Assembly: GCA_934230115.1 (NCBI GenBank)
Contig: CAKQEI010000001.1
Coordinates: forward strand, 45,223-109,222
Length of the DNA stretch: 64,000 nucleotides
Direction: 5' to 3'
Origin: an uncultured Prevotella sp.
Lineage (GTDB): Bacteria; Bacteroidota; Bacteroidia; Bacteroidales; Bacteroidaceae
In this document: piece after piece, positions 1 through 64,000 of the stretch
Layout of the letters: every line of letters starts with the position of its first letter
Position numbering within the stretch: the first letter of the stretch is position 1
The notes under the pieces: model-generated
The model's input: the letters and a program-made list of their open reading frames with translations, nothing else
Told to the model about the DNA's origin: nothing
Database searches by the model: none
Made by a program: the position numbers and the translations under genes

Positions 1-2053
1 CCAGACTGTGAACTACTACCTCTCGTTCAACCACCATTCACAGGACGGTCTTATCCAGAGCTCTGGTATGCACCGTAACACTCTTGCCGCACGCATCAAC
101 GCTCGTTTGAACCGTTTCTTCAAGGTTGGATTCAACTCTAACTTTGGTGTGCAGAAGTACAGCATCAATGCTGAGTGGAACGACAACAGCCAGATTTACG
201 CTGCCAACCCGCTCGTGTTCGCACGTATGGCTATGCCTTTCGATACTCCTTACTATTACACTATCGATGATAACGGTAATATGATTAAGGGTGCTCGTGC
301 AGATAAGCTCTACTATACCAATATGGAGACACCTTGGTTTATTGACAGCAAGCGTGACATCGACCGCAACCGCGTGACATTGAATCTCGGCTTGAACGAG
401 CAGTTCACTCCTATGGAGGGACTCACATTCACAGCTGTACAGACAATGTCTGGTTCTGACTATAGAGCTTCTTCTTCAAGTCTGCCTTATGAGACTATCA
501 CTACTCCGATGGGTCAGACTATCGCTGGTGACACAGGTTCTCGCTCTAACTCATTCTCACGTTACTACCAGTACACTCTTACACATACTGGCGAGTGGCG
601 CAAGAACTTCGGCAAGCACTACGTAAGCCTTCTCGTTGGTGAGGAGACTCGTATCGAGCGTTCTAATGGCTTTGGCTCACTCTCTACAGGTCATACCGAC
701 CCACGCCTTATGAGCATCGGTGCTGGTAAGACTATTGACATCAGCAAGCAGTCGGACAGCAGATCAGAGGAAATCAACAACTCTCTCTTCGGCAACGTTG
801 AGTACAACTATATGGAGAAGTACTACGTCTACGGTTCACTCCGTCGCGACGGTAGCTCTAAGTTTGCTCCTGATCACCGTTGGGGTACATTCTGGTCGGC
901 AGGTGCCAAGTGGAACGCCAAGTCAGAGGAATTCCTCAAGGATGTAAGCTGGCTCGACAATCTTTCTGTCAGTGTCAACTACGGTACTACCGGTAACGAC
1001 TCTGGTGCAGGTTCTTACGACTACCTCGGTCTCTTCGGCAACGGCACACAGTATAACGGCGAGAACTCTATCGGTATCGCTCAGGCCAGCAACAATGAGT
1101 TGACATGGGAGCAGGTGGCTAAGTGGAACGTTGGTGTGACTGTAGGTCTCTTCAAGCGTTTGACTCTTGACGCCAACTTCTACCGCAACAAGACCACTGA
1201 CATGATTATGAGTATTCCTTACTCTATGACCACTGGTTTCGGTTCAGGTGTAGGCAATATCGGTGCAATGACCAATACTGGTTTCGAGTTGACAGCAAAT
1301 GTTGACATTCTTAAGAACCGCGACTTCAACTGGACATTCACTGCCAACGTTGGCTACAACAAGAATGAGATTAAGGAACTCTTCATGGGTCGTGACGAGT
1401 ATGTGCTTGCAAATTATGGTCTCAAACTTAATGTTGGTCATCCTTACGGTGAACTCTTCTGTGTTCGCAATGCAGGTGTTGACCCACAGACTGGTCGTCC
1501 TCTCTACTACGACAAGGATGGCAATGTAACTAAGGAGTTCAACGAGGACCGCGACGCTGTATTCCTTGGCAAGAACCGCTATGCTCCTTGGGTAGGTGGT
1601 TTCGGTACCAACTTCAACTGGAAGGGCTTCAGCCTTATCGCCGACTTCGCATGGCAGGCAGGCAAGTATATGTTTGTAAACGATGACATGTTTGTTGCAA
1701 ACCCAGCAAATGCAACCCAGTTCAACCAGCGTGTTGAGATGCTCAATATGTGGACAGAGCCGGGACAGATTACCAATATCCCGTCGTACAAGTATCCAAT
1801 ACAGTTCGACGACAATATGGTGCAGAACGCTTCGTTCCTGCGTATGAAAACTCTCACATTGCAGTATCAGTTCCCGAAGAAGTGGATGTCGGCTACTCGC
1901 TACATCAAGGGCTTGAAGGTGTTCGGTATCGCCCGCAACCTCTTCACCATCACATCATTCGAGGGTTACGACCCAGAGCCAGATATAAACCTTGTGAAGT
2001 TTAACTATCCAAACACTCGCCAGTTTGTGTTGGGTGCAGAGATTACTTTCTAA
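1..2053 (+). CDS. SusC/RagA-type TonB-dependent outer-membrane receptor, C-terminal part
   Basis: The frame is open at the left edge, so the signal peptide, the carboxypeptidase-regulatory-like domain and most of the plug lie outside the window. About 683 residues remain, out of roughly 1000-1100 usual for the family. The visible part begins TVNYYLSFNHHSQDG, a typical SusC plug/barrel junction, and continues as alternating aromatic beta-strands with SusC hallmarks (YGSLRRDGSSKFAPDHRWGT, WEQVAKWNVGV). It ends in a terminal strand, TRQFVLGAEITF, with the C-terminal Phe expected for insertion by the BAM machinery. SusC proteins form the TonB-driven channel that imports glycans or other large substrates captured by SusD. 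The SusD gene follows after 27 bases, so the two are one operon. The substrate cannot be inferred. Confidence 0.95.
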   Translation, partial: QTVNYYLSFNHHSQDGLIQSSGMHRNTLAARINARLNRFFKVGFNSNFGVQKYSINAEWNDNSQIYAANPLVFARMAMPFDTPYYYTIDDNGNMIKGARADKLYYTNMETPWFIDSKRDIDRNRVTLNLGLNEQFTPMEGLTFTAVQTMSGSDYRASSSSLPYETITTPMGQTIAGDTGSRSNSFSRYYQYTLTHTGEWRKNFGKHYVSLLVGEETRIERSNGFGSLSTGHTDPRLMSIGAGKTIDISKQSDSRSEEINNSLFGNVEYNYMEKYYVYGSLRRDGSSKFAPDHRWGTFWSAGAKWNAKSEEFLKDVSWLDNLSVSVNYGTTGNDSGAGSYDYLGLFGNGTQYNGENSIGIAQASNNELTWEQVAKWNVGVTVGLFKRLTLDANFYRNKTTDMIMSIPYSMTTGFGSGVGNIGAMTNTGFELTANVDILKNRDFNWTFTANVGYNKNEIKELFMGRDEYVLANYGLKLNVGHPYGELFCVRNAGVDPQTGRPLYYDKDGNVTKEFNEDRDAVFLGKNRYAPWVGGFGTNFNWKGFSLIADFAWQAGKYMFVNDDMFVANPANATQFNQRVEMLNMWTEPGQITNIPSYKYPIQFDDNMVQNASFLRMKTLTLQYQFPKKWMSATRYIKGLKVFGIARNLFTITSFEGYDPEPDINLVKFNYPNTRQFVLGAEITF

Positions 2054-2080
2054 CAATATAATTTAATAAGGTAAAGATAT

Positions 2081-3625
2081 ATGAAAAAGATATATTTATC
2101 GTTGATGTTGCTCGGTGCAGTGGCATTCACTTCCTGCGACATGAACACAACACCATGGGGTGTGCTTGACGAGGGCACTGCTATCCAGACTCCGAAAGAC
2201 CTCCGCAAATTCCGCAACCAGCTTTACGCCAATCTGCGTGGCGTGACATCTGGTTCTTGGATTTACTCTACAGACATCCAGATGGACGAGTTCATCGGAC
2301 TCATTTCAAACGGTAACCAGCTTGGCGTGTTCTCAAAAGGTACATTTACCGTTTCTGATGGCTCAATCGAGGGTTTCTGGGGTTCGGGCTATGCCTTTAT
2401 TGCCAACTGCAACGCTCTTTTGGCGCAAGCCGACAAGCAGCTTGCTAAGGAAGGCTTGACCGATGCAGAGAAGCTTCAGTTTGAACGCTACAAGGGCGAG
2501 GCTGAGTTTATGCGTGCCTACATGTACTTCTGGCTTGCCGACCACTTCTGCCAGTCGTACACACAGACCGACCCGAACAAGGCAGCCACTGGTATGCCGC
2601 TCGTAACAGAGTATAATCCTACTGGTGACGTTAAGCTCTATCCTGGCCGTTCTACTCTCGCCGAGACATTCAGCCTTATTGAGACCGACCTCAACAAGTC
2701 GCTTGAGCTGATTAAGGCCTACGAGAATTCAGGCTTGCAGGATGAGGCAGAGAGCAAGGTTGCAGCTTATACCTACGTTACTTCAGGTGCTGTTGAGGCT
2801 CTTCAGGCTCGCGTTGCTCTTGTAAAGGGCGACTGGAAGACAGCTAGCACTAAGGCTGTCAGCGTGATCAACTCACACAAGTATTCTCTTGCTACACCTG
2901 AGAACTACGCTGAGATGTGGAGCGACGACGTAAGCACAGAGACAATTCTGCAGCCTATCCAGACTCCTACAGAGCTTGGCGGCACATACGACGGTTTGTA
3001 TCAGGACAAGTCAGGCTTGAGTGCTTACTATATTCCTACCTATGGTGCTTTGGCAATCTATGGTGACGGTGATATCCGTTTCGATGCATTCTTCACTGAC
3101 TACAGCAACCTCACTGTATCAGGTTCTGTATATCCAGCAATGGCATTCAACAAGTATCCGGGCAACACCGCTTTGCGTACAACATCTGACAACAACTTTG
3201 CTAACATGATCAAGGTGTTCCGTCTCTCTGAGATGTACCTTATCGCTGCAGAGGCTTACGCTCGTCAGGGTGACAATACCAATGGTAGTAAGTACATCAA
3301 CGAGTTCTGCGAGAACCGTATCATGGGTTACGAGGCACAGACCTATCCTGTAGAAAATCTTCTTTCTACTACTCTTGAGGAGCGTCAGAAGGAGTTCATG
3401 GGCGAGGGTATGCGCTGGAGCGACATCCGTCGTATCGGTAAGGGATTCACACGTAATTCCGACTATCCAGATGATATCGACTATTCAGCATTGAATGGCG
3501 TTATGGTTACTTTGGGCCGCAACCTCAAGTACTCGGCAACCGACTATCGCTTGACATGGCCTATTCCAAAGGCAGAGCTTGACGCCAACCCGCAGCTCGC
3601 TGGTCAGCAGAATCCTGGTTATTAA
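2081..3625 (+). CDS. SusD/RagB family nutrient-binding outer-membrane lipoprotein
   Basis: This 514-residue protein has a lipoprotein signal peptide ending in a lipobox (AFTSC, Cys19). The mature N-terminus is followed by the alpha-helical TPR-like SusD fold, with the FERYKGEAEFMRAYMYFWLADHF region near residues 125-150. The C-terminal conserved blocks are also present: FRLSEMYLIAAEAYARQGD, the LEERQKEFMGEGMRWSDIRR segment, and an ending of LTWPIPKAELDANPQ. SusD proteins cap the SusC channel on the cell surface and bind substrate. The gene sits between a susC gene and a third lipoprotein gene, as is usual in polysaccharide-utilization-type loci. No glycoside hydrolase follows in the visible part, so a glycan substrate is not proven. 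Confidence 0.95.
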   Translation: MKKIYLSLMLLGAVAFTSCDMNTTPWGVLDEGTAIQTPKDLRKFRNQLYANLRGVTSGSWIYSTDIQMDEFIGLISNGNQLGVFSKGTFTVSDGSIEGFWGSGYAFIANCNALLAQADKQLAKEGLTDAEKLQFERYKGEAEFMRAYMYFWLADHFCQSYTQTDPNKAATGMPLVTEYNPTGDVKLYPGRSTLAETFSLIETDLNKSLELIKAYENSGLQDEAESKVAAYTYVTSGAVEALQARVALVKGDWKTASTKAVSVINSHKYSLATPENYAEMWSDDVSTETILQPIQTPTELGGTYDGLYQDKSGLSAYYIPTYGALAIYGDGDIRFDAFFTDYSNLTVSGSVYPAMAFNKYPGNTALRTTSDNNFANMIKVFRLSEMYLIAAEAYARQGDNTNGSKYINEFCENRIMGYEAQTYPVENLLSTTLEERQKEFMGEGMRWSDIRRIGKGFTRNSDYPDDIDYSALNGVMVTLGRNLKYSATDYRLTWPIPKAELDANPQLAGQQNPGY

Positions 3626-3661
3626 TAATTGTTGTATAAACATTAAAGAACTATCTTTCGT

Positions 3662-4552
3662 ATGAAATATATTAAATTATTTATGCTGTTGGCTGTTGTC
3701 GCCTTTATGGGTTCTTGCTCTGACGACGACGAGTCATGGAACAGCAAAAGCGGCGTTACCGTGAGCATGGAGAACGAGTCTATGCGCTTCAAGGAGAGTG
3801 TCGGTATCGTTAAAGTACCTATTAAGGTTGAAGGCGAGGCTAACGGTCCTGTGTCAGTAACAGTTGAGGTGAAAGAGACTGGCTCTAATCCTGCAAAGGA
3901 GAATGTAAACTATTACATCACCACCAAGACTATAAAGATTTCTGATAATACCGGAAACGTTGAGCTGGAGTGTGTAGACGATGATAAAATCAACGACGAA
4001 CGCACTTTCGAGATTTCTATTGTTAGTGCAAAGGGTGCTACTGTAGGCGGCAATGCCACTACAGCAATCACATTGCGCGACAATGACTCTGAGTTCTACG
4101 AGAAGCTCCAGGGCTCTTGGGTAATGAATTGTACCTTTAACGATGCTCCTACTAAGTGGGATGTCAAGATTGTTGGTGCTACCGACGAAAATGACAAGGA
4201 CTACAACAAGGTTCTCTATATCACAGGTATGGTTGGCTACCAGTGGACTACCGCTAAATTGTCTTATGACTTTGACAAGGCAACTGGTAAGGGTTCTGTA
4301 GCTTTCGACTACCTCGGACAGTACAACTTCGCTGAAGGTGTCAACTTCACTGGCTTGGGAGTTTGCAATGTACAGCTCTTTAATTTGGATGGCAAAAATC
4401 TCACCGATACACCTATCTATGGTTCATGGTCGGCTGACTTCAAGACTATTACTTTCGGTGAGGGTACACTCTTAGGAGCTGTAATCGACAGCAACGGTGA
4501 AGTTAAGGGTGGTTGGTTTGATGTTAAGAACATCACATTGACCAAGAAGTAA
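3662..4552 (+). CDS. Surface lipoprotein with Calx-beta-like domain, third gene of SusC/D operon
   Basis: The 296-residue product has a lipoprotein signal (MGSC, Cys19) followed by an acidic SDDDES stretch, the type of signal that often directs surface export in Bacteroidetes. Residues about 30-140 look like a Calx-beta domain: beta-rich, with NYYITTKTIKISDNTGNVEL, a VDDDKINDERTFEISI block and a closing ITLRDND. Residues about 145-296 form a second beta-rich domain beginning with LQGSWVMNCTFND, which resembles the small barrel or lipocalin-like domains found after SusD. It lies 36 bases after susD and is followed by a strong terminator, so it is probably the last gene of the operon. It may act as an auxiliary surface binding protein. 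The exact family is uncertain. Confidence 0.75.
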   Translation: MKYIKLFMLLAVVAFMGSCSDDDESWNSKSGVTVSMENESMRFKESVGIVKVPIKVEGEANGPVSVTVEVKETGSNPAKENVNYYITTKTIKISDNTGNVELECVDDDKINDERTFEISIVSAKGATVGGNATTAITLRDNDSEFYEKLQGSWVMNCTFNDAPTKWDVKIVGATDENDKDYNKVLYITGMVGYQWTTAKLSYDFDKATGKGSVAFDYLGQYNFAEGVNFTGLGVCNVQLFNLDGKNLTDTPIYGSWSADFKTITFGEGTLLGAVIDSNGEVKGGWFDVKNITLTKK

Positions 4553-4601
4553 TAATGCAAATAAATCCAAAAATACCAGAATATTTCTGGATATAACAGA
4601 T

Positions 4602-4649
4602 AAAGGAGAGTTTGACATCCCCGTTAATGAGGATGTCACTCTCCTTTTT
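4602..4649 (+). terminator. Rho-independent terminator after the SusC/D operon
   Basis: A long stem (AAAGGAGAG, TT, GACATCC pairing with GGATGTC, A, CTCTCCTTT) encloses a 10-base loop and runs into a short T tract. It lies 50 bases after the third gene of the operon. Confidence 0.85.
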
Positions 4650-4698
4650 GTGCGTTTAACTAACAATCAATCATTAAAAATAAGGTTACTAAGTACTT

Positions 4699-6813
4699 AT
4701 GAAAACAAAAATCTTTACTCTTGCGCTTGCTCTTGCGGCAGCTACAACTGCTAACGCAATCCCGGCACAGCGTGGTATTTGGCGCACCATGAAGCTCGCC
4801 AATGGTACGGAGATAAAAGTAGAACTCCGTGGTGATGAGTTTATGCACTATTGGCAGGATGCCGAGGGCAACCGCTACACAGTTAATGCCGACAATCATT
4901 TGCAGGTGGCTGACATGAATCAGTTGCTCAAGCGCAGCGTGGAAATGCGCACTGCCGCTGCCAATGTGTCTGATGGTGCTATGCGTGTGAAGAAGGCTCC
5001 CGGCTCCAAGAAGTCAGCCTATAAGGGCGACAAGCGTTGCCTCATATTGCTCGTAGAGTTTTCCGACAAGAAGTTCTCTATGTCCGACCCGCTTGCTTTC
5101 TACAAGCGTGTAGCCAACGAGAAGGGATTCAGCGAGGGTAAGTTCAAGGGCAGTGTGTCCGACTATTTCAGCGCTCAGAGCAACGGACAGTTCAATATCG
5201 ACTTCGATGTTGTAGGTCCTTATCAGCTTGCCAATGTGGCTTCTTACGGTGAGAATGTAACTGATGACAATGGCAATCGCCTCTACGACAAGAATGCTGC
5301 TGGTATTATCACTGGAGCTTGTCAGGCTGCTGCACGTGCTGGCGTTGACTTCTCGCCTTATGACTGGGACAACGATGGAACAGTGGAAATGGTGTATGTG
5401 ATTTATGCTGGCGAGGGCGAGGCTACCGGTGGCGGTGATGAGACTATCTGGCCGCACAAGTCGCAGCTTTATCCTTCAAAGACTTACGGTGGCAAGCGTG
5501 TCAGTGTGTATGCCTGCTCAAACGAGCTTAGTTCAAAGACTGCCGTTGCAGGTATAGGCACTATCTGTCATGAGTTCTCTCACTGCCTTGGCTATCCTGA
5601 TGCCTACGACGTAGACTATAATGGTTTCTATGGCATGGGCTCTTGGGACCTCATGTGCCAGGGCAGCTACAATGGCAACCAGTTTGTGCCTGCGGGTTAT
5701 ACTGCCTACGAGAAGTGGGTGGCTGGATGGATTGAGCCAGTGGTACTTCACGACAATGCAAGCTTCTCCGACATTAAGCCCGTGGCCGACGGTGGCGATG
5801 CTTACATGTTCTACAACCCAGGCAACAAGAACGAGTACTACATCCTGGAGAATCGCCAGAGAGCAGGATGGGATGCTCAGCTTCCTGCTTCGGGCATCTT
5901 GGTGAACCATATCACTTACGACCAGTCAATATGGGACCAGAATATTCCTAACACCAATCGTCCTCCTCAGAACACATTCGAGCGTATGACCATCATTCCT
6001 GCCGACGGAATGAGGTCGACAAGCAATGAGGCTGGTGACCCGTGGGGCAACTCTATTGCCAAGGCTACACTGTCTAACTCTACAACTCCTGCCACAAGCA
6101 CTAACACTGCTAATGTTGACGGCTCGAAGTATATGAACATCGCGTTCACAAACATGAAGATGACTGATGGTTTGGCTTCGTTCACCTTTACCAACTACAA
6201 CCTCGGTTCGTCGCAGGAGGGATATGTAATTCATGAGACATTCGACAAGTGTCAGGGTACTGGCGGCAACGATGGTCGCTTCGCTCCTAAGTCGCTGGAG
6301 AAGAACTTTGCCATGGGCAACTTCTTGGCTGATGTTGACGGATGGGACGGTACGTTTATGAAGGGTGCCAACCAGTGCGCTCGTATCGGTATGACTTCTG
6401 ATACACAGGCTAAGCTGACTACTCCTACTCTCAAGCTCAACGGTGAGGCTAAGTTCACATTCAAGGCTGCTCCTTACAGTACCGACGGTGAAAAGCTTGT
6501 GCTTTCGGCTTCGGACGGCGTAACACTCGGTGAGACTGAGTTTACAATGAAGAAGGGCGAATGGACAGAATACTCTACTACTGTAAAGGGCAACGGTGAG
6601 TTCACCATCACTTTCCAGGGTGAGAAGCGTTGGTTCCTCGACGAAGTGATTATTCAGGAGAATGGCGCATCAGGCATTGAGGGTATCCATACTTCTACAA
6701 ACGCCAAGCGCGACTCTCGCGTGTTCTCTATCGACGGTCGCTTCTTGGGCAACGACATCAACGCTATGGGCAAGGGCCTCTACATCGTTGGTGGCAAGAA
6801 GGTGATTAAGTAA
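4699..6813 (+). CDS. Secreted M6-family metalloprotease with type IX secretion sorting domain
   Basis: The 704-residue protein starts with a Sec signal peptide (cleavage expected after ATTANA, about residue 20). The catalytic zinc site is HEFSHCLGYPD, residues 291-301, the HExxHxxGxxD signature of M6 (immune-inhibitor-A-like) peptidases. It is preceded by YVIYAGEGEATGGGDETIWPH and followed by the DLMCQGSYNG met-turn region. Residues about 510-650 form a beta-sandwich typical of accessory domains in these proteases (FDEVII-like ending FLDEVIIQEN). The last 40 residues include VFSIDGRFLG and end in KGLYIVGGKKVIK, a type A C-terminal sorting signal recognised by the type IX secretion system. I therefore expect export across both membranes and surface attachment or release. 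The gene is alone between two terminators. Confidence 0.9.
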   Translation: MKTKIFTLALALAAATTANAIPAQRGIWRTMKLANGTEIKVELRGDEFMHYWQDAEGNRYTVNADNHLQVADMNQLLKRSVEMRTAAANVSDGAMRVKKAPGSKKSAYKGDKRCLILLVEFSDKKFSMSDPLAFYKRVANEKGFSEGKFKGSVSDYFSAQSNGQFNIDFDVVGPYQLANVASYGENVTDDNGNRLYDKNAAGIITGACQAAARAGVDFSPYDWDNDGTVEMVYVIYAGEGEATGGGDETIWPHKSQLYPSKTYGGKRVSVYACSNELSSKTAVAGIGTICHEFSHCLGYPDAYDVDYNGFYGMGSWDLMCQGSYNGNQFVPAGYTAYEKWVAGWIEPVVLHDNASFSDIKPVADGGDAYMFYNPGNKNEYYILENRQRAGWDAQLPASGILVNHITYDQSIWDQNIPNTNRPPQNTFERMTIIPADGMRSTSNEAGDPWGNSIAKATLSNSTTPATSTNTANVDGSKYMNIAFTNMKMTDGLASFTFTNYNLGSSQEGYVIHETFDKCQGTGGNDGRFAPKSLEKNFAMGNFLADVDGWDGTFMKGANQCARIGMTSDTQAKLTTPTLKLNGEAKFTFKAAPYSTDGEKLVLSASDGVTLGETEFTMKKGEWTEYSTTVKGNGEFTITFQGEKRWFLDEVIIQENGASGIEGIHTSTNAKRDSRVFSIDGRFLGNDINAMGKGLYIVGGKKVIK

Positions 6814-6834
6814 TAGCGTATGTATATATAATAT

Positions 6835-6870
6835 AATAAGGTGTGTCAAGAATTCTTGGCACACCTTATT
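6835..6870. terminator. Bidirectional terminator hairpin between M6 protease and sufS
   Basis: AATAAGGTGTGTCAAG pairs almost perfectly with CTTGGCACACCTTATT around a short loop. It sits between convergent genes whose stop codons are 25 bases away on each side, so it can serve both. Confidence 0.75.
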
Positions 6871-6893
6871 TATATTATATAGATAGTGGTTTT

Positions 6894-8108
6894 TTAGAAC
6901 ATCTGGCTAACGCGCTTCACTCCAGCTACGAGTGTGTCGATTTCTTCCTTGGTGTTGTAAAGGGCAAACGAGGCACGTACCACACCCTGAACTCCAAGAC
7001 GATCCATCACTGGTTGGGCGCAATGATGACCCGTGCGAACGGCAATGCCAAGACGGTCGAGCAGAGTGCCCATGTCGAGATGGTGGATATTGCCAACGAG
7101 GAACGATACAACGGCATCCTTGCCCTCGGTGGTTCCATAAAGATGCATGTCAGGAATCTCTGCCAACTGAGTCATGCAATAGTCGGTGAGCTCATGCTCA
7201 TGACGGGCAATATTGTCCATGCCAAGAGCCGACACATAGTCGATGGCTGTAGCGAGTCCGTGTGTGGCAACATAGTCGGGAGTGCCTGCCTCAAACTTGA
7301 ATGGCAACTTCTCGAATGTGGTCTTCTCGAAGCTAACACTCTCTATCATCTCGCCACCACCCTGATAAGGTGGCATACGGTCGAGCCATTCCTCCTTGCC
7401 ATATAGCACTCCAATGCCGGTAGGACCATATATCTTATGGCCAGAGAAAGCGAAGAAGTCGCAATCCATTGCCTGAACATCCACAGCGAAGTGAGGAGTA
7501 GACTGTGCTCCATCCACCAATACAGGCACTCCATGCTCATGGGCAATGCGTATGATGTCGTTGACGGGGTTCACTGTGCCGAGCGTGTTGCTCACATGGG
7601 CAATGCTCACAATCTTGGTCTTGTCGGAGAACAGACGCTCGTAGGCCTCCATGTCGAGCTTGCCAGAGTCGTCCATAGGGATTACCTTAAGGGCAATGCC
7701 ACGCTTAGCCGCCTGTAGCTGCCAAGGCACAATGTTGGAGTGATGCTCCATTACCGACACGATAACCTCGTCGCCCTCGGTCATGAAGCCTTCGCAGAAG
7801 GAAGACACCACGAGGTTGATGCTCTCTGTTGTGCCTCGAGTGAAGATAATCTCCTCTACCTTAGGAGCATTGATGAAACGACGCACTGTCTCGCGTGCCG
7901 CCTCATGAAGGTCGGTAGCACGCTGTGACAGATAATGTACGCCACGATGCACATTGGCATTGGCGTTGAGATATTCCTCGCGCATGGCGTCGAGCACGCA
8001 CAACGGCTTCTGTGTAGTAGCCGCATTGTCGAGATATACGAGTGGACGGTCGTAGACAGTGCGCGAAAGGATGGGGAAGTCGCTGCGGACTTTATTTATA
8101 TCATACAT
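6894..8108 (-). CDS. sufS: Cysteine desulfurase SufS
   Basis: The 404-residue protein is a group II, PLP-dependent cysteine desulfurase. It withdraws sulfur from cysteine as a persulfide for Fe-S cluster assembly. The PLP lysine is Lys225 in FSGHKIYGPTG. The persulfide cysteine is Cys363 in RTGHHCAQP, the short-loop arrangement of SufS enzymes (the E. coli positions are almost identical). The cofactor-contacting segments VLVDGAQSTPH and EHHSNIVPW are intact. Length is normal. It is the last gene of the suf cluster, 66 bases after sufD, with a purine-rich repeat between them. The likely acceptor is the SufE encoded at 49.4 kb. Confidence 0.97.
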   Translation of the reverse strand: MYDINKVRSDFPILSRTVYDRPLVYLDNAATTQKPLCVLDAMREEYLNANANVHRGVHYLSQRATDLHEAARETVRRFINAPKVEEIIFTRGTTESINLVVSSFCEGFMTEGDEVIVSVMEHHSNIVPWQLQAAKRGIALKVIPMDDSGKLDMEAYERLFSDKTKIVSIAHVSNTLGTVNPVNDIIRIAHEHGVPVLVDGAQSTPHFAVDVQAMDCDFFAFSGHKIYGPTGIGVLYGKEEWLDRMPPYQGGGEMIESVSFEKTTFEKLPFKFEAGTPDYVATHGLATAIDYVSALGMDNIARHEHELTDYCMTQLAEIPDMHLYGTTEGKDAVVSFLVGNIHHLDMGTLLDRLGIAVRTGHHCAQPVMDRLGVQGVVRASFALYNTKEEIDTLVAGVKRVSQMF

Positions 8109-8112
8109 GTTT

Positions 8113-8168
8113 TTAAGTGAAAAGTGAAAAGGGAAAAGTGAAAAATTAAGAGGGGAAAGTGAGAAATT
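8113..8168. repeat. Purine-rich GTGAAAA-type short tandem repeat
   Basis: The sufD-sufS gap consists of about six degenerate copies of a 7-base AAAAGTG unit (aagtgaaaagtgaaaaggg and onward), ending in a small gagaaatttctc palindrome. It resembles no regulatory element I know. It is distinct from the TTTTGAG/TTTTGAATT arrays in the other suf gaps. Confidence 0.6.
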
Positions 8169-8174
8169 TCTCTT

Positions 8175-9518
8175 TTACTTACACATTTTGCATCCCTCGC
8201 ATTTGCTCAGCTCACCACGGAAACGTTTCTCCACAAGATAGTGCAGACGGTCGCGCAGAGGCTCAAGCTGTATCTTGTCGATTACCTCGTTGATGAAGGC
8301 AAACTCAAGCAACAGCTTGGCTTCCTTCTCGCTGATGCCACGCTGACGCATATAGAAGAGGGCTGCATCATTGAGCTGACCAACAGTGGAACCGTGAGAG
8401 CACTTTACGTCGTCGGCATATATCTCAAGCATAGGCTGGGTGTACATACGTGCCTGCTTGGTGGCGCAAAGGTTCTGGTTCACTTCCTCGCTTATTGTCT
8501 TCTGTGCACCGTGACGCACAAGCACTCTGCCAGCAAAGGCACCGGTAGACTTATCGTCAAGCACATATTTATATAGCTCATGACTTGTGCAGTGGCTCAC
8601 CTGATGGTCGATGAGTGTATTGTTGTCCACATGCTGAGTCTTGTCGGCTATCACGCAGCCATTACACCAACACTCTGCTCCCTCACCCTTGAGTTGCACG
8701 TCAAGACGATTGCGTGTGACTCCGTTGTGAAGGGTAATGACGTTGTGGTTGAAGCGTGAGTCGCGCTGCTGCTCAACGTATACGTTAGACACGCGAGTGT
8801 TCTTGTAGTGGGTCTCCTCCATGCAATAGAGGTCGAGCGAGGCGTTGGCTCCCACGTAAGCCTCGATAACTTGGGTTGTGAGGAACTGCAAGTCGTCGGC
8901 TGCATGGTCGCAGAATAGGAACTTAGCACTTGCTCCTTCCTCCATGACAATAAGCACACGGCGGTTCACCATAAGGGCTACATTTGAGCGCAGAATGTTT
9001 ATCACCTGCACTGTCTTGTCGACAATGACATTCTTCTTGACGTATACAAGCAGTCCGTCCTGTGCCAACATGGTGTTGAGAGCCGTGATGGCATCCTCAT
9101 TGGTCTTGGCAAGTTGGGCATAGTGCTTAGCCACAAACTCTGGGTTCTCCTTTGCATATTCGGCAAGAGAGGTGACAACAACACCCTCAGGCAAGTTCTC
9201 CTTGGGTTGCAAGGCGGAACGGAACTGGTCGTTCACAATAAAGTAGAGCGATGTGCTCAGATTGGGCACGTCGCATTTGAACGCCTTGTAAGGGTCAACC
9301 GGCACCTCAATACGGTTGATGTTCAAACCATAGTTAGGCTCAAAGAGACTGTCGATGGTTGTGTATTTGTATCTCTCCACCTTGCGCGAGGGGAATCCCA
9401 TTCGCTCGAAGTCGGCAAAGGCAGCGTCGCGCACAGCATTGAGCGCGTCTGCGCTATGGTCGCATATCTGCTGACGACATTCGCGGTAGAGATCGATATA
9501 TTGTTTTTCGCTATTCAT
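8175..9518 (-). CDS. sufD: Fe-S cluster assembly protein SufD
   Basis: The chosen start (MNSEKQYIDLYRE) gives 447 residues. An upstream in-frame ATG would add 16 residues encoded by the AT-rich repeat and is unlikely. SufD forms the SufBC2D scaffold complex with SufB and the ATPase SufC. The N-terminal helical segment carries the FPSRKVERYKYT motif. The central beta-helix is followed by the family C-terminus: KCSHGSTVGQLNDAALFYM, the RGISEKEAKLLLEFAF helix, and RDRLHYLVEKRF. The C-terminal CEGCKMCK cysteine cluster is a notable extra that could bind metal, but many Bacteroidetes SufD proteins may share it. Downstream of sufC and upstream of sufS, all on the minus strand. Confidence 0.95.
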   Translation of the reverse strand: MNSEKQYIDLYRECRQQICDHSADALNAVRDAAFADFERMGFPSRKVERYKYTTIDSLFEPNYGLNINRIEVPVDPYKAFKCDVPNLSTSLYFIVNDQFRSALQPKENLPEGVVVTSLAEYAKENPEFVAKHYAQLAKTNEDAITALNTMLAQDGLLVYVKKNVIVDKTVQVINILRSNVALMVNRRVLIVMEEGASAKFLFCDHAADDLQFLTTQVIEAYVGANASLDLYCMEETHYKNTRVSNVYVEQQRDSRFNHNVITLHNGVTRNRLDVQLKGEGAECWCNGCVIADKTQHVDNNTLIDHQVSHCTSHELYKYVLDDKSTGAFAGRVLVRHGAQKTISEEVNQNLCATKQARMYTQPMLEIYADDVKCSHGSTVGQLNDAALFYMRQRGISEKEAKLLLEFAFINEVIDKIQLEPLRDRLHYLVEKRFRGELSKCEGCKMCK

Positions 9519-9523
9519 ATTAT

Positions 9524-9782
9524 GAGTTTTGAGTTTTGAATTTTGAGTTTTGAATTGTTGCGACATGCTGTCGCAATTTTGAGTTTTGAGTTTTGAATTT
9601 TGAATTATTGCGACGTTGTCGCAATTTTGAGTTTTGAATTTTGATTTTTGAATTGTTGCGACGTTGTCGCAATTTTGAATTATGAATTATGATTTATTGA
9701 ATTTATCAATAATTCAAAACTCAAAATTGAATAATTCAAAATCGGCTTTGCCGATAATTCAAAATTCAAAACTCAAAACTCA
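9524..9782. repeat. AT-rich TTTTGAG/TTTTGAATT repeat array with four hairpin cores (sufC-sufD gap)
   Basis: The whole gap between sufC and sufD is built from TTTTGAG and TTTTGAATT units up to about 9690, then from their reverse complements (AATTCAAAACTCAAAA) to the end of sufC, so it is a large inverted repeat. Short palindromes punctuate it: TTGCGACATGCTGTCGCAA at 9558-9576, TTGCGACGTTGTCGCAA at 9608-9624 and 9656-9672, and ATCGGCTTTGCCGAT at 9741-9755. The right edge supplies the TGA stop of sufC. Related arrays lie at 10.54, 11.47 and 63.05 kb. Confidence 0.9.
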
Positions 9783-10535
9783 AAATTCTTCAACTTCTGC
9801 TTTAATCCAATCGTAACCTCTCTGCTCAATCTCTTTTGCAAGCTCAGGTCCAGCGGTCTTCACGATGCGTCCCTTGTAGAGCACATGCACCACATCAGGC
9901 TTGATCATATCGAGCAGACGCTCATAGTGGGTGATGACGATGGCTGAAGTCTCGGGGGTGTGCATCTTGTTCACACCATCGGCAACAATGCGCATGGCAT
10001 CTACATCAAGACCTGAGTCGGTCTCATCGAGAATGGCAAGCTTAGGCTCAAGCATAGCCATCTGGAATATCTCGTTGCGCTTCTTCTCACCACCAGAGAA
10101 ACCCTCGTTAACAGAGCGGCGTGTAAACTTGGAATCAAGTTCTACAATCTTGCGCTTCTCGTTCATCAGCTTAAGAAACTCGCCTGCCTTAAGCTCAGGA
10201 AGTCCCTGATACTTGCGCTTCTCGTTGACAGCAGCCTTAAGGAAGTTGGTCATTGACACGCCAGGAATCTCTACTGGATATTGGAAAGAGAGGAAGAGTC
10301 CCTCGTGGGCACGGTCCTCAGGTTTCATCTCAAGGATGTTCTTGCCATTAAACCAAGCCTCACCACCGGTAACCTCATAGAGAGGATTGCCAGTGAGCAC
10401 AGCACTAAGAGTAGACTTTCCTGAACCGTTAGGTCCCATGATGGCGTGTATCTCGCCGTCGTTGATTGTGAGGTTGATGCCTCGGAGTATTTCCTTGCCA
10501 GCGATAGTGGCATGAAGGTTCTTTACTTCTAACAT
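9780..10535 (-). CDS. sufC: Fe-S cluster assembly ATPase SufC
   Basis: The 251-residue protein is an ABC-type ATPase that drives the SufBCD scaffold. Walker A is GPNGSGKST (residues 34-42), the signature is FSGGEKKR (146-153), and Walker B is LAILDE (166-171), followed by the D-loop SGLD. The FSGGEKKRNEI variant is characteristic of SufC rather than of transport ATPases. Length is standard. The last two codons and the stop (EF, TGA) coincide with the adjacent repeat array, so the repeat sets the C-terminal end. The gene is separated from sufB by an outer-membrane protein gene. Confidence 0.97.
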   Translation of the reverse strand: MLEVKNLHATIAGKEILRGINLTINDGEIHAIMGPNGSGKSTLSAVLTGNPLYEVTGGEAWFNGKNILEMKPEDRAHEGLFLSFQYPVEIPGVSMTNFLKAAVNEKRKYQGLPELKAGEFLKLMNEKRKIVELDSKFTRRSVNEGFSGGEKKRNEIFQMAMLEPKLAILDETDSGLDVDAMRIVADGVNKMHTPETSAIVITHYERLLDMIKPDVVHVLYKGRIVKTAGPELAKEIEQRGYDWIKAEVEEF

Positions 10536-10539
10536 ATTA

Positions 10540-10608
10540 TGGGTTTTGATTTTTTATTTTTGATTCTTGAATTATCGGCAAAGCCGATGTTGAGTTATGG
10601 AGTTTTGA
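10540..10608. repeat. Short AT-rich repeat with ATCGGCAAAGCCGAT hairpin
   Basis: A degenerate member of the same repeat family lies between the barrel protein gene and sufC. The core ATCGGCAAAGCCGAT (10574-10588) is the reverse complement of the core at 9741-9755. It is flanked by GTTTTGATT, TTCTTGAATT and GAGTTTTGAG units. Confidence 0.8.
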
Positions 10609-10642
10609 GTCTTTATTTCTTTTTACTCCTTTAACTCTTTGC

Positions 10643-11461
10643 TTAATAAGAGTTGAGCATCCGGTTGAGGCTTGACTTATGCCGTTGCTTCTTTGTCTCC
10701 TTAGGTTGCTCGTCGTTGGGGTCGTATATGCCGAGTGCCATATATATAAGGTCGAAAAGACTGTTGCCGTCGTCTGATGTGAAGCGGAAGGGGAATGTGG
10801 CCTTCAGTCCTATCTGAATGTTATGGCGGTGCATGTTGGATCGCATGCTATAAGCTGTTGTCTGTCCTGCATAGGTAGAGCTGACACGAGTCTTGCCGTT
10901 GATGGCAAGCGGAAAACCGTATTGAAACTCCAATGCAAGCGACGAGAATATGTAACAGTCGATACCAATGGAAGGGGCTACACTCAACCGTGGATAGCTA
11001 ATGTCATAATTGCGATTATAGCTGTAGCCTGTTCCTGTACAGTCCATGCTGTGTCGCTCATTATGCGAGCCTACATTGGTGTAGGTCATGAGGGCGGCAT
11101 AAGGTTGTATGGCGCAGGCAGAACTGAGAGGATAGTAGCGTGCACCGAGTGCTATGTTGCGCATTGTGGCTGAAACATCGCTGCTGAACCACTCAATAGT
11201 CTCCGCATTGTAGCCTCCTACCAACGAGAAGTGGACATTGGAAAGGTAATACTCCAACATCACATTGCCCATCGGTGAACCGAACGCCCCTGCCTTCTCC
11301 ACATACGTCGGCGATTGCTCATGGCTTGCCGTAGTGGGACATGAGATATTCATGCCTGCAATGACAGCCCAGCGACGCGCCATATCGTCATCGTCATTGG
11401 CTGCCGACATAGATATGGGGGCTGTAATGAGAGCGGTGGTCAAGAGAATTCTGCTAAGCAT
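10643..11461 (-). CDS. Putative outer-membrane beta-barrel protein inserted in the suf cluster
   Basis: I cannot assign this 272-residue protein to a named family beyond a small outer-membrane beta-barrel. It has a signal peptide (cleavage likely after ISMSA, residue 20). Its strands are rich in aromatics and glycine in an alternating pattern (NVMLEYYLSNVHFSLVGGYN, ALGARYYPL, LALEFQYGFPLAING, NIQIGLKATFPF). The C-terminal 35 residues are charged and unstructured (EQPKETKKQRHKSS), so it does not end in a barrel-type aromatic residue. The gene lies on the same strand between sufB and sufC and is bordered on both sides by the AT-rich hairpin repeats, which points to insertion into the operon. 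No link to Fe-S assembly is visible. Confidence 0.65.
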   Translation of the reverse strand: MLSRILLTTALITAPISMSAANDDDDMARRWAVIAGMNISCPTTASHEQSPTYVEKAGAFGSPMGNVMLEYYLSNVHFSLVGGYNAETIEWFSSDVSATMRNIALGARYYPLSSACAIQPYAALMTYTNVGSHNERHSMDCTGTGYSYNRNYDISYPRLSVAPSIGIDCYIFSSLALEFQYGFPLAINGKTRVSSTYAGQTTAYSMRSNMHRHNIQIGLKATFPFRFTSDDGNSLFDLIYMALGIYDPNDEQPKETKKQRHKSSLNRMLNSY

Positions 11462-11464
11462 ATA

Positions 11465-11692
11465 ATCGAATTTTGAGTTTTGAATTTTGAGTTTTGAGTT
11501 GTTGCCTTTGGCAATTTTGAGTTTTGAGTTTTGAGTTTTGAATTATTGCCTTTGGCAATTTTGAGTTTTGAATTTTGAATTATTGCAGACGGCAATGTCG
11601 AGTTTTATTAACTCTTAATTCAAAATTGATTAATTCAAAATCGGCTTTGCCGACAATTCAAAATTCAAAACTCAAAATTCAAAACTCTTACC
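11465..11692. repeat. AT-rich repeat array with hairpin cores (sufB side)
   Basis: The gap between sufB and the barrel gene is built of TTTTGAG/TTTTGAATT units, then their reverse complements after about 11615. Cores are TTGCCTTTGGCAA at 11502-11514 and 11546-11558, a degenerate TTGCAGACGGCAA at 11583-11595, and TCGGCTTTGCCGA at 11641-11653. The overall design matches the array at 9.5 kb, but the cores differ. Confidence 0.9.
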
Positions 11693-13142
11693 CTACTGTT
11701 CCCTCCAACGATACACTCAGCAGCTTCTGTGCCTCCACAGCAAACTCCATAGGCAGCTTGTTGAGCACATCCTTGGCATAGCCGTTGACGATGAGTCCTA
11801 CAGCCTGCTCCGTTGGGATGCCACGCTGGTTGCAGTAGAAGAGCTGGTCTTCTGAAATCTTAGAGGTGGTAGCCTCATGCTCTACAACAGCCGTGTCGTT
11901 GTGGATGTCCATATATGGGAAGGTATGTGCACCACAGTCGGAGCCAAGCAACAGAGAGTCGCATGATGAATAGTTGCGTGCGTTGTCGGCATTGCTTGTG
12001 GCACGCACAAGTCCACGATAAGAGTTCTGGCTGTGTCCGGCAGAGATACCCTTGGAGATGATAGTCGACTTGGTGTTCTTGCCCATGTGAATCATCTTCG
12101 TACCAGTGTCTGCCTCCTGATAGTTGTTGGTTACAGCAACCGAGTAGAACTCAGCTTGCGAGCCGTCGCCACGCAGGATACATGAAGGATATTTCCATGT
12201 GATGGCAGAGCCTGTCTCCACCTGAGTCCACGAGAGTTTAGAGTTAACACCACGCAGCTCACCGCGCTTTGTTACGAGGTTGAACACACCACCCTTGCCA
12301 TTCTCGTCGCCAGGATACCAGTTCTGCACAGTAGAGTACTTCACCTCGGCATTATCCTTTACGACAATCTCCACGATGGCAGCATGAAGCTGGTTCTCAT
12401 CGCGCATCGGGGCAGTACATCCTTCGAGATATGACACGTAGGCATCGTCGTCGGCGATGATAAGAGTACGCTCAAACTGTCCGGTGTTACGGGCATTGAT
12501 GCGGAAGTAGGAACTAAGTTCCATAGGACAGCGTACACCCTTTGGAATGTAAACGAACGAGCCGTCGCTGAACACCGCACTGTTGAGGGCGGCATAGAAG
12601 TTGTCGCGGTAAGGCACCACGCTTCCCAAATACTCCTTCACAAGCTCGGGATGGTCTTTGATAGCGTCGCCTATAGAACAGAAGATAACACCCTTCTCGG
12701 CAAGATGCTGCTTGAATGTGGTCTTTACTGACACTGAGTCCATGATGGCATCCACAGCCACACCACTCAGAGCCAGACGTTCCTCAAGAGGAATGCCAAG
12801 CTTGTCGAATGTCTTCATAAGCTCCGGGTCAATCTCTTTCTTCTCGTCAGCTGGTTTCTTGGCGAGAGGATCGGCATAATAGGAAATCGCCTGATAGTCG
12901 ATTTCTGGTAAGTTGACATGTCCCCAAGTGGGCTGTTTTAGCGTCTGCCAGTAGCGGAACGCCTTAAGTCTGAACTCAAGCATCCAGTCAGGCTCTCCCT
13001 TCTTCTGCGAGATAAGCCTAACGATGTCCTCGTTGAGTCCTTTCTCTATGATGTCGGTGTGCACGTCGGTTGTGAAGCCATATTCATATTTTTGCTCGGC
13101 AACCTGTCGCACAAAGGCATTTTTTGTATCTTTATTTTCCAT
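11688..13142 (-). CDS. sufB: Fe-S cluster assembly protein SufB
   Basis: The 484-residue protein is the core scaffold subunit of SufBC2D. Family features are present: the N-terminal [13 protein letters not shown] and [11 protein letters not shown] segments, [39 protein letters not shown], the long beta-helix, the [18 protein letters not shown] segment and the C-terminal [20 protein letters not shown]. Cys and Glu residues expected for cluster assembly lie in the conserved blocks. It is the first gene of the minus-strand suf cluster, with a -7 promoter element about 75 bases upstream. Length is normal for the family. Confidence 0.97.
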
Positions 13143-13217
13143 TGTCTATTATATAATGTGGGATGGTCGGTCGGGTCATGAGACAAGACGCGATAATCCC
13201 CCTTGCGTTTAAGAGTA

Positions 13218-13225
13218 CAAAATTA
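13218..13225 (-). promoter_or_regulatory. Putative -7 element for sufB
   Basis: Read on the minus strand this is TAATTTTG, matching the Bacteroidetes -7 consensus TAnnTTTG. No TTTG is found at the usual 19-21 base distance, so only half the promoter is supported. The predicted leader is about 70 bases. Confidence 0.45.
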
Positions 13226-13326
13226 CGAAATATGCAGTTATTAGTCGAATAATTTGCTGTTTTTTTGCCATAAAGTTATGTGACGGCAGCAATTTGCCTC
13301 AACAGCAATGTTTTTTGCCTTTTTGT

Positions 13327-13357
13327 TTTGCCTTTTGCCTTTTTTAGCGTATTTTTG
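13327..13357 (+). promoter_or_regulatory. Bacteroidetes-type promoter for the acyl-CoA synthetase gene
   Basis: TTTG (13327-13330), 19 bases, then TATTTTTG (13350-13357) is a perfect fit to the TTTG/TAnnTTTG consensus. Transcription would start near 13364, giving a leader of about 50 bases. The upstream run of TTTTGCC units adds alternative -33 boxes. Confidence 0.7.
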
Positions 13358-13412
13358 CATATTCATATAATGATGGTCCGATTTTCAGACTGTCTTTAAA
13401 ACTAAGACTATT

Positions 13413-15224
13413 ATGCAAACAAGATGTCATCTTTCGGTTCTTGCCCTAAAGCAGGCAGAGAAATATGGAGAGCGCGAGGCCTTTACATATAAGGACTTCG
13501 GAGGCTCGGCGTGGAAAACTATGAGCTACAACCGTTTCGCGCTTCTCGTAAAGCAGGCAAGCAACGCGCTGCTCAACCTGGGGGCAAAACCGCAGGAAAC
13601 CATCGGTGTGTTCTCGCAAAACTCAATACAGTATCTCGTTACCGACTTTGGTGCCTATGGTGTACGTGTGGTTTCAATCCCCTTCTATGCTACAGCATCG
13701 GAGCAGCAGATACAGTTTATGATCAACGACGCGCAGATTAAGTTCCTTTTTGTGGGTGAGCAGGAACAATATGACAAGGCTCACCGCGTGTTCGGAATGT
13801 GTCATTCGCTTGAGCGTATCATCATCTTCGACCGTTCTGTGCGTATCAGCACACACGACCCTGCTGCCCTTTACTTCGACGATTTCTTAAAGCTTGGTGA
13901 GGGATTGCCTCGCCAGAGTGAGGTGGAGAAGCTTTATCAAGAAGCAAACGAGACAGATCTCTGCAACATACTCTATACATCAGGCACTACGGGCGACTCT
14001 AAGGGAGTGATGCTCACCTATGGACAGTATAATGCGGCATTGAAAGCAAACGACGAGGTTGTGCCTGTCACAGAGAAAGACCGCATCATTCAGTTCCTTC
14101 CCATTACTCATATCTTTGAGCGTGGATGGTCGTATCTCTCGTTCTCCAAAGGAGCGCATCTCATCATCAACACCGACCCGCATGAGATTCAGCAGTCGAT
14201 GCGCGAGACTCATCCTACATGTATGTCGTCGGTGCCACGCTTCTGGGAGAAGGTTTATCAGGCAGTTAAGGACAAAATCGACCGCTCAAGTGCCATGAAG
14301 CAGAGTCTGTTCCGTCATGCTCTCGAGGTGGGTAGACGCTACAACATCGACTGCAAGAGTCGCTGCAAGCGTCCGTCGCCACTGCTCGCTATGGAATATA
14401 AGCTCATGGACAAGATGGTTCTTCGTCTTGTGCGCAAGCAGATAGGTCTGGAGAATGCCCATTTGTTCCCTACAGCTGGAGCAACGGTGTCGCCAGCGGT
14501 TGAGCGTTTCACTCATTCTGTAGGTATAAACATGATTGTGGGATATGGCTTGACCGAGAGTCTTGCCACTGTGTCGTGCGACCGCGAGGATATGCCTTAT
14601 ACTATCGGTTCGGTGGGCAGACCCATAAACGGATTGGAAGTGAAGATTGATGAGAATGACGAGATTCTGCTCAAAGGCCCAACTATCACACCTGGATATT
14701 ACAAGCGCGATGCCATTAACAAGGAGGCATTCACCGAGGACGGATTCTTCCGCACGGGTGATGCTGGCTATATCAAGAATGGCGAGTTGTTCCTTACCGA
14801 CCGTATCAAGGACCTCTTCAAGACTTCCAACGGCAAGTATATCGCTCCGCAGATGATAGAGTCGCTGCTCTTGGTGGATAAGTTTATTGACCAGGTGGCT
14901 GTTGTGGCAAACGAGCGCAAGTTTGTTTCTGCCCTCATCGTGCCCGAGTTCCGTCTTATGGAGGAGTGGGCTAAGGATCATGGCATTGCCTATGATACCC
15001 GCGAGGACCTCTGCGCCAATCCAAAAGTGCACAAGATGATGATGGACCGCATACAGACTCTGCAGCAGCAGCTTGCGCATTATGAGCAGATAAAGCGATT
15101 CACACTTATTGCCCACCACTTCTCAATGGAGTCGGGCGAACTGACCAATACGCTGAAGATACGCCGCCCCGTAATCTACAAGAATTACAAGGCGGAGATA
15201 GATAAAATGTACGAAGAGAATTAA
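13413..15224 (+). CDS. Long-chain acyl-CoA synthetase (AMP-binding, FadD-like)
   Basis: The 603-residue adenylate-forming enzyme activates fatty acids with ATP and CoA. The P-loop-like motif is YTSGTTGDSKGV (residues 188-199). GYGLTESLATVS forms the A5-type motif near residue 378, followed by the A7-type TGDAGYIKNGELFLTDRIKDLFKTSNGKYIAP block, whose hinge and lysine region look intact. Long-chain specificity is inferred from the ITHIFERGWSYL motif and the overall length, which match the bacterial FadD15/AMP-dependent long-chain group. prfB begins 6 bases after the stop, so the two are probably cotranscribed. Confidence 0.9.
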   Translation: MQTRCHLSVLALKQAEKYGEREAFTYKDFGGSAWKTMSYNRFALLVKQASNALLNLGAKPQETIGVFSQNSIQYLVTDFGAYGVRVVSIPFYATASEQQIQFMINDAQIKFLFVGEQEQYDKAHRVFGMCHSLERIIIFDRSVRISTHDPAALYFDDFLKLGEGLPRQSEVEKLYQEANETDLCNILYTSGTTGDSKGVMLTYGQYNAALKANDEVVPVTEKDRIIQFLPITHIFERGWSYLSFSKGAHLIINTDPHEIQQSMRETHPTCMSSVPRFWEKVYQAVKDKIDRSSAMKQSLFRHALEVGRRYNIDCKSRCKRPSPLLAMEYKLMDKMVLRLVRKQIGLENAHLFPTAGATVSPAVERFTHSVGINMIVGYGLTESLATVSCDREDMPYTIGSVGRPINGLEVKIDENDEILLKGPTITPGYYKRDAINKEAFTEDGFFRTGDAGYIKNGELFLTDRIKDLFKTSNGKYIAPQMIESLLLVDKFIDQVAVVANERKFVSALIVPEFRLMEEWAKDHGIAYDTREDLCANPKVHKMMMDRIQTLQQQLAHYEQIKRFTLIAHHFSMESGELTNTLKIRRPVIYKNYKAEIDKMYEEN

Positions 15225-15229
15225 GAGTT

Positions 15230-16351
15230 ATGATAACAGCCGACCAACTTAAGGATGTGCTTGAGCGTACAGACGCTCTTAAGCATTATCTTAATATCGA
15301 CCAGAAGAAAGTAGAATTTGAGGAAGAGCAGCTCCGCACACAGGCTCCTGACTTTTGGGAGGACCCTAAGCGTGCCGAGGAGCAGATGAAGAAGGTGAAG
15401 GGCATCGAGAAATGGATTAAAGGCTATGAGGAGGTGCGCCGACTCGCCGACGAACTGCAGCTTGCCTTCGAATACCATAAGGAAGAACTCGTGACCGAAG
15501 AGGAAGTGGATGCCGACTATGCCAACGCTTTGAAGGCTATCGAGAATCTGGAACTCATGAACATGCTGCGCCAGAAGGAAGACCCTATGGACTGTGTGCT
15601 GAAGATAAACTCGGGTGCTGGCGGCACAGAGAGCCAGGACTGGGCACAGATGCTTATGCGTATGTATATGCGCTGGGCTGAGGCTCATGGTCATAAGGTT
15701 ACTATCAGCAACCTTCAGGAAGGTGATGAGGCTGGAATAAAGAGTGTCACCATGGAGATTGAGGGTGGCGAATATGCCTATGGCTACCTGAAGAGTGAGA
15801 ATGGAGTGCATCGTTTGGTGCGTGTCTCGCCATTCAATGCTCAAGGCAAGCGCATGACTTCGTTCGCCTCTGTATTTGTCTCGCCTCTTGTTGATGACAC
15901 TATTGAGGTGTATGTCGACCCGTCGAAGGTGTCTTGGGACCTCTTCCGCTCGGGTGGAGCAGGTGGTCAGAATGTTAATAAGGTGGAGACTGGTGTGCGC
16001 TTGCGCTATCAGTATACCGACCCTGACACTGGCGAGGAAGAAGAAATCCTTATCGAGAACACCGAGAGCCGTAAGCAGCTTGAAAACCGCAACAATGCCA
16101 TGCGACTCCTCAAGTCACAACTCTACGACCGTGCCATGAAGAAACGCCTTGAGGCACAGGCTAAGATAGAGGCTGGCAAGAAGAAGATAGAGTGGGGTAG
16201 CCAGATACGCAGCTATGTGTTTGACGACCGTCGTGTGAAGGACCACCGCACTGGTTATCAGACTGCAGACGTTGACGGAGTGATGGACGGCAAGATTGAC
16301 GGATTCATCAAGGCATACCTTATGGAGTTCCCAGTGAACGATGAGGATTAA
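15230..16351 (+). CDS. prfB: Peptide chain release factor 2
   Basis: The 373-residue RF2 terminates translation at UGA and UAA. The codon-recognition tripeptide SPF is at residues 200-202 and the catalytic GGQ is at 245-247 (SGGAGGQNVNK). The C-terminus YQTADVDGVMDGKIDGFIKAYL is typical. The usual autoregulatory frameshift site near codon 25 (CTT TGA C in E. coli) is absent: the corresponding segment reads CTTAATATCGAC in one continuous frame, so this gene is not controlled by programmed frameshifting. It follows the acyl-CoA synthetase gene closely. Confidence 0.96.
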   Translation: MITADQLKDVLERTDALKHYLNIDQKKVEFEEEQLRTQAPDFWEDPKRAEEQMKKVKGIEKWIKGYEEVRRLADELQLAFEYHKEELVTEEEVDADYANALKAIENLELMNMLRQKEDPMDCVLKINSGAGGTESQDWAQMLMRMYMRWAEAHGHKVTISNLQEGDEAGIKSVTMEIEGGEYAYGYLKSENGVHRLVRVSPFNAQGKRMTSFASVFVSPLVDDTIEVYVDPSKVSWDLFRSGGAGGQNVNKVETGVRLRYQYTDPDTGEEEEILIENTESRKQLENRNNAMRLLKSQLYDRAMKKRLEAQAKIEAGKKKIEWGSQIRSYVFDDRRVKDHRTGYQTADVDGVMDGKIDGFIKAYLMEFPVNDED

Positions 16352-16380
16352 AAATATAATAACCTAAAAAACGAATAACT

Positions 16381-16521
16381 ATGAGCCAGAAAAGTAAAAT
16401 CAAGCGTGAAAGATACGCAAAGGAACAAGAGAAAAAAGGAAAGAAAGTAGTAGAGTGGATTCTTTGGGGATTTATTGTCCTCGCTGTAGGATTCGGTGTC
16501 TGGGCTACTACTCAGGCATAA
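16381..16521 (+). CDS. Small single-pass membrane protein (46 residues)
   Basis: A short frame starts 29 bases after prfB and ends 18 bases before the CYTH gene. The product has a strongly basic N-terminal half (SQKSKIKRERYAKEQEKKGK), then one hydrophobic helix (VEWILWGFIVLAVGFGVWA, about residues 24-42). The positive-inside rule predicts a cytoplasmic N-terminus. I recognise no family. The operon position and clean charge/hydrophobic design argue that it is real. Confidence 0.6.
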   Translation: MSQKSKIKRERYAKEQEKKGKKVVEWILWGFIVLAVGFGVWATTQA

Positions 16522-16539
16522 ATCTTAATTTGACAAAGA

Positions 16540-17022
16540 ATGAGTGGATTAGAAATAGAACGCAAATTCTTGATACGCAAAGGCTGCTCCTGGAAAGAGG
16601 CAGCCTTTTCTTCAAGCCATATAAAGCAGGGATATATGCCGTGTGAGTCGGCTACTGTGAGAGTTCGCACACGCGACGACCGCTCATGGCTTACTATCAA
16701 GAGCCATAGCGACTGCAAGGGCTTGTCGCGTTATGAGTTTGAAAAGGAGATAACCAACGATGAGGCTCAGCATCTCTTTGAACTGTGCCGTGGCGGTGTT
16801 ATCGACAAGTGTCGTTGGCTCGTTAAGAGTCCTGATGGCAAACACACGTTTGAGGTAGATGAGTTCTTTGGCGACAACGAGGGACTTGTTGTGGCTGAAG
16901 TGGAACTTGCCTCGGAGGATGAATCGTATGCCAAGCCCGACTTTATAGGAGATGAGGTGACGGGCGATAGAAGATATTATAATTCGCAGTTGCTTAAGAA
17001 TCCTTTTAAGAACTGGAAATAA
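16540..17022 (+). CDS. CYTH domain protein (triphosphate tunnel metalloenzyme family)
   Basis: The 160-residue protein begins with the CYTH signature ExExK (Glu5, Glu7, Lys9 in LEIERKFL). Alternating charged strands follow (TVRVRTRDDRSWLTIKS, RYEFEKEI, CRWLVKSPDGKHTFEVDEFFG, LVVAEVELASED), providing the acidic and basic residues of the tunnel. Family members hydrolyse inorganic triphosphate or related triphosphates with Mg or Mn; class IV adenylate cyclase is the other branch. Length fits the short bacterial NE0496/ygiF-N type. Substrate cannot be decided from sequence. It is followed by a terminator. Confidence 0.85.
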   Translation: MSGLEIERKFLIRKGCSWKEAAFSSSHIKQGYMPCESATVRVRTRDDRSWLTIKSHSDCKGLSRYEFEKEITNDEAQHLFELCRGGVIDKCRWLVKSPDGKHTFEVDEFFGDNEGLVVAEVELASEDESYAKPDFIGDEVTGDRRYYNSQLLKNPFKNWK

Positions 17023-17055
17023 AGAAAGGTAGAGGCAAAACAAATAAAACCAAAT

Positions 17056-17122
17056 AAAACAAGGTTTTCTGTAGGAGAAGGAGCGGTATCTGCTCTACAT
17101 CCTATAGAAAACCTTGTTTTTT
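17056..17122. terminator. Terminator between the CYTH gene and the FKBP gene
   Basis: AAACAAGGTTTTCTGTAGGA pairs with TCCTATAGAAAACCTTGTTT, with an inner GAGCGG...CTGCTC arm in the loop, followed by a run of T. It lies between convergent genes and can act on both strands, although the T run favours the plus strand. Confidence 0.8.
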
Positions 17123-17144
17123 TTATACTATACTTGAAGCTTTG

Positions 17145-18137
17145 TTATTTCTTCACTGCACGACGCACCGGCTTCTTCGGAGTGATTTTCTTTGCTGGAG
17201 TCAGCTTCTTAGCCTTTATCACTTCCTCCTTCTTCTCGGCCTTCTTCTCAACCTTCACCACCTCGACAGTGAATATAAGAGTAGAGTAAGGCTTGATCTG
17301 ACCAGCCTTGCGTGAGCCATAGGCAATGTCCTGTGGGATGTAAAGCTCCCACTTACTGCCCTCAGGCATCATGCAGAGAGCCTCTGTCCAACCCTTGATT
17401 ACCTGGTTGGGGCGGAATGTAGTTGTGTTAGGATTACGCTTGTAGCTGCTGTCGAATTCCTTGCCGTCGATAGTGTGACCCTCGTAGCGCACGGTTACCT
17501 CATCGTCCTTAGCGGCAACAGCACCCTTGCCCTCAGTGATAACCTTGTACTGCAGACCAGAAGGCAAGGTCTTCACGCCAGGCTTTGTGGCGTTCTGCTT
17601 CAGCCAAGCCTCGTTCTCAGCCTTGTAGGCCTCCTCAGCCTGATGCTTTGCAGCCTGCATGGTGGTCTCGAAATACTTGTTGGCAACATCGTGCTTCATA
17701 ATGGTTGTGTCGCCGAGTACGGCAGCGATGAAGCCCTGGTTGAATGTGATGCTGTCGATGGTGAGCGAGGTGTTCTTTACATCATTGCTCACGTTGGGAT
17801 AGATGCGTGTCTCAAGCATCTGTGCAATCTGCAGACCAGCGTTGTGAGCAGTGAACTGCTTGTCGTGCTGGCGGGCAATGCCCTCCTTCAATCCCTCTAC
17901 GAACGAAGTCATGTTGGTAGAGTCGACACCAAACTGCTGCTTCACATAGTCCATGAGTCCGCGTGTGGTGAATATACCAGCAGCGTAGCTCAGTGAGTCG
18001 CTCTGACTTGTAAGCTGCACTGGAGCCACCTGCTCAGTCTTAGCGTTCTTCTTCTGTTTCTTTTCTTTCTTTCCAGGGGTGACAGCGAATGCCGTTGTTG
18101 CGAATACGGCAAGCGCGAGAATCAAAATTTTCTTCAT
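17145..18137 (-). CDS. FKBP-type peptidyl-prolyl isomerase, periplasmic, with basic C-terminal tail
   Basis: The 330-residue protein has a Sec signal peptide (cleavage likely after TTAFA) and an N-terminal FKBP_N-like dimerisation region (SLSYAAGIFTTRGLMDYVKQQ). The catalytic FKBP domain starts near residue 195 (GLQYKVITEGKG) and carries VRYEGHTIDGKEFDSSYKR, VIKGWTEAL and LYIPQDIAYGSR. It resembles the FkpA/Mip class of periplasmic folding helpers. After the domain comes an unusual tail of about 45 residues, rich in Lys and Pro (LTPAKKITPKKPVRRAVKK). It is the third of three adjacent minus-strand FKBP genes, 64 bases after the second. Confidence 0.92.
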   Translation of the reverse strand: MKKILILALAVFATTAFAVTPGKKEKKQKKNAKTEQVAPVQLTSQSDSLSYAAGIFTTRGLMDYVKQQFGVDSTNMTSFVEGLKEGIARQHDKQFTAHNAGLQIAQMLETRIYPNVSNDVKNTSLTIDSITFNQGFIAAVLGDTTIMKHDVANKYFETTMQAAKHQAEEAYKAENEAWLKQNATKPGVKTLPSGLQYKVITEGKGAVAAKDDEVTVRYEGHTIDGKEFDSSYKRNPNTTTFRPNQVIKGWTEALCMMPEGSKWELYIPQDIAYGSRKAGQIKPYSTLIFTVEVVKVEKKAEKKEEVIKAKKLTPAKKITPKKPVRRAVKK

Positions 18138-18201
18138 CTTATTTATTTTTTATCTAAAAAACAGGGCGGCCTTTGTGGGGTCGCCCTTATGGTTTTAAAT
18201 A

Positions 18202-19080
18202 TTATTTGCCACCAACGCTGATAAGCTCAATCTTGAACACCAGCGGAGAGTAAGGCTTGATCTGACCCTGCTCGCGGTCGCCATAAGCGAGTTCCTGTGG
18301 AATGTAAACTTCCCATACAGAACCTGCAGGCATGTGAACGAGAGCCTCTGTCCAACCCTTGATTACCTGGTTGGCACGAAGGGTAACAGCCTCGCCGCGC
18401 TTGTAGCTGCTGTCGAATACTGTGCCGTCGATAAGACGTCCCTCGTAGTTCACCTTAACAGTAGAAGTGTCCTTAGGCATAGCACCTGAACCCTCCTTGA
18501 TAACCTTGTACTGAACACCTGAAGGCAGAGTCTTCACACCAGCCTTCTTGGCATTGGCAGCCATCCACTCTTCGCCCTTCTTCTTGAGCGGACCATACTG
18601 CTCCTCCATGTTCTTGGCCTTGATAGCCATCATCTTCATCTGTGCAACCTGGCCAGCCTGCTCAACAGTCATCATGCCCTTCTTGCCCTTCACGCCCTGC
18701 ACGAAGCCAGCCATGAAGTTCTTGAGAGAGATAGTCTTGGTAGAGTCCTCGCCGAAGAGCTCGTGGTTGATGCCCTTAACCATGCGGTTGCTGATCTGCT
18801 GACCAATCTGGATACCCATGTAGTAGGCAGCCTTCTTCTTGTCGTCGCCAGCGTTTGCACCCTCGTTAAGACCCTTGATGAAGGCGTCCATGTAGGTGGT
18901 GTCAATTTCCATCTGTGCGAGATACTGCTTCAGACCCTGAGTCTGAGCCATACCCATGGCGTATGACAGAGTGTCAACGTCGTTCTTGAGGTTCGGCTTC
19001 GATGAAGTCGAGTTGCCGCAAGATGTAACAAAGCTTGCGGCAGCGATAGCCATAGCGGCTACGAATGTGAATTTCTTCAT
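18202..19080 (-). CDS. FKBP-type peptidyl-prolyl isomerase lipoprotein
   Basis: The 292-residue protein has a lipoprotein signal with lipobox FVTSC (Cys21). An FKBP_N-type helical domain (LSYAMGMAQTQGLKQYLAQM) is followed by the catalytic domain beginning GVQYKVIKEGSG, with VNYEGRLIDGTVFDSSYKRG, VIKGWTEALVHM and VYIPQELAYGDRE. The membrane anchor distinguishes it from its soluble neighbours. The paralogue downstream ends in a basic tail, whereas this one ends directly after the domain (VFKIELISVGGK). Confidence 0.93.
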   Translation of the reverse strand: MKKFTFVAAMAIAAASFVTSCGNSTSSKPNLKNDVDTLSYAMGMAQTQGLKQYLAQMEIDTTYMDAFIKGLNEGANAGDDKKKAAYYMGIQIGQQISNRMVKGINHELFGEDSTKTISLKNFMAGFVQGVKGKKGMMTVEQAGQVAQMKMMAIKAKNMEEQYGPLKKKGEEWMAANAKKAGVKTLPSGVQYKVIKEGSGAMPKDTSTVKVNYEGRLIDGTVFDSSYKRGEAVTLRANQVIKGWTEALVHMPAGSVWEVYIPQELAYGDREQGQIKPYSPLVFKIELISVGGK

Positions 19081-19108
19081 TGTTATTTAATGTGTTTTGA
19101 ATTTCTTT

Positions 19109-19714
19109 TTAGAGCACCTTGATAAGCTCCACGTCGAACACGAGTGCTGCGAACGGAGGAATAGCCTGACCTGCACCGCGCTCGCCATAAGCAAGCTGAT
19201 AAGGGATGAAGAAGCGATACTTAGCACCCTCAGACATGAGCTGCACGCCCTCTGTCCATCCTGCGATGACACCGTTGAGAGGGAATGTTGCGCTTTCACC
19301 ACGCTTGTAGCTGCTGTCGAATACAGTGCCGTCGATAAGACGACCCTCGTAGTGGCACTCTACAGTGTCCTCGGCTGTCGGCTTCTTGCCGCTGCCCTCG
19401 TTGAGCACCTGGTACATCAAGCCTGAAGGCAAAGACACAACGCCTTCCTCCATAGCCTTCTCGGCGAGCCATGCCTCACCCTTGTCCTTGTTATCCTTAT
19501 ACTTCTCGGCAGCTGCAGCACGCTGCTTAGCCTCCTGCTGCTGGAAGAATTCTGTTACAATTGACTGAGCTTCCTGGTCGGCAATCTGAGGCTCCTTGCC
19601 TGCGATGATGTCCTTAATTGCCTGTGCGAAATCGTCGATGTTGAGGTCTTCGGCTCCCATCTGTGAGAGCTGGCGGCCGATGCCCAGACCAAGAGCGTAA
19701 CTGAGTTTGTCCAT
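19109..19714 (-). CDS. FKBP-type peptidyl-prolyl isomerase without signal peptide
   Basis: The 201-residue protein starts at MDKLSYALGLGIGRQL with no signal sequence, so it should be cytoplasmic. It has the FKBP_N-like helical region and a catalytic domain from about residue 105 (GLMYQVLNEGSG, ECHYEGRLIDGTVFDSSYKRG, VIAGWTEGVQLM, FFIPYQLAYGERG). It resembles cytosolic FklB-type isomerases. It is the first gene of the three-FKBP group and sits 28 bases upstream of the lipoprotein version. A -7 element lies about 40 bases before the start. Confidence 0.93.
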   Translation of the reverse strand: MDKLSYALGLGIGRQLSQMGAEDLNIDDFAQAIKDIIAGKEPQIADQEAQSIVTEFFQQQEAKQRAAAAEKYKDNKDKGEAWLAEKAMEEGVVSLPSGLMYQVLNEGSGKKPTAEDTVECHYEGRLIDGTVFDSSYKRGESATFPLNGVIAGWTEGVQLMSEGAKYRFFIPYQLAYGERGAGQAIPPFAALVFDVELIKVL

Positions 19715-19754
19715 AATTTACTTAAAACGTTTTTATTTTTTGATTAATTGCGTG

Positions 19755-19762
19755 CAAATTTA
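19755..19762 (-). promoter_or_regulatory. Putative -7 element for the FKBP gene cluster
   Basis: On the minus strand this reads TAAATTTG, matching TAnnTTTG. No TTTG at the right distance upstream. The leader to the start codon would be about 35 bases. Confidence 0.45.
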
Positions 19763-19842
19763 CGACTTTTCTCTGATATATGGTTGATATTCAGAAAAAT
19801 TTGCAATTTATTATTAATGTTTCCGATTTAAGGGCAAAATCG

Positions 19843-19874
19843 TTTGTCGTGTTCTCAAAATAGCAGTAACTTTG
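19843..19874 (+). promoter_or_regulatory. Bacteroidetes-type promoter for rbfA operon
   Basis: TTTG (19843-19846), 20 bases, then TAACTTTG (19867-19874), a full consensus match. Predicted start near 19881, about 38 bases before rbfA. Confidence 0.75.
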
Positions 19875-19918
19875 TAGCTTAAAGCACAGATTACACATAA
19901 TTAAATAAATACTTTTAT

Positions 19919-20254
19919 ATGCAAGAGACAAGACAAAACCGTATAGCACGCCTTCTTCAGAAGGAGCTAAGCCTTATTTTCCAGGGTCAGACACGAGCCA
20001 TGCACGGCGTAATGGTGAGCGTTACGCGTTGCCGCGTGTCGCCCGACTTGAGTATCTGCACTGCCTATCTGAGCATCTTCCCCTCGGAGAAGGCCGATGA
20101 ACTTATCAAGAACGTAACTGCCAACGAGAAGACCATACGCTATGAGCTTGGCACAAGAGTGCGCAACCAGTTGCGCATCATTCCTGAGTTGCGCTTCTTC
20201 ATCGACGACTCGCTCGACTATATAGAACGCATTGACGAATTGCTCAAGAAATGA
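19919..20254 (+). CDS. rbfA: Ribosome-binding factor A
   Basis: The 111-residue protein matches RbfA, a small KH-fold protein that assists late 30S subunit maturation and cold adaptation. It shows the N-terminal RQNRIARLLQKELSLIF helix, the VMVSVTRCRVSPDLSICTAYLSIF strand region and the C-terminal LRIIPELRFFIDDSLDY motif. It overlaps the downstream permease gene by four bases (ATGA), which indicates coupled translation. Confidence 0.93.
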   Translation: MQETRQNRIARLLQKELSLIFQGQTRAMHGVMVSVTRCRVSPDLSICTAYLSIFPSEKADELIKNVTANEKTIRYELGTRVRNQLRIIPELRFFIDDSLDYIERIDELLKK

Positions 20255-21477
20255 ACTTTCCATTCTACATAGCCCGCCGCTACGTCTTCTCCAAGAAGTC
20301 GACCAACGCTATCAACGTGATTTCGGCAATCTCGGTGATAGGCGTGGCTGTGGCTACAATGGCACTGGTGATAGTGCTTAGTGTGTTCAACGGATTCCAC
20401 GACCTCGTGGCTTCGTTCTTCACCAATTTCGACCCGCAGATTGAGGTGGTGCCTGCCACAGGCAAGACTGCTCCTGCCGACGCTCCACAACTTGACAAGA
20501 TACGACATCTGCAGCAGGTGGCGGTTGCCACTGATGTTGTGGAGGATCAGGCTCTCGCTGTATACGGACAGCAACAGCGGATGGTGACGGTGATGGGTGT
20601 TGACGACAACTTCCAGCAACTCACACATATCAACGACATACTGTATGGCGACGGCTCTTTCACGCTTCAGGCAGCCAACCTCTTCTATGCCATTCCCGGT
20701 ATACGCCTTGCGCAGGACCTTGGACTTGGTGCGCGTTTCGACGACTATCTTAAGCTTTATGCCCCTGTACGTCGTGGTCAGCTGACCGAATTGGCAGACC
20801 CAACCGAGGGTTTTGTCGTTGACTCGCTCATTTCTCCGGGTGTGGTGTTTGCCGTCAATCAATCCAAGTACGACCGCGACCGTCTTATCTGCTCCATAGG
20901 TTTCGCCCGACGATTGTTCGACCAGGACGGAATGCTCTCGTCGCTACAGTTGCGCCTTGCGCCCGGTTCCGACCTCGAAGCCGTGAAAAAGGAGATAAAG
21001 AGCATTGCCGGCGACAAGTTCCGCGTGCTCGACCGTTATGAGCAGCAAGCCGACACCTACCGCATCATGCAGATAGAAAAGGTGCTTGCCTACGTGTTCC
21101 TCACATTCATCCTTATGGTGGCTTGTTTCAATATTATTTCCTCGCTCTCGATGCTAATCATCGACAAGAAGAACGATGTTGAGACATTGCGCAATCTTGG
21201 AGCAACCGACTCTCAGATACGCCGCATATTCCTCTTCGAGGGACGCATAATATCTGCTATGGGAGCCGTGTTGGGTGTGGCATTGGGTCTGCTTTTATGT
21301 TGGTTGCAGCAGGAGTTCGGCTTTGTCCACATGGGTGACAGCGCTGGCTCATTCGTAGTCAATGCCTATCCCGTGAGTGTTCACTACAGCGATGTGGCGA
21401 TAATCTTCGTCACAGTACTGCTTATAGGATGGGGTGCGGCATGGATACCATGCAGCGGGAAAAAGATAAAGATATAA
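20251..21477 (+). CDS. ABC transporter permease of the LolC/LolE (FtsX-MacB) type
   Basis: The 408-residue protein has one N-terminal helix (about residues 22-45, VISAISVIGVAVATMALVIV), a large periplasmic MacB-like domain (about 46-265), and three C-terminal helices (VFLTFILMVACFNIISSLSM, the ISAMGAVLGVALGLLLCW region, and VAIIFVTVLLIGW). The IDKKNDVETLRNLGATDSQIRRIFLFEGR segment is the coupling motif of LolC/E permeases, which extract lipoproteins for outer-membrane transport. No ATPase gene is adjacent, so its LolD partner must lie elsewhere. LolC/E-like is my assignment; other FtsX-family exporters are possible. Confidence 0.85.
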   Translation: MNFPFYIARRYVFSKKSTNAINVISAISVIGVAVATMALVIVLSVFNGFHDLVASFFTNFDPQIEVVPATGKTAPADAPQLDKIRHLQQVAVATDVVEDQALAVYGQQQRMVTVMGVDDNFQQLTHINDILYGDGSFTLQAANLFYAIPGIRLAQDLGLGARFDDYLKLYAPVRRGQLTELADPTEGFVVDSLISPGVVFAVNQSKYDRDRLICSIGFARRLFDQDGMLSSLQLRLAPGSDLEAVKKEIKSIAGDKFRVLDRYEQQADTYRIMQIEKVLAYVFLTFILMVACFNIISSLSMLIIDKKNDVETLRNLGATDSQIRRIFLFEGRIISAMGAVLGVALGLLLCWLQQEFGFVHMGDSAGSFVVNAYPVSVHYSDVAIIFVTVLLIGWGAAWIPCSGKKIKI

Positions 21478-21484
21478 ATAATGT

Positions 21485-22123
21485 ATGAATGATAATATAA
21501 AGAATATAATATTCGACCTTGGTGGAGTGCTCGTGGGACTTGACCCTAAACGCTGCATTGAAGCGTTTCGTAAGGTAGGATGTGGGGTGCTTGCCAATTA
21601 TGTTGAAGAGCACCGCACAGAGGACCTGTTTCTCGACACCGAACTTGGTCGCATCTCGCAAGAGGAATTCTGCAACGAGGTGAGACGACTCTCGCTTACT
21701 GATACCGAGGATAAGGACATCGTGTGGGCTTGGAATCAGTTGCTCACCGACATACCGGTAAGCAAACTCCGCCTTTTGCAGCGACTCCGCGCCGAAGGCT
21801 ACCGTGTGTTCCTGCTCTCCAATACCAATATAATGCACTGGTCGTATTGTCGCGACCATCTCTTCACCGTTGACGGACATTGTGCCGACGACTATCTTGA
21901 GCACATATTCCTCTCTTATGAAATGCACCTTGCCAAGCCCAACACAACTATTTTCAGTCAGGCTCTTGCCGAGGCAGGCATCCGTGCCGACGAGACTCTT
22001 TTCATCGACGACCGAGAGGAGAACTGCGAGGCAGCCCAGGCTGTGGGTATAAAGGCGATGAGAGAGACAACGGGAGTGGATTGGACAAAATCGTTGATTG
22101 ACGATAAAAGAATTGATAATTGA
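21485..22123 (+). CDS. HAD-superfamily hydrolase (subfamily IA)
   Basis: The 212-residue protein has the HAD motifs: motif I is FDLGGVLVGLD (Asp11 nucleophile, with Gly replacing the second Asp, as is common in YihX-like members), motif II is FLLSNTN, and motif IV is FIDDREEN. The Lys of motif III is probably in LAKPNTTIF. The GGVL and LSNTN forms resemble the YihX/alpha-D-glucose-1-phosphate phosphatase branch. Small phosphorylated metabolites are the likely substrates. It sits within the rbfA-ribF operon, 7 bases after the permease gene. Confidence 0.88.
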   Translation: MNDNIKNIIFDLGGVLVGLDPKRCIEAFRKVGCGVLANYVEEHRTEDLFLDTELGRISQEEFCNEVRRLSLTDTEDKDIVWAWNQLLTDIPVSKLRLLQRLRAEGYRVFLLSNTNIMHWSYCRDHLFTVDGHCADDYLEHIFLSYEMHLAKPNTTIFSQALAEAGIRADETLFIDDREENCEAAQAVGIKAMRETTGVDWTKSLIDDKRIDN

Positions 22124-22128
22124 CAGCA

Positions 22129-23043
22129 ATGATTACTCATAACGAAAAGGCTGTGCCTGCATGTGCCACGATAGGTTTCTTTGATGGGGTTCATCGCGGT
22201 CATCAGTTTGTCATAAACCGATTGCATGGAATGGCCAAGGAGAGAGGTATGCGCTCGATGGTGATAACCTTCGACCAGCATCCCCGACAGGTGGTACATG
22301 CAGACTATGTGCCGCAACTCATTACTCCAACTGAAGAGAAACTGCGGTTGCTGAGGCTTACCGAGGCCAATGATGTGGAGGTATTGCACTTCGACGCCAA
22401 CATGGCAGCCATGTCGGCACGTGAGTTTATGCAGAATGTGCTGCGCTACCGACTTGGCGTGAAGTGTCTGCTCATAGGCTACGACAACCGTTTCGGACAT
22501 AACCGCACCGAAGGTTTCGACGACTATGTGGCTTATGGCAAGGAGATGGGCATGGAAGTGGTGCATAACACCCCGCTCGACATTGACGGGCAGCGTGTGT
22601 CGTCGTCGCTTGTGCGCCGACTGTTGGCTGAAGGCAATGTGGCAGAGGCTGAGCTGTGTCTTGGTCATCCTTTCAAGATTGAAGGTTGTGTGGAACATGG
22701 CTTTCAGGAGGGTCGCCGCATAGGTTTTCCCACTGCCAATATATTGCCCTCGTGTGCCGAGCAGATAATTCCCCGTGTGGGAGTCTATGCTGTGCGTGTG
22801 AGCATTGATGGTGGCAAGTTGATGCCGGCAATGATGAACATAGGTTGCAATCCCACCTTTCAGCGCGAGCAACTCACGCTTGAGGCCCACATCATAGGTT
22901 TCGAGGGTGACATCTATGGCAAGCACGTTGCTGTGGAGTTCTGCCGTCGATTGCGTGATGAGCAGCGATTTGCAAGCATCGAGGAATTGAAAGAGCAATT
23001 GGACAAGGACAGAAAGGAAACATTGAGTATAATTGACATTTAA
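22129..23043 (+). CDS. ribF: Bifunctional riboflavin kinase/FAD synthetase
   Basis: About 304 residues from the ATG at 22129; a TTG nine bases earlier is less likely. The N-terminal FAD synthetase domain has the nucleotidyltransferase motif GFFDGVHRGHQ and the region RVSSSLVRRLL. The C-terminal riboflavin kinase domain is seen in GRRIGFPTANI and in GVYAVRVSIDGG...MMNIGCNPTF, followed by the acidic LEAHIIGFEGDIYG catalytic segment. The enzyme converts riboflavin to FMN and then FAD. It starts five bases after the HAD gene and ends one base before the next start. Confidence 0.95.
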   Translation: MITHNEKAVPACATIGFFDGVHRGHQFVINRLHGMAKERGMRSMVITFDQHPRQVVHADYVPQLITPTEEKLRLLRLTEANDVEVLHFDANMAAMSAREFMQNVLRYRLGVKCLLIGYDNRFGHNRTEGFDDYVAYGKEMGMEVVHNTPLDIDGQRVSSSLVRRLLAEGNVAEAELCLGHPFKIEGCVEHGFQEGRRIGFPTANILPSCAEQIIPRVGVYAVRVSIDGGKLMPAMMNIGCNPTFQREQLTLEAHIIGFEGDIYGKHVAVEFCRRLRDEQRFASIEELKEQLDKDRKETLSIIDI

Positions 23044-23044
23044 T

Positions 23045-23842
23045 ATGAACAAGAAAGCAATAATCGACGTGGTGATGTATTTCGCCATTTTCTTAGCCAT
23101 ACAGTTTGCCGTGCAAGCAGCGGCGATGGTGATATGCCAAACAGCACCAATGAACGCTATGGTCAACATAGTGTGCACAATCATAAGCAGCATACTCACA
23201 ATAGCAATCTTCGCATGGCGACGCTGGGCTCCGGTGAGCGGCGACTATATCAACACTCGTCCTTGGTTCACTCTCTTCTGGGTGGTTTGTCTGGCGGGAG
23301 GCTCTTGCCTGCCTCTCACCTTTCTTATAGAGCAGTCTGGACTCACACTGCCCGATCAATATGTTCAGCTGTTCAAAGGTATGATGCAGCATGACTTAGG
23401 CTTCGTGGCAGTGGGCGTGGTAGTGCCTATTGCCGAGGAGATGCTCTTCCGTGGAGCCATACTTCGCCGTCTGCTCGAAGTGATGGGCAACCGCCAGAGT
23501 TGGCTTGCCATAGTAGTCACAGCTATGCTCTTCGGCATTGTACATGGCAACATGGCACAGGGAGTGAATGCTTTCTTGATGGGCTTGCTGCTCGGATGGA
23601 TGTATGTGCGCACCCGAAGCCTTGTGCCGGGCATAGTGATGCACTTCACCAACAATACCATTTCTTACATGTCCTACCGCCTCTATCCCAACGCAGCCGA
23701 CCAGACGCTTGTTGAGTTCTACGGTGGCGACATGAAGCATGTGTGGCTTGCAGTGGCTTTCTCGCTGATGATATTTGGAGCCGCACTCTATCAACTCAAT
23801 CTAAGGCTCGACGATAGCCACAAGAAACAAAGAAATTATTAA
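23045..23842 (+). CDS. CPBP-family intramembrane metalloprotease
   Basis: A 265-residue multipass membrane protein with about eight hydrophobic segments. The ABI/CPBP (PF02517-type) motifs are EExxxR at Glu131, Glu132 and Arg136 (PIAEEMLFRGAILRRL), the FGIVHGN motif with His167, and MHFTNN (His200, Asn203/204). Members process prenylated CAAX-like proteins, or take part in bacteriocin immunity or signalling. The substrate here is unknown. ATG at 23045 is chosen over an upstream TTG because it follows the ribF stop by one base. Confidence 0.88.
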   Translation: MNKKAIIDVVMYFAIFLAIQFAVQAAAMVICQTAPMNAMVNIVCTIISSILTIAIFAWRRWAPVSGDYINTRPWFTLFWVVCLAGGSCLPLTFLIEQSGLTLPDQYVQLFKGMMQHDLGFVAVGVVVPIAEEMLFRGAILRRLLEVMGNRQSWLAIVVTAMLFGIVHGNMAQGVNAFLMGLLLGWMYVRTRSLVPGIVMHFTNNTISYMSYRLYPNAADQTLVEFYGGDMKHVWLAVAFSLMIFGAALYQLNLRLDDSHKKQRNY

Positions 23843-23863
23843 TCAACAACAAATACAAAGAAT

Positions 23864-24742
23864 ATGGCAACAACCGATTTTAAAGCCATAACCGTGGAAT
23901 ACGCCACACGAATGTGCGACGGAAGCCACATTGGCAACGACATCCTGCTGCTCGACGAGATAGCCAAGATGCCGCTGCCCAAAGAGCCACGGCGCATGGA
24001 GAGCCTGTTTCTCGCCCTTTGTCTGCGTGGGTCGGCACGCTACTTTGTCGATTCTGTGGAGCATGTGGTAGAGCCAGGCGACCTTATCATTATCCATAAG
24101 GGACGCGTGACGTATGACTGTAGCATGTCGCCAGATTGTCGTGGCATAGGCATTATTATCGACTATAACTTCTTCAAGGAGACGATAAAGAGCGTTCATG
24201 AACTGTCGGCCCTCTTCCTTTTCTCACGCACCCATCCCGTGCTTAGGCTGCCAAAGGAGCGTGCTGACTTTCTGCGCGACACCTTCGTGCGCATGAAAGT
24301 GAAGATAGACGAATCTGATAATCATTTCCGCCGTGAGTTGGTGCAGTCGATGTTCCTCTCGATGGTCTACGAGATGTGTAATGTCATCTATTCGGTGCAG
24401 TCCAAGAACGACGAGTGCAAGACACGCGCCGAGGACATCTTCACGCAGTTCTTGCAGCTTGTAGAGAATAATTTCCGTAGCGAACGCCGTGTGGGATGGT
24501 ATTCCGAACAGCTGTGCATCTCGCCTAAATATCTGTCGGAGACAGTGAAGGCTGTGTCGAAGCGTACGCCAAACGATTGGATAGACTCTTATGTTACGAT
24601 GGAGTTGCGTATGCTTTTGCGCAACACTCAGAAGAGCATAAAGGAAATAGCCCAGGAACTCAACTTCTCCAACCAGTCGTTCCTTGGTAAGTACTTTAAA
24701 GAACATGTCGGCATGTCACCGTCGGAATACCGACGAAGCTGA
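23864..24742 (+). CDS. AraC-family transcriptional regulator
   Basis: The 292-residue protein has an N-terminal cupin-like sensing region (about 1-150, with YFVDSVEHVVEPGDLIIIHKGR). The C-terminal AraC DNA-binding domain is at about 190-292; its second helix-turn-helix shows KEIAQELNFSNQSFLGKYFKEHVGMSPSEYRRS, in separate blocks. The ligand is unknown. It is 21 bases downstream of the CPBP gene and probably closes the operon. The target genes are not visible; the neighbours, including the convergent PAP2 gene, are possible targets. Confidence 0.92.
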   Translation: MATTDFKAITVEYATRMCDGSHIGNDILLLDEIAKMPLPKEPRRMESLFLALCLRGSARYFVDSVEHVVEPGDLIIIHKGRVTYDCSMSPDCRGIGIIIDYNFFKETIKSVHELSALFLFSRTHPVLRLPKERADFLRDTFVRMKVKIDESDNHFRRELVQSMFLSMVYEMCNVIYSVQSKNDECKTRAEDIFTQFLQLVENNFRSERRVGWYSEQLCISPKYLSETVKAVSKRTPNDWIDSYVTMELRMLLRNTQKSIKEIAQELNFSNQSFLGKYFKEHVGMSPSEYRRS

Positions 24743-24756
24743 CATACCGACATGGC

Positions 24757-25719
24757 TTAATTCTTAATGTTTTTTGTTGCTGCCATCAATATTAGGTAGA
24801 TGGCCAATGCCGAAACAAATCCTGCCAAGGCATCGATGGCGTAGTGGGCCTGGATGTATACCGTCGACATGCACAAGAACACGTAGAATGGAAGCATCAG
24901 CCAAACCAATTTGCGCTGGCGTGTGTGAGCTGCAAGCAACATGCACACTGTGGCAATGCCCACATGTGATGATGGGAAGGCTGCAGTGGGACGCTCGCCC
25001 GCTGCTTTGGCATCCTCAACAAGCTCGTAGAAGAAACCGTTAGTGTAGCCCGGGGTTGGCAGACAGTCGGTGTGGGTGTTGAAATAGTCGCCCAAAGCCG
25101 GAAATACGCCCTGTGTGATGTTGCTCAGTCCCACAGCCTTATAATAGAATGTAGGACCTGCCACTGGCACGAATATAAACACCACGTAGTAGATGAAGAA
25201 CGCGGCGAGAATCACAAACGAAGCGCGCTCGAACTCGGCATAGCGGCAGAAGAAATAGAAGAACACCACGAGGGCAATCATCGGATAATAACTGGCATAG
25301 CCCATGCTCATAAGCTCGCTTATCACCGGCCACGAGAAAGTGCTGGCAAACGTAAGCGAGGGTTGGCATCCGAACATCAGCTGTTCCCATCCGCAGAACA
25401 CATGGTCGAGATTGCTGAATATGCGGTTTATCTCGTACGTGTCGGGATACCACCACGCCAAGAGCGACATTTGGGCCGCTACTCGCACAAATCGTGTAAG
25501 TCGGCAAGGCACCAGTCGGTAGACCACCCATAGTGCCACAATCATTGCCAGCACACGCACACGCCCCCATATCATGGCTTCAGGATTCTGAAGTTTGGTG
25601 TAGGTGAATAGTGCCACGCACAGCGTGAACAACGTGTAGGCAATGACAAGCCATTCGAGAGCAATCAGTCCGCGCTTGGGCTTGCTCTCGATAGAGAATA
25701 GTTGTTTAATAAAGTTCAT
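24757..25719 (-). CDS. PAP2-superfamily membrane phosphatase/transferase
   Basis: About 320 residues from ATG at 25719; an upstream TTG would add four. It is a polytopic membrane protein with PAP2 motifs: the second motif is FPSSH (residues about 248-252) and the third is STVYIQAHYAIDAL (His292, Asp296). The GYTNGFF/FPSSHVGIA spacing resembles the PAP2_3 group, which contains AUR1-like inositol phosphorylceramide synthases and sphingomyelin-synthase-like enzymes as well as lipid phosphatases. Since Bacteroidales make sphingolipids, a lipid headgroup role is plausible but unproven. The epimerase gene is 31 bases upstream. Confidence 0.8.
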   Translation of the reverse strand: MNFIKQLFSIESKPKRGLIALEWLVIAYTLFTLCVALFTYTKLQNPEAMIWGRVRVLAMIVALWVVYRLVPCRLTRFVRVAAQMSLLAWWYPDTYEINRIFSNLDHVFCGWEQLMFGCQPSLTFASTFSWPVISELMSMGYASYYPMIALVVFFYFFCRYAEFERASFVILAAFFIYYVVFIFVPVAGPTFYYKAVGLSNITQGVFPALGDYFNTHTDCLPTPGYTNGFFYELVEDAKAAGERPTAAFPSSHVGIATVCMLLAAHTRQRKLVWLMLPFYVFLCMSTVYIQAHYAIDALAGFVSALAIYLILMAATKNIKN

Positions 25720-25750
25720 ACCTTTTAGCAATATAACTGCGATTCCTTTT

Positions 25751-26752
25751 TTACAGCCATCCGTTCTCCTTATACCATTTCACGGCAAGTTTCACTCCGT
25801 CCTTTAGTTTGTAGTGCGGGTGATAGCCCAGTTCGTCCATGGCAGGTTCTATGTCGCATCGCCAGTTGCGTTGCTTCAGGATGTTGTATTTGTCGTTGTT
25901 GAGAGCGATGGGTTTATGTGTGATGTGGCTTATCTTCTCGCCGAAGAAGGTCACAATGCGCAGCACCCACACCGGGGCAATGATGCGCAGCATCCATTTC
26001 ACTCCCATCTCCTTCTTCAGGAGGTCGCTGAATTCAGTTGATTTATACACCTCGCCATCGGATAGGAAATACTTTCTGCCGCTCATGCCGCGGTCGAGGG
26101 CGAGGAACACTGCCTGCACCACGTCCATGACATAAACGAACGTGATGTCCTGCTGGCTGAATCCTACGGCAAAGTCGACATGCTTCTTTATGCTTTCTGC
26201 CATGAGGAAATAGTCGCGCTCGCGCGGACCGTAGACGCCCGTAGGACGCAGGATGATATAGGGGAAGTCGTTGCCAATGGTGTCGAGATAGCGCTCGGCT
26301 TCGAGCTTACTCTTGCCATAGGCAGTATTCGGGCGCGGACAATCGTTCTCGGTGATATCCATGTATGGTTGCTTTTCGTGTACAGCTCCGTAGACCGACA
26401 ATGAGCTTAGGAACACGAAGCGCTTCAGTGGCATGTGTGTCTCAATGAGCGCATCGACGAGGTTGCGGGTGCCATCGGTGTTCATACGGCGGAAGTCCGC
26501 CTTGTCGAGGCATTTTGTCACTCCGGCGGCGTGCACAACATAGTCGAACGCCTTGCCTTTGAGCTGTTGCTTGAGATGGTCTTTCGACGCGAAGTCAAGC
26601 TCTATGAAGTTTATACGATTGTCCGTGAGATACTTTCGGGAACTCGTTTTTCTCACCGCAGCCCATACCTCCATTCCTTTGTTGAGGGCTTCTTCCACGA
26701 TGAAACTGCCAATAAAACCGCTGGCTCCGGTTATCAATATCTTATTAGTCAT
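25751..26752 (-). CDS. NAD-dependent epimerase/dehydratase (extended SDR)
   Basis: The 333-residue protein has the NAD-binding TGASGFIGSF motif (residues 8-17), the LDFASKD and VVHAAGVT segments, and the catalytic YGKSK (YxxxK). LRPTGVYGPRE is another SDR_e hallmark. The remaining C-terminal part resembles 3-beta-hydroxysteroid dehydrogenase/cinnamoyl-CoA-reductase-type and NAD(P)H sterol-like epimerases (KWMLRIIAPVWVLRIV). Substrate is unknown: a nucleotide sugar or lipid is possible. It is followed by a PAP2 gene that likely shares its transcript, and is divergent from the nagB-like gene. Confidence 0.87.
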   Translation of the reverse strand: MTNKILITGASGFIGSFIVEEALNKGMEVWAAVRKTSSRKYLTDNRINFIELDFASKDHLKQQLKGKAFDYVVHAAGVTKCLDKADFRRMNTDGTRNLVDALIETHMPLKRFVFLSSLSVYGAVHEKQPYMDITENDCPRPNTAYGKSKLEAERYLDTIGNDFPYIILRPTGVYGPRERDYFLMAESIKKHVDFAVGFSQQDITFVYVMDVVQAVFLALDRGMSGRKYFLSDGEVYKSTEFSDLLKKEMGVKWMLRIIAPVWVLRIVTFFGEKISHITHKPIALNNDKYNILKQRNWRCDIEPAMDELGYHPHYKLKDGVKLAVKWYKENGWL

Positions 26753-26778
26753 TATGAGAATTGGTGCATAATTGGATG

Positions 26779-26786
26779 CAAAGTTA
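26779..26786 (-). promoter_or_regulatory. Putative -7 element for the epimerase gene
   Basis: On the minus strand this is TAACTTTG. No good -33 is present. A 13-base direct repeat begins three bases beyond it (26789-26801), which may be a regulator site. Confidence 0.45.
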
Positions 26787-26788
26787 AT

Positions 26789-26837
26789 GAAAAGCGGCTT
26801 TCTTGCCTACATAATATATATAAAGAAAAGCGGCTTT
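26789..26837. repeat. Pair of 13-base direct repeats in a divergent promoter region
   Basis: GAAAAGCGGCTTT occurs at 26789-26801 and again at 26825-26837, 36 bases apart start to start. The first copy lies between the likely -7 and -33 positions of the epimerase promoter. Confidence 0.6.
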
Positions 26838-26914
26838 ATAAGTATTTACGTCACGTTAATCTTTTTTAATACGAAAACGTCTGGATAAATGTGCAATTAC
26901 TATTCAAAAAACAG

Positions 26915-26922
26915 TAAATTTG
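26915..26922 (+). promoter_or_regulatory. Putative -7 element for the nagB-like gene
   Basis: TAAATTTG matches TAnnTTTG. No TTTG lies at 19-21 bases upstream. The predicted leader is about 60 bases. Confidence 0.45.
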
Positions 26923-26988
26923 CAGGTGATAAATACAATGTATTTAGACAAACGAAATAGCAAAAAACAAACCTAAAAACATACTATT

Positions 26989-28977
26989 ATGAGATTGAAT
27001 TTGAGTTCACAGATCGTATTGAACAAGGTTCCGGAGCAGTACTACCGTCCACGCACGGCAGTAGAGCGTTCGGAAATAACCCGTTGTGAGAAAATCTTCA
27101 CCGACATCTATCCCAAGGTAGAGGAAGCAGCATGTGTTCTTGCCAACAGCATTGAGGCTGAAATAAAGCGTGCAAAGGACGCAGGCAGAAAATGCGTGCT
27201 CGCCCTCGGTACAGGTCTCTCGCTCAATCCCATCTTCGAGGAGCTCATTCGCCGTCATAAGGAGAATGGCCTTAGCTTCGAGAATGTGGTGGTGTTCAAT
27301 GCCTATGAATATTTCCCTCTTAGTGCCGACAGCAAGCACAGTGCCATAGGGCAGTTGCGCGAGCGCTTCCTCAACCACGTAGACATTAAGGCAGAGAATA
27401 TACACACACCCGACGGATCCATCCCGCAGGACGACGTTATAGAGCATTGCCATGCCTACGAGCAGCTCATCGCTGCCGAGGGAGGTCTCGACATTGCCTT
27501 GCTTGGTATTGGACGTATGGGCAACATCGCTGCCAACGAGCCAGGCTCAACACTCTCTTCTACAAGCCGCATCATCCTTATCGACCAGACTTCGCGCGAC
27601 GAGATGACTAACAGTTTCGGCACTCAGGAGCAGGTGCCTCCTTGCTCTATCACAATGGGTATCCACACTTTGCTTTCTGCCCACAAACTCTTCCTCACAG
27701 CATGGGGAGAGGAGAAGTCGAACATGGTGCAGAAGATTGTAGAGGGTGCGCTCACAGACTCTGTGCCTGCTTCTTACGTGCAGACCCACAACGACGCCAA
27801 GTTCTTCATCGACCTTGCTGCCGCAAGCAAACTCACACGTATTGTTCACCCGTGGCTCGTGACCAACTGCGAGTGGAACGACAAGACCATACGCGCCGCA
27901 GTGGTTTGGCTCTGCCAGCTTAAGCAGAAGCCTATCCTCAAGCTCACCAATAAGGATTACAACGAGAATGGCTTGAGCGAGCTGCTTGCCCGCTTCGGTT
28001 CGGCATACAACTGCAACATCAAGATATTCAACGACCTTCAGCATACCATCACAGGATGGCCTGGAGGCAAGCCTAACGCCGACGACACAAATCGTCCGGA
28101 GCGTGCCACACCTGCAGTTAAGCGCGTGGTTGTGTTCTCGCCTCATCCTGATGACGACGTTATCTCTATGGGTGGAACAATCCGTCGATTGGTTCAGCAG
28201 CACCACGATGTGCATGTGGCCTACGAGACTTCGGGCAACATCGCTGTAGGCGACGAGGAGGTGACACGCTTCATGCACTTTGTGAATGGCTACAACCAGC
28301 TATTCTGCAACAACCAGGACGAAGTTATCAAGAAGATGTACGCCGACATCAAGCAGTTCCTTGCTCAGAAGAAGCCGTCGGATATGGATACTCCGGAAGT
28401 GCGCACCATTAAGGGTCTTATCCGTCGTGGCGAGGCTCGCACAGCCTGCACCTACAACGGCATTCCTCTCGACCATGTCCACTTCCTCGACCTTCCGTTC
28501 TACGAGTCGGGCAAAATCGAGAAGTTGCCTATGACGGTGAAGGATGTTGAGATTGTCCGTGCATTGCTCCAGCAGGTTAAGCCTCACCAGATTTATGTAG
28601 CAGGCGACCTTGCCGACCCACACGGAACCCACCGTAAGTGTACCGACGCTGTGCTCGCTGCCCTCGATCTTGAGAAGGAGGCTGGTGCCGAGTGGCTCAA
28701 CGATTGCCGTATATGGATGTATCGTGGTGCTTGGGCTGAGTGGGAAATCGAGAATATCGAGATGTGTGTGCCAATGTCGCCTGAGGAGCTTCGCGGCAAG
28801 CGCAACTGCATCCTTAAGCATTCATCGCAGATGGAGAGTGCACCGTTCCTCGGCAACGACGAGCGTCTGTTCTGGCAGCGTGCCGAAGACCGCAACCACG
28901 CTACTGCCGAACTCTACCACAGCCTTGGCTTGGCTTGCTATGAGGCTATGGAGGCATTCGTGCGCTATAACCCATAA
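26989..28977 (+). CDS. Glucosamine-6-phosphate deaminase-like protein fused to a PIG-L deacetylase domain
   Basis: The 662-residue product has two parts. Residues about 25-290 are NagB-like (sugar isomerase fold): LGTGLSLNP replaces the canonical GTGSTP phosphate loop, and ALLGIGRMGNIAANEPGS and SITMGIHTLLSA correspond to the NagB catalytic and lid regions. Residues about 375-650 are a PIG-L/LmbE-type N-acetyl deacetylase: PHPDDD (385-390) and ADPHGTHRKC (His545, His548) give the zinc site. The fusion could couple deacetylation and deamination of amino sugars. Fused proteins of this kind are known in Bacteroidetes; the altered phosphate loop means the NagB activity should not be assumed. Confidence 0.88.
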   Translation: MRLNLSSQIVLNKVPEQYYRPRTAVERSEITRCEKIFTDIYPKVEEAACVLANSIEAEIKRAKDAGRKCVLALGTGLSLNPIFEELIRRHKENGLSFENVVVFNAYEYFPLSADSKHSAIGQLRERFLNHVDIKAENIHTPDGSIPQDDVIEHCHAYEQLIAAEGGLDIALLGIGRMGNIAANEPGSTLSSTSRIILIDQTSRDEMTNSFGTQEQVPPCSITMGIHTLLSAHKLFLTAWGEEKSNMVQKIVEGALTDSVPASYVQTHNDAKFFIDLAAASKLTRIVHPWLVTNCEWNDKTIRAAVVWLCQLKQKPILKLTNKDYNENGLSELLARFGSAYNCNIKIFNDLQHTITGWPGGKPNADDTNRPERATPAVKRVVVFSPHPDDDVISMGGTIRRLVQQHHDVHVAYETSGNIAVGDEEVTRFMHFVNGYNQLFCNNQDEVIKKMYADIKQFLAQKKPSDMDTPEVRTIKGLIRRGEARTACTYNGIPLDHVHFLDLPFYESGKIEKLPMTVKDVEIVRALLQQVKPHQIYVAGDLADPHGTHRKCTDAVLAALDLEKEAGAEWLNDCRIWMYRGAWAEWEIENIEMCVPMSPEELRGKRNCILKHSSQMESAPFLGNDERLFWQRAEDRNHATAELYHSLGLACYEAMEAFVRYNP

Positions 28978-29011
28978 GCGAAACATACGTGATAGAAAAA
29001 TAGTTTTAACT

Positions 29012-29113
29012 TTCATACGCTTACTGTCAGCGTCGTGAGACTGCCGATGTATGAAAACCAATTTGTATATCCTAAGAAAAGGGGGCTATGCCAGCGGGCA
29101 TGGTCCCCTTAAT
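29012..29113. terminator. Two hairpins downstream of the nagB-like gene
   Basis: A first arm pairs TTTCATAC with GTATGAAA over a loop of about 29 bases. A second, stronger arm (29078-29113) pairs AAGGGGGCTATGCC with GGGCATGGTCCCCTT around AGC. The second looks like the terminator. It lies between convergent genes, though the T run is weak. Confidence 0.6.
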
Positions 29114-29183
29114 TGTAGTTGTATGCTCGGTATTTCTTAGACTATATTTCCTTGTTTAAGTTTCGCATGCCCTCACAGCTTTT

Positions 29184-31097
29184 TTATTTTGCATCATTGT
29201 TTATTTTTACAGCAGGCGAGGCAGAAAAATCAACGTCGTACACTCTTATAGCATCAGTCTTGTCGTTTGGGATAAATCTGAGCTGGAAGGGTTTGATTTT
29301 ACGCTCCAGGAAGATGTCCTTATGCGTTGAGAGATCCTTAGCTATAGAGTCCATTCGTCTGCCAATTTCATATCTGTCATCGTTCTTTACAGTGTTTAGC
29401 GAGAACTTCGACTCAAAGTTTCTGACATACTCCTTCATGTAATTGTAGTCATCGTCGTTGCGCTCTTTCATTACCATCAGCCACACCTGCTCATAGCGCG
29501 ATGGCGGCGTGAGCTGATAGGTTACGTCAATATGGTTCGGGAAGATGTGATATCCGCTCCTATTGAAACCTTTATCATACCAAAGAGCTTCCATGTTTAG
29601 GGTGACATGAGTGTCGAAGCTAAAGGTTTTGTCATTGTGTTTTACCTTCCATATCCAACTGTGCCCTACAATGAAAGTGGAGTGGTAAGACGGCTTGACC
29701 ACGTCGTGATACCAGAAGTCTGAGCCAAATTTTTTTATAATTTTAGGCTGTTGTGTGATGGCGTATGACCATTGTGGGCTGATGGCGTCTTTTCCTAATG
29801 TGAAGTCGGTGCTGATGTCGGGAATTGTTCGTGTTACCGAGTTGGTCATATCCAGTCCGCCCTTTATTTCAGGATTCAGAAACGCCACACTGAGCGACAT
29901 GTGTGTGGTTTGGGTGTAGGTGGTGCTGCCCTTGTCTATTTGAGTTGGAGATATGTCTTTTATGCTTGCGCTACCGTCAGAAAACTTCACGTTTGTAGAC
30001 AGATTTTTAAGATATGGCCAGTGAGCATATATATTTTTGCTGGGATTCTTAGCATAAGTAAGGCTTTCAATAACCGCATCTCTCACTCCCCAAGATGTCC
30101 ACTTCTTCTTGTCATCGTATGCGAAATTAAACTGGTCATTGGTGCAGACAATTTCCTGTTGGAGGAGATAATAGTCGTAGCCTTTGGTGTCGTTCACAGC
30201 CCAAACGTTATATTGCAGTTTCATGATGGCACGCTTGTGTCCAGTTCTTGTGACCATAGCATATTCAAACTGGTCGGTTGTGCTGATGTTGTCGTATATT
30301 TCTTGTGGTCCGTTAGCTTGCTGCGCCATGAGTAGGCGTCCTTTCGCCATTCGTTCCTTGTTGTCGTCACGTCGGTCAAGCCATTCTGCAGTCTCATCGG
30401 CAAGCTTACCGTAGAGATTATCGGTATATGGGTTGTTGGCATCCTCTTTTTCATGCTCGGTCACATCGGTGACAGCGTGTTTCAAGTCGCCGCGTAAAGC
30501 CAAAAGGTCGAAAAGAATGTTGTTGCTGTCGATGTTGTCGCTCATGGCTGGAGTAAACTCTTGATTCTCTTTAAACATAAGTATCAGTCGCTGAAAAGCG
30601 CGGAAGCCCACATCATTGAAAGTTAGTTCTTGGTTTTGGTACATCGACAACGCCGTGTCTTTCAGTCTCATAGCCATCGTCTTTAATACCGCTTTCGTAG
30701 GTTGGCAAATAACCAGGTTTCCTCCACGAGCCACGAGAAGAGCCATGTTACGATAATCGAGGTCTGTAAGTGTTGCCACGCTGTTGTTGTCTACAATAAA
30801 TGTCTGAACGCTTGCGTCCATAACCTCTGCCACGTCTTGCAAACGTTTGATGAGAGCCTTTCCGCTATGCTGATAGTTGCCAGCAACAACATAGGTTCGT
30901 AGGTACGATTTCACCTTCATCTCGTCGGTGGTTGGTGTGGAATCCTCGTTTTCATCAACAAACTCTACATCATCTTCGCCTCCACCTTCAGCAATATTTT
31001 CGTCATTGCTACATGCGCAGAAAACTAAAGAAAAGAAAAATGCCATAGCTGCACATAGTGCGAGGCAATGGTCAATGGTTTTGTGTTGATTGTTCAT
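29184..31097 (-). CDS. Large surface-type lipoprotein, possible leukocidin-like C-terminal region
   Basis: The 637-residue protein has a lipoprotein signal ending in FCACS (lipobox near residue 29) and an acidic linker (EGGGEDDVEFVDENEDS). Residues about 60-270 are mostly helical and charged. From about residue 275 it becomes beta-rich and includes SPTQIDKGSTTYTQTT, a Gly/Ser/Thr-alternating stretch, FGSDFWYHDVVKPSY and GHSWIWKV. By eye this order resembles the cap, prestem and rim of leukocidin/alpha-hemolysin-type beta-pore-forming toxins (YPRNSID, GGLIGANVSIGHTL and WNPVYGNQLFM in alpha-hemolysin). The match is weak and I claim only a hypothesis. It is a single gene with its own promoter. 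Confidence 0.55.
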   Translation of the reverse strand: MNNQHKTIDHCLALCAAMAFFFSLVFCACSNDENIAEGGGEDDVEFVDENEDSTPTTDEMKVKSYLRTYVVAGNYQHSGKALIKRLQDVAEVMDASVQTFIVDNNSVATLTDLDYRNMALLVARGGNLVICQPTKAVLKTMAMRLKDTALSMYQNQELTFNDVGFRAFQRLILMFKENQEFTPAMSDNIDSNNILFDLLALRGDLKHAVTDVTEHEKEDANNPYTDNLYGKLADETAEWLDRRDDNKERMAKGRLLMAQQANGPQEIYDNISTTDQFEYAMVTRTGHKRAIMKLQYNVWAVNDTKGYDYYLLQQEIVCTNDQFNFAYDDKKKWTSWGVRDAVIESLTYAKNPSKNIYAHWPYLKNLSTNVKFSDGSASIKDISPTQIDKGSTTYTQTTHMSLSVAFLNPEIKGGLDMTNSVTRTIPDISTDFTLGKDAISPQWSYAITQQPKIIKKFGSDFWYHDVVKPSYHSTFIVGHSWIWKVKHNDKTFSFDTHVTLNMEALWYDKGFNRSGYHIFPNHIDVTYQLTPPSRYEQVWLMVMKERNDDDYNYMKEYVRNFESKFSLNTVKNDDRYEIGRRMDSIAKDLSTHKDIFLERKIKPFQLRFIPNDKTDAIRVYDVDFSASPAVKINNDAK

Positions 31098-31150
31098 ACT
31101 GTAAATTTTTTTAGAGATTATTTGAATTGTTGTTCTGTTTTTCTTGATGG

Positions 31151-31182
31151 CAAATATAGTTATAAATTAAAGAATCATCAAA
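31151..31182 (-). promoter_or_regulatory. Bacteroidetes-type promoter for the large lipoprotein gene
   Basis: On the minus strand: TTTG (31182-31179), 20 bases, TATATTTG (31158-31151). This is a complete consensus match, with a predicted leader of about 46 bases. Confidence 0.7.
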
Positions 31183-31224
31183 TCAAACGACCCTAAAATA
31201 TAGTCAAAAAGCTTTGCGCCTTAA

Positions 31225-31386
31225 TTTTTACACGTCAAAAAAAGGCAAAACGCTATCTTTTATATATTCGCAGTCATAAGTAGGTGCTATATTGTCCGCA
31301 TATCAGAGCAGTTGCAGGATGAAATTGAGGCAATAAAACAAGAGGAGGGAGAGCTTATGCATGAGTTGCGGCTAAACAAGGAATAG
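31225..31386 (+). pseudogene. Possible relic of a C-terminal coding segment
   Basis: A stop-free stretch of 53 codons with no start codon near its beginning ends in a charged, coiled-coil-like tail (ISEQLQDEIEAIKQEEGELM). It resembles the C-terminus of a small DNA-binding or mobilisation-type protein, but no family is recognised. The rest of 31.1-31.87 kb shows only the GTCTTAATA repeat cluster and a terminator-like hairpin. Confidence 0.25.
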
Positions 31387-31548
31387 TTCAAACTTTATTA
31401 ATTGTTTCAGGCTGTTTATTGTAATATTCTAAAGCCATTTATAAATAACTAATCATTAAAAGAATGATTTGCATAAGTTTTCTTCTAATGTATGGGTTTG
31501 GCTCATCAGAAATTGACTTGAGCACCTGCTATAAAGGAAGCCCCGAAA

Positions 31549-31640
31549 AAGTCTTAATAGAAGACCCTTTCTCAAGTATTATTAAGACCAACCCTCAAGA
31601 ATTATTAAGACCAAGCTCGGTCTTAATAGAAGACCAAAAA
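31549..31640. repeat. Cluster of GTCTTAATA / TATTAAGAC repeats
   Basis: GTCTTAATAGAAGACC occurs at about 31551 and again at about 31620. Between them TATTAAGACCA occurs twice, in the opposite orientation and 22 bases apart, each preceded by CTCAAG. It lies inside an otherwise empty 770-base gap. Confidence 0.6.
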
Positions 31641-31814
31641 AAGGACAAGAAAGGGTGTGTTTTACTATCTCAATTCTCCATTGTCCAGACAGAGTTGAAG
31701 TGTCTGTTAGTTGAAACTTATTCTTAAAATTTGTTTATAAGAATAATTGTGAACTACAAACCACAAATGGAGTGCTGTTTATTAAATAAAGGTTAGTAAT
31801 CGTATATGTATATA

Positions 31815-31844
31815 TCGAGGGTGTATCAAAAGAAGCACCCTCGA
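31815..31844. terminator. GC-rich hairpin after the MORN-GH25 gene
   Basis: TCGAGGGTG pairs with CACCCTCGA over a 12-base loop, 24 bases beyond the stop of the minus-strand lysozyme gene. There is no clear T run, so terminator function is inferred from position. Confidence 0.5.
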
Positions 31845-31867
31845 CGTTAATGGTCAGTTTTCAATCT

Positions 31868-33118
31868 TTATTTTATACATTCTTTGCTCAGAAAATCTCT
31901 GTATTCATTCTTGTATCCGTTGAACACATTTATGTCTACCTCTGGTCTTATGCCCGTCACTCGGCCATCGGGGCACAGTTGCCAATAGACCAGGTGAACA
32001 TCGGGTTTGTATTCGCCGTAGCGGGCAATCCAAATGTTGTAGTCGTGCTTTAGGTCGGGAGCCGACGGCAAGTATCGGTTGACGAAGTTCTGTGAGATAT
32101 ACAGTACGGGTCGGGTGCCAGTGTGCGCTCCTACAATGCGCAGCCAAGTGCGCACGGCACGAAACAGAGGTTCTGGTCCACCCATCTTCTTTATCTGAGC
32201 ATGTGTAGGCTCAACATCGAGCACTGGAGGCAGGTCGCCTTTATGAAAGGATGTGTTGCGGATGAAGAATTGCGCCTGAGCCGAAGCCGAGGAGCGGGTG
32301 GAGAAGAAGTGGTAGGCACCCACCTTTATGCCACGTCCACGGGCTGCGGTGCAGTCGGCATGGTAGTAGCGGTTGCGTATAGAAGTGCCTTCGGTCGACT
32401 TGATGTAGCAGAAGGAGATAGGGTAGTCAACATTGCCCCTAACATGCTTGCGTGAGATTTTGCCGAGGTGTGAAATTCGCACTCGGCTCCAGTCGATAGG
32501 GTAGTGCTTGCGTCCCACATCGTGTTGGAAACGCGAGATGTCGATGCCATAGATACGGTCGGAAGTGTATTCAAGGCGTTCACCGAGATATCGGTCGCGC
32601 AACCATTCGCCCACACGTATATGTTTCTTCATCGAGAGGTCGAAGCCAAAGCCAGTGCGCATGCCGTCATACCATTGACCCATATATAGGTTGCGCTGTG
32701 GGTCGGCGAAATAGCCATGTCCGCAGGCAATGGCGTCTTGGTTCATCTCGCCCGAGTAGGTACCGGTGGAGTCGGTCCACTGTCCGCTCACGAGAGTGTC
32801 TGCCCTCCATGTGCCAACGATACGGTGGTGGAGCGAGTCGTGGCTCACGCCCTTTCCCCATCGCTTGCCCATTCGCCATTCGCCAGCATATACCACGCTG
32901 TCGCCAATGGATAACTGTCCGTAGCCATTGAATTTGCCGTCTTTCACTCCACCTTGGTACACGGTGTTGCCGCGGCACACAATGGTTTGTCCGTCGTAAG
33001 CCACCTCGCGGCATGAGCCAAGAGTGGCGGCGGCAACGGCAATGAAAACCATGTAAAGGAGTCTTATCGTTGATTTGTAGATATTAAACATTGTTGTATG
33101 TAGTGTTTTTTTATTCAT
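31868..33118 (-). CDS. MORN-repeat lipoprotein fused to a GH25 lysozyme domain
   Basis: The 416-residue protein has a lipoprotein signal (LGSC, Cys36). Residues about 50-180 contain MORN-type repeats (YQGGVKDGKFNGYGQL, YAGEWRMGKRWGKG, YSGEM, YMGQWYDGMRTGFGF). From residue 188 it is a GH25 muramidase: YGIDISRFQ with Asp193, CYIKSTEGTSIRNR, GAYHFFSTR and the catalytic PPVLDVEP (Asp301, Glu303). GH25 enzymes hydrolyse the MurNAc-GlcNAc bond of peptidoglycan. The MORN part may act as a membrane- or protein-binding platform. The start codon overlaps the stop of the upstream trypsin-like gene in ATGAATAA, so the two are translationally coupled. Confidence 0.88.
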   Translation of the reverse strand: MNKKTLHTTMFNIYKSTIRLLYMVFIAVAAATLGSCREVAYDGQTIVCRGNTVYQGGVKDGKFNGYGQLSIGDSVVYAGEWRMGKRWGKGVSHDSLHHRIVGTWRADTLVSGQWTDSTGTYSGEMNQDAIACGHGYFADPQRNLYMGQWYDGMRTGFGFDLSMKKHIRVGEWLRDRYLGERLEYTSDRIYGIDISRFQHDVGRKHYPIDWSRVRISHLGKISRKHVRGNVDYPISFCYIKSTEGTSIRNRYYHADCTAARGRGIKVGAYHFFSTRSSASAQAQFFIRNTSFHKGDLPPVLDVEPTHAQIKKMGGPEPLFRAVRTWLRIVGAHTGTRPVLYISQNFVNRYLPSAPDLKHDYNIWIARYGEYKPDVHLVYWQLCPDGRVTGIRPEVDINVFNGYKNEYRDFLSKECIK

Positions 33119-34106
33119 ACCTTAAGTCAGTTACAATTCTTTTCCCGCTCACAATTCCAATAAAGAATCCCTTGGCTGTGAATACGGGAGCTCCGTCTGA
33201 CACGAGCACACGCGGAAGGTCGTGCCTGTAGTCGCGCAGGCTGCCAGGAATGATTATCGACGACACTGTGTCGCACTCCAGTCCTTTCTCCCCAAGTCCT
33301 GGAAATCCCACAGCCCTCAATCCTCCATTGGCTTTGTTGCCCCATGGCGACTTGGATATAGTGGCAACGTCACTTGGTGTAGCCTCGTCCTCGGTTTGCA
33401 GAAGCATAGTGTGGCGTTTGCCGTCTGCAAAAATCCGCTTCAACGGATAGCGCATTAGTTTGCCTTCGTCGTCGCGATATACAGCCACGTATTCAGTCAC
33501 GGACTTCAATTCGAATTTATGCCGTTTTTTTTGTGCGTCAGATACAAGACTGTCAATCACTTGTGAGGCACGCATCACGTCGTTGTAAGCCATGTTTACG
33601 TGTGAGGCGAATGAGGCAATAGTCTGATAGCCATTGTCCTGAACGCCGTGCACACGCAGATAGTAGTCGAGTTCCGACTTCTGTGTCTTCAGCGTCTTGA
33701 GCTGTTGGGCGATAGATAGGCGGCAGAGATTCACAATGTTTGAGTCGCCCTTGATGTTGGGAGTGGTAGCCCCACGGCTGTATACTGTGGCAATGCGTCC
33801 CCAGCATGATGGCACAAGCATCCATCTGTTCACCCAGCATCCTGTGAGATGCTTGCGGTGAAGGGCTGAGTCGCGGTTGGCTGTCACGCCGAGTAGCGCA
33901 GAGTCGCCCAATGCTGAGCTGAAATAGAGTTGAGGTTTGCCGTCGATGGTAATCTCCTGCCATGTTGATTGTTCCACAATTACGGCCGAACGGCGCATAG
34001 ATTCTGCCGACACAGGCATCAGCAACCAAGCTACCACACCAACGGTCGATAGTAGCAGCACGACAGTCAGGGCAACAAGCCCAAGTTTCATTTTGCTATA
34101 TTTCAT
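33111..34106 (-). CDS. Membrane-anchored trypsin-like protein with degenerate active site
   Basis: The start at 34106 gives about 331 residues with an N-terminal membrane anchor or signal (KLGLVALTVVLLLSTVGVVAWLL). The fold resembles trypsin-like S1 proteases: GCWVNRWMLVPSC corresponds to the region that normally carries TAAH, and VSDGAPVFTAKGFFIGIVSG corresponds to GNSGGPV. In both, the catalytic His and Ser are replaced. A long helical insert (SELDYYLRVHGVQDNGYQTI onwards) lies between the two barrels. It is therefore probably a non-catalytic binding or scaffold protein. It overlaps the MORN-GH25 gene by eight bases, suggesting the two products work together. Upstream in-frame ATGs exist. 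Confidence 0.65.
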   Translation of the reverse strand: MKYSKMKLGLVALTVVLLLSTVGVVAWLLMPVSAESMRRSAVIVEQSTWQEITIDGKPQLYFSSALGDSALLGVTANRDSALHRKHLTGCWVNRWMLVPSCWGRIATVYSRGATTPNIKGDSNIVNLCRLSIAQQLKTLKTQKSELDYYLRVHGVQDNGYQTIASFASHVNMAYNDVMRASQVIDSLVSDAQKKRHKFELKSVTEYVAVYRDDEGKLMRYPLKRIFADGKRHTMLLQTEDEATPSDVATISKSPWGNKANGGLRAVGFPGLGEKGLECDTVSSIIIPGSLRDYRHDLPRVLVSDGAPVFTAKGFFIGIVSGKRIVTDLRYE

Positions 34107-34181
34107 AATGTATAGGTGCTTTGAATTTTCGTGCGAAATTACAAAATATATCAATACGCTGACGCTTTTTTGTATTTATTT

Positions 34182-34212
34182 TTTGTATATTCCGATGTTA
34201 ATCGTAACTTTG
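34182..34212 (+). promoter_or_regulatory. Bacteroidetes-type promoter for the PASTA-rluD-ddl operon
   Basis: TTTG (34182-34185), 19 bases, TAACTTTG (34205-34212), a full consensus. Start predicted near 34219, about 23 bases before the PASTA gene. Confidence 0.75.
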
Positions 34213-34241
34213 CAAGATAGCTAAAAAGGAAAAGTTAAAGT

Positions 34242-34919
34242 ATGAATCCATCTGAATTCTTCGGAAAATTCACGAGTCGTTACTTTTGGGGCAATATTTG
34301 CGCCATGGCGATAGTAGTGGTGGTGGCATGTGCGGGAGTGAAATACGGTCTCGATGTGTATACCCACCACGGCGAATCCATATCCGTACCCGACGTGCGC
34401 CGCAAGTCGTTTGCCGATGCCCAGTATCTGCTTGAGGATGCTGGAATGCAAGTGGTGGTGAGCGACACGGGTTATGTGCGCAACCTGCCCCCCGACTGCA
34501 TTCTTGAGCAGTCGCCAGAGCCAGGCACAAACGTCAAGTCGGGACATATTATATATTTAATAGTCAACGCCTCGCACACGCCCACAATCACTGTGCCCGA
34601 TGTGATAGACAACAGTTCGCTGCGCGAGGCTATGGCAAAGCTTACGGCCATGGGCTTCAAGCTGACTCAACCCGAATACATCGATGGTGAGAAAGACTGG
34701 GTGTATGGACTAACGGTGAAGGGCAGGCACGTGGTGGCTGGCGACAAGGTGTCGGTGAACGACTACATCACCATACAAGTGGGCAATGGACAACGCGACT
34801 CCACTGAGGACATTGACTATATCGACGCTCCTGAGCCAATACACAACGAGGACGGATTTGAGGAGGAGACGGGCGATGTGGACGAGTTTCACGAGGTGAC
34901 AGCTCCCGAAGGCGAGTAA
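34242..34919 (+). CDS. Membrane-anchored PASTA-domain protein
   Basis: The 225-residue protein has one N-terminal membrane helix (about 19-38) and two or three PASTA domains in the periplasm. The first begins ISVPDVRRKSFADAQYLLED and ends PEPGTNVKSGHIIYLIV; the second begins ITVPDVIDNSSLREAMAKL. The third is partial (VYGLTVKGRHVVAGDKVSVND). A low-complexity acidic tail follows (EDIDYIDAPEPIHNEDGFEE). PASTA domains bind peptidoglycan or muropeptides. Genes for a pseudouridine synthase and D-Ala-D-Ala ligase follow, and the cell-wall link fits ddl. Confidence 0.9.
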   Translation: MNPSEFFGKFTSRYFWGNICAMAIVVVVACAGVKYGLDVYTHHGESISVPDVRRKSFADAQYLLEDAGMQVVVSDTGYVRNLPPDCILEQSPEPGTNVKSGHIIYLIVNASHTPTITVPDVIDNSSLREAMAKLTAMGFKLTQPEYIDGEKDWVYGLTVKGRHVVAGDKVSVNDYITIQVGNGQRDSTEDIDYIDAPEPIHNEDGFEEETGDVDEFHEVTAPEGE

Positions 34920-34929
34920 GAAACTTTAA

Positions 34930-36036
34930 ATGAAGACTATGACAGAAGAAATACAAGATATTGAAGATTTCGACATCAACGGTGTCGACACCGATCAGGC
35001 CGACGACGAGACAGGGCAGCTCTACGAGCACTTCCGTTTTGTGGCAGACCCAGGCATGCAGCCATTGCGCGTAGACAAGTTCATGTCGGAGAAGTTGCCA
35101 CACTCCTCGCGCAACCGCATACAGACGGCTGCCGACTCTGGCTTCGTGCATGTGAACGAACGCCCAGTGAAGAGCAATTACAAGGTTCGTCCGGGCGACG
35201 TGGTAACGCTCATGCTCGACCGTCCGCGCCACGACACAAGCATTGTGGCAGAAGACTTGCCCATAAATGTGGTTTACGAGGATGCCGACCTCATGGTGGT
35301 TAACAAGGAAGCCGGTATGGTGGTGCATCCCGGTGCAGGCAATTTCACGGGCACTCTTGTCAATGCCATTGCCTGGCATCTGCGCGATGTGGAAAGTTAC
35401 GACCCCAACGACCCGGAAGTGGGACTCGTTCACCGCATCGACAAGGACACATCAGGCCTGCTTGTTGTGGCAAAGACACCAAAGGCAAAGACAGCACTCG
35501 GACTGCAATTCTTCAACAAGACAACCCATCGTTCCTACAACGCACTTGTGTGGGGCAACCTCACCGAGGACGAGGGACGCATAGAGGGCAACATAGCCCG
35601 CGATCCCAAGGACCGACTGCGCATGACTGTAATGTCGCCCGACTCGGGCATAGGCAAGGAGGCTGTGACCCATTGGCGTGTGCTTGAGCGTTTCGGCTAC
35701 GTAACACTTATAGAATGCCGACTTGAGACTGGTCGCACACATCAGATTCGTGCCCACATGAAGCATATCGGACATCCGCTTTTCGGTGACGAACGCTATG
35801 GCGGTATGGAGATTCTTCGCGGTGAGCGTTCAGCCACCTACAAGGCTTTCATACAAAACTGCTTCAAGATATGCCCGCGTCAGGCTCTTCATGCCAAGAC
35901 ACTCGGTTTTGTTCACCCCACAACTAAACAGCAGATGGACTTCACATCGGAATTGCCCGACGATCTGGCTCGTCTCATCGACAAGTGGCGCGGATATATC
36001 GGCAGCACTACACGCGACACATTTAACAAGGAATAG
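34930..36036 (+). CDS. rluD: 23S rRNA pseudouridine synthase RluD-type
   Basis: The 368-residue protein has an N-terminal S4 RNA-binding domain (LRVDKFMSEKLPHSSRNRIQ) and a pseudouridine synthase domain with the catalytic Asp171 in HRIDKDTSG. Other motifs are VVNKEAGMVVHPG and GRTHQIRAHMKHIGHPLFGDERYGG, given in pieces. RluD-type enzymes modify helix 69 of 23S rRNA. The first ATG is at 34930 and a second three codons later is equally possible. It starts 10 bases after the PASTA gene. The N-terminal extension of about 45 residues is acidic. Confidence 0.93.
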   Translation: MKTMTEEIQDIEDFDINGVDTDQADDETGQLYEHFRFVADPGMQPLRVDKFMSEKLPHSSRNRIQTAADSGFVHVNERPVKSNYKVRPGDVVTLMLDRPRHDTSIVAEDLPINVVYEDADLMVVNKEAGMVVHPGAGNFTGTLVNAIAWHLRDVESYDPNDPEVGLVHRIDKDTSGLLVVAKTPKAKTALGLQFFNKTTHRSYNALVWGNLTEDEGRIEGNIARDPKDRLRMTVMSPDSGIGKEAVTHWRVLERFGYVTLIECRLETGRTHQIRAHMKHIGHPLFGDERYGGMEILRGERSATYKAFIQNCFKICPRQALHAKTLGFVHPTTKQQMDFTSELPDDLARLIDKWRGYIGSTTRDTFNKE

Positions 36037-36051
36037 AAACAAAAACAATAT

Positions 36052-37059
36052 ATGATGGAAACACTTAAACGCAACATCGCCATCGTATGCGGTGGTGATT
36101 CGTCAGAACATGATGTCTCAATGCGCTCAGCGCAGGGCATCTACTCCTTCTTCGACAAGGAACGCTACAATGTCTACATAGTTGACGTGAAAGGCCAGGA
36201 CTGGCACGTCAACCTCCCGGACGGCAGCATTGCCAAAATCGACAGAAACGACTTCTCGTTCGTGCTCAACGGCAAGGCGGTTGTCTTCGACTATGCCTAC
36301 ATTACTATCCACGGCACTCCGGGTGAGAATGGTGTGATGCAGGGCTACTTCGAGTTGCTGCACATCCCTTACAGCACATCGGGTGTGCTTGTAGAGGCTA
36401 TGACCTTCGACAAGTATGTGCTCAACAACTATCTGCGCGGATGGGGTGTGAACGTTGCCAAGAGCCTTCTGCTTCGCCGTGGCGAGGAGGGCAAGTACAG
36501 CGACGAGTACATTGAGCGTGAGATAGGAATGCCTTGCTTCGTGAAGCCGGCAGCCGACGGCTCGAGCTTTGGTGTGTCGAAGGTGAAGAACGCCGACCAG
36601 ATTGCTCCTGCCTTGCGCGTGGCTTTCATGGAGAGCGATGAGGTGATGATAGAGCAGTACTTGAAGGGTACTGAGATTTCAATCGGCTGCTACAAGACTC
36701 GCGACAAGAGCGTGGTTTTCCCGGCTACCGAGGTAGTTACCGAGAACGAGTTCTTCGACTACAACGCCAAATACAACGGACAGGTGCAGGAGATTACTCC
36801 GGCACGCATCAATCCCGAGACAGCTAAACGTGTGGCTGACGAGGTGAGCCGTATCTACGACGTTCTCCATTGCAACGGCATCATCCGTATCGACTTCATC
36901 CTCACCAAGGATGCTGAGGGCAACGATGTTATCAACATGCTTGAGATAAACACTACTCCGGGCATGACTCCCACAAGCTTCATTCCGCAGCAAGTGCGTG
37001 CGGCGGGTCTTGACATCAAGGATGTGCTGACTGACATTGTGGAGAACCAGTTTCATTAA
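36052..37059 (+). CDS. ddl: D-alanine--D-alanine ligase
   Basis: The 335-residue ATP-grasp enzyme joins two D-Ala residues for peptidoglycan precursors. Motifs include the N-terminal NIAIVCGGDSSEHDVS, YITIHGTPGENGVMQGYFEL (dimer and substrate region), FVKPAADGSSFGVSKV (ATP-grasp loop), and the C-terminal IRIDFI and LEINTTPGMTPTSFIPQQ Mg-binding motifs. Starts ATGATG at 36052 or 36055. Part of the PASTA-rluD-ddl operon. An 18-bp perfect hairpin lies just after it. Confidence 0.95.
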   Translation: MMETLKRNIAIVCGGDSSEHDVSMRSAQGIYSFFDKERYNVYIVDVKGQDWHVNLPDGSIAKIDRNDFSFVLNGKAVVFDYAYITIHGTPGENGVMQGYFELLHIPYSTSGVLVEAMTFDKYVLNNYLRGWGVNVAKSLLLRRGEEGKYSDEYIEREIGMPCFVKPAADGSSFGVSKVKNADQIAPALRVAFMESDEVMIEQYLKGTEISIGCYKTRDKSVVFPATEVVTENEFFDYNAKYNGQVQEITPARINPETAKRVADEVSRIYDVLHCNGIIRIDFILTKDAEGNDVINMLEINTTPGMTPTSFIPQQVRAAGLDIKDVLTDIVENQFH

Positions 37060-37065
37060 GAATAC

Positions 37066-37105
37066 TGATAATTATGATTTGCTGCAAAGCAAATCATAAT
37101 TATCA
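37066..37105. repeat. Perfect 18-bp inverted repeat with GCAA loop
   Basis: TGATAATTATGATTTGCT (37066-37083) is followed by GCAA and its exact reverse complement (37088-37105). A GNRA tetraloop on a fully paired stem would be very stable in RNA. It lies between ddl and the acyltransferase gene, and no T run follows, so it may be an attenuator or processing site. Confidence 0.7.
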
Positions 37106-37143
37106 ATTAAAATAAAAATCTTAAATCTTAATCATTTTGCCTT

Positions 37144-38295
37144 ATGACTCTACACGATTTTGACTCTATACGTCCTTTCGAACCTAACGAGTTGCCCGAA
37201 GTGTTCGACCGTATGCTCCAGAACGAGCAGTTCCTTCAAGTGCTTGCCTATCTTTATCCCGGTGTGCCTAAGGAGGCTATTGGCATGAAGATGCACCAGT
37301 GCAAGACAAACCTCGATTTTCAGAAGACTTTCTGCTACGATTTTCTTAAGAAGCTGCTTGCCAAGGCAAGCCTCGGAATCGACACCGATTTCAAGAACAT
37401 CGACCTCGGCAAGCGTCATACCTTCGTGAGCAACCATCGTGACATAGTGCTCGACTCAGCCTTGCTTCATGTATCGCTCTTCGATGCTGGTAGCGACACC
37501 ACTACCGAGATAGCCATTGGTGACAACCTGCTCAAATTGCCTTGGGTGAAGGACCTTGTGCGCATCAACAAGTCGTTCATCGTGGAACGCTCATTGCCTA
37601 TGCGCCAGATGCTCATGGCTTCGAAGCGACTGTCGGAGTATATGCACTTCGTCATCAACGAGAAGAACGACAACATTTGGATTGCCCAGCGCGAGGGACG
37701 TGCCAAGAACTCTGACGACCGCACCCAGGAGGCTATCCTTAAGATGATGACTATGGGTGGCGAAGGCTCTGTGGCCGAACGTCTTCTTCAGTTGCACATC
37801 GTGCCGCTTGCCATAAGCTATGAGTATGACCCGTGCGACTTCCTCAAGGCTCGCGAGATGCAGCTCCGTCGTGACGTGGAGGGTTGGAAGAAGGGTCCTA
37901 TGGATGATGTTGTCAGTATGCAGACGGGCATTATGGGCTATAAGGGACACATCTACTACCATTGCGCTCCGTGCATCGACGAATGGCTCAACACTCTGCC
38001 CGAGGATATGCCGAAGGGTGACTTCTACAAGACTGTAGCCACACACATCGACCATGAGATATGGAGAGGTTATCGTCTCTATCCTGGCAACTATGTGGCT
38101 CTCGACCTGCTGCATGGCACATCTGAATACACCGACAAGTATACAGATGCCGACCGCGCCACATTCGAGAAGTATATCGACGGACAGCTTGCCAAGATAC
38201 AAGACCTGCCCAATCCCGATATGGCGTTCCTCCGCGAGCGTATACTCGAGATGTATGCCAATCCTGCAATAAACCAATTGTCAGTTGCGAAATAG
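37144..38295 (+). CDS. PlsC/PlsB-like acyltransferase
   Basis: The 383-residue protein has the acyltransferase HxxxxD motif, NHRDIVLDSALL (about residues 98-109), and a later glycerol-phosphate-binding-type motif, IWIAQREGRAKNSDDRTQ. The C-terminal part has no signal or membrane helix. It most resembles the 1-acylglycerol-3-phosphate O-acyltransferase/PlsB-like family conserved next to rluD and ddl in Bacteroidales. The acyl acceptor is not determined; phospholipid or ornithine-lipid-type acyl transfer is possible. Confidence 0.8.
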   Translation: MTLHDFDSIRPFEPNELPEVFDRMLQNEQFLQVLAYLYPGVPKEAIGMKMHQCKTNLDFQKTFCYDFLKKLLAKASLGIDTDFKNIDLGKRHTFVSNHRDIVLDSALLHVSLFDAGSDTTTEIAIGDNLLKLPWVKDLVRINKSFIVERSLPMRQMLMASKRLSEYMHFVINEKNDNIWIAQREGRAKNSDDRTQEAILKMMTMGGEGSVAERLLQLHIVPLAISYEYDPCDFLKAREMQLRRDVEGWKKGPMDDVVSMQTGIMGYKGHIYYHCAPCIDEWLNTLPEDMPKGDFYKTVATHIDHEIWRGYRLYPGNYVALDLLHGTSEYTDKYTDADRATFEKYIDGQLAKIQDLPNPDMAFLRERILEMYANPAINQLSVAK

Positions 38296-38335
38296 ACAGT
38301 GGTCAATCATTATAAATGAAATCAATCTTTATTAG

Positions 38336-39019
38336 ATGAGATCAATCTATCTTTCAATTGCCGCCCTTATTGCGGTTCTCGTCGCTGCATCATGCACCAA
38401 CGAGGGCTACGATACGGGCGACAATGGTTTATCCTACATCACAAGCGAATTTGCTTTGCTACATACCAATGCCGATAAGGTGGTGAATGTTGCCACTCTC
38501 GACGATGGTACTGAACTGAAATTCTCCAATCCCTTCACCACCAAATGGGTTACAAAGGCCGATACCATATATCGTGCTTTGGTGTATTACGACAAGACGG
38601 AGGATGCTTCGGCCACGGTTAATGCCCGCAGCTTGGTTCAGGTGCCAGTGTTGGGAGTGATGAGTGCCGACAAGATAAAGGAAATGCACACCGACCCTCT
38701 TGATATTGAGAGCGTATGGGTGGCAAAGAACGGTTCTTATATAAATATGTCGTTGCTGCTGAAGTCAGGCTCCACCGATGGCGACAACAAGCAACTTGTT
38801 GGTCTTGTGCTTGAGAGCGAGTCGACAGACGCTGACGGCAAACGCCATGTTGTGCTTCGTATGTATCATGAGCAAAATTCTGTACCCGAGTATTATACTG
38901 TGCAGCAGTATGTCAGCATCGACGCTAAACAGCTTAAGGCTGACTTTGTGGAGCTGAGGGTTAATACATACAAGGGAGAAGTGACAAAGAATATAACAAT
39001 TGACACTGTTGAGAAATAA
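38336..39019 (+). CDS. NigD-like lipoprotein
   Basis: The 227-residue protein has a lipoprotein signal (LVAASC, about Cys20). The body matches the NigD-like family found in Bacteroidetes: an N-terminal OB-like part (SYITSEFALLHTNADKVVNV, TLDDGTELKF) and a beta-rich C-terminal part, with strands SYINMSLLLKS and HVVLRMYHEQNSVP. Founding members lie in a bacteriocin-like locus of Prevotella nigrescens, but the molecular function is not known. It sits 40 bases after the acyltransferase and ends at a strong terminator. Confidence 0.85.
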   Translation: MRSIYLSIAALIAVLVAASCTNEGYDTGDNGLSYITSEFALLHTNADKVVNVATLDDGTELKFSNPFTTKWVTKADTIYRALVYYDKTEDASATVNARSLVQVPVLGVMSADKIKEMHTDPLDIESVWVAKNGSYINMSLLLKSGSTDGDNKQLVGLVLESESTDADGKRHVVLRMYHEQNSVPEYYTVQQYVSIDAKQLKADFVELRVNTYKGEVTKNITIDTVEK

Positions 39020-39073
39020 CAATAGATAATTGATATTGTTGAAAAATAGCAATAGACAAAAGGCTGAATAAAA

Positions 39074-39133
39074 AATCGGTCAAGCAAAGTAGTTCCGTCA
39101 ACTATTCGTTGGCAAACCTTTGCTTGACCGATT
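39074..39133. terminator. Terminator-like hairpin, copy 1 of a three-copy element
   Basis: AATCGGTCAAGCAAAG pairs perfectly with CTTTGCTTGACCGATT across a 28-base loop. It lies between the NigD-like gene and the convergent chimeric receptor gene. The right arm and flank recur at 43135 and 41627. Confidence 0.75.
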
Positions 39134-39176
39134 ATCATTCATAGCATTTTAAGAGATAACTTACTGAAATCAAAAA

Positions 39177-39917
39177 CTAAAAACGGTTCTTCTCCTCATT
39201 ACCTGCACCAGTACCCTTGTACTTGCTGTTGACCGAATTGAAACGATAGCTTACTGTCAGCTTGACAGCTTGTGAGTCGCTATAGTTCCACTTGTCGAGC
39301 AACATGCTTGTGCCATAGGCGAACACTGAATTGCGGGCTGTACGGAATACATCCGTTGCCTGCAACTGGAAAGTCCATTGCTTCAGTTTCTTTGTGATTC
39401 CCAAATTCAACTGATAACTCGGTTTCAATGTTACTATTGTATTATCACCATACGTATGCCCCGTGATGTCAGCCGTCAGTATATAGTCTTCCGAAATGGA
39501 GAAAGAGTTATACCAATTGGTCATCAACAACGGATTGTTCAACTTGAGCGTTTCGCCATTATGAACCATATCGAAGTCATGCCCCATCAACACCAACGAC
39601 AAGCGAGGTGCCCACAACCCGACTCTTGGTGTCAACGATACATTGGCAAAGTCTATTGGGCGTTGATGCGCATCCACAATGCGCCCAATCATCTTGCCAG
39701 ACGTCTTCTGCGTGCATTCCACAAAGATATTCTCGCCATCTACAGTCATCTTTATAGGATAAAAACCTATGATTTGATGTATGGCATCAGGAGCTGTCCG
39801 CCTCACCACATCCTTCGCTGCATCATTGTCATGTAGCAAGGCAAAGGCCAAGCGATACATCCGTTCGTAATGGTCGTGAAACAGCTGTTCCATCTGCTGT
39901 TCATTTTCTTCAGTCAT
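39177..39917 (-). pseudogene. In-frame chimera of ECF sigma N-terminus, STN/plug-side fragment and TonB-receptor barrel end
   Basis: The open frame of 246 codons joins three pieces. Residues 1-38 match the start of an ECF sigma factor (EQLFHDHYERMYRLAFALL, ending AAKDVV; compare the intact sigma at 46.9 kb). Residues 39-93 match the STN end and CarboxypepD-like start of the receptor (APDAIHQIIGFYPIKM, FVECTQK, GRIVDA; compare 45.5 kb). The rest matches its last two hundred residues, ending YKGTGAGNEEKNRF. So a sigma gene, its anti-sigma gene and most of a receptor gene were deleted in one locus, yet the frame stayed open. The product would lack a signal peptide. I expect it to be non-functional; possible residual sigma activity is unlikely. 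Confidence 0.8.
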
Positions 39918-40040
39918 TACGTCATTTTCTTCTTGTTTCTATTCTTATATACATGCTTTCCGTAAATCAATCACCCCTAAAATGAAGAAAATTTCATGTT
40001 TCTTTTTGGAAAAACAATGTAAAGGTAGTACCCTCACTTT

Positions 40041-41492
40041 TCAAAACAAGTCGTTTCCTGTTACCTGTCTGTTTATCTTTCTTGCATACATATTATTATA
40101 TAGTCCATGTGGCGTTACGAACGTAGGAATAAGCGTCTTGGTTGTTTTCGTCACTTTCTTGAAGACCTTCAAACGGTGTGCAAGATGTGAGTCGTATGCC
40201 TTGCTGATTTCATATTCTCCATTGCAATACTTCATTTCGCAGATAGAGATAGACCTGTCTGAACGGTCTATAAGTAAGTCTATTTGCGTTCCATGTTTCA
40301 AGTCTTCGTCAGCCTCATCGTTTGCCAAGACTTTAGTGGCAGGACGATACGACCATGAACAAGGAGTGTTTATGCTGCCGTCTATACCCAGAGCCTTGAC
40401 TATTTCGTTGATGTGGTGAAGACATACTATTTCGAAGGCGTGCCCGCACCATGATTCATATTCTGCAGTGGTTTGCATCTTTATCCAATGGTTGTCGAGG
40501 AAAGCCCCTTTGTTATGCATAAACTTGAAATAAAACAGGCAGAATGGATCTATCAGCTGATACATCATGTCTTTCTTCGACTTACCAAATGGGGTGTAAC
40601 TGCGAATGAAATCACATTGCTCAAGTTCCTTGAGTATTTGACTGAACCTGCCGTTGTTTGCCAATCCCGTAGCATCAAGCAGGTCCAGGCGGGTCATGCC
40701 TTTGCCCTTGTTCTTCAGGGCTGTGACAATAGCAAGGTGGTTGTCGGCTTTCTTGAAGAGCGAATTGAACAGGCGCTCGAACTCTTCGGTTAGTTCTCCG
40801 CCACGTGTGAAGCAGAGTTGCTGGATATTTTGCGCTACGCTTTTGTTGTTTTCGAAAAGAGACAAGTAATAAGCCACACCGCCCATTGCCATATAACATT
40901 CAATGATTTCGGGGCGCTCATAATAGAATCCTTGTGATTTGAAATACTCTTCTACCTCATGTAGCTTGAATGGAGAGAGTAGTATGTTGTGGGTGATGCG
41001 ATTATGTAGTCCCCCACGTGAATTGATAACCTGGTTGAGCATCCAAGTGGTGGCACTTCCGCAAGCAATCAATTTGATATCACTACGGTAGAAAGCCCAG
41101 TCGTTCCAGAAGTGTTCAAGGGCACTGATAAAGTTGGAGGCATAAGTGTCGAACCAAGGGAGTTCATCGAAGAAGATGATTTTTGTTCCGTCTGTCATCT
41201 TTTCCAACGCTTTCTGAAGAAGTCGGAAGGCTTCTGGCCAATTGGTAACATCTGTCTCTATGCCTAACTGGTCATTAAGTGCGAAGCTGAAACTTGTAAG
41301 CTGTTCCTTAGTTGTGACATTATCCTTTCCCGTGACGCGAAATGCAAATCGGTTTTCAAATAGTTCTTTTACAAGAAAGGTCTTGCCTACACGACGTCTG
41401 CCATAAATCGCGATAAATTCAGATTTGCGGCTTGAAATATAGTTCTCAAGCTTTTCTATCTCTTGTTCTCTGCCTATAATATTCTCTTTCAT
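40041..41492 (-). CDS. AAA ATPase with DUF234-like nuclease-fold C-terminus
   Basis: The 483-residue protein has an AAA/ATPase_2-type domain: Walker A GRRRVGKT (31-38), Walker B IIFFDE (105-110) and the sensor ACGSATTWM. A winged-helix-like region follows (about 270-320). The C-terminal DUF234-type region carries a PD-(D/E)xK-like arrangement with Asp405, Glu419 and Lys421 (QIDLLIDRSDRSISICEMKY). Such ATPases are common and variably present in Bacteroidetes and archaea; their role is undetermined and association with genome-mobile or defence loci is often inferred. It lies alone between receptor fragments and carries an inverted repeat over its promoter. Confidence 0.8.
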   Translation of the reverse strand: MKENIIGREQEIEKLENYISSRKSEFIAIYGRRRVGKTFLVKELFENRFAFRVTGKDNVTTKEQLTSFSFALNDQLGIETDVTNWPEAFRLLQKALEKMTDGTKIIFFDELPWFDTYASNFISALEHFWNDWAFYRSDIKLIACGSATTWMLNQVINSRGGLHNRITHNILLSPFKLHEVEEYFKSQGFYYERPEIIECYMAMGGVAYYLSLFENNKSVAQNIQQLCFTRGGELTEEFERLFNSLFKKADNHLAIVTALKNKGKGMTRLDLLDATGLANNGRFSQILKELEQCDFIRSYTPFGKSKKDMMYQLIDPFCLFYFKFMHNKGAFLDNHWIKMQTTAEYESWCGHAFEIVCLHHINEIVKALGIDGSINTPCSWSYRPATKVLANDEADEDLKHGTQIDLLIDRSDRSISICEMKYCNGEYEISKAYDSHLAHRLKVFKKVTKTTKTLIPTFVTPHGLYNNMYARKINRQVTGNDLF

Positions 41493-41520
41493 ATCTATCT
41501 CATATTAGTGGGACATGTCG

Positions 41521-41552
41521 CAAAGTTACAAAAAAAACGAGATTACGACAAC
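41521..41552 (-). promoter_or_regulatory. Putative promoter for the ATPase gene
   Basis: On the minus strand: GTTG (41552-41549), 20 bases, TAACTTTG (41528-41521). The -33 differs from TTTG at one base. The left arm of a 14-bp inverted repeat (41537-41550) lies across the spacer and the -33 box. Confidence 0.5.
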
Positions 41553-41604
41553 TTTCAAACGAAGAACCTGTCGTAATCTCGTCTTTTTATTGAGATTACG
41601 ACAG
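41537..41604. repeat. Three-arm inverted repeat overlapping the ATPase promoter
   Basis: ACGAGATTACGACA (41537-41550), its reverse complement TGTCGTAATCTCGT (41569-41582), and GAGATTACGACAG again (41592-41604). The middle arm can pair with either neighbour, so two alternative hairpins are possible. The T-rich stretch after the middle arm would make the first hairpin terminator-like on the plus strand. Confidence 0.7.
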
Positions 41605-41626
41605 AATTTAATGTTTTTCATTGGAA

Positions 41627-41663
41627 AGCCTTTGCTTGGCCGATTGTCATTTATTTTAAGCTT
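41627..41663. repeat. Half copy of the terminator-like element
   Basis: CCTTTGCTTGGCCGATTGTC and the following ATT-rich TTTTAAG match the right arms of the elements at 39.12 and 43.14 kb (for example CTTTGCTTGACCGATT). The left arm is missing. Confidence 0.65.
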
Positions 41664-41710
41664 AGGATACTATAAGGCTACTGATAATCTTTTGCTCTAT
41701 AGAAATTTAA

Positions 41711-41941
41711 TACCTGCAACAATTATGGAAAGATAAACTGACACTACTTGTTGTCGCAAATGATATCTTTCATTCTGATAGAAGTAATACTTGGCATATG
41801 GAATATGATAAGATTCGCACAACGATGGATAGCGACTTCGATACTCAATATTTAATGGTGAAACTGAATTATAACTTCGGAAGATTAAAATTAGATAATA
41901 CAAAGAAGTCGGCATCTAAAGATATCATAGACAGACTTTAG
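41711..41941 (+). pseudogene. C-terminal fragment of an outer-membrane beta-barrel receptor
   Basis: The frame is open for 77 codons on the plus strand, with no start. It ends LVVANDIFHSD...YLMVKLNYNFGRLKLDN, the typical last strands of a Bacteroidetes outer-membrane receptor (OMP_b-brl_3-like, where YNFG is the closing motif). It is opposite in strand to the receptors at 39.2 and 43.2 kb and differs from them in sequence, so it stems from a third receptor gene. The upstream part of the gene is gone. Confidence 0.65.
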
Positions 41942-41963
41942 CAAAGGAACATTATCATAAAAA

Positions 41964-42085
41964 CTCTCCTTTGCCGTCTTGAAGATGTCGTCTGAAGAAA
42001 GCTAAATTATCTATATGCGGTTGGCAAACGACTTGTCAAACCGCACATAGACGCTGTAATAGCCCTTCATCATAAGAAATCTATC
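41964..42085 (-). pseudogene. Duplicated 120-base fragment of the TonB receptor gene
   Basis: It matches 43342-43463, inside the receptor gene, with about 11 differences over 120 bases counted by eye. In the receptor frame, the Trp codon of the NRTWIIYLSADDIF segment becomes TAG and the following Tyr codon becomes TAG, so it cannot encode that part. It is oriented like the parent. Confidence 0.8.
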
Positions 42086-42173
42086 ATCATTTCTATTATT
42101 TTTTTTATAAAACCAACAAATATCCAAATAAAAATATTATCTTTACAAAAAGATTCATAAACAGTTATTAGAT

Positions 42174-42398
42174 ATGGCATATAATATTAGCGACAAATTA
42201 GATTGGATGCTGATTTTCATCTTTGAGTTCGGGCGAAAGCATGAACTGACGATGAAACAAGCTTTCAATTATCTCTATCGTTACCAAGGAATGGATTTCT
42301 TGGACAAACACTACGACTATGCCCATACTCAATCATTCAGATCAATGGTTGATGACATAACGGATTATTGCCATAGGAAAGGAGGGGGGTTGCAATGA
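42174..42398 (+). CDS. DUF3791-type small protein (first of DUF3791-DUF3990-DUF3791 module)
   Basis: The 74-residue protein is helical and matches the DUF3791 pattern: NISDKLDWMLIFIFEFGRKH, then LTMKQAFNYLYRYQGMDFLDKHYDYAHTQS and a short acidic VDDITDYC segment. Function is unknown. It overlaps the next gene by ATGA. The stretch is clearly more AT-rich than surrounding genes, which suggests transfer. A TATCTTTA box at 42138 is a weak promoter candidate. Confidence 0.75.
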   Translation: MAYNISDKLDWMLIFIFEFGRKHELTMKQAFNYLYRYQGMDFLDKHYDYAHTQSFRSMVDDITDYCHRKGGGLQ

Positions 42399-42868
42399 AA
42401 CTATATCATGGAACCAACACCGACTTTAACCATATAGATATTGATAAATCTAAACCAAACAAAGATTTTGGTCGTGGTTTCTATCTTTCTGCCGATTATA
42501 AACAAGCCCAAAATATGGCAAACATCAAGTTTGAACAATTGGGAACAGGCACTCCTCTTGTCCAGGAATATTTTGTTGATGAGAAAGATATACAAAAACT
42601 CAAATGCTTGATGTTCGATGACTATACAGAAGAATGGGCTAAGTTTATTTTATTAAATAGGAACAACCCCTTAACAACTCCTGCCCATGATTATGATATT
42701 GTCATTGGACCTATCGCAAATGACAAAGTAGGTGTCCAACTTTGGAAATATGAAAGTCAACTTATAGACCTACCAACATTAATAAAGCGGCTAAAATATA
42801 TGAAGGGGATAACCATTCAATATTTCTTTGGAACTGAACGTGCTATTAAACTATTGAAAAGGATATGA
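42395..42868 (+). CDS. DUF3990-type protein, ADP-ribosyltransferase-like
   Basis: The 157-residue protein begins KLYHGTNTDFNHID and continues DFGRGFYLSADYKQA (residues 24-38). The HGT plus GxGFYL pairing, with His5 and Tyr30, is the signature of the H-Y branch of the ADP-ribosyltransferase fold. The third catalytic residue cannot be assigned securely; Glu/Gln in VQEYFVDE or in the C-terminal half is possible. I recognise the family as DUF3990. The likely role is modification of a nucleic acid or protein with ADP-ribose, for example as the toxin of a toxin-antitoxin-like unit. A strong Shine-Dalgarno-like AGGAGGGGGG sits just before it, unusual for Bacteroidetes. Coupled by 4-base overlaps to both neighbours. 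Confidence 0.8.
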   Translation: MKLYHGTNTDFNHIDIDKSKPNKDFGRGFYLSADYKQAQNMANIKFEQLGTGTPLVQEYFVDEKDIQKLKCLMFDDYTEEWAKFILLNRNNPLTTPAHDYDIVIGPIANDKVGVQLWKYESQLIDLPTLIKRLKYMKGITIQYFFGTERAIKLLKRI

Positions 42869-43086
42869 ACGAAATAAGTGAAATGAAAGCAGATATGGTT
42901 AAGAACTTAGCTATCCTGCTGATGAACCAAAATAAAGACATGGGGATGAATGAAGCACTTGCTATCGTTTTTAATTCTGATACTTACCAAAAGGTAATGG
43001 ACGATAAAGCAGGCTTATATTATCAAAGTCCAAGATACGTCTTTTCTTTCTTAGACAACGAGATTAGGAACGGAAAAATTTACTAA
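42865..43086 (+). CDS. DUF3791-type small protein (third gene of the module)
   Basis: The 73-residue protein is similar in length and layout to the first gene: MKADMVKNLAILLMNQNKDMGMNEALAIVFNSDTYQKVMDD, in pieces, then SPRYVFSFLDNEIRNGK. Both small proteins share the helical hydrophobic start, a conserved middle Met/Ala segment and a Tyr-rich end, yet differ clearly in sequence. It overlaps the DUF3990 gene by ATGA and is followed by a terminator-like hairpin. It may be an antitoxin or a scaffold partner. Confidence 0.7.
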   Translation: MNEISEMKADMVKNLAILLMNQNKDMGMNEALAIVFNSDTYQKVMDDKAGLYYQSPRYVFSFLDNEIRNGKIY

Positions 43087-43096
43087 TGATAAACTC

Positions 43097-43143
43097 CGGT
43101 CAAGCAAAGAGCAAACCAACATTGTTTTGCCTTCGCTTGACCG
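43097..43143. terminator. Terminator-like hairpin, copy 2 of the three-copy element
   Basis: CGGTCAAGC pairs with GCTTGACCG, with an inner GCAAA...TTTTGC arm. It lies between the DUF3791 gene and the convergent TonB receptor gene and is related to the elements at 39.07 and 41.63 kb. Confidence 0.7.
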
Positions 43144-43190
43144 ATTGTCATTCTTTTATTTTAAGAGAGAGAGTTTCCATAAACCCAAAG

Positions 43191-45773
43191 CTACAAGCGG
43201 CTCTTCTCCTCATTGCCGGCTCCCGTACCCTTATACTTACTGCGCTTGGTATTGAAATTGTACGTAATCTGCAAGGAGATGTTGCGAGTGTAGTTGTAGC
43301 AGTCTTTTATAGTACCCGCCCCAAGTCCATACATCGTCCAACGCTCCTTTGCCGTCTTGAAGATGTCATCTGCAGAAAGATAAATTATCCATGTGCGGTT
43401 GGCAAACGACTTGTCAAACTGCAGATTGACGCTGTAATCGCTCTTCATCATAAGAAATCCATCTGCATGGGTTGTTGAGGCATTAAGCCAGATTGCCGCG
43501 TTCATGGTTTCTGAAAGAGCGAAATTATTGTTGAGCGAGCACGACAGCAAAGGTTTGCTTAATGCCTTGCTGGCACCATACTTCTTGGTATCGAAGAACT
43601 GCTGGTTGTAGTTGAATCCCCACGTAGGACGGAAGATGCCGAACTTTGGCGAAACATGGACAGAAGCATAAAGCAACTGCTTATGGTCGAAATTCAACGA
43701 CGTGTTATAAGCAAACTCCTTTCCAGGATAGATATACTTGGTCCATTCCATCACATTCTTCAGATATTTATAGCCTACAGATACATTCAGCCACTTATAT
43801 ATCATCATTGCCTCAACATTGAGCACCTTCTCCGGTTGCAATGTAGGATTTCCACCTTCATACAAGAAACGGTTGTCAAACTGCATGAAGTTGCCCAACT
43901 GTCGATAGCTTGGACGGTGTATCTTCTCGTTGACATTCAGTTGCCAAAACCAGTTGCCTTTGTTCCATGATATGCTGAGGTTAGGGAATAGGTTGCTGTA
44001 TCTTTTGCTCACATCATCCTGCTTAACTCCACCAGAGAAATAGTCGCGAATGATATTCTCGTAACGCATACCAAGACCAATGGTCCACTTGCTGAGGGGC
44101 AGTTCATATTGCGCAAAGCTAGCAACATTTCTTTCGTGGATATCCGTTTCTGTGGATGGCACCAACTGCTCTTCATTCAGAAACGTTCCATGTGAGTCGG
44201 TCTTCGACAGCTCTGTTCCTACAGACATATTTCCTTTCCACAAAGGAATTTTCACAACCAACTTTCCTGCCCACATATCGCTATTCTGACGATTGCTTGA
44301 GTGTACCTCCTGATTGCCCAACTCCTTGCTGCTTTCAATACTCTCGTCACTACGTCTGTCATTAACCGTATAGTATGTGGCGTTGAAATCGATGCCTACC
44401 TGTCTTATCTTTCCCACATAATAGATTTCTGCCTCATGTGAACCAAGGTGAGGCTTTGCAGCCTCATTCTGCTCAATGCTGCCCTGTGCCACACCGTTCA
44501 GAAATACATCCTGTTGGCTACTACCTTTCGTCCTGCCATTCAACATTCCATAGTAGTGATAAGAGCCACCAATGGAATTGCTGTCGTTGAGTGAATAGTC
44601 GGCTGAGAGATATTCCGACAAGAAGCGGTGTTTGGTATCCGAATTAGAATGCTGGTCGTTGTGATAATGCTTGTCAGGCAAATTGATATCTGTGTTCAGG
44701 TGATTATCCTCACCAATATGATACCTCTTCGTCCATATACTATTGGCTATCTCGAATTTCTTGGTCTGATATCTGGCGCTGATAAGCTCGTAATCCGACA
44801 TCCATTTGTTGTATTTACCAAAAGCATCCGCGCGTAAGCTGAACCCATTTGCACGGCGCTCTTTGGTGCGGATACGAATTACCGACTCCACCTCCGCATC
44901 ATATTCTGCACCAGGACTTGTTATCACCGAAATTGACTTGATATTATTGGGAGTGATGTTTACAATCTCATTATTGTCATTCACACGCTTGTTGTTGATA
45001 TAAACAATTGGTGTGCCTTTACCAAACACGGATATCTTTTGTCCATTAACAGAGACACGTGGCAACAGATTTAGGACATCAAAAGTGTTTGCCATTTTAG
45101 AGAGTAATGTGTGCTCTACAGCAACTTCCATTCCTCCAGACAACATCTTATACTGAGGTCTGTCACCCTTCACCACAACGCCTTTGACAATCATGGTTTT
45201 GGGTTGCAGTTTGATGATGCCCATCTCTGTGTTGTTGTATATGCGGTTGACAGTCTTATAGCCAATGTATGTGATACGTGCCAACACTTTTCGGGAATTG
45301 CAAGGAATTACAAAACTGCCATTCTCATTGCTCACTCCATGACCTACGATTGTGGAGTCAATGGGCGACAGCAAGGCTATTGTTGCGTATTCAGCGGCAT
45401 TGCCTCTCTCGTCAACAATACGTCCCTTATAACGAAATGTTGACTTCTGTGTGCATTCCACCATAATATTATTCTCCACCTGCGTCATCCTGATAGGATA
45501 GAAGCCTATCAACTGCATAATGGCATTAGGAACATTCTGGTTGCGGATGCTCTTGGTCACCTTAAAGTCCTCCAACTCATCATACACAAAGTTGATGGTG
45601 TACTTATGCTGACGTGCATTCAAGTCCTTCAATGCCTCAGAGAACGACACATTATTATATTGTCGGGTGATGCGTTGGGCGTAAGAATGCTGAGCCAAAA
45701 TCAGCAGGAAGAAGAGAAGGAACAGGCTGATGGTCTTGCTGTTATTGGGTGTAGTCTTAAATATGTTTTTCAT
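43191..45773 (-). CDS. TonB-dependent outer-membrane receptor with STN domain, paired with an ECF sigma factor
   Basis: The 860-residue protein has a signal peptide (cleavage likely after HSYA, about residue 32), then an STN-type domain (ITRQYNNVSFSEALKDLNAR to IMVECTQK, about 35-110), a CarboxypepD-regulatory-like domain (YKGRIVDERGNAAEYATIAL), a plug with a short NVLNLLPRVSVNGQKISVFG stretch, and a barrel of roughly 550 residues (OMP_b-brl_3-like). It ends YKGTGAGNEEKSRL. STN domains signal to a cognate anti-sigma factor in the periplasm; here the two genes upstream encode the anti-sigma and ECF sigma, so transport and gene activation are likely linked. Ligand unknown. Confidence 0.9.
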   Translation of the reverse strand: MKNIFKTTPNNSKTISLFLLFFLLILAQHSYAQRITRQYNNVSFSEALKDLNARQHKYTINFVYDELEDFKVTKSIRNQNVPNAIMQLIGFYPIRMTQVENNIMVECTQKSTFRYKGRIVDERGNAAEYATIALLSPIDSTIVGHGVSNENGSFVIPCNSRKVLARITYIGYKTVNRIYNNTEMGIIKLQPKTMIVKGVVVKGDRPQYKMLSGGMEVAVEHTLLSKMANTFDVLNLLPRVSVNGQKISVFGKGTPIVYINNKRVNDNNEIVNITPNNIKSISVITSPGAEYDAEVESVIRIRTKERRANGFSLRADAFGKYNKWMSDYELISARYQTKKFEIANSIWTKRYHIGEDNHLNTDINLPDKHYHNDQHSNSDTKHRFLSEYLSADYSLNDSNSIGGSYHYYGMLNGRTKGSSQQDVFLNGVAQGSIEQNEAAKPHLGSHEAEIYYVGKIRQVGIDFNATYYTVNDRRSDESIESSKELGNQEVHSSNRQNSDMWAGKLVVKIPLWKGNMSVGTELSKTDSHGTFLNEEQLVPSTETDIHERNVASFAQYELPLSKWTIGLGMRYENIIRDYFSGGVKQDDVSKRYSNLFPNLSISWNKGNWFWQLNVNEKIHRPSYRQLGNFMQFDNRFLYEGGNPTLQPEKVLNVEAMMIYKWLNVSVGYKYLKNVMEWTKYIYPGKEFAYNTSLNFDHKQLLYASVHVSPKFGIFRPTWGFNYNQQFFDTKKYGASKALSKPLLSCSLNNNFALSETMNAAIWLNASTTHADGFLMMKSDYSVNLQFDKSFANRTWIIYLSADDIFKTAKERWTMYGLGAGTIKDCYNYTRNISLQITYNFNTKRSKYKGTGAGNEEKSRL

Positions 45774-45789
45774 AAGATGTCCTCCCCTC

Positions 45790-46452
45790 TTATTTCACTA
45801 TTAATATTCCTTCGACGTATTCTATCTGTATGCGGTCGAAAGCATTCAATAGCTCCAGATTTTGCTCCAAGGTCTTCGTCTTGTTCCAATTGAAGAAGAG
45901 GCGCACGTGCTGTGTGTTGGCATTCATATACTCCACCTTGACGTGATAGAAGTCTGCCATCTGCATAAGAATGGTTCCTAACTCAGCATTGTCAAACACC
46001 ACTGGCTTCATGTCGAGCGAATCCGTTGGCTCTACAGTCATAGCTTTAATACTGTCGTTGGCTAATGTATTTGATGGGACAATCTGTTCAGTCATAACCT
46101 TGTTATCTACGACTTTGTCTGAAGTTGAAAAGTTTAACCAACCGTTCTGCACAGCAGCCAAGGCCACACCCGAAAGAAAGATGATGCCAACGATGGATGC
46201 TGCAATCTTCATTCGGTTGCGATAAGAACCATTAGAAAACTCCTTCCATGCCTTATCCACGTCAACCTTTTTTGGCGTGGCTTTCTTGCCAGCCATTCTT
46301 GCCATAGCCAAGTCGCGTAGAAACTCCTTTACTTCCTCATCGGCAAGCAAGTGTTCTATTTGCTCGTCGGTATATTTCTCGGGATGCTCCTGCATGTCAA
46401 AGAGCATCAGCCGTTTTTCGTCTTTGTTCATGTTAGTCATTGTTTTGCTCAT
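45790..46452 (-). CDS. Anti-sigma factor, FecR-like, single-pass membrane protein
   Basis: The 220-residue protein has a cytoplasmic N-terminal half (DEKRLMLFDMQEHPEKYTD), one membrane helix (about 84-100, AASIVGIIFLSGVALAA), and a periplasmic C-terminal part with the DUF4974-type sequence (VVFDNAELGTILMQMADFYHVKVEY, then FNWNKTKTLEQNLELLNAF). It corresponds to the regulator between the ECF sigma and the TonB receptor, binding the sigma factor until the receptor's STN domain signals. Its start overlaps the sigma stop by ATGA. Confidence 0.85.
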   Translation of the reverse strand: MSKTMTNMNKDEKRLMLFDMQEHPEKYTDEQIEHLLADEEVKEFLRDLAMARMAGKKATPKKVDVDKAWKEFSNGSYRNRMKIAASIVGIIFLSGVALAAVQNGWLNFSTSDKVVDNKVMTEQIVPSNTLANDSIKAMTVEPTDSLDMKPVVFDNAELGTILMQMADFYHVKVEYMNANTQHVRLFFNWNKTKTLEQNLELLNAFDRIQIEYVEGILIVK

Positions 46453-46928
46453 TTTATATGTTCCTTAATCCAGTCCATCGCCTTAGAGAGATGGTTGAAC
46501 ACCGTCACCTTGCTCACTCCCACTTCATCAGCCACCTCCCGATACGACTTGTCTTGCAGATAGCGCAGACGGAAGATAAGCTTACGGATGGGAGGTTCAA
46601 GGTCATCGATGAGAAGCAATAGCTGTTCAAGACGTTCGTCGGTATCTTCCGAGAGAATCACGTCGGCATCATCAGTCAACAGTCTCGCCACCCTTTCCTT
46701 CACGCTCTTGTGAGCAATCAGATTAAGACAGCGGTTGCGTACGCTCCTTATCAAATAGCCTTCCTCGCTCTCAGGCAATAGGACCATATCATCTGCAAGA
46801 ATCTGTGTGAACACTTCGCTCACCACATCCTTGCTTTCGTCGTCATCCGAGAGGATATATCTGGCCAGATTGTACATCTTCTCATAATGCCGCCGAAACA
46901 TCTGTTCTATGTCCTTTTCCTGTGTCAT
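46449..46928 (-). CDS. ECF RNA polymerase sigma factor
   Basis: The chosen start (MTQEKDIEQMFRRHYEKMY) gives 159 residues; a longer frame has a hydrophobic extension with no function. Region 2 covers HYEKMYNLARYILSDDDESKDVVSEVFTQI. Region 4 is recognisable in DLEPPIRKLIFRLRYLQDKSYREVADEVGVSKVTVFNHLSKAMD, given in pieces, a DNA-binding helix-turn-helix. It is transcribed before the anti-sigma and receptor genes. The first 38 residues of the chimeric frame at 39.9 kb are a homologue. Confidence 0.92.
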   Translation of the reverse strand: MTQEKDIEQMFRRHYEKMYNLARYILSDDDESKDVVSEVFTQILADDMVLLPESEEGYLIRSVRNRCLNLIAHKSVKERVARLLTDDADVILSEDTDERLEQLLLLIDDLEPPIRKLIFRLRYLQDKSYREVADEVGVSKVTVFNHLSKAMDWIKEHIK

Positions 46929-46984
46929 ATATCCTATATACAGTTGAGCAAAGCAAAAAACTAAGCGAAACAGTGATTTTTTGA

Positions 46985-47026
46985 ATAAAAAAATGCAAAC
47001 GCCTAAATTCATAGGTGTTTGCATTT
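46985..47026 (-). terminator. Rho-independent terminator after the MaoC gene
   Basis: AAATGCAAACGCCTA pairs with TAGGTGTTTGCATTT (one G-T or mismatch step). On the minus strand it is followed by a run of T. It separates the ndk-maoC unit from the ECF sigma operon. Confidence 0.8.
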
Positions 47027-47044
47027 GTCTGAATTTTTTCTTCT

Positions 47045-47509
47045 TTACTCAAAATAGTAAAGGAATGTAGCTATACCAGTGAGGGCCTTCTTGGGCGACT
47101 CCTTAATTTCGATAGCAAACTTAATCTGCACCTTGGCGATGCCGCGAAGGTTTTCGATAGAGTAGAGGTCGGCAACGAGACGGATGTGCTCGCCTGACTT
47201 TACAGCCTGGCCGAACTTCATCTTGTCCATGCCGTAGTTTACCATCATCTTGAGGTTCTTCACCTCAATGATCTGGTTCCACAGATAAGGCAGCATCGAG
47301 AGTGTGAGGTAGCCGTGGGCAATAGTCGACTTGAACGGACTCTCCACAGCGGCACGCTCGGTGTCTACGTGAATCCACTGATGGTCGAGGGTTGCATCGG
47401 CAAACATGTTGATGCGCTCCTGGGGGAGTTCAACATAGTCGGACACGCCGATGTTCTTGCCGAGTAAGGCGGCAAACTCGTGATAGCTGTTAATGATTAC
47501 TTTTTCCAT
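47045..47509 (-). CDS. MaoC-like (R)-specific enoyl-CoA hydratase
   Basis: The 154-residue hot-dog-fold protein carries the hydratase-2 signature: FADATLDHQWIHVDTERA (Asp and His of the active site) and STIAHGYLTLSMLPYL. MaoC-like enzymes hydrate trans-2-enoyl-CoA to (R)-3-hydroxyacyl-CoA, or act in related fatty-acid steps. Length is typical. It lies 17 bases downstream of ndk on the same strand and before a terminator. Confidence 0.88.
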   Translation of the reverse strand: MEKVIINSYHEFAALLGKNIGVSDYVELPQERINMFADATLDHQWIHVDTERAAVESPFKSTIAHGYLTLSMLPYLWNQIIEVKNLKMMVNYGMDKMKFGQAVKSGEHIRLVADLYSIENLRGIAKVQIKFAIEIKESPKKALTGIATFLYYFE

Positions 47510-47526
47510 TTTTCTATTTTATTGTT

Positions 47527-47988
47527 TTAGTCTCCATCGGGAGCGTAGAGGAAGTCGTGCAGCGGATCAGGATACTCGAATATCTCTCCCTCGCGGAAGA
47601 AACGCTTCATTTCAATCTCGGCAGTCTCAACAGAGTCGGAAGCATGGATGATATTCTCCTGTCCGCTCATAGAGTAGTCGCCACGGATTGTGCCAGGAGC
47701 TGCCTTGCGTCCGTTGGTAGCACCAACGATGTTGCGCACAACGGTCACGGCACTGTTGCCCTCAACGCACATGGCAACAACGGGAGCCGACTTCATAGAG
47801 GCTGTGAGCCACGGGAAGAAGGGACGGTCCACCAAGTGAGCATAGTGCTCGTTGAGGATTGCGTCGTCGAGCTGCATCATTTTCAAGCCAACGATGCGCA
47901 GACCTTTGCGCTCCAAGCGGTTGATAACTTCGCCGATAAGACGGCGCTGAACTGTACACGGCTTCAACAGAATCAATGTCTTTTCCAT
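47527..47988 (-). CDS. ndk: Nucleoside diphosphate kinase
   Basis: The 153-residue protein transfers the gamma-phosphate from ATP to NDPs through a phospho-histidine. The active-site His is in NIIHASDSVETAEIEM. The N-terminal EKTLILLKPCTVQR (usually KPDxVxR, here Cys replaces Asp) and RNIVGATNGRKAAPGTIRGDYS motifs are intact. MaoC gene follows. A -7 element lies about 35 bases before the start. Confidence 0.95.
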   Translation of the reverse strand: MEKTLILLKPCTVQRRLIGEVINRLERKGLRIVGLKMMQLDDAILNEHYAHLVDRPFFPWLTASMKSAPVVAMCVEGNSAVTVVRNIVGATNGRKAAPGTIRGDYSMSGQENIIHASDSVETAEIEMKRFFREGEIFEYPDPLHDFLYAPDGD

Positions 47989-48021
47989 ATGAGATAGTGT
48001 TAATTGTTAATTGTGAATATG

Positions 48022-48029
48022 CAAAGTTA
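48022..48029 (-). promoter_or_regulatory. Putative -7 element for ndk
   Basis: On the minus strand TAACTTTG, a match to TAnnTTTG. No -33 TTTG at the usual distance. Confidence 0.45.
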
Positions 48030-48070
48030 ACCATTTTATATTTATTAAAGATAACTATTTTATATTTATT

Positions 48071-48104
48071 TTTGTGGTTTTACAATTATAAATCAGTAAT
48101 TTTG
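48071..48104 (+). promoter_or_regulatory. Promoter of the U32 gene with almost no leader
   Basis: TTTG (48071-48074), 22 bases, TAATTTTG (48097-48104). The start codon ATG is at 48111, only 6 bases after the -7 box, so the message would start at, or within a base or two of, the AUG. Confidence 0.55.
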
Positions 48105-48110
48105 CACATT

Positions 48111-49364
48111 ATGAATAATACAACCATACGAGATTACGAGATAATGGCGCCGGTTGGCTCCCGTGAGAGCCTTCAGGCAGCCATACAGGCAGGTGCCGAC
48201 AGTATCTATTTTGGCGTGGAGCAACTCAACATGCGCTCGCATTCTGCCAATCATTTCACTATTGACGACCTGCGTGAGATTGCAGCCACATGCACCGAGC
48301 ATGGAATGAAGAGCTACCTCACAGTCAACACCATCATCTACGACGAGGATGTGGAGTTGATGCACCAGATAATTGACGCCGCCAAGGAGGCCAACATCTC
48401 TGCTGTCATTGCCAGCGATGTGGCTGTGATGACTTATTGCCGTCAGGTGGGCGTTGAGGTTCACCTTTCCACCCAGCTTAACATCAGCAATGCCGAGGCT
48501 CTGAAGTTCTATGCCCAGTTTGCCGATGTCGTTGTGTTGGCTCGCGAGCTTAACATGGATCAGGTGGCTTACATCTTCGAGCAGATTGAGAAGCAGCAGA
48601 TACGCGGTCCTAAGGGTGAGTTGGTGCGCATAGAGATGTTCTGTCACGGAGCTTTGTGCATGGCCGTTAGCGGCAAGTGCTATATGAGCCTTATGAACAC
48701 CGGACGCTCTGCCAACCGTGGCGAGTGTATGCAGATATGTCGCCGTTCCTACTCTGTCACCGACAACGAGACAGGTTGCCAGCTTGAGGTTGACAACAAG
48801 TATATCATGTCGCCAAAGGACTTGAAGACTATTCGCTTCATCGACCGCATGATGCGCTCGGGAGTGCGTGTGTTCAAGATTGAGGGACGTGCACGTGGAC
48901 CAGAGTATGTATATAATGTGGTGAAATGCTACAAGGAAGCCATACAGGCGGTGCTCGACGGCACATTCACCGACGAGAAGAAGGACGAGTGGGACGAGCG
49001 TCTTGCCACAGTGTTCAACCGTGGATTCTGGGATGGCTACTACCAGGGACAGACCTTGGGCGAGTGGAACAGCAATTATGGATCCAACGCTACCGAGAAG
49101 AAAGTATACGTTGGCCGTGGTGTGAAGTATTTCTCAAAGCTTGGAGTGGCTGAGTTTACATGCGAGGCTGCCGAGTTCTCTGTAGGCGACAAGCTCCTTA
49201 TCACCGGTCCTACCACGGGCGTGATGTATGTGAATGTCGACGAGATACGCTATGAGCTTAATCCTGTAGACACAGCCCACAAGGGACAGCATGTGTCGTT
49301 CCGTGTGCCAGGCAAGATTCGCCCGAGCGACAAACTCTTTAAACTGGAGAAAGTAGAAAAGTAG
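48111..49364 (+). CDS. U32-family protein (RlhA/TrhP type)
   Basis: The start at 48111 gives 417 residues and preserves the family N-terminus (YEIMAPVGSRESLQAAIQAGADSIYFG). Blocks HLSTQLNISNAEALKF, VLARELNMDQVAYI, EMFCHGALCMAVSGKCYMSL and NRGECMQICRRSY match the U32 signature, whose four Cys may bind an Fe-S cluster. E. coli members hydroxylate tRNA wobble uridine (TrhP) or 23S rRNA C2501 (RlhA); older annotations call them peptidases or collagenases. The sequence alone does not say which RNA is the target. Confidence 0.9.
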   Translation: MNNTTIRDYEIMAPVGSRESLQAAIQAGADSIYFGVEQLNMRSHSANHFTIDDLREIAATCTEHGMKSYLTVNTIIYDEDVELMHQIIDAAKEANISAVIASDVAVMTYCRQVGVEVHLSTQLNISNAEALKFYAQFADVVVLARELNMDQVAYIFEQIEKQQIRGPKGELVRIEMFCHGALCMAVSGKCYMSLMNTGRSANRGECMQICRRSYSVTDNETGCQLEVDNKYIMSPKDLKTIRFIDRMMRSGVRVFKIEGRARGPEYVYNVVKCYKEAIQAVLDGTFTDEKKDEWDERLATVFNRGFWDGYYQGQTLGEWNSNYGSNATEKKVYVGRGVKYFSKLGVAEFTCEAAEFSVGDKLLITGPTTGVMYVNVDEIRYELNPVDTAHKGQHVSFRVPGKIRPSDKLFKLEKVEK

Positions 49365-49395
49365 TAGATAGAAAAGAAGCATAATACTTAGGATT

Positions 49396-49821
49396 ATGAC
49401 AATCAACGAAGCACAAGACGAAGTAATAGAACAATTCCAAGACTTCACCGACTGGATGGACAAATACCAGTTGCTTATCGACCTCGGCGGCGAGCTTGAG
49501 CCGCTTGATGCCAAGTATAAGACCGAACAGAACCTCATCGACGGTTGCCAGAGCCGTGTGTGGGTGCAATGCGACATGACTCCTGATGGGCGTCTCGTAT
49601 TCACTGCCGACAGCGACGCTCTCATCGTGAAGGGCATCATTGCCCTGCTTATCCAGGTGATAAGCGGACATACTCCGCGCGAGATACTCGATGCCGACCT
49701 CTATTTCATCGACCGCATAGGACTCAAGGACCATCTCTCGCCCACACGTTCCAACGGACTGCTCGCTATGGTGAAGCAGATTCGTATGTATGCGTTGGCG
49801 TATGAGGCAAAGAAGAATTAG
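49396..49821 (+). CDS. sufE: Sulfur acceptor SufE
   Basis: The 141-residue protein has the SufE signature NLIDGCQSRVWV with the sulfur-accepting Cys51 and the downstream DALIVKGIIALLIQVISGHTPREIL, in pieces. SufE takes persulfide sulfur from SufS and passes it to SufB. It lies 36 kb from the suf cluster, between the U32 and glutaminyl-cyclase genes. Start MTINEAQDEVIEQF at 49396 leaves 31 bases after the U32 stop. Confidence 0.93.
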   Translation: MTINEAQDEVIEQFQDFTDWMDKYQLLIDLGGELEPLDAKYKTEQNLIDGCQSRVWVQCDMTPDGRLVFTADSDALIVKGIIALLIQVISGHTPREILDADLYFIDRIGLKDHLSPTRSNGLLAMVKQIRMYALAYEAKKN

Positions 49822-49896
49822 GAGTGTTGAATGTTGGGTGATGAATTGTCGGCTGATGCCGATGGTGAATAGCCCAGTATAGAAATTTGAAAGATT

Positions 49897-50901
49897 ATGA
49901 AGAAAACAATATTCTCCCTGTTCTTCACATTGGCGGTTGTGGCTATAGCCTGCTCGTGCGCCTCATGCAAGAATGCGTCGAAGTCGACTGCAGAACCAGA
50001 CACAGTAGCCCTTGTAGGTCCTACTTTCTGTGCCGATTCTGCCTATGCCTTTGCGGCAAAGCAATGCAGCTTTGGCGAGCGCACTATGAACTCGAAGGCT
50101 CACGACCTCTGTGGCGAATGGATAATGTCCAAGTTCCGTGAGTTTGGCACTACTGTTGAGGCTCAGGATGCAGTGCTCACTGGTTGGGATGGCACAAAGC
50201 TCAAAAGCCGGAACATAATTGCTCGTTTCCGTCCGGAACATACCACACGCATACTTCTTTGTGCGCATTGGGACAGCCGTCCTTGGGCAGACAACGACCC
50301 TGACTCTACTAATTGGCGCAAGCCGGTTATGGCTGCCAACGATGGTGCAAGCGGTGTGGCGGTGATGCTTGAGCTTGCTCGACTGCTTCAGAACGACACT
50401 ACATTAAATATAGGTGTCGACTTCGTTTGTTTCGATGCCGAGGACTATGGCACTCCGCAGTGGGCTACCACTCCAGAGAGTGGCGACACATGGGCCCTTG
50501 GAGCACAGTATTGGGCAGAGAATCTTCCGCAAGGCTACGAGGCACGCTACGGCATCCTGCTTGACATGGTGGGTGGCGAAGGTGCCAAGTTCTATCAGGA
50601 GGGAGTGTCTAAACAGTATGCCAATGAGATAGTAAATAAGGTGTGGCGCACAGCGTCGCAGATTGGCTACGGCTCCTTCTTTCCTATGAATGACGGTGGC
50701 ATGATAACCGACGACCATGTGCCAGTGAACGAAAAGGCAGGCATCCCGTGTATCGACATCATTGCTTATTATCCCGACTGTCAGCAGAGTTCGTTCGGTC
50801 CTACATGGCACACCGTCAACGACACCATGGAGCATATCGACCCCAATGTGCTCAAGGCCGTGGGACAGACACTTGTGCAGGTGCTTTATTCCGAGCAATA
50901 A
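49897..50901 (+). CDS. M28-type glutaminyl-peptide cyclotransferase lipoprotein
   Basis: The 334-residue protein has a lipoprotein signal (CSCASC; Cys of the lipobox near residue 20-24). The catalytic block is AHWDSRPWADNDPD, then ANDGASGVAVMLELARLL, VCFDAEDYGTPQ and MNDGGMITDDHVPVNEKAGIPCIDII, given in pieces; these match type II glutaminyl cyclases in the M28 family (zinc ligands in HWDSRP...D, E, H). Type II QC makes N-terminal pyroglutamate on secreted proteins, a common modification in Bacteroidetes. It is 75 bases after sufE. Confidence 0.88.
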   Translation: MKKTIFSLFFTLAVVAIACSCASCKNASKSTAEPDTVALVGPTFCADSAYAFAAKQCSFGERTMNSKAHDLCGEWIMSKFREFGTTVEAQDAVLTGWDGTKLKSRNIIARFRPEHTTRILLCAHWDSRPWADNDPDSTNWRKPVMAANDGASGVAVMLELARLLQNDTTLNIGVDFVCFDAEDYGTPQWATTPESGDTWALGAQYWAENLPQGYEARYGILLDMVGGEGAKFYQEGVSKQYANEIVNKVWRTASQIGYGSFFPMNDGGMITDDHVPVNEKAGIPCIDIIAYYPDCQQSSFGPTWHTVNDTMEHIDPNVLKAVGQTLVQVLYSEQ

Positions 50902-50971
50902 CTGTTGTCAAGCACATGTATTCTTCACCCCTATGAACACATATACCATAAACAAAAAAACATTCAAAACA

Positions 50972-51727
50972 ATGAACATAGCACTTATCGGCTACGGCAA
51001 GATGGGCAAGATGATTGAGTCTATCTGCAAGGAACGTGGCCACAAAATTGTGAGTATCATAGATGTTGACAACCAGCAGGACTTCGACTCTCCTGAGTTT
51101 GCCTCTGCCGACGTGGCAATTGAATTTACATCGCCTACAGCCGCCTATGGCAACTATCTGCGTGCGTTCAAGGCTGGCGTTAAGGTGGTGAGCGGTTCTA
51201 CCGGATGGATGAAGGATCATGGCGATGATGTGCGTCGCATGTGCACAGAGGAAGGCAAGACTCTGTTCTGGGCTTCCAATTTCTCTATCGGTGTGGCTAT
51301 CTTCTCGGCTGTCAACCGCTATCTCGCCAAGATAATGAATCAGTTCCCGCAGTATGATGTGCGTATGGAGGAGACCCACCACATACATAAGCTTGACGCT
51401 CCGAGCGGCACTGCCATCACTCTTGCTGAGGAGATAATAGGCGACCTCGACCGTAAGTCGTCATGGGTGAAGGGTGAGCAGCATCTTGCCGATGGCACAG
51501 TGGAGGGAACTAACAATGTTGCTCCCGACCAGCTTGCCATTGAGAGCATACGCCGCGACGAGGTGCCTGGCATTCATAGTATTATCTACGACAGCGACGC
51601 CGACTGCATAACAATCACTCACGATGCCCACTCGCGCAAGGGATTTGCCCTTGGTGCCGTGCTCGCGGCAGAGTATACAAAGGACCACGAAGGATTGCTT
51701 ACAACCTCCGACCTCTTTAAGTTTTAG
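50972..51727 (+). CDS. dapB: 4-hydroxy-tetrahydrodipicolinate reductase
   Basis: The ATG at 50972 gives 251 residues: MNIALIGYGKMGKMIES with the NAD(P)-binding GxGxxG. The active-site segment ETHHIHKLDAPSGTAITLAEEI carries the EThHxxKxDxPSGTA signature of DapB. It reduces the dihydrodipicolinate precursor in the lysine and diaminopimelate pathway, giving the meso-DAP of peptidoglycan. A longer in-frame extension upstream overlaps the QC gene and is not real. It is 70 bases after the QC gene and 30 bases before lepB. Confidence 0.95.
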   Translation: MNIALIGYGKMGKMIESICKERGHKIVSIIDVDNQQDFDSPEFASADVAIEFTSPTAAYGNYLRAFKAGVKVVSGSTGWMKDHGDDVRRMCTEEGKTLFWASNFSIGVAIFSAVNRYLAKIMNQFPQYDVRMEETHHIHKLDAPSGTAITLAEEIIGDLDRKSSWVKGEQHLADGTVEGTNNVAPDQLAIESIRRDEVPGIHSIIYDSDADCITITHDAHSRKGFALGAVLAAEYTKDHEGLLTTSDLFKF

Positions 51728-51757
51728 TCCACAGCAAGCTGATAAAAAAAACAAAAC

Positions 51758-53212
51758 ATGACTGAAAAAGAAAAGAAAGCCCTCAACCCAAAGGTGCAGT
51801 GGGCTAAGTTCACCATAGTTGCGGTGCTTTATCTTCTCTTCCTCTATTGGGTGGAGAGTTGGTGGGGACTGATTGTACTCCCGTTCATCTTCGATGTTTA
51901 CATCACCAAGAAGATAAAATGGCAGTGGTGGCGCGAGAGCGAAGGTGCCACACGCTTCATAATGTCGTGGGTGGATGCCTTGGTGTTTGCCCTTGTGGCA
52001 GTGTATTTCATCAATCTGTTCTTCTTCCAGAACTATGTCATTCCCTCTTCTTCGCTTGAGAAGTCACTCCTTACTGGCGACTATCTCTTTGTGTCGAAGG
52101 TGAGCTATGGCCCGCGTAAACCGCAGACTCCACTCACTTTGCCCTTGACACAGCATACATTGCCTGTGTTCGAGTGCAAGTCTTACATCGAGTGGCCTCA
52201 ATGGCAGTATGAGCGTGCCAAGGGACTTGGCACTGTGCAGCAGAACGACATCGTGGTGTTCAACTATCCTGCCGGCGACTCTTTGTGCTCGGCTCCTCAG
52301 TATCAGGCGCAGGACTTCTATCGTCTTGCCTATGGACTTGGCGAGGGCAGCTATGCCTCTAAGCAGCCAAGCGGACTCCTGCCAAATATAGGCGAGATGC
52401 AGCCACAGCATCGTCATGACTTCTTTGCGATGCTCTACAACGAGGGACGCAAGATCATCAATGCCAATCCTTCGGAGTATGGCGAGGTGATTTCACGTCC
52501 TGCCGACCGTCGTGAGAACTACGTTAAGCGTTGTGTGGGTCTGCCTGGACAAGTGTTGCAGATAAAGAACCACATTATTTATACCGACGGCAAGGCCAAC
52601 AAGGAGCCTGACAATGTGCAGTATTGCTACTCTGTCAAGCTGCGCGGACAGTTGCCTATGGAGCTTATCGACGAGCTTGGAATATCTCAGGAAGACATTA
52701 TCTCGCTTAATCAGCAGGGCTTCCTTCCGCTTACCAATGCCTCGGTAAAGGCTCTTCGTGCCCGCAAGGACTTGGTGGAGAGCGTGACCTTTGTCAACGA
52801 CCCTACCACATGGGACATCTATCCTCTTAACGGCAACAAGGGTTGGACACGCGACAACTATGGTCCGGTGTGGATTCCTAAGAAGGGTGCCACCATCAGT
52901 CTCTCTATGGACAACATCGCTATATACGAGCGTCCTATCCGTGTATATGAGGGCAACGACCTGCAGGTGAAGGGTGGAAAGATATATATCAACGGTAAGC
53001 CTGCCAATAAGTATACATTCAAGATGGACTACTATTGGATGATGGGCGACAACCGCCATAACTCACTCGACTCACGCTATTGGGGATTCGTGCCTGAAGA
53101 CCATATTGTGGGTAAGCCGATATTCATTTGGTGGAGTCATGATCCCGACCATTCGGGCTTCTCTGGCATTCGCTGGAGCAGACTGTTTAGGTTTGTGGAT
53201 GATATAAAATAA
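51758..53212 (+). CDS. lepB: Signal peptidase I
   Basis: The 484-residue serine protease has two N-terminal helices (TIVAVLYLLFLYWV, LIVLPFIFDVYI and a third near residues 72-90). The catalytic Ser99 lies in IPSSSLEKSLLTGDYLFVSK. The catalytic Lys257 lies in ENYVKRCVGLPGQ. The C-terminal MGDNRHNSLDSRYWGFVPEDHIVGKPIF is the final conserved box. It is much longer than E. coli LepB (about 324), because inserted segments lie around 110-250 and 260-400. It removes signal peptides from exported proteins. Confidence 0.95.
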   Translation: MTEKEKKALNPKVQWAKFTIVAVLYLLFLYWVESWWGLIVLPFIFDVYITKKIKWQWWRESEGATRFIMSWVDALVFALVAVYFINLFFFQNYVIPSSSLEKSLLTGDYLFVSKVSYGPRKPQTPLTLPLTQHTLPVFECKSYIEWPQWQYERAKGLGTVQQNDIVVFNYPAGDSLCSAPQYQAQDFYRLAYGLGEGSYASKQPSGLLPNIGEMQPQHRHDFFAMLYNEGRKIINANPSEYGEVISRPADRRENYVKRCVGLPGQVLQIKNHIIYTDGKANKEPDNVQYCYSVKLRGQLPMELIDELGISQEDIISLNQQGFLPLTNASVKALRARKDLVESVTFVNDPTTWDIYPLNGNKGWTRDNYGPVWIPKKGATISLSMDNIAIYERPIRVYEGNDLQVKGGKIYINGKPANKYTFKMDYYWMMGDNRHNSLDSRYWGFVPEDHIVGKPIFIWWSHDPDHSGFSGIRWSRLFRFVDDIK

Positions 53213-53230
53213 AGATTGAAAATTATTTGA

Positions 53231-53899
53231 ATGAATAACTCTCAAGCAGTACAGCATATTACTCCCCTCCCTGCGGGGGAGAGGCTGGGGATAGGACTTC
53301 TATCCTCAGCCTATTTCCCTCCCGTTCAATGGATGCAGAAACTGCATCGCTATAAGCATGTCATCATTGAGCGTAACGACAATTTCTGCAAACAGACATT
53401 CCGCAATCGTTGTCTTATAGCCACTGCCAATGGTGTGCAGGCTCTCACAGTGCCTATTGAGCGGTATGAGGGTGCGAAATGTCCCATGCGCGACATACGT
53501 GTCAGCGACCATGGTGAATGGCGCCACTTGCATTGGAATGCCATAGTGTCGGCTTATGGCGAGAGTCCTTTCTTTGATTATTATGCCGACGATTTAAGGC
53601 CCTTCTTCGAGCGCAAGTGGGAGTTTCTTCTCGACTTCAACATGGAGATTGCCATGAAGCTGTGTGAGTTGCTTGACGTGCGTCCCGACATATCCTTTAC
53701 CGACAGTTATGCTGATGCTGCCGAGATTAATGCCGATGACTTCCGCGACGCCATTCGTCCCAAGCATCCATTGCCCGACCCGTCGTTTGAACCACGTCCT
53801 TATTATCAGGTATACGCACAGCGTCACGGTTTCCAGCCAAACATGTCGGCACTCGACCTCTTGTGCAACGAAGGACCCGAAGGAATTTTTTATTTGTAG
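53231..53899 (+). CDS. WbqC-family protein with repeat-encoded N-terminus
   Basis: The 222-residue protein matches the WbqC-like family (LLSSAYFPPVQWMQKLHRY, NFCKQTFRNRCLIATANG, LTVPIERYEG, HLHWNAIVSAYGESPFFDYY). The family includes enzymes or helpers in surface polysaccharide synthesis; function is not established. Residues 1-22, before LLSSAYFPP, are encoded by a CTCCCCTCCCTGCGGGGGAG element that resembles a dispersed genomic repeat. No alternative start codon lies after the element, so the start at 53231 must be used unless an atypical codon is. Confidence 0.85.
   Translation: MNNSQAVQHITPLPAGERLGIGLLSSAYFPPVQWMQKLHRYKHVIIERNDNFCKQTFRNRCLIATANGVQALTVPIERYEGAKCPMRDIRVSDHGEWRHLHWNAIVSAYGESPFFDYYADDLRPFFERKWEFLLDFNMEIAMKLCELLDVRPDISFTDSYADAAEINADDFRDAIRPKHPLPDPSFEPRPYYQVYAQRHGFQPNMSALDLLCNEGPEGIFYL
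53262..53295 (+). repeat. CTCCCCTCCCTGCGGGGGAG-type repeat inside the WbqC-like gene
   Basis: The 34-base G/C-rich stretch contains the inverted CTCCCC/GGGGGAG core and a following GGCTGGGGATAGG arm. Sequences like it commonly occur between genes in other bacteria. It encodes residues 11-22 of the WbqC-like protein in frame. Confidence 0.7.
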
Positions 53900-53956
53900 T
53901 TTCACCAAGCCAAAGAAGCCATTTGGCAGACTTGGTAAAAATAAGAGCAATAATCC

Positions 53957-54361
53957 ATGCAACCAGAATACGTATTTGAAACAGAAATGGAAGTGCGCGA
54001 CTATGAGTGCGACATCCAAGGCATTGTGAACAATGCCAACTATCTTCACTATACCGAGCACACCCGTCACCTTTATCTCCAATCGCTTGGCGTGAGTTTT
54101 GCCAAATTGCACGAGCAAGGCGTCGACCCAGTAGTGGCTCGCATGAACCTGCAATACAAGACACCCTTGCGTAGCGACGATGTCTTCATATCGCGCCTTG
54201 GTGTAAAGAAGGAAGGATTGCGCTATGTCTTCAATCAGGATATCTTCCGCAAGTCGGACAACCGCCTCTGCTTACGTGCCACAGTAGAGCTTGTGTGTCT
54301 TATCAATGGCCGACTTGGCAATAGCGAAGACTATGACCGTGCTTTCGGGTTTATCAAGTAA
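53957..54361 (+). CDS. Acyl-CoA thioesterase, 4HBT (YbgC-like) family
   Basis: The 134-residue hot-dog protein has the 4HBT signature: VRDYECDIQGIVNNANYLHYTEHTRHLYL, in pieces, where the Asp is the usual catalytic residue. The rest (VVARMNLQYKTPLRSDDVFI) is typical. Members hydrolyse acyl-CoA thioesters; which acyl group is not evident. It is 57 bases after the WbqC-like gene and ends before the CACAGAT repeat region. Confidence 0.88.
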   Translation: MQPEYVFETEMEVRDYECDIQGIVNNANYLHYTEHTRHLYLQSLGVSFAKLHEQGVDPVVARMNLQYKTPLRSDDVFISRLGVKKEGLRYVFNQDIFRKSDNRLCLRATVELVCLINGRLGNSEDYDRAFGFIK

Positions 54362-54386
54362 GATTCTTATATAATGATTATGAATC

Positions 54387-54542
54387 TCGCACAGATGTCA
54401 CGGATTCCACGGACACTGCTATAAATCATCATAATACCACAGATTTATCGTCTAACTACGCAGGCGTATATCACAGATATAGGTATAAACAAACACAATA
54501 TTACCTCCTCTCTGTGATATCTGTGAAATCAGTGGGAGATAC
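54387..54542. repeat. Degenerate CACAGAT/ATCTGTG repeats
   Basis: The gap between the thioesterase and dusB genes carries repeated copies of an 8-base CACAGATn unit: TCGCACAGATGTCACGGATT at about 54387, CCACAGATTT, ATCACAGATATAGG, and TGTGATATCTGTGAAATC at 54512-54530 in opposite orientation. The copies form several long inverted matches. No gene was found in this 212-base gap. Confidence 0.75.
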
Positions 54543-54573
54543 ATGAATCAGTATAGTTTGTTTTTAAAGGAAA

Positions 54574-55566
54574 ATGAAAATAGGAAATATAGAATTTGGA
54601 CCGCAGCCGTTGTTTCTTGCTCCAATGGAGGACGTCACTGATATAGGATTCCGCCATCTTTGCAAGCGCTTTGGAGCTTCGATGGTCTATACAGAGTTTG
54701 TGAGTGCCGAGGCACTTGTGCGCTCTGTCAACGCTACTCTGAAGAAACTCAACATAAGCGACGAGGAACGCCCTGTGGGCATACAGATATATGGTCGTGA
54801 TGTGGAGTCGATGGTTGAGGCCGCAAAGATTGTGGAGCAAGCCAATCCCGATGTTATCGACATCAACTTTGGCTGCCCCGTGAAGAAGGTTGCGGGCAAG
54901 GGAGCAGGTGCGGGAATGTTGCAGAACATACCGCTGATGCTCGACATAACACGCGAAGTGGTGAAGGCTGTAAAGACACCCGTCACCGTGAAAACCCGAT
55001 TGGGATGGAACTCAGAGAGCCTTGTCATTACCGACCTTGCCGAGCAACTCCAGGATTGCGGCATACAGGCTCTCACCATTCATGGACGCACACGCGCACA
55101 GATGTATACTGGCGACGCCGACTGGACCCTTATTGGTGAGGTGAAAAACAATCCACGCATACATATCCCAATCATAGGCAATGGCGACATCTGCACACCT
55201 GAGCAGGCAAAGCAGGCATTCGACCGCTATGGCGTGGACGCGGTGATGGTGGGACGTGCCACATTCGGTCGCCCTTGGATATTCAAGGAAATGCGCGACT
55301 ATCTTGACGGACTCCCCGAAGACTCCTCGCTTACTTTCGACCGCAAGCTCGACATCCTACTTGAGCAACTGCACATAAACGTGGAGCGCATCGACGAATA
55401 CCGTGGCATACTTCATACCCGCCGCCATATAGCAGCCTCGCCCATCTTCAAGGGCATCCCCGATTTCCGCCAGACACGCATTGCTATGCTGCGTGCCACA
55501 ACCGTGGAGGAACTCACGGGCATCATGGAGCAAGTGAGAACCCTTATAAAGGAGCGTGAGGTGTAG
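54574..55566 (+). CDS. dusB: tRNA-dihydrouridine synthase
   Basis: The 330-residue flavoprotein reduces uridines in tRNA D-loops. It shows the FMN-binding LAPMEDVTDIGFRHL, YTEFVSAEAL, INFGCPVKKVAGKGAGAGML (with the catalytic Cys), TVKTRLGW, LTIHGRTRAQMYTGDADW and IIGNGDICTPEQA motifs, in pieces. The DusB branch is the best fit in a Bacteroidetes genome. No membrane region. Confidence 0.93.
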   Translation: MKIGNIEFGPQPLFLAPMEDVTDIGFRHLCKRFGASMVYTEFVSAEALVRSVNATLKKLNISDEERPVGIQIYGRDVESMVEAAKIVEQANPDVIDINFGCPVKKVAGKGAGAGMLQNIPLMLDITREVVKAVKTPVTVKTRLGWNSESLVITDLAEQLQDCGIQALTIHGRTRAQMYTGDADWTLIGEVKNNPRIHIPIIGNGDICTPEQAKQAFDRYGVDAVMVGRATFGRPWIFKEMRDYLDGLPEDSSLTFDRKLDILLEQLHINVERIDEYRGILHTRRHIAASPIFKGIPDFRQTRIAMLRATTVEELTGIMEQVRTLIKEREV

Positions 55567-55622
55567 ACCCACTTATACATTATATATATAGTATTATTTC
55601 AGGAAATTCAGAAAACACGACG

Positions 55623-56108
55623 ATGAGAAAAACAGCGACTACTTTTCTATTTGTGCTATCTTGTGTGGCAGCCAGCGCACAGCGACAGCACGTTGTGGCA
55701 GACATGGACACCCGTCTGCCACTGCAAGGAGCTGTTGTCGCTACATCAGGAGGACAACGCCTTGTGACCGACTATACCGGACGTTTCCATTCCACATTGC
55801 CTGTGACGAGTGCCACTGTGTCGAAGAAGAACTATATGCAGCGACGCGTGGGTGCTGCCGAGTTGCAGCAGGACACCATCTATCTTATTCCCCAGGAGGT
55901 GGTGCTCAAGGAAGTGGAAGTGACAACCCCAGGCTTCTCGTTCGACACGAAGAAGGCCTTGAGCAAAGAAATGGAAAATGCCAAGTTCAACCAACAGGTG
56001 GCACAAGGAGGCAATCTGCTTGGACTCATCACTCTGCTTCTGCCTTCCAGCAAGGCTAAAGGCATCACACGTGCTGAGAAAATAAAGAAAGTGCTTGAGA
56101 AATACTGA
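55623..56108 (+). CDS. Small secreted carboxypeptidase-regulatory-like protein
   Basis: The 161-residue protein has a signal peptide (cleavage likely after VAASA, about residue 19). A CarboxypepD-regulatory-like beta domain follows (VVADMDTRLPLQGAVVATSGGQRLVTDYTGRF, in pieces). The C-terminal half is helical and basic (KKALSKEMENAKFNQQVAQG, ending KAKGITRAEKIKKVLEKY). This resembles the short proteins with a beta-domain and basic tail common in Bacteroidetes; function unknown. It is 56 bases after dusB. Confidence 0.7.
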   Translation: MRKTATTFLFVLSCVAASAQRQHVVADMDTRLPLQGAVVATSGGQRLVTDYTGRFHSTLPVTSATVSKKNYMQRRVGAAELQQDTIYLIPQEVVLKEVEVTTPGFSFDTKKALSKEMENAKFNQQVAQGGNLLGLITLLLPSSKAKGITRAEKIKKVLEKY

Positions 56109-56152
56109 ACTCATACATATAATAATCAACAACCTATTAAAACTTCATTCTA

Positions 56153-56749
56153 ATGACAATCATTAATGCAACCCCAGCCCATGCAGCCGACATCGCGCAG
56201 CTCATCATGACAGCTATGACCGAGGACTGCTGCCAGTTTCTCGCCGGTAAGGACCACACTCTCGACGACTTCTATCAGATGATGGTGTCGCTCGTGCTTA
56301 TGGACGACTCGCAATACAGTTGGCGCAACGCTTTTGTGGTTCTCGACGAAGAGGCTACTGATGGCGACCTTGACCATGCTCCCATTGCAGGTGCCATTGT
56401 GGGTTATGACGGTAAGGATTTGCGTCGCTTGCGTCGTCGATTCCAGCAGGAGGCTCTTGACAAGCTGCAGATGGACTACTCGCAGATGGACGATGAGACA
56501 CAAGAGGGGGAGTTTTATCTTGACTCACTCGCCGTGTATCCCGAATATCGTGGACGTGGCATAGCCAAGCAACTACTCAAGCGATTCATCGATCATGCTG
56601 CAAGTATTTCGTTGCCAGCAGCCCTGCTTGTGGATAAGGGCAATCCCAATGCCGAGCGTCTCTACAAGTCGATAGGCTTTGTCTATGCCAACGATGCCAT
56701 GTGGGGTGGGCACGAAATGCGACATCTCGTCTACAATCATTCACTTTGA
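56153..56749 (+). CDS. GNAT-family N-acetyltransferase
   Basis: The 198-residue protein has the GNAT motif A, DSLAVYPEYRGRGIAKQLLKRFIDHA, which binds acetyl-CoA, and the B-motif NAERLYKSIGFVY. The first half contains an acidic helix (TAMTEDCCQFLAGKDHTLDD). Acceptor unknown. It starts 44 bases after the preceding gene and is followed by the methyltransferase gene 9 bases later. Confidence 0.88.
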   Translation: MTIINATPAHAADIAQLIMTAMTEDCCQFLAGKDHTLDDFYQMMVSLVLMDDSQYSWRNAFVVLDEEATDGDLDHAPIAGAIVGYDGKDLRRLRRRFQQEALDKLQMDYSQMDDETQEGEFYLDSLAVYPEYRGRGIAKQLLKRFIDHAASISLPAALLVDKGNPNAERLYKSIGFVYANDAMWGGHEMRHLVYNHSL

Positions 56750-56758
56750 TTTCAATTA

Positions 56759-58060
56759 ATGACTACATCTGAATTTATATCACTCAACCGGATGGGCAAC
56801 CCGCGTGAGCTTGCTCTGCAGTCGCGCCGCTATCCTGATGTGGACATGCCTTATGCCTTGAACCAGATTCAGGGTTGGCAGACAGCACGGTTGAAACTAC
56901 CTTCGTGGGCAGAATGTGATGGGGTGGTTTATCCGCCCCATCTTAATATGGAGCAGTGCTCATCCGAACCCACGGCTCGCTATAAGCAGGAGGTTGTGGG
57001 CGCATGGCTTGAGAGATGCCAACATCACTCAGCATCGCCACAAGCTACAACCATGACCGACCTTACAGGAGGCTTTGGTGTTGACTTCTCCTTCACGTCT
57101 CGTTGCTTCGACCATGCCACATACGTGGAGCGCAATGCCGCATTGTGTGCTGTGGTCGAGGGCAATCTCCCGCGTCTTGGTATAGGCAATGCCCGTGTGG
57201 TATGTGCCGAGGCAGAGGACTTGCTTGCCAATATGGAGGAGCAGACAATGCTCTTTCTCGACCCTGCCCGCCGCGACGAGCATGGGGCAAAGACAGTGCT
57301 CATAGGCGACTGTACGCCCGATGTCACAGCATTGCTTCCGCAACTCATGGCCAAGTCGCGCTTTACTGTGTTGAAACTCTCGCCCATGCTCGACTGGCAT
57401 AAGGCGATTGACGACTTGCAGAATACAGTGCGCGAGGTGCATATTGTGTCGGTAGGTGGCGAGTGTAAGGAACTCTTGTTGGTGTTGACAAAGGCAGATA
57501 CGGCTGATGGTGAGTGTGGTGAGGGAGCCGAGGCTTTGCATGTTGTATGTGTGGACATTCAGCCTAAAGCCGACAGTGAGGGCAAATACCAGCGCAGCCA
57601 ATTCTGTTATTCCATAGCAGATAATGCTAATGGCAATACCTCAGAGAACTATTCAACACCATTGCATACCGCCGCTCAGGCATTCACCGTTAATGATTCT
57701 GCTTACCTCTATGAGCCTAATGCCTCGATAATGAAGGCTGGATGTTTCGGCGAGATAGCAAGGGCTTATGGTGTGAGTGCGGTAAGTGTGAACAGTCATC
57801 TGTTCCTATCAAAGGATAGGGTGGAGGACTTCCCAGGCAGAGCATTTGCCATTGATGCCCTGACAACAATGAACAAGCGACAGCTCAAGCAGACTATTGG
57901 CGACTTGAAGCAGGCAAATATAGCCGTAAGAAACTTTCCGCTATCGGTGGCAGACCTACGCAAGCGGCTCAAACTTCGTGACGGAGGCGACGCTTATATC
58001 TTTGCCACAACCACAGCCGATGGCGAACATGTGCTTCTCTTGACGCATAAGAGCAGATGA
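56759..58060 (+). CDS. Class I SAM-dependent methyltransferase with THUMP-like domain
   Basis: The 433-residue protein has the SAM-binding DLTGGFGVDFSFTS motif and the FLDPARRDEHG motif that fits class I methyltransferases. A C-terminal segment (VSVNSHLFLSKDRVEDFPGRAFAI) and the following region match the THUMP-like domain family found in Bacteroidetes. Such proteins likely methylate an RNA or a small molecule; the substrate is unknown. Follows a GNAT gene by nine bases. Confidence 0.82.
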   Translation: MTTSEFISLNRMGNPRELALQSRRYPDVDMPYALNQIQGWQTARLKLPSWAECDGVVYPPHLNMEQCSSEPTARYKQEVVGAWLERCQHHSASPQATTMTDLTGGFGVDFSFTSRCFDHATYVERNAALCAVVEGNLPRLGIGNARVVCAEAEDLLANMEEQTMLFLDPARRDEHGAKTVLIGDCTPDVTALLPQLMAKSRFTVLKLSPMLDWHKAIDDLQNTVREVHIVSVGGECKELLLVLTKADTADGECGEGAEALHVVCVDIQPKADSEGKYQRSQFCYSIADNANGNTSENYSTPLHTAAQAFTVNDSAYLYEPNASIMKAGCFGEIARAYGVSAVSVNSHLFLSKDRVEDFPGRAFAIDALTTMNKRQLKQTIGDLKQANIAVRNFPLSVADLRKRLKLRDGGDAYIFATTTADGEHVLLLTHKSR

Positions 58061-58153
58061 TCTAAATGGTTATTAAACAGTTACAGACAGCCGTATATCT
58101 CCAAAATAAATATAAATATCGCCTTGATATTCTTTTGTTTAACGTTTTTTCCG

Positions 58154-58161
58154 TAATTTTG
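58154..58161 (+). promoter_or_regulatory. Putative -7 element for the GNAT-like gene at 58254
   Basis: TAATTTTG matches TAnnTTTG. The nearest TTTG (58134-58137) is only 16 bases upstream, shorter than usual. The predicted leader of about 86 bases carries a hairpin (TGTCGTGCCT/AGGCACGACA, 58187-58218). Confidence 0.45.
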
Positions 58162-58186
58162 CAATTTTAAGGATTATATTAAGAGA

Positions 58187-58218
58187 TGTCGTGCCTACAA
58201 TAGAGGAAAGGCACGACA
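58187..58218 (+). promoter_or_regulatory. Leader hairpin before the GNAT-like gene
   Basis: TGTCGTGCCT pairs perfectly with AGGCACGACA over a 12-base loop. It lies in the untranslated leader, 36 bases before the start codon. No T run follows. Confidence 0.5.
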
Positions 58219-58253
58219 ACCAATTGAATTTTAAATCAAAACAGAAACAATAG

Positions 58254-59414
58254 ATGTCAGCAGTAGAAATACGCAAGGTGGAGTCGCGCCGCGACCTCCG
58301 CACTTTTATTGACTTTCATTACGATCTTTATGAGGGTAACCCATACGATGCCCCAAATCTCTACACCGACGAGGTGAACACCCTGCGCAAGGACAAGAAT
58401 GCAGCTTTCGATTTCTGCGAGGCTGAGTATTTCCTTGCTTATAAGGATGGAAAGCTCGTAGGCCGCGTGGCAGCAATCATCAACAACAGAGCCAACGAGA
58501 AGTGGCAGCGTAAGTCGGTGCGCTTTGGATGGATCGACTTTGTTGACGATATCGAGGTGTCGAAGGCTTTGCTCAAGGCTGTAGAGGATTACGGACGCTC
58601 TAAGGGTATGACTGAGGTGATAGGTCCGCTCGGCTTTACCGATATGGACCCCGAGGGTATGCTTACAGCTGGATTCGACCAGCTTGGCACACAGGCCACC
58701 ATTTACAACTATTCCTACTATCCCGAGCACATGGAACGCATGGGTTGCTGGGAGAAGGACAACGACTATGTGGAGTATAAACTGTATGTGCCAGACCAGA
58801 TTCCTGAGAAATATGCCAAGGTGGCACAGATGATTCAGAAGCGCTACAATCTGCACATCAAGAAGCTCCATAAGGACGAGATATTTGGTGAGAACGGCTA
58901 CGGACAGAAGATTTTCGACGTTATCAACGCCACTTTCCAGCATCTTTATGGCTATTCAACGCTCACTCAGCGACAGATCGACCAGTATGTCAAGATGTAT
59001 CTCCCGATGATCGACCTTAGTCTTGTGAGCCTTATCGAGGATTGGAACACACCCGACCATAAGCTCATCGGCGTGGGCATCACATTGCCTTCGTTGACTA
59101 AAGCCTTGCAAAAGTGCCGCAAGGGACGCCTTTTCCCATTCGGATGGGTGCATATCCTTCGTGCGTTGAAGCAGCACAAGACCAACATTGTAGACTTGCT
59201 GCTCGTGGGCATCCTGCCTGAATATCGTGCCAAGGGAGCCAATGCGCTGCTCTTCTACGACCTCATCCCACGTTATCAGAAGTATGGCTTCGAGTGGGGC
59301 GAGACTCATGTGGAGATGGAGACAAATGAAAAGGTGCAGGGACAGTGGCAATATCTTGAGCGTGAATGCCACAAGAGAAGACGCTGCTACAAGAAAACAA
59401 TCGGCAATTCTTAA
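58254..59414 (+). CDS. GNAT-fold acyltransferase-like protein
   Basis: The 386-residue protein has GNAT-like features (LVGRVAAIIN, VGILPEYRAKGANALLFYDLIP with the C-terminal acceptor loop ETHVEMETNEKVQGQW). It probably has two GNAT-type folds. I know it as a conserved family in Bacteroidales, annotated only as hypothetical or N-acetyltransferase. Possible acceptors are lipids or aminoacyl groups; nothing in the sequence decides this. The neighbours parE and S41 protease are housekeeping genes. Confidence 0.7.
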   Translation: MSAVEIRKVESRRDLRTFIDFHYDLYEGNPYDAPNLYTDEVNTLRKDKNAAFDFCEAEYFLAYKDGKLVGRVAAIINNRANEKWQRKSVRFGWIDFVDDIEVSKALLKAVEDYGRSKGMTEVIGPLGFTDMDPEGMLTAGFDQLGTQATIYNYSYYPEHMERMGCWEKDNDYVEYKLYVPDQIPEKYAKVAQMIQKRYNLHIKKLHKDEIFGENGYGQKIFDVINATFQHLYGYSTLTQRQIDQYVKMYLPMIDLSLVSLIEDWNTPDHKLIGVGITLPSLTKALQKCRKGRLFPFGWVHILRALKQHKTNIVDLLLVGILPEYRAKGANALLFYDLIPRYQKYGFEWGETHVEMETNEKVQGQWQYLERECHKRRRCYKKTIGNS

Positions 59415-59467
59415 TTGACGGTTGACAATTATGATTACCCTTGAGGGTAGGACAAAACAAGAGAAAA

Positions 59468-61420
59468 ATGGAAGAAGAATTAAATAACCCACAACCCACA
59501 GTACAGTATACCGACGACAACATTCGCCACCTCTCCGACATGGAGCACGTGCGCACTCGTCCCGGTATGTATATCGGTCGCCTTGGCGATGGCAACTTGC
59601 CAGAGGATGGTATCTACGTATTGCTGAAGGAGGTAATCGACAACTCCATTGACGAGTTCAAGATGAATGCCGGAAAGCGTATAGAGGTGGATATAGATGA
59701 AAGGTTGCGTGTTTCCGTGCGCGACTATGGACGAGGCATTCCTCAAGGCAAGCTTGTTGAGGCTGTATCGGTGCTCAACACGGGAGGTAAGTACGACTCA
59801 AAGGCTTTCAAGAAGAGTGTCGGACTGAATGGTGTGGGTGTGAAGGCGGTCAACGCTCTATCGGCTAACTTCGAGGTTAAGTCTTACAGAGACGGCAAAG
59901 TGCGTGCTCTGAAGTTTGAGAAGGGCAACCTGACCAGCGACGAGACCACTGATACCGACGACGAGAACGGCACCTTCATATTCTTCGAGCCAGACCCAAC
60001 GCTCTTTGTAGGCTACTCATTCCACGACGACATCGTGGAGACCATGCTCCGCAATTACACATATCTTAATACGGGGCTTACAATCATGTACAACGGTCAC
60101 CGCATTCTCTCGCGCAATGGTCTTGCCGACCTCCTTACCGACACCATGACCACCGACCCTCTCTATCCTATCATCCACGTCAAGGGCGAGGATATAGAGA
60201 TTGCTTTCACCCATACCAACCAGTATGGCGAGGAGTATCACTCGTTTGTCAATGGTCAGCATACCACCCAGGGAGGTACTCATCAGAGTGCCTTCAAGGA
60301 GCATATAGCCCGCACCATAAAGGAGTTCTTCGGCAAGAACTACGAGTTCACCGACATTCGCAACGGACTTGTGGCTGCCATAGCCATAAATGTTGAGGAA
60401 CCTATGTTCGAGAGTCAGACCAAGATTAAGCTCGGCTCTTTGCAGATGGCTCCCGGTGGAGAGAGCATCAACAAGTATGTTGGCGACTTTGTGAAGCTTG
60501 AGGTAGACAACTTCCTGCATATACATGCCGATGTGGCTGAGGTTATGCAGCAGAAGATAACCGAGAGCGAGCGCGAGCGCAAGGCTATGGCTGGCGTGAC
60601 AAAATTGGCTCGTGAGCGTGCCAAGAAGGCTAATCTTCACAATAGAAAGCTGCGTGATTGCCGCATACACTATTCCGATGCCAAGAACGACCGCAAGGAG
60701 GAATCGTCGATATTCATTACCGAGGGCGACTCAGCCAGTGGCTCTATCACCAAGAGCCGCGACGTAAACACACAGGCTGTGTTCTCGTTGCGAGGCAAAC
60801 CGCTCAACTCATACGGACTGACCAAGAAGGTGGTCTATGAGAACGAGGAGTTCAATCTGCTTCAGGCTGCGCTCGACATTGAGGATGGTCTCGACTCCCT
60901 GCGCTACAACAAGGTGATAGTTGCCACCGATGCCGATGTGGACGGTATGCACATCCGACTGCTTATCATTACCTTCTTCCTGCAGTTCTTCCCCGACCTC
61001 ATAAAGAAGGGTCATGTGTATGTGTTGCAGACCCCATTGTTCCGTGTGCGCAATCGCCGCACAAAGATCAAGAACAAGCAGGTGGTGGCTGATGCCGACG
61101 CACGGCTCAATGGCAAAGAGAAGAAAAGCGACTTCATCACTCGCTACTGCTATAGCGAGGAAGAGCGTTTGCAGGCTATCAAGGACCTCGGTCCCGACCC
61201 TGAGATAACACGATTCAAAGGTCTCGGTGAGATATCGCCTGATGAGTTTGCCCACTTTATAGGTCCTGACATGCGACTTGAACAAGTGACTCTGCATAAG
61301 ACCGACCAGGTGCAGAAACTCCTTGAATACTACATGGGAAAGAACACAATGGAGCGACAGAACTTCATTATCGAGAACCTTGTGGTGGAAGAGGACTTGC
61401 CGGAGGACGATATTGTTTAA
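59468..61420 (+). CDS. parE: DNA topoisomerase IV subunit B
   Basis: The start [10 protein letters not shown] at 59468 gives 650 residues. GHKL ATPase motifs include [32 protein letters not shown] and [13 protein letters not shown]. The Toprim domain has [10 protein letters not shown] and [10 protein letters not shown]. The C-terminus [13 protein letters not shown] is the usual end of ParE/GyrB. The short total length favours ParE over GyrB. It forms a heterotetramer with ParC to decatenate chromosomes. An upstream TTG is not preferred. Confidence 0.93.
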
Positions 61421-61462
61421 GTCATGTGATGAACGTGTAATGTTTAAGTCGTATAATAGTTT

Positions 61463-63028
61463 ATGAAATCATTGAGAATCGCGATATTCACGCTTCTTGT
61501 CATTGCCGTGGCAATTGGCGTGACCGCTCAGCGCAACAATCCATTGCGCAAGTTGCAGATAGCCAATCTTGCTGTCAGCAACCTATATGTCGACTCTGTT
61601 GACGAGAACAAGCTCGTGGAGGATGCCATACGCGGTATGCTTAAGGGGCTCGACCCTCACTCCACTTATACCACTGCCAAGGAGACAAAGGAGATGAATG
61701 AGCCTCTGAATGGCTCGTTCGACGGTATAGGTGTGCAGTTTAATATGGTGGAGGACACTCTGCTCATCATCCAACCTGTAGTCAAGGGCCCTTCTGAGAA
61801 GGTGGGTATACTTGCCGGCGACCGTATCATCACCGTCAACGACACCACTATTGCCGGAGTGAAGATGAAACGCAATGACATTATGCGTCGTCTGCGTGGA
61901 CCGCGAGGCTCTAAGGTTAAGCTTGGCATCAAGCGTCGTGGCGTGGACGAGTTGTTGTATTTCACAGTCAACCGTGGCAAGATACCATTGTATACTGTTG
62001 ATGCCTATTATATGATTCGCCCTAAGTTGGGCTACATACGCATTGGCTCGTTCGGAGCCACCACATACGGTGAGTTTATGCACGCAGCCGACTCTTTGCA
62101 GCGTGCAGGTATGCGCGACCTTATTGTCGACCTCCAGGATAATGGTGGTGGCTATTTGCAGGCAGCAGTCAAGATAACCGAAGAGTTCTTGAAGAAGAAC
62201 GACCTCATTGTATATACCGAGGGACGTGCGCAGAAGCGTATGGAGTATAAAGCCGACGGTGGAGGCCGATTGCTCAAGGGTAATGTATATGTGCTTGTGA
62301 ATGAGTTTTCGGCATCGGCTGCCGAGATTCTTACGGGTGCCTTGCAGGATCAAGACCGTGCCACAGTCATAGGTCGGCGCTCGTTTGGCAAGGGATTGGT
62401 GCAGCGTCCTATAGAGTTTGAGGATGGCTCAATGATACGTCTCACCATTGCCCACTACTACACTCCCTCTGGACGTTGCATTCAGAAGCCCTACGAGAAG
62501 GGCGATCTTGAGGACTATGCCATGGATATAGAGAAGCGTTTCAAGCATGGCGAGTTGTATTCGGCAGACTCAATCCACTTTGCCGACTCACTGAAGTATC
62601 AGACTCTTCGCCGTCATCGCACTGTGTATGGCGGTGGAGGCATAATGCCGGATGAGTTTGTGCCGCTCGACACCACCCAATACACCAAACTGCATCGTCA
62701 GATAGTGGCTCGCTCGCTCATCATCAACGCCACATTGCGCTATGTAGACCAGCATCGTGAGGAACTTAAGGCGAGCTATCCGTCGTTTGATGACTATGTG
62801 AGTAAGTTTGAAGTACCGTCGGCAATGACCGACAGCATATTTGCCGAGGCGGAGCGACTGAAGCTGAAACCGTACAATGAAGAGGAATGCAAGAAGACAC
62901 TTCCTATGCTACGCTGTCAGCTCAAGGCTCTCATCGCCCGCGACATCTGGGATATGAACGAGTATTTCCGCATAATGAACGAGGCAAACCATATCGTTTG
63001 CCGTGCTGTGGAAATAGCTACAAAATAA
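61463..63028 (+). CDS. C-terminal processing protease, S41 family
   Basis: The 521-residue protein has a signal peptide (cleavage near VTA, about residue 22). An N-terminal helical part is followed by a PDZ domain (FDGIGVQFNMVEDTLLIIQPV to GDRIITVNDTTIAGVKM, in pieces). The catalytic core has NEFSASAAEILTGAL with Ser285 and RRSFGKGLVQ with Lys310, 25 residues apart as in CtpB/Prc-type proteases. It trims C-termini of periplasmic proteins. It lies 42 bases after parE. Confidence 0.93.
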   Translation: MKSLRIAIFTLLVIAVAIGVTAQRNNPLRKLQIANLAVSNLYVDSVDENKLVEDAIRGMLKGLDPHSTYTTAKETKEMNEPLNGSFDGIGVQFNMVEDTLLIIQPVVKGPSEKVGILAGDRIITVNDTTIAGVKMKRNDIMRRLRGPRGSKVKLGIKRRGVDELLYFTVNRGKIPLYTVDAYYMIRPKLGYIRIGSFGATTYGEFMHAADSLQRAGMRDLIVDLQDNGGGYLQAAVKITEEFLKKNDLIVYTEGRAQKRMEYKADGGGRLLKGNVYVLVNEFSASAAEILTGALQDQDRATVIGRRSFGKGLVQRPIEFEDGSMIRLTIAHYYTPSGRCIQKPYEKGDLEDYAMDIEKRFKHGELYSADSIHFADSLKYQTLRRHRTVYGGGGIMPDEFVPLDTTQYTKLHRQIVARSLIINATLRYVDQHREELKASYPSFDDYVSKFEVPSAMTDSIFAEAERLKLKPYNEEECKKTLPMLRCQLKALIARDIWDMNEYFRIMNEANHIVCRAVEIATK

Positions 63029-63050
63029 AAGGTTCATCCGGAATATCAGA

Positions 63051-63218
63051 AATTGAATTTTGAGTTTTGAATTTTGAGTTTTGAATTATCGCCGTTGGCG
63101 ATTTTGAATTATTCAATTTTGAGTTTTGATTTTATAATTCTCAATTCCTAATTGAACAATTCCTAATGCGCAAAGCGCACAATTCAAAACTCAAAATTCA
63201 AAACTCAAAATTCAATTT
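63051..63218. repeat. AT-rich TTTTGAG/TTTTGAATT repeat array with two hairpin cores
   Basis: TTTTGAATT-type units on the left, reverse complements on the right. Cores are ATCGCCGTTGGCGAT (63088-63102) and TGCGCAAAGCGCA (63167-63179). It lies between convergent genes and its right edge supplies the TGA of the DUF3332 gene. Confidence 0.85.
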
Positions 63219-63769
63219 CTGTTTATCGCATAGAAGTTGGCACCATTCACAGCCATGCGTGTCTCGAACACGCCAGCAGCATCAGGCTTAACCTTTATCG
63301 TGCGACCATCCTGCAAGTTGGCCTGTATAGTGCCATCCTCGTTGAATCGGAATATCTCAGTCTTCTTTCCGTCCTGCACCTGCGACCACGAGTCGTTCTT
63401 CTTGTCATAAACGAAGCGTATAACCTCGCCGTCGGGGTTCTTTACCTCATATCCGTCCTTTAGAGTTGTCACTGCATAGTAGCGACCATCCTTGCCAAGC
63501 ACCTCCTCTGTGGTGCCTATCTTCTGTGCCATAGGATTGCTGCCCGACCAGAATTCAACAGTGTTGAACACAAGAACGTCTGCAACAGCACATACGGCAT
63601 AGGCAGGAGATATGATAATGAAGATGATTTCGTTAAGAAATTTAGAGCCAGTGGCATGAGAGTTCCACTTAGCCACGCGATTGAATAGAGAGAAAGAACC
63701 TACACAAGAGGTTGTGAGCAGAGTTGCGGCGAGAAAAATAGCCGACACTTTGAGATGTTTCATTTTCAT
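63212..63769 (-). CDS. DUF3332 family lipoprotein
   Basis: The 185-residue protein has a lipoprotein signal (TTSC, about Cys22), then SFSLFNRVAKWNSHATGSKFL and a hydrophobic segment (FIIISPAYAVCAVADVLVF) that matches the DUF3332 family. A charged beta-rich domain follows (YYAVTTLKDGYEVKNPDGEV). Function unknown. The stop codon overlaps the AT-rich repeat. A -7 element lies about 40 bases before the start. Confidence 0.8.
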   Translation of the reverse strand: MKMKHLKVSAIFLAATLLTTSCVGSFSLFNRVAKWNSHATGSKFLNEIIFIIISPAYAVCAVADVLVFNTVEFWSGSNPMAQKIGTTEEVLGKDGRYYAVTTLKDGYEVKNPDGEVIRFVYDKKNDSWSQVQDGKKTEIFRFNEDGTIQANLQDGRTIKVKPDAAGVFETRMAVNGANFYAINRN

Positions 63770-63807
63770 AAGCTGTCTTTTTTATAGGTTATTGCTACAA
63801 AATTCGT

Positions 63808-63815
63808 CAAAAATA
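63808..63815 (-). promoter_or_regulatory. Putative -7 element for the DUF3332 gene
   Basis: On the minus strand TATTTTTG, a match to TAnnTTTG. No -33 at the usual distance. The rest of 63770-64000 is AT-rich and shows no gene. Confidence 0.4.
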
Positions 63816-64000
63816 TTGATATATGCAAACTATTTCCATATAATCTCGTTGGTGGATGAATTAATATATAAAATATTATGTCGGGTTAATTTAATATAAA
63901 TAGTCGGCATACTATTTGCTTGTGGATTTTTAACATAAAGCTCTAAAGCAGCCAAAGGAGAATAAGAGAGGTTGGAACGTAAACAGTTGGGAATGAGTAG

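Follow-up and report, generated by a model that had tools for sequence, protein, structure and literature searches.

Several described systems resemble the module analyzed here, and the closest is one in which it has already been catalogued, the PADLOC candidate defence system PDC-M13. The three adjacent genes match models of PADLOC-DB 2.0.0 with 66.5 bits for gene 1 (PDC-M13 model PDLC04435), 154.7 bits for gene 2 (PDLC04438) and 48.7 bits for gene 3 (PDLC04444). The A, B and C models of PDC-M13 match the small proteins and the enzyme in mixed positions, which we read as permuted gene orders. According to the available part of the source, PDC-M13 has been counted 3324 times in 6530 rumen genomes and MAGs. 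The available description of PDC-M13 contains no Shine-Dalgarno (SD) motif, catalytic triad, common partner fold or fusions, and our literature search, within the accessible parts of the sources, found no functional study of DUF3990/DUF3791 or of PDC-M13.

The nearest solved folds of the enzyme, judged from the predicted model of a homologue, are those of the toxins of ParST and Xre-RES. The antitoxin of these pairs carries an Xre-type domain (structures 9r35 and 6gw6), whereas the enzyme here is accompanied by two small partners of the predicted DUF3791 fold. Identity with a ParST or Xre-RES pair was rejected, since Pfam shows DUF3791 and DUF3990 with a weak ART-PolyVal match and no Xre-type antitoxin; a helix-turn-helix (HTH) domain occurs only in some relatives (L184, the near-identical L185 and, fused to the enzyme, P0276). 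CmdTAC, in the part of its description that is available, is likewise a three-gene unit with an ADP-ribosyltransferase toxin, but its third part is a SecB-like chaperone, whereas both partners here are predicted to be all-helical proteins of 73-74 aa. A Pfam scan found no SecB among the three proteins, and CmdTAC was rejected as an identity. DarTG, which is defined by its macrodomain antitoxin, was rejected as well because the same scan found no macrodomain in the three proteins. Bxa-Bsi-BAH of Bacteroides stercoris is also a Bacteroidales ADP-ribosyltransferase with two protective partners; as far as the available part of its description goes, one of these partners enzymatically reverses ADP-ribosylation and the toxin leaves the cells, which differs from the small helical partners found here.

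The window, a stretch of 64,000 nucleotides from an uncultured Prevotella sp., carries the module and its associated features as follows.

41962..42090, no strand assigned: remnant copy (129 nt, 89% identity) of the 3' end of an outer-membrane gene (43340-43468), left of the module
42174..42398, + strand: gene 1, DUF3791 small helical protein of 74 aa, proposed antitoxin subunit
42379..42385, + strand: SD motif AAGGAGG, with AGGAGG at 42380-42385, 9 nt before the ATG of gene 2
42395..42398, + strand: ATGA overlap of the gene 1 stop and the gene 2 start, from the ORF read-out
42395..42868, + strand: gene 2, DUF3990 ADP-ribosyltransferase-fold protein of 157 aa, proposed toxin
42407..42409, + strand: codon of His5, first catalytic-motif position, H in 166/166
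42482..42484, + strand: codon of Tyr30, second catalytic-motif position, Y in 166/166
42818..42820, + strand: codon of Gln142 (CAA), candidate third catalytic-motif position, Q in 166/166
42865..42868, + strand: ATGA overlap of the gene 2 stop and the gene 3 start, without SD, from the ORF read-out
42865..43086, + strand: gene 3, small helical protein of 73 aa, proposed second antitoxin or stabilising subunit

The first-pass annotation had described three plus-strand genes joined by ATGA at each junction, lying in an AT-rich patch of a rearranged region. The same ORFs and overlaps were recovered, the GC content of the module is 35% compared with 48% for the window, and the module sits between the remnant and the intact copy of the outer-membrane gene, the 129-nt remnant being, by its sequence, a sign of local rearrangement. 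A gene for an ATPase_2 (PF01637) protein (40041-41492) adjoins the module within a lower-GC block, and directly upstream of it lies a 35-nt inverted repeat (80%; 41516-41603) with GAGATTACGACA-like copies, which may be left over from a small mobile element. Further left, the ORF at 39177-39917 resembles, by eye, the sigma factor at 46449-47024 at its start and an outer-membrane beta-barrel protein at its end; the Pfam scan placed PF14905 at residues 102-224 and found no sigma domain, and the ORF may be a chimera of paralogous loci joined by a deletion.

Gene 2 encodes a member of Pfam family PF13151 (DUF3990; 148.7 bits, cut-off 32.2), with 5302 homologues in the protein database, and it also matches the ADP-ribosyltransferase family ART-PolyVal (PF18760) with 26.4 bits, which is below the cut-off of 31.2. 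Pfam places DUF3990 in its ART clan, according to the available part of the source (PMC7955679). The fold comparison was done on the homologue P0253, which is 47% identical to the gene 2 protein of the window; its predicted fold is ADP-ribosyltransferase-like, with ParT and RES toxins as the nearest solved folds. The motifs from which such a fold had initially been proposed, HGT with His5 and GRGFYL with Tyr30, are present as YHGT and GRGFY, and both residues are invariant. Together with Gln142 they form a catalytic triad of the H-Y-[EQ] type (H5, Y30 and Q142 in 166/166), in which Gln142 is a candidate assigned from its place in the motif TIQYFFGT. The predicted structure of P0253 supports gene 2 as a member of the ADP-ribosyltransferase superfamily by fold. 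In one relative, P0276, an HTH_3 domain is fused to the N-terminus of the DUF3990 enzyme.

The two flanking proteins had been taken for two different DUF3791-type proteins. This holds for gene 1, which matches PF12668 (DUF3791) with 77.3 bits against a cut-off of 25 and whose AF2 model has a pLDDT of 95.6, but formally not for gene 3, because gene 3 matched no Pfam family, DUF3791 (PF12668) included, even at an E value of 1. The profile of gene 3 finds 1884 homologues in the protein database. Both partners are predicted to be all-helical, the helix pattern predicted for gene 3 in a fusion model resembles that of gene 1, and a comparison of the two profiles gave a weak colinear match (probability 43%, P 2.5e-4; 6% with shallow profiles). 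The common predicted helix pattern and the weak profile match suggest no more than a distant relationship of gene 3 to DUF3791, and the two small helical proteins are probably ancient paralogues of one fold. Strongly conserved polar residues are His51, Thr52 and Cys66 in gene 1 and Ser38, Thr40, Tyr41, Gln54 and Ser55 in gene 3. Gene 1 also ends in a conserved Gly-Gly (G70 and G71, both 100%). The loci compared are diverse: across 126 complete triples, whether or not they have the SD motif, gene 1 proteins share a mean pairwise identity of 39%. Two relatives of gene 3, P0123 and P0124, appear by eye to hold two tandem gene 3 domains in 123 aa.

Contigs with a gene 2 relative yielded 222 stretches, of which the best 80, picked by similarity to the window, were kept; together with the window this gives 81 loci, and 78 were parsed after L014, L056 and L057 had been dropped. 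Gene 1 lies upstream of gene 2 in 78/78 parsed loci (window included), and gene 3 is a separate downstream gene in 76/78; in the two others (L068 and L069) genes 2 and 3 share one ORF, in what looks like the result of a frameshift and deletion. Fetched loci and the window were pooled into 167 distinct DUF3990 ORFs, and both partners lie beside the enzyme or are fused to it in 153 of these, so that the three genes do co-occur in other genomes. The order gene 1, enzyme, gene 3 accounts for 130/167; a gene 1 followed by a fused enzyme and gene 3 ORF for 8/167, with one more that also has a second gene 1 behind; a fused gene 3 and gene 1 before the enzyme for 6/167 (in the four inspected, L094, L097, L124 and L126, the two domains are seen apart); gene 3, gene 1, enzyme for 3/167; and enzyme, gene 3, gene 1 for 2/167. 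Three mixed cases (3/167) comprise the two tandem modules of L105 and one case in L178, where both profiles match one ORF. The two modules of L105 differ from each other, and the SD precedes the enzyme in one and is absent in the other. One or both partners are missing from the stretch seen in the remaining 14/167 ORFs, which have gene 3 only (8/167), gene 1 only (1/167) or neither (5/167); some of them are at contig ends, and the Megamonas plasmid and the Geobacillus phage are among them.

Natural fusions of enzyme and gene 3 form a recurrent lineage (32/118 scanned proteins, P0286-P0343) and were found at seven loci of three genomes (L098-L100 and L128-L131), all of them with a separate gene 1 upstream. 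Apparent fusions of gene 1 to the enzyme were rejected as frame-shifted, truncated or TGA-as-Trp reads. Genes 1 and 3 also occur without the enzyme, at three loci for which about 2 kb was fetched (L184, L185 and L187), as two genes in L187, and at L186 the enzyme is broken while the partners are intact. In L184 (436-1152) and the near-identical L185 (874-1689), a single protein combines HTH, DUF3791 and gene 3 domains (Pfam for L184); the DUF3990 enzyme was not found within the fetched stretches of either, and the protein is apparently an orphan antitoxin-type regulator. Partners that occur apart from the enzyme, in one case joined to a DNA-binding domain, are as expected of antitoxins. Correlated divergence is strongest between gene 1 and the enzyme (partial r of 0.67; the two remaining pairs give 0.35 and 0.40), which fits direct contact and is no proof of it.

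The module is patchily distributed. A fusion profile matched in 54/393 Bacteroidales genomes, some only in part (in G327 and G419 the match is limited to the gene 3 end of the profile), and in a thinner sample of the class PF13151 was found in 5/149 genomes at an E value of 0.001, 4 of them above the cut-off. One genome (G004) has six copies of gene 2. Plasmid records with gene 2 relatives number 68, of which 42 are from Bacteroides. On the conjugative plasmid pBF9343 (L094, 3555-5615), a fused gene 3 and gene 1, DUF3990 and a small gene are followed by a zeta toxin family gene. Five loci were examined outside Bacteroidota: a Clostridiaceae plasmid with the order gene 1, enzyme, gene 3 and a Moraxella plasmid with the order enzyme, gene 3, gene 1, in both of which Pfam confirmed DUF3791; a Lactobacillus plasmid with enzyme and gene 3; and the Megamonas plasmid and the Geobacillus phage, in which the profile search recognised no partner of the enzyme. 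Nothing over Pfam cut-offs was found among the neighbors of the Megamonas enzyme.

The SD motif before gene 2 has to be seen against what has been published on Bacteroidia, as given in the available parts of the cited papers. Bacteroidetes have been reported to do without the SD in initiation and in reinitiation alike (at most about 10% of overlapping pairs; Huber et al., PMC6728339), and in Prevotella bryantii the addition or removal of an SD left reporter output unchanged (Accetto and Avgustin, PMC3155529). The anti-SD is sequestered in a pocket of bS21, bS18 and bS6, and strong-SD reporters are translated more when bS21 is mutated or depleted (PMC9976891). The same work notes strong SDs at rpsR of Bacteroidales, and the SD of gene 2 is therefore not the sole case in the order; it also states that Bacteroidia phages encode bS21 (PMC9976891). 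The autoregulation of rpsU by bS21-less ribosomes in Flavobacterium (PMC9976891) is a further likeness, a strong SD on a selected Bacteroidia gene. That gene encodes a ribosomal protein, whereas the SD described here precedes a toxin-like gene within an operon and occurs in Bacteroidales, none of which satisfy the criteria of that paper (PMC9976891). Among the matches listed in the literature on SD use, overlapping genes and translational coupling, none includes Bacteroidales in its counts, and the literature search found no study joining the SD with Prevotella toxin-antitoxin units.

In the window the motif spans the gene 1 codons AAA-GGA-GGG, and it is the GGA-GGN codons of the C-terminal Gly-Gly that supply GGAGG. 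A first set comprised 79 of the 81 similarity-picked loci (L050 and L056, with no aligned ATG, were left out). A match of at least 5 nt occurs at the gene 2 start in 77/79 of these loci (window included), at gene 1 starts in 6/72, at gene 3 starts in 0/71 and, in the noisy set formed by the first ATG of each long ORF, in 41/535. At other ATGA overlaps of the same loci it is found in 6/84. The first-pass annotation had called the strong motif unusual for the phylum, a remark that turned out to be its strongest point. Where the motif is exact, its spacing to the ATG of gene 2 is 9 nt in 86/111 and 6 nt in 22/111. Pairing with the anti-SD, predicted against the 16S tail, is -14.9 kcal/mol in the window; the median is -11.2 kcal/mol at gene 2 in a wide set (n=140), and -1.8 (n=72) and -0.9 kcal/mol (n=71) at genes 1 and 3 in the first set. 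The wide set contained 150/167 rows, after exclusion of the five loci from outside Bacteroidota and of rows in which no partner adjoins the enzyme upstream, and is more diverged; the SD is present in 123/150. It is present in 121/140 where gene 3 is not first and in 2/10 where gene 3 is first, it becomes weaker beyond the window's own relatives (51/76 rows from L084 on), and by motif class it is found in 104/115 for GFYL, 10/15 for GFYVT, 5/17 for GFYTT and 1/7 for GFYCT. Because of these class and order counts, we regard the SD as a trait that the window's branch shares with its nearer relatives and that does not extend to the family as a whole. This codon-level conservation of an SD at the enzyme start looks new. 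It is surprising because Bacteroidia ribosomes hide the anti-SD and an SD was without effect in Prevotella bryantii.

We suggest that the module is probably a tripartite toxin-antitoxin unit, made of a toxin with an ADP-ribosyltransferase fold and two small partners; toxicity, binding, neutralising partner, trigger and target are what we infer. The initial impression of a toxin with two antitoxin-like or scaffold partners is supported by the comparison; neither of the two outcomes named in advance as speaking against it, a fold unlike that of ADP-ribosyltransferases and a lack of co-occurrence, was observed, and the fusions, permuted orders, enzyme-less partner pairs and plasmid copies all fit such a unit. 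Adjacent small co-inherited partners, plasmid carriage and several copies per genome, all seen here, are traits of type II toxin-antitoxin genes. Gene 2 would encode an NAD+-consuming toxin with a His-Tyr-Gln triad, and the gene 1 and gene 3 proteins would bind the toxin and each other in a three-protein complex, within which the enzyme would stay inactive. Given that one lineage has gene 3 fused to the enzyme, the gene 3 protein probably remains on the toxin and assists its folding or holds it; such a fusion is less usual for a neutraliser and speaks against the tripartite interpretation. Also against it are the 14/167 ORFs that lack one or both partners in the stretch seen, the nearest neighbors with no clear defence-island pattern, and the weaker SD beyond the window's own relatives. 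As the first to be translated, the gene 1 protein is probably the neutraliser that can be removed. Ribosomes finishing gene 1 would restart at gene 2 with the aid of the SD and from gene 2 would restart at gene 3 without one; the ATGA overlap and the internal SD would couple gene 2 to gene 1, so that no toxin would be made without gene 1 protein. Loss of gene 1 protein, by proteolysis or a phage trigger, would then free the enzyme.

A version of the tripartite toxin-antitoxin interpretation in which defence is the selected role is anti-phage abortive infection, where a small partner would sense infection and free the enzyme as the chaperone of CmdTAC does. We hold this only tentatively. All three proteins match PDC-M13 models, and the 3324 rumen occurrences cited above point the same way, but PDC-M13 is a candidate label only. 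On the Moraxella osloensis plasmid NZ_CP069435.1 (L093, 3998-4925), DUF3990, a gene 3-like gene and DUF3791 lie between annotated type I restriction M and S genes, with short overlaps throughout. The nearest neighbors, in contrast, 82 ORFs of 41/80 loci, show no clear defence-island pattern and only single defence-type proteins: the most recurrent Pfam families (asparagine synthase with its amidotransferase domain, and MazG with its relatives) reach only 4 each, and the 25 defence models among the matches listed are represented by one neighbor protein each. Defence, addiction and stress response are indistinguishable by the present comparison of sequences.

It is unlikely that the two small proteins, instead of being antitoxins, serve a non-toxic ADP-ribosylating regulatory enzyme as subunits or targeting adaptors. 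The recurrent fusion of gene 3 to the enzyme described above would suit this role, and the conserved polar residues in both small proteins exceed the needs of a plain plug. However, the patchy spread, several copies per genome, plasmid carriage and enzyme-less partner pairs are typical of toxin-antitoxin genes, and the nearest folds to the predicted one are toxin-antitoxin toxins.

A more improbable proposal is that the start of the toxin is gated by the state of the ribosome, the SD being a built-in sensor of altered ribosomes and an infection alarm in the last antitoxin codons. With the anti-SD hidden by bS21 in Bacteroidales, GGAGG would be poorly used by normal ribosomes; loss or exchange of bS21, in damaged ribosomes or through a phage bS21, would expose the anti-SD, and initiation at gene 2 would rise with no extra gene 1 protein, so that free toxin would accumulate.

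Least probable, to the point that we give it little weight, is that the SD is an accident, with Gly-Gly kept for protein reasons and GGA-GGN merely SD-like, since the first Gly codon of the pair is GGA in 77/79 (76 at a fixed codon position) and GGG in 2/79, against a GGA background of 19.6% among the Gly codons that long ORFs of these loci use and GGA shares of 13-47% at seven conserved gene 2 glycines. In its favor, Gly-Gly is itself fully conserved, and the motif still ends five gene 1 ORFs behind which no enzyme was detected, four with Gly-Gly (L186, with a broken enzyme; L187, with none found; L132, whose enzyme leaves the contig; L099, near a contig end) and one, L093, with the motif without Gly-Gly and then a restriction gene. 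Where gene 1 precedes the enzyme without the motif, however, Gly-Gly is present in no more than 5/32, all five with G-rich codons that come close to an SD.

These families are labelled as of unknown function despite matches in 54 of the 393 sampled Bacteroidales genomes, and the tripartite model, with one enzyme and two partners of one fold, would explain the DUF3990 and DUF3791 proteins. In a phylum reported not to use the SD, this toxin-like operon retains one at a single start codon, the two others being without it. Either Bacteroidales do use the SD at special junctions or the motif reports the state of the ribosome.
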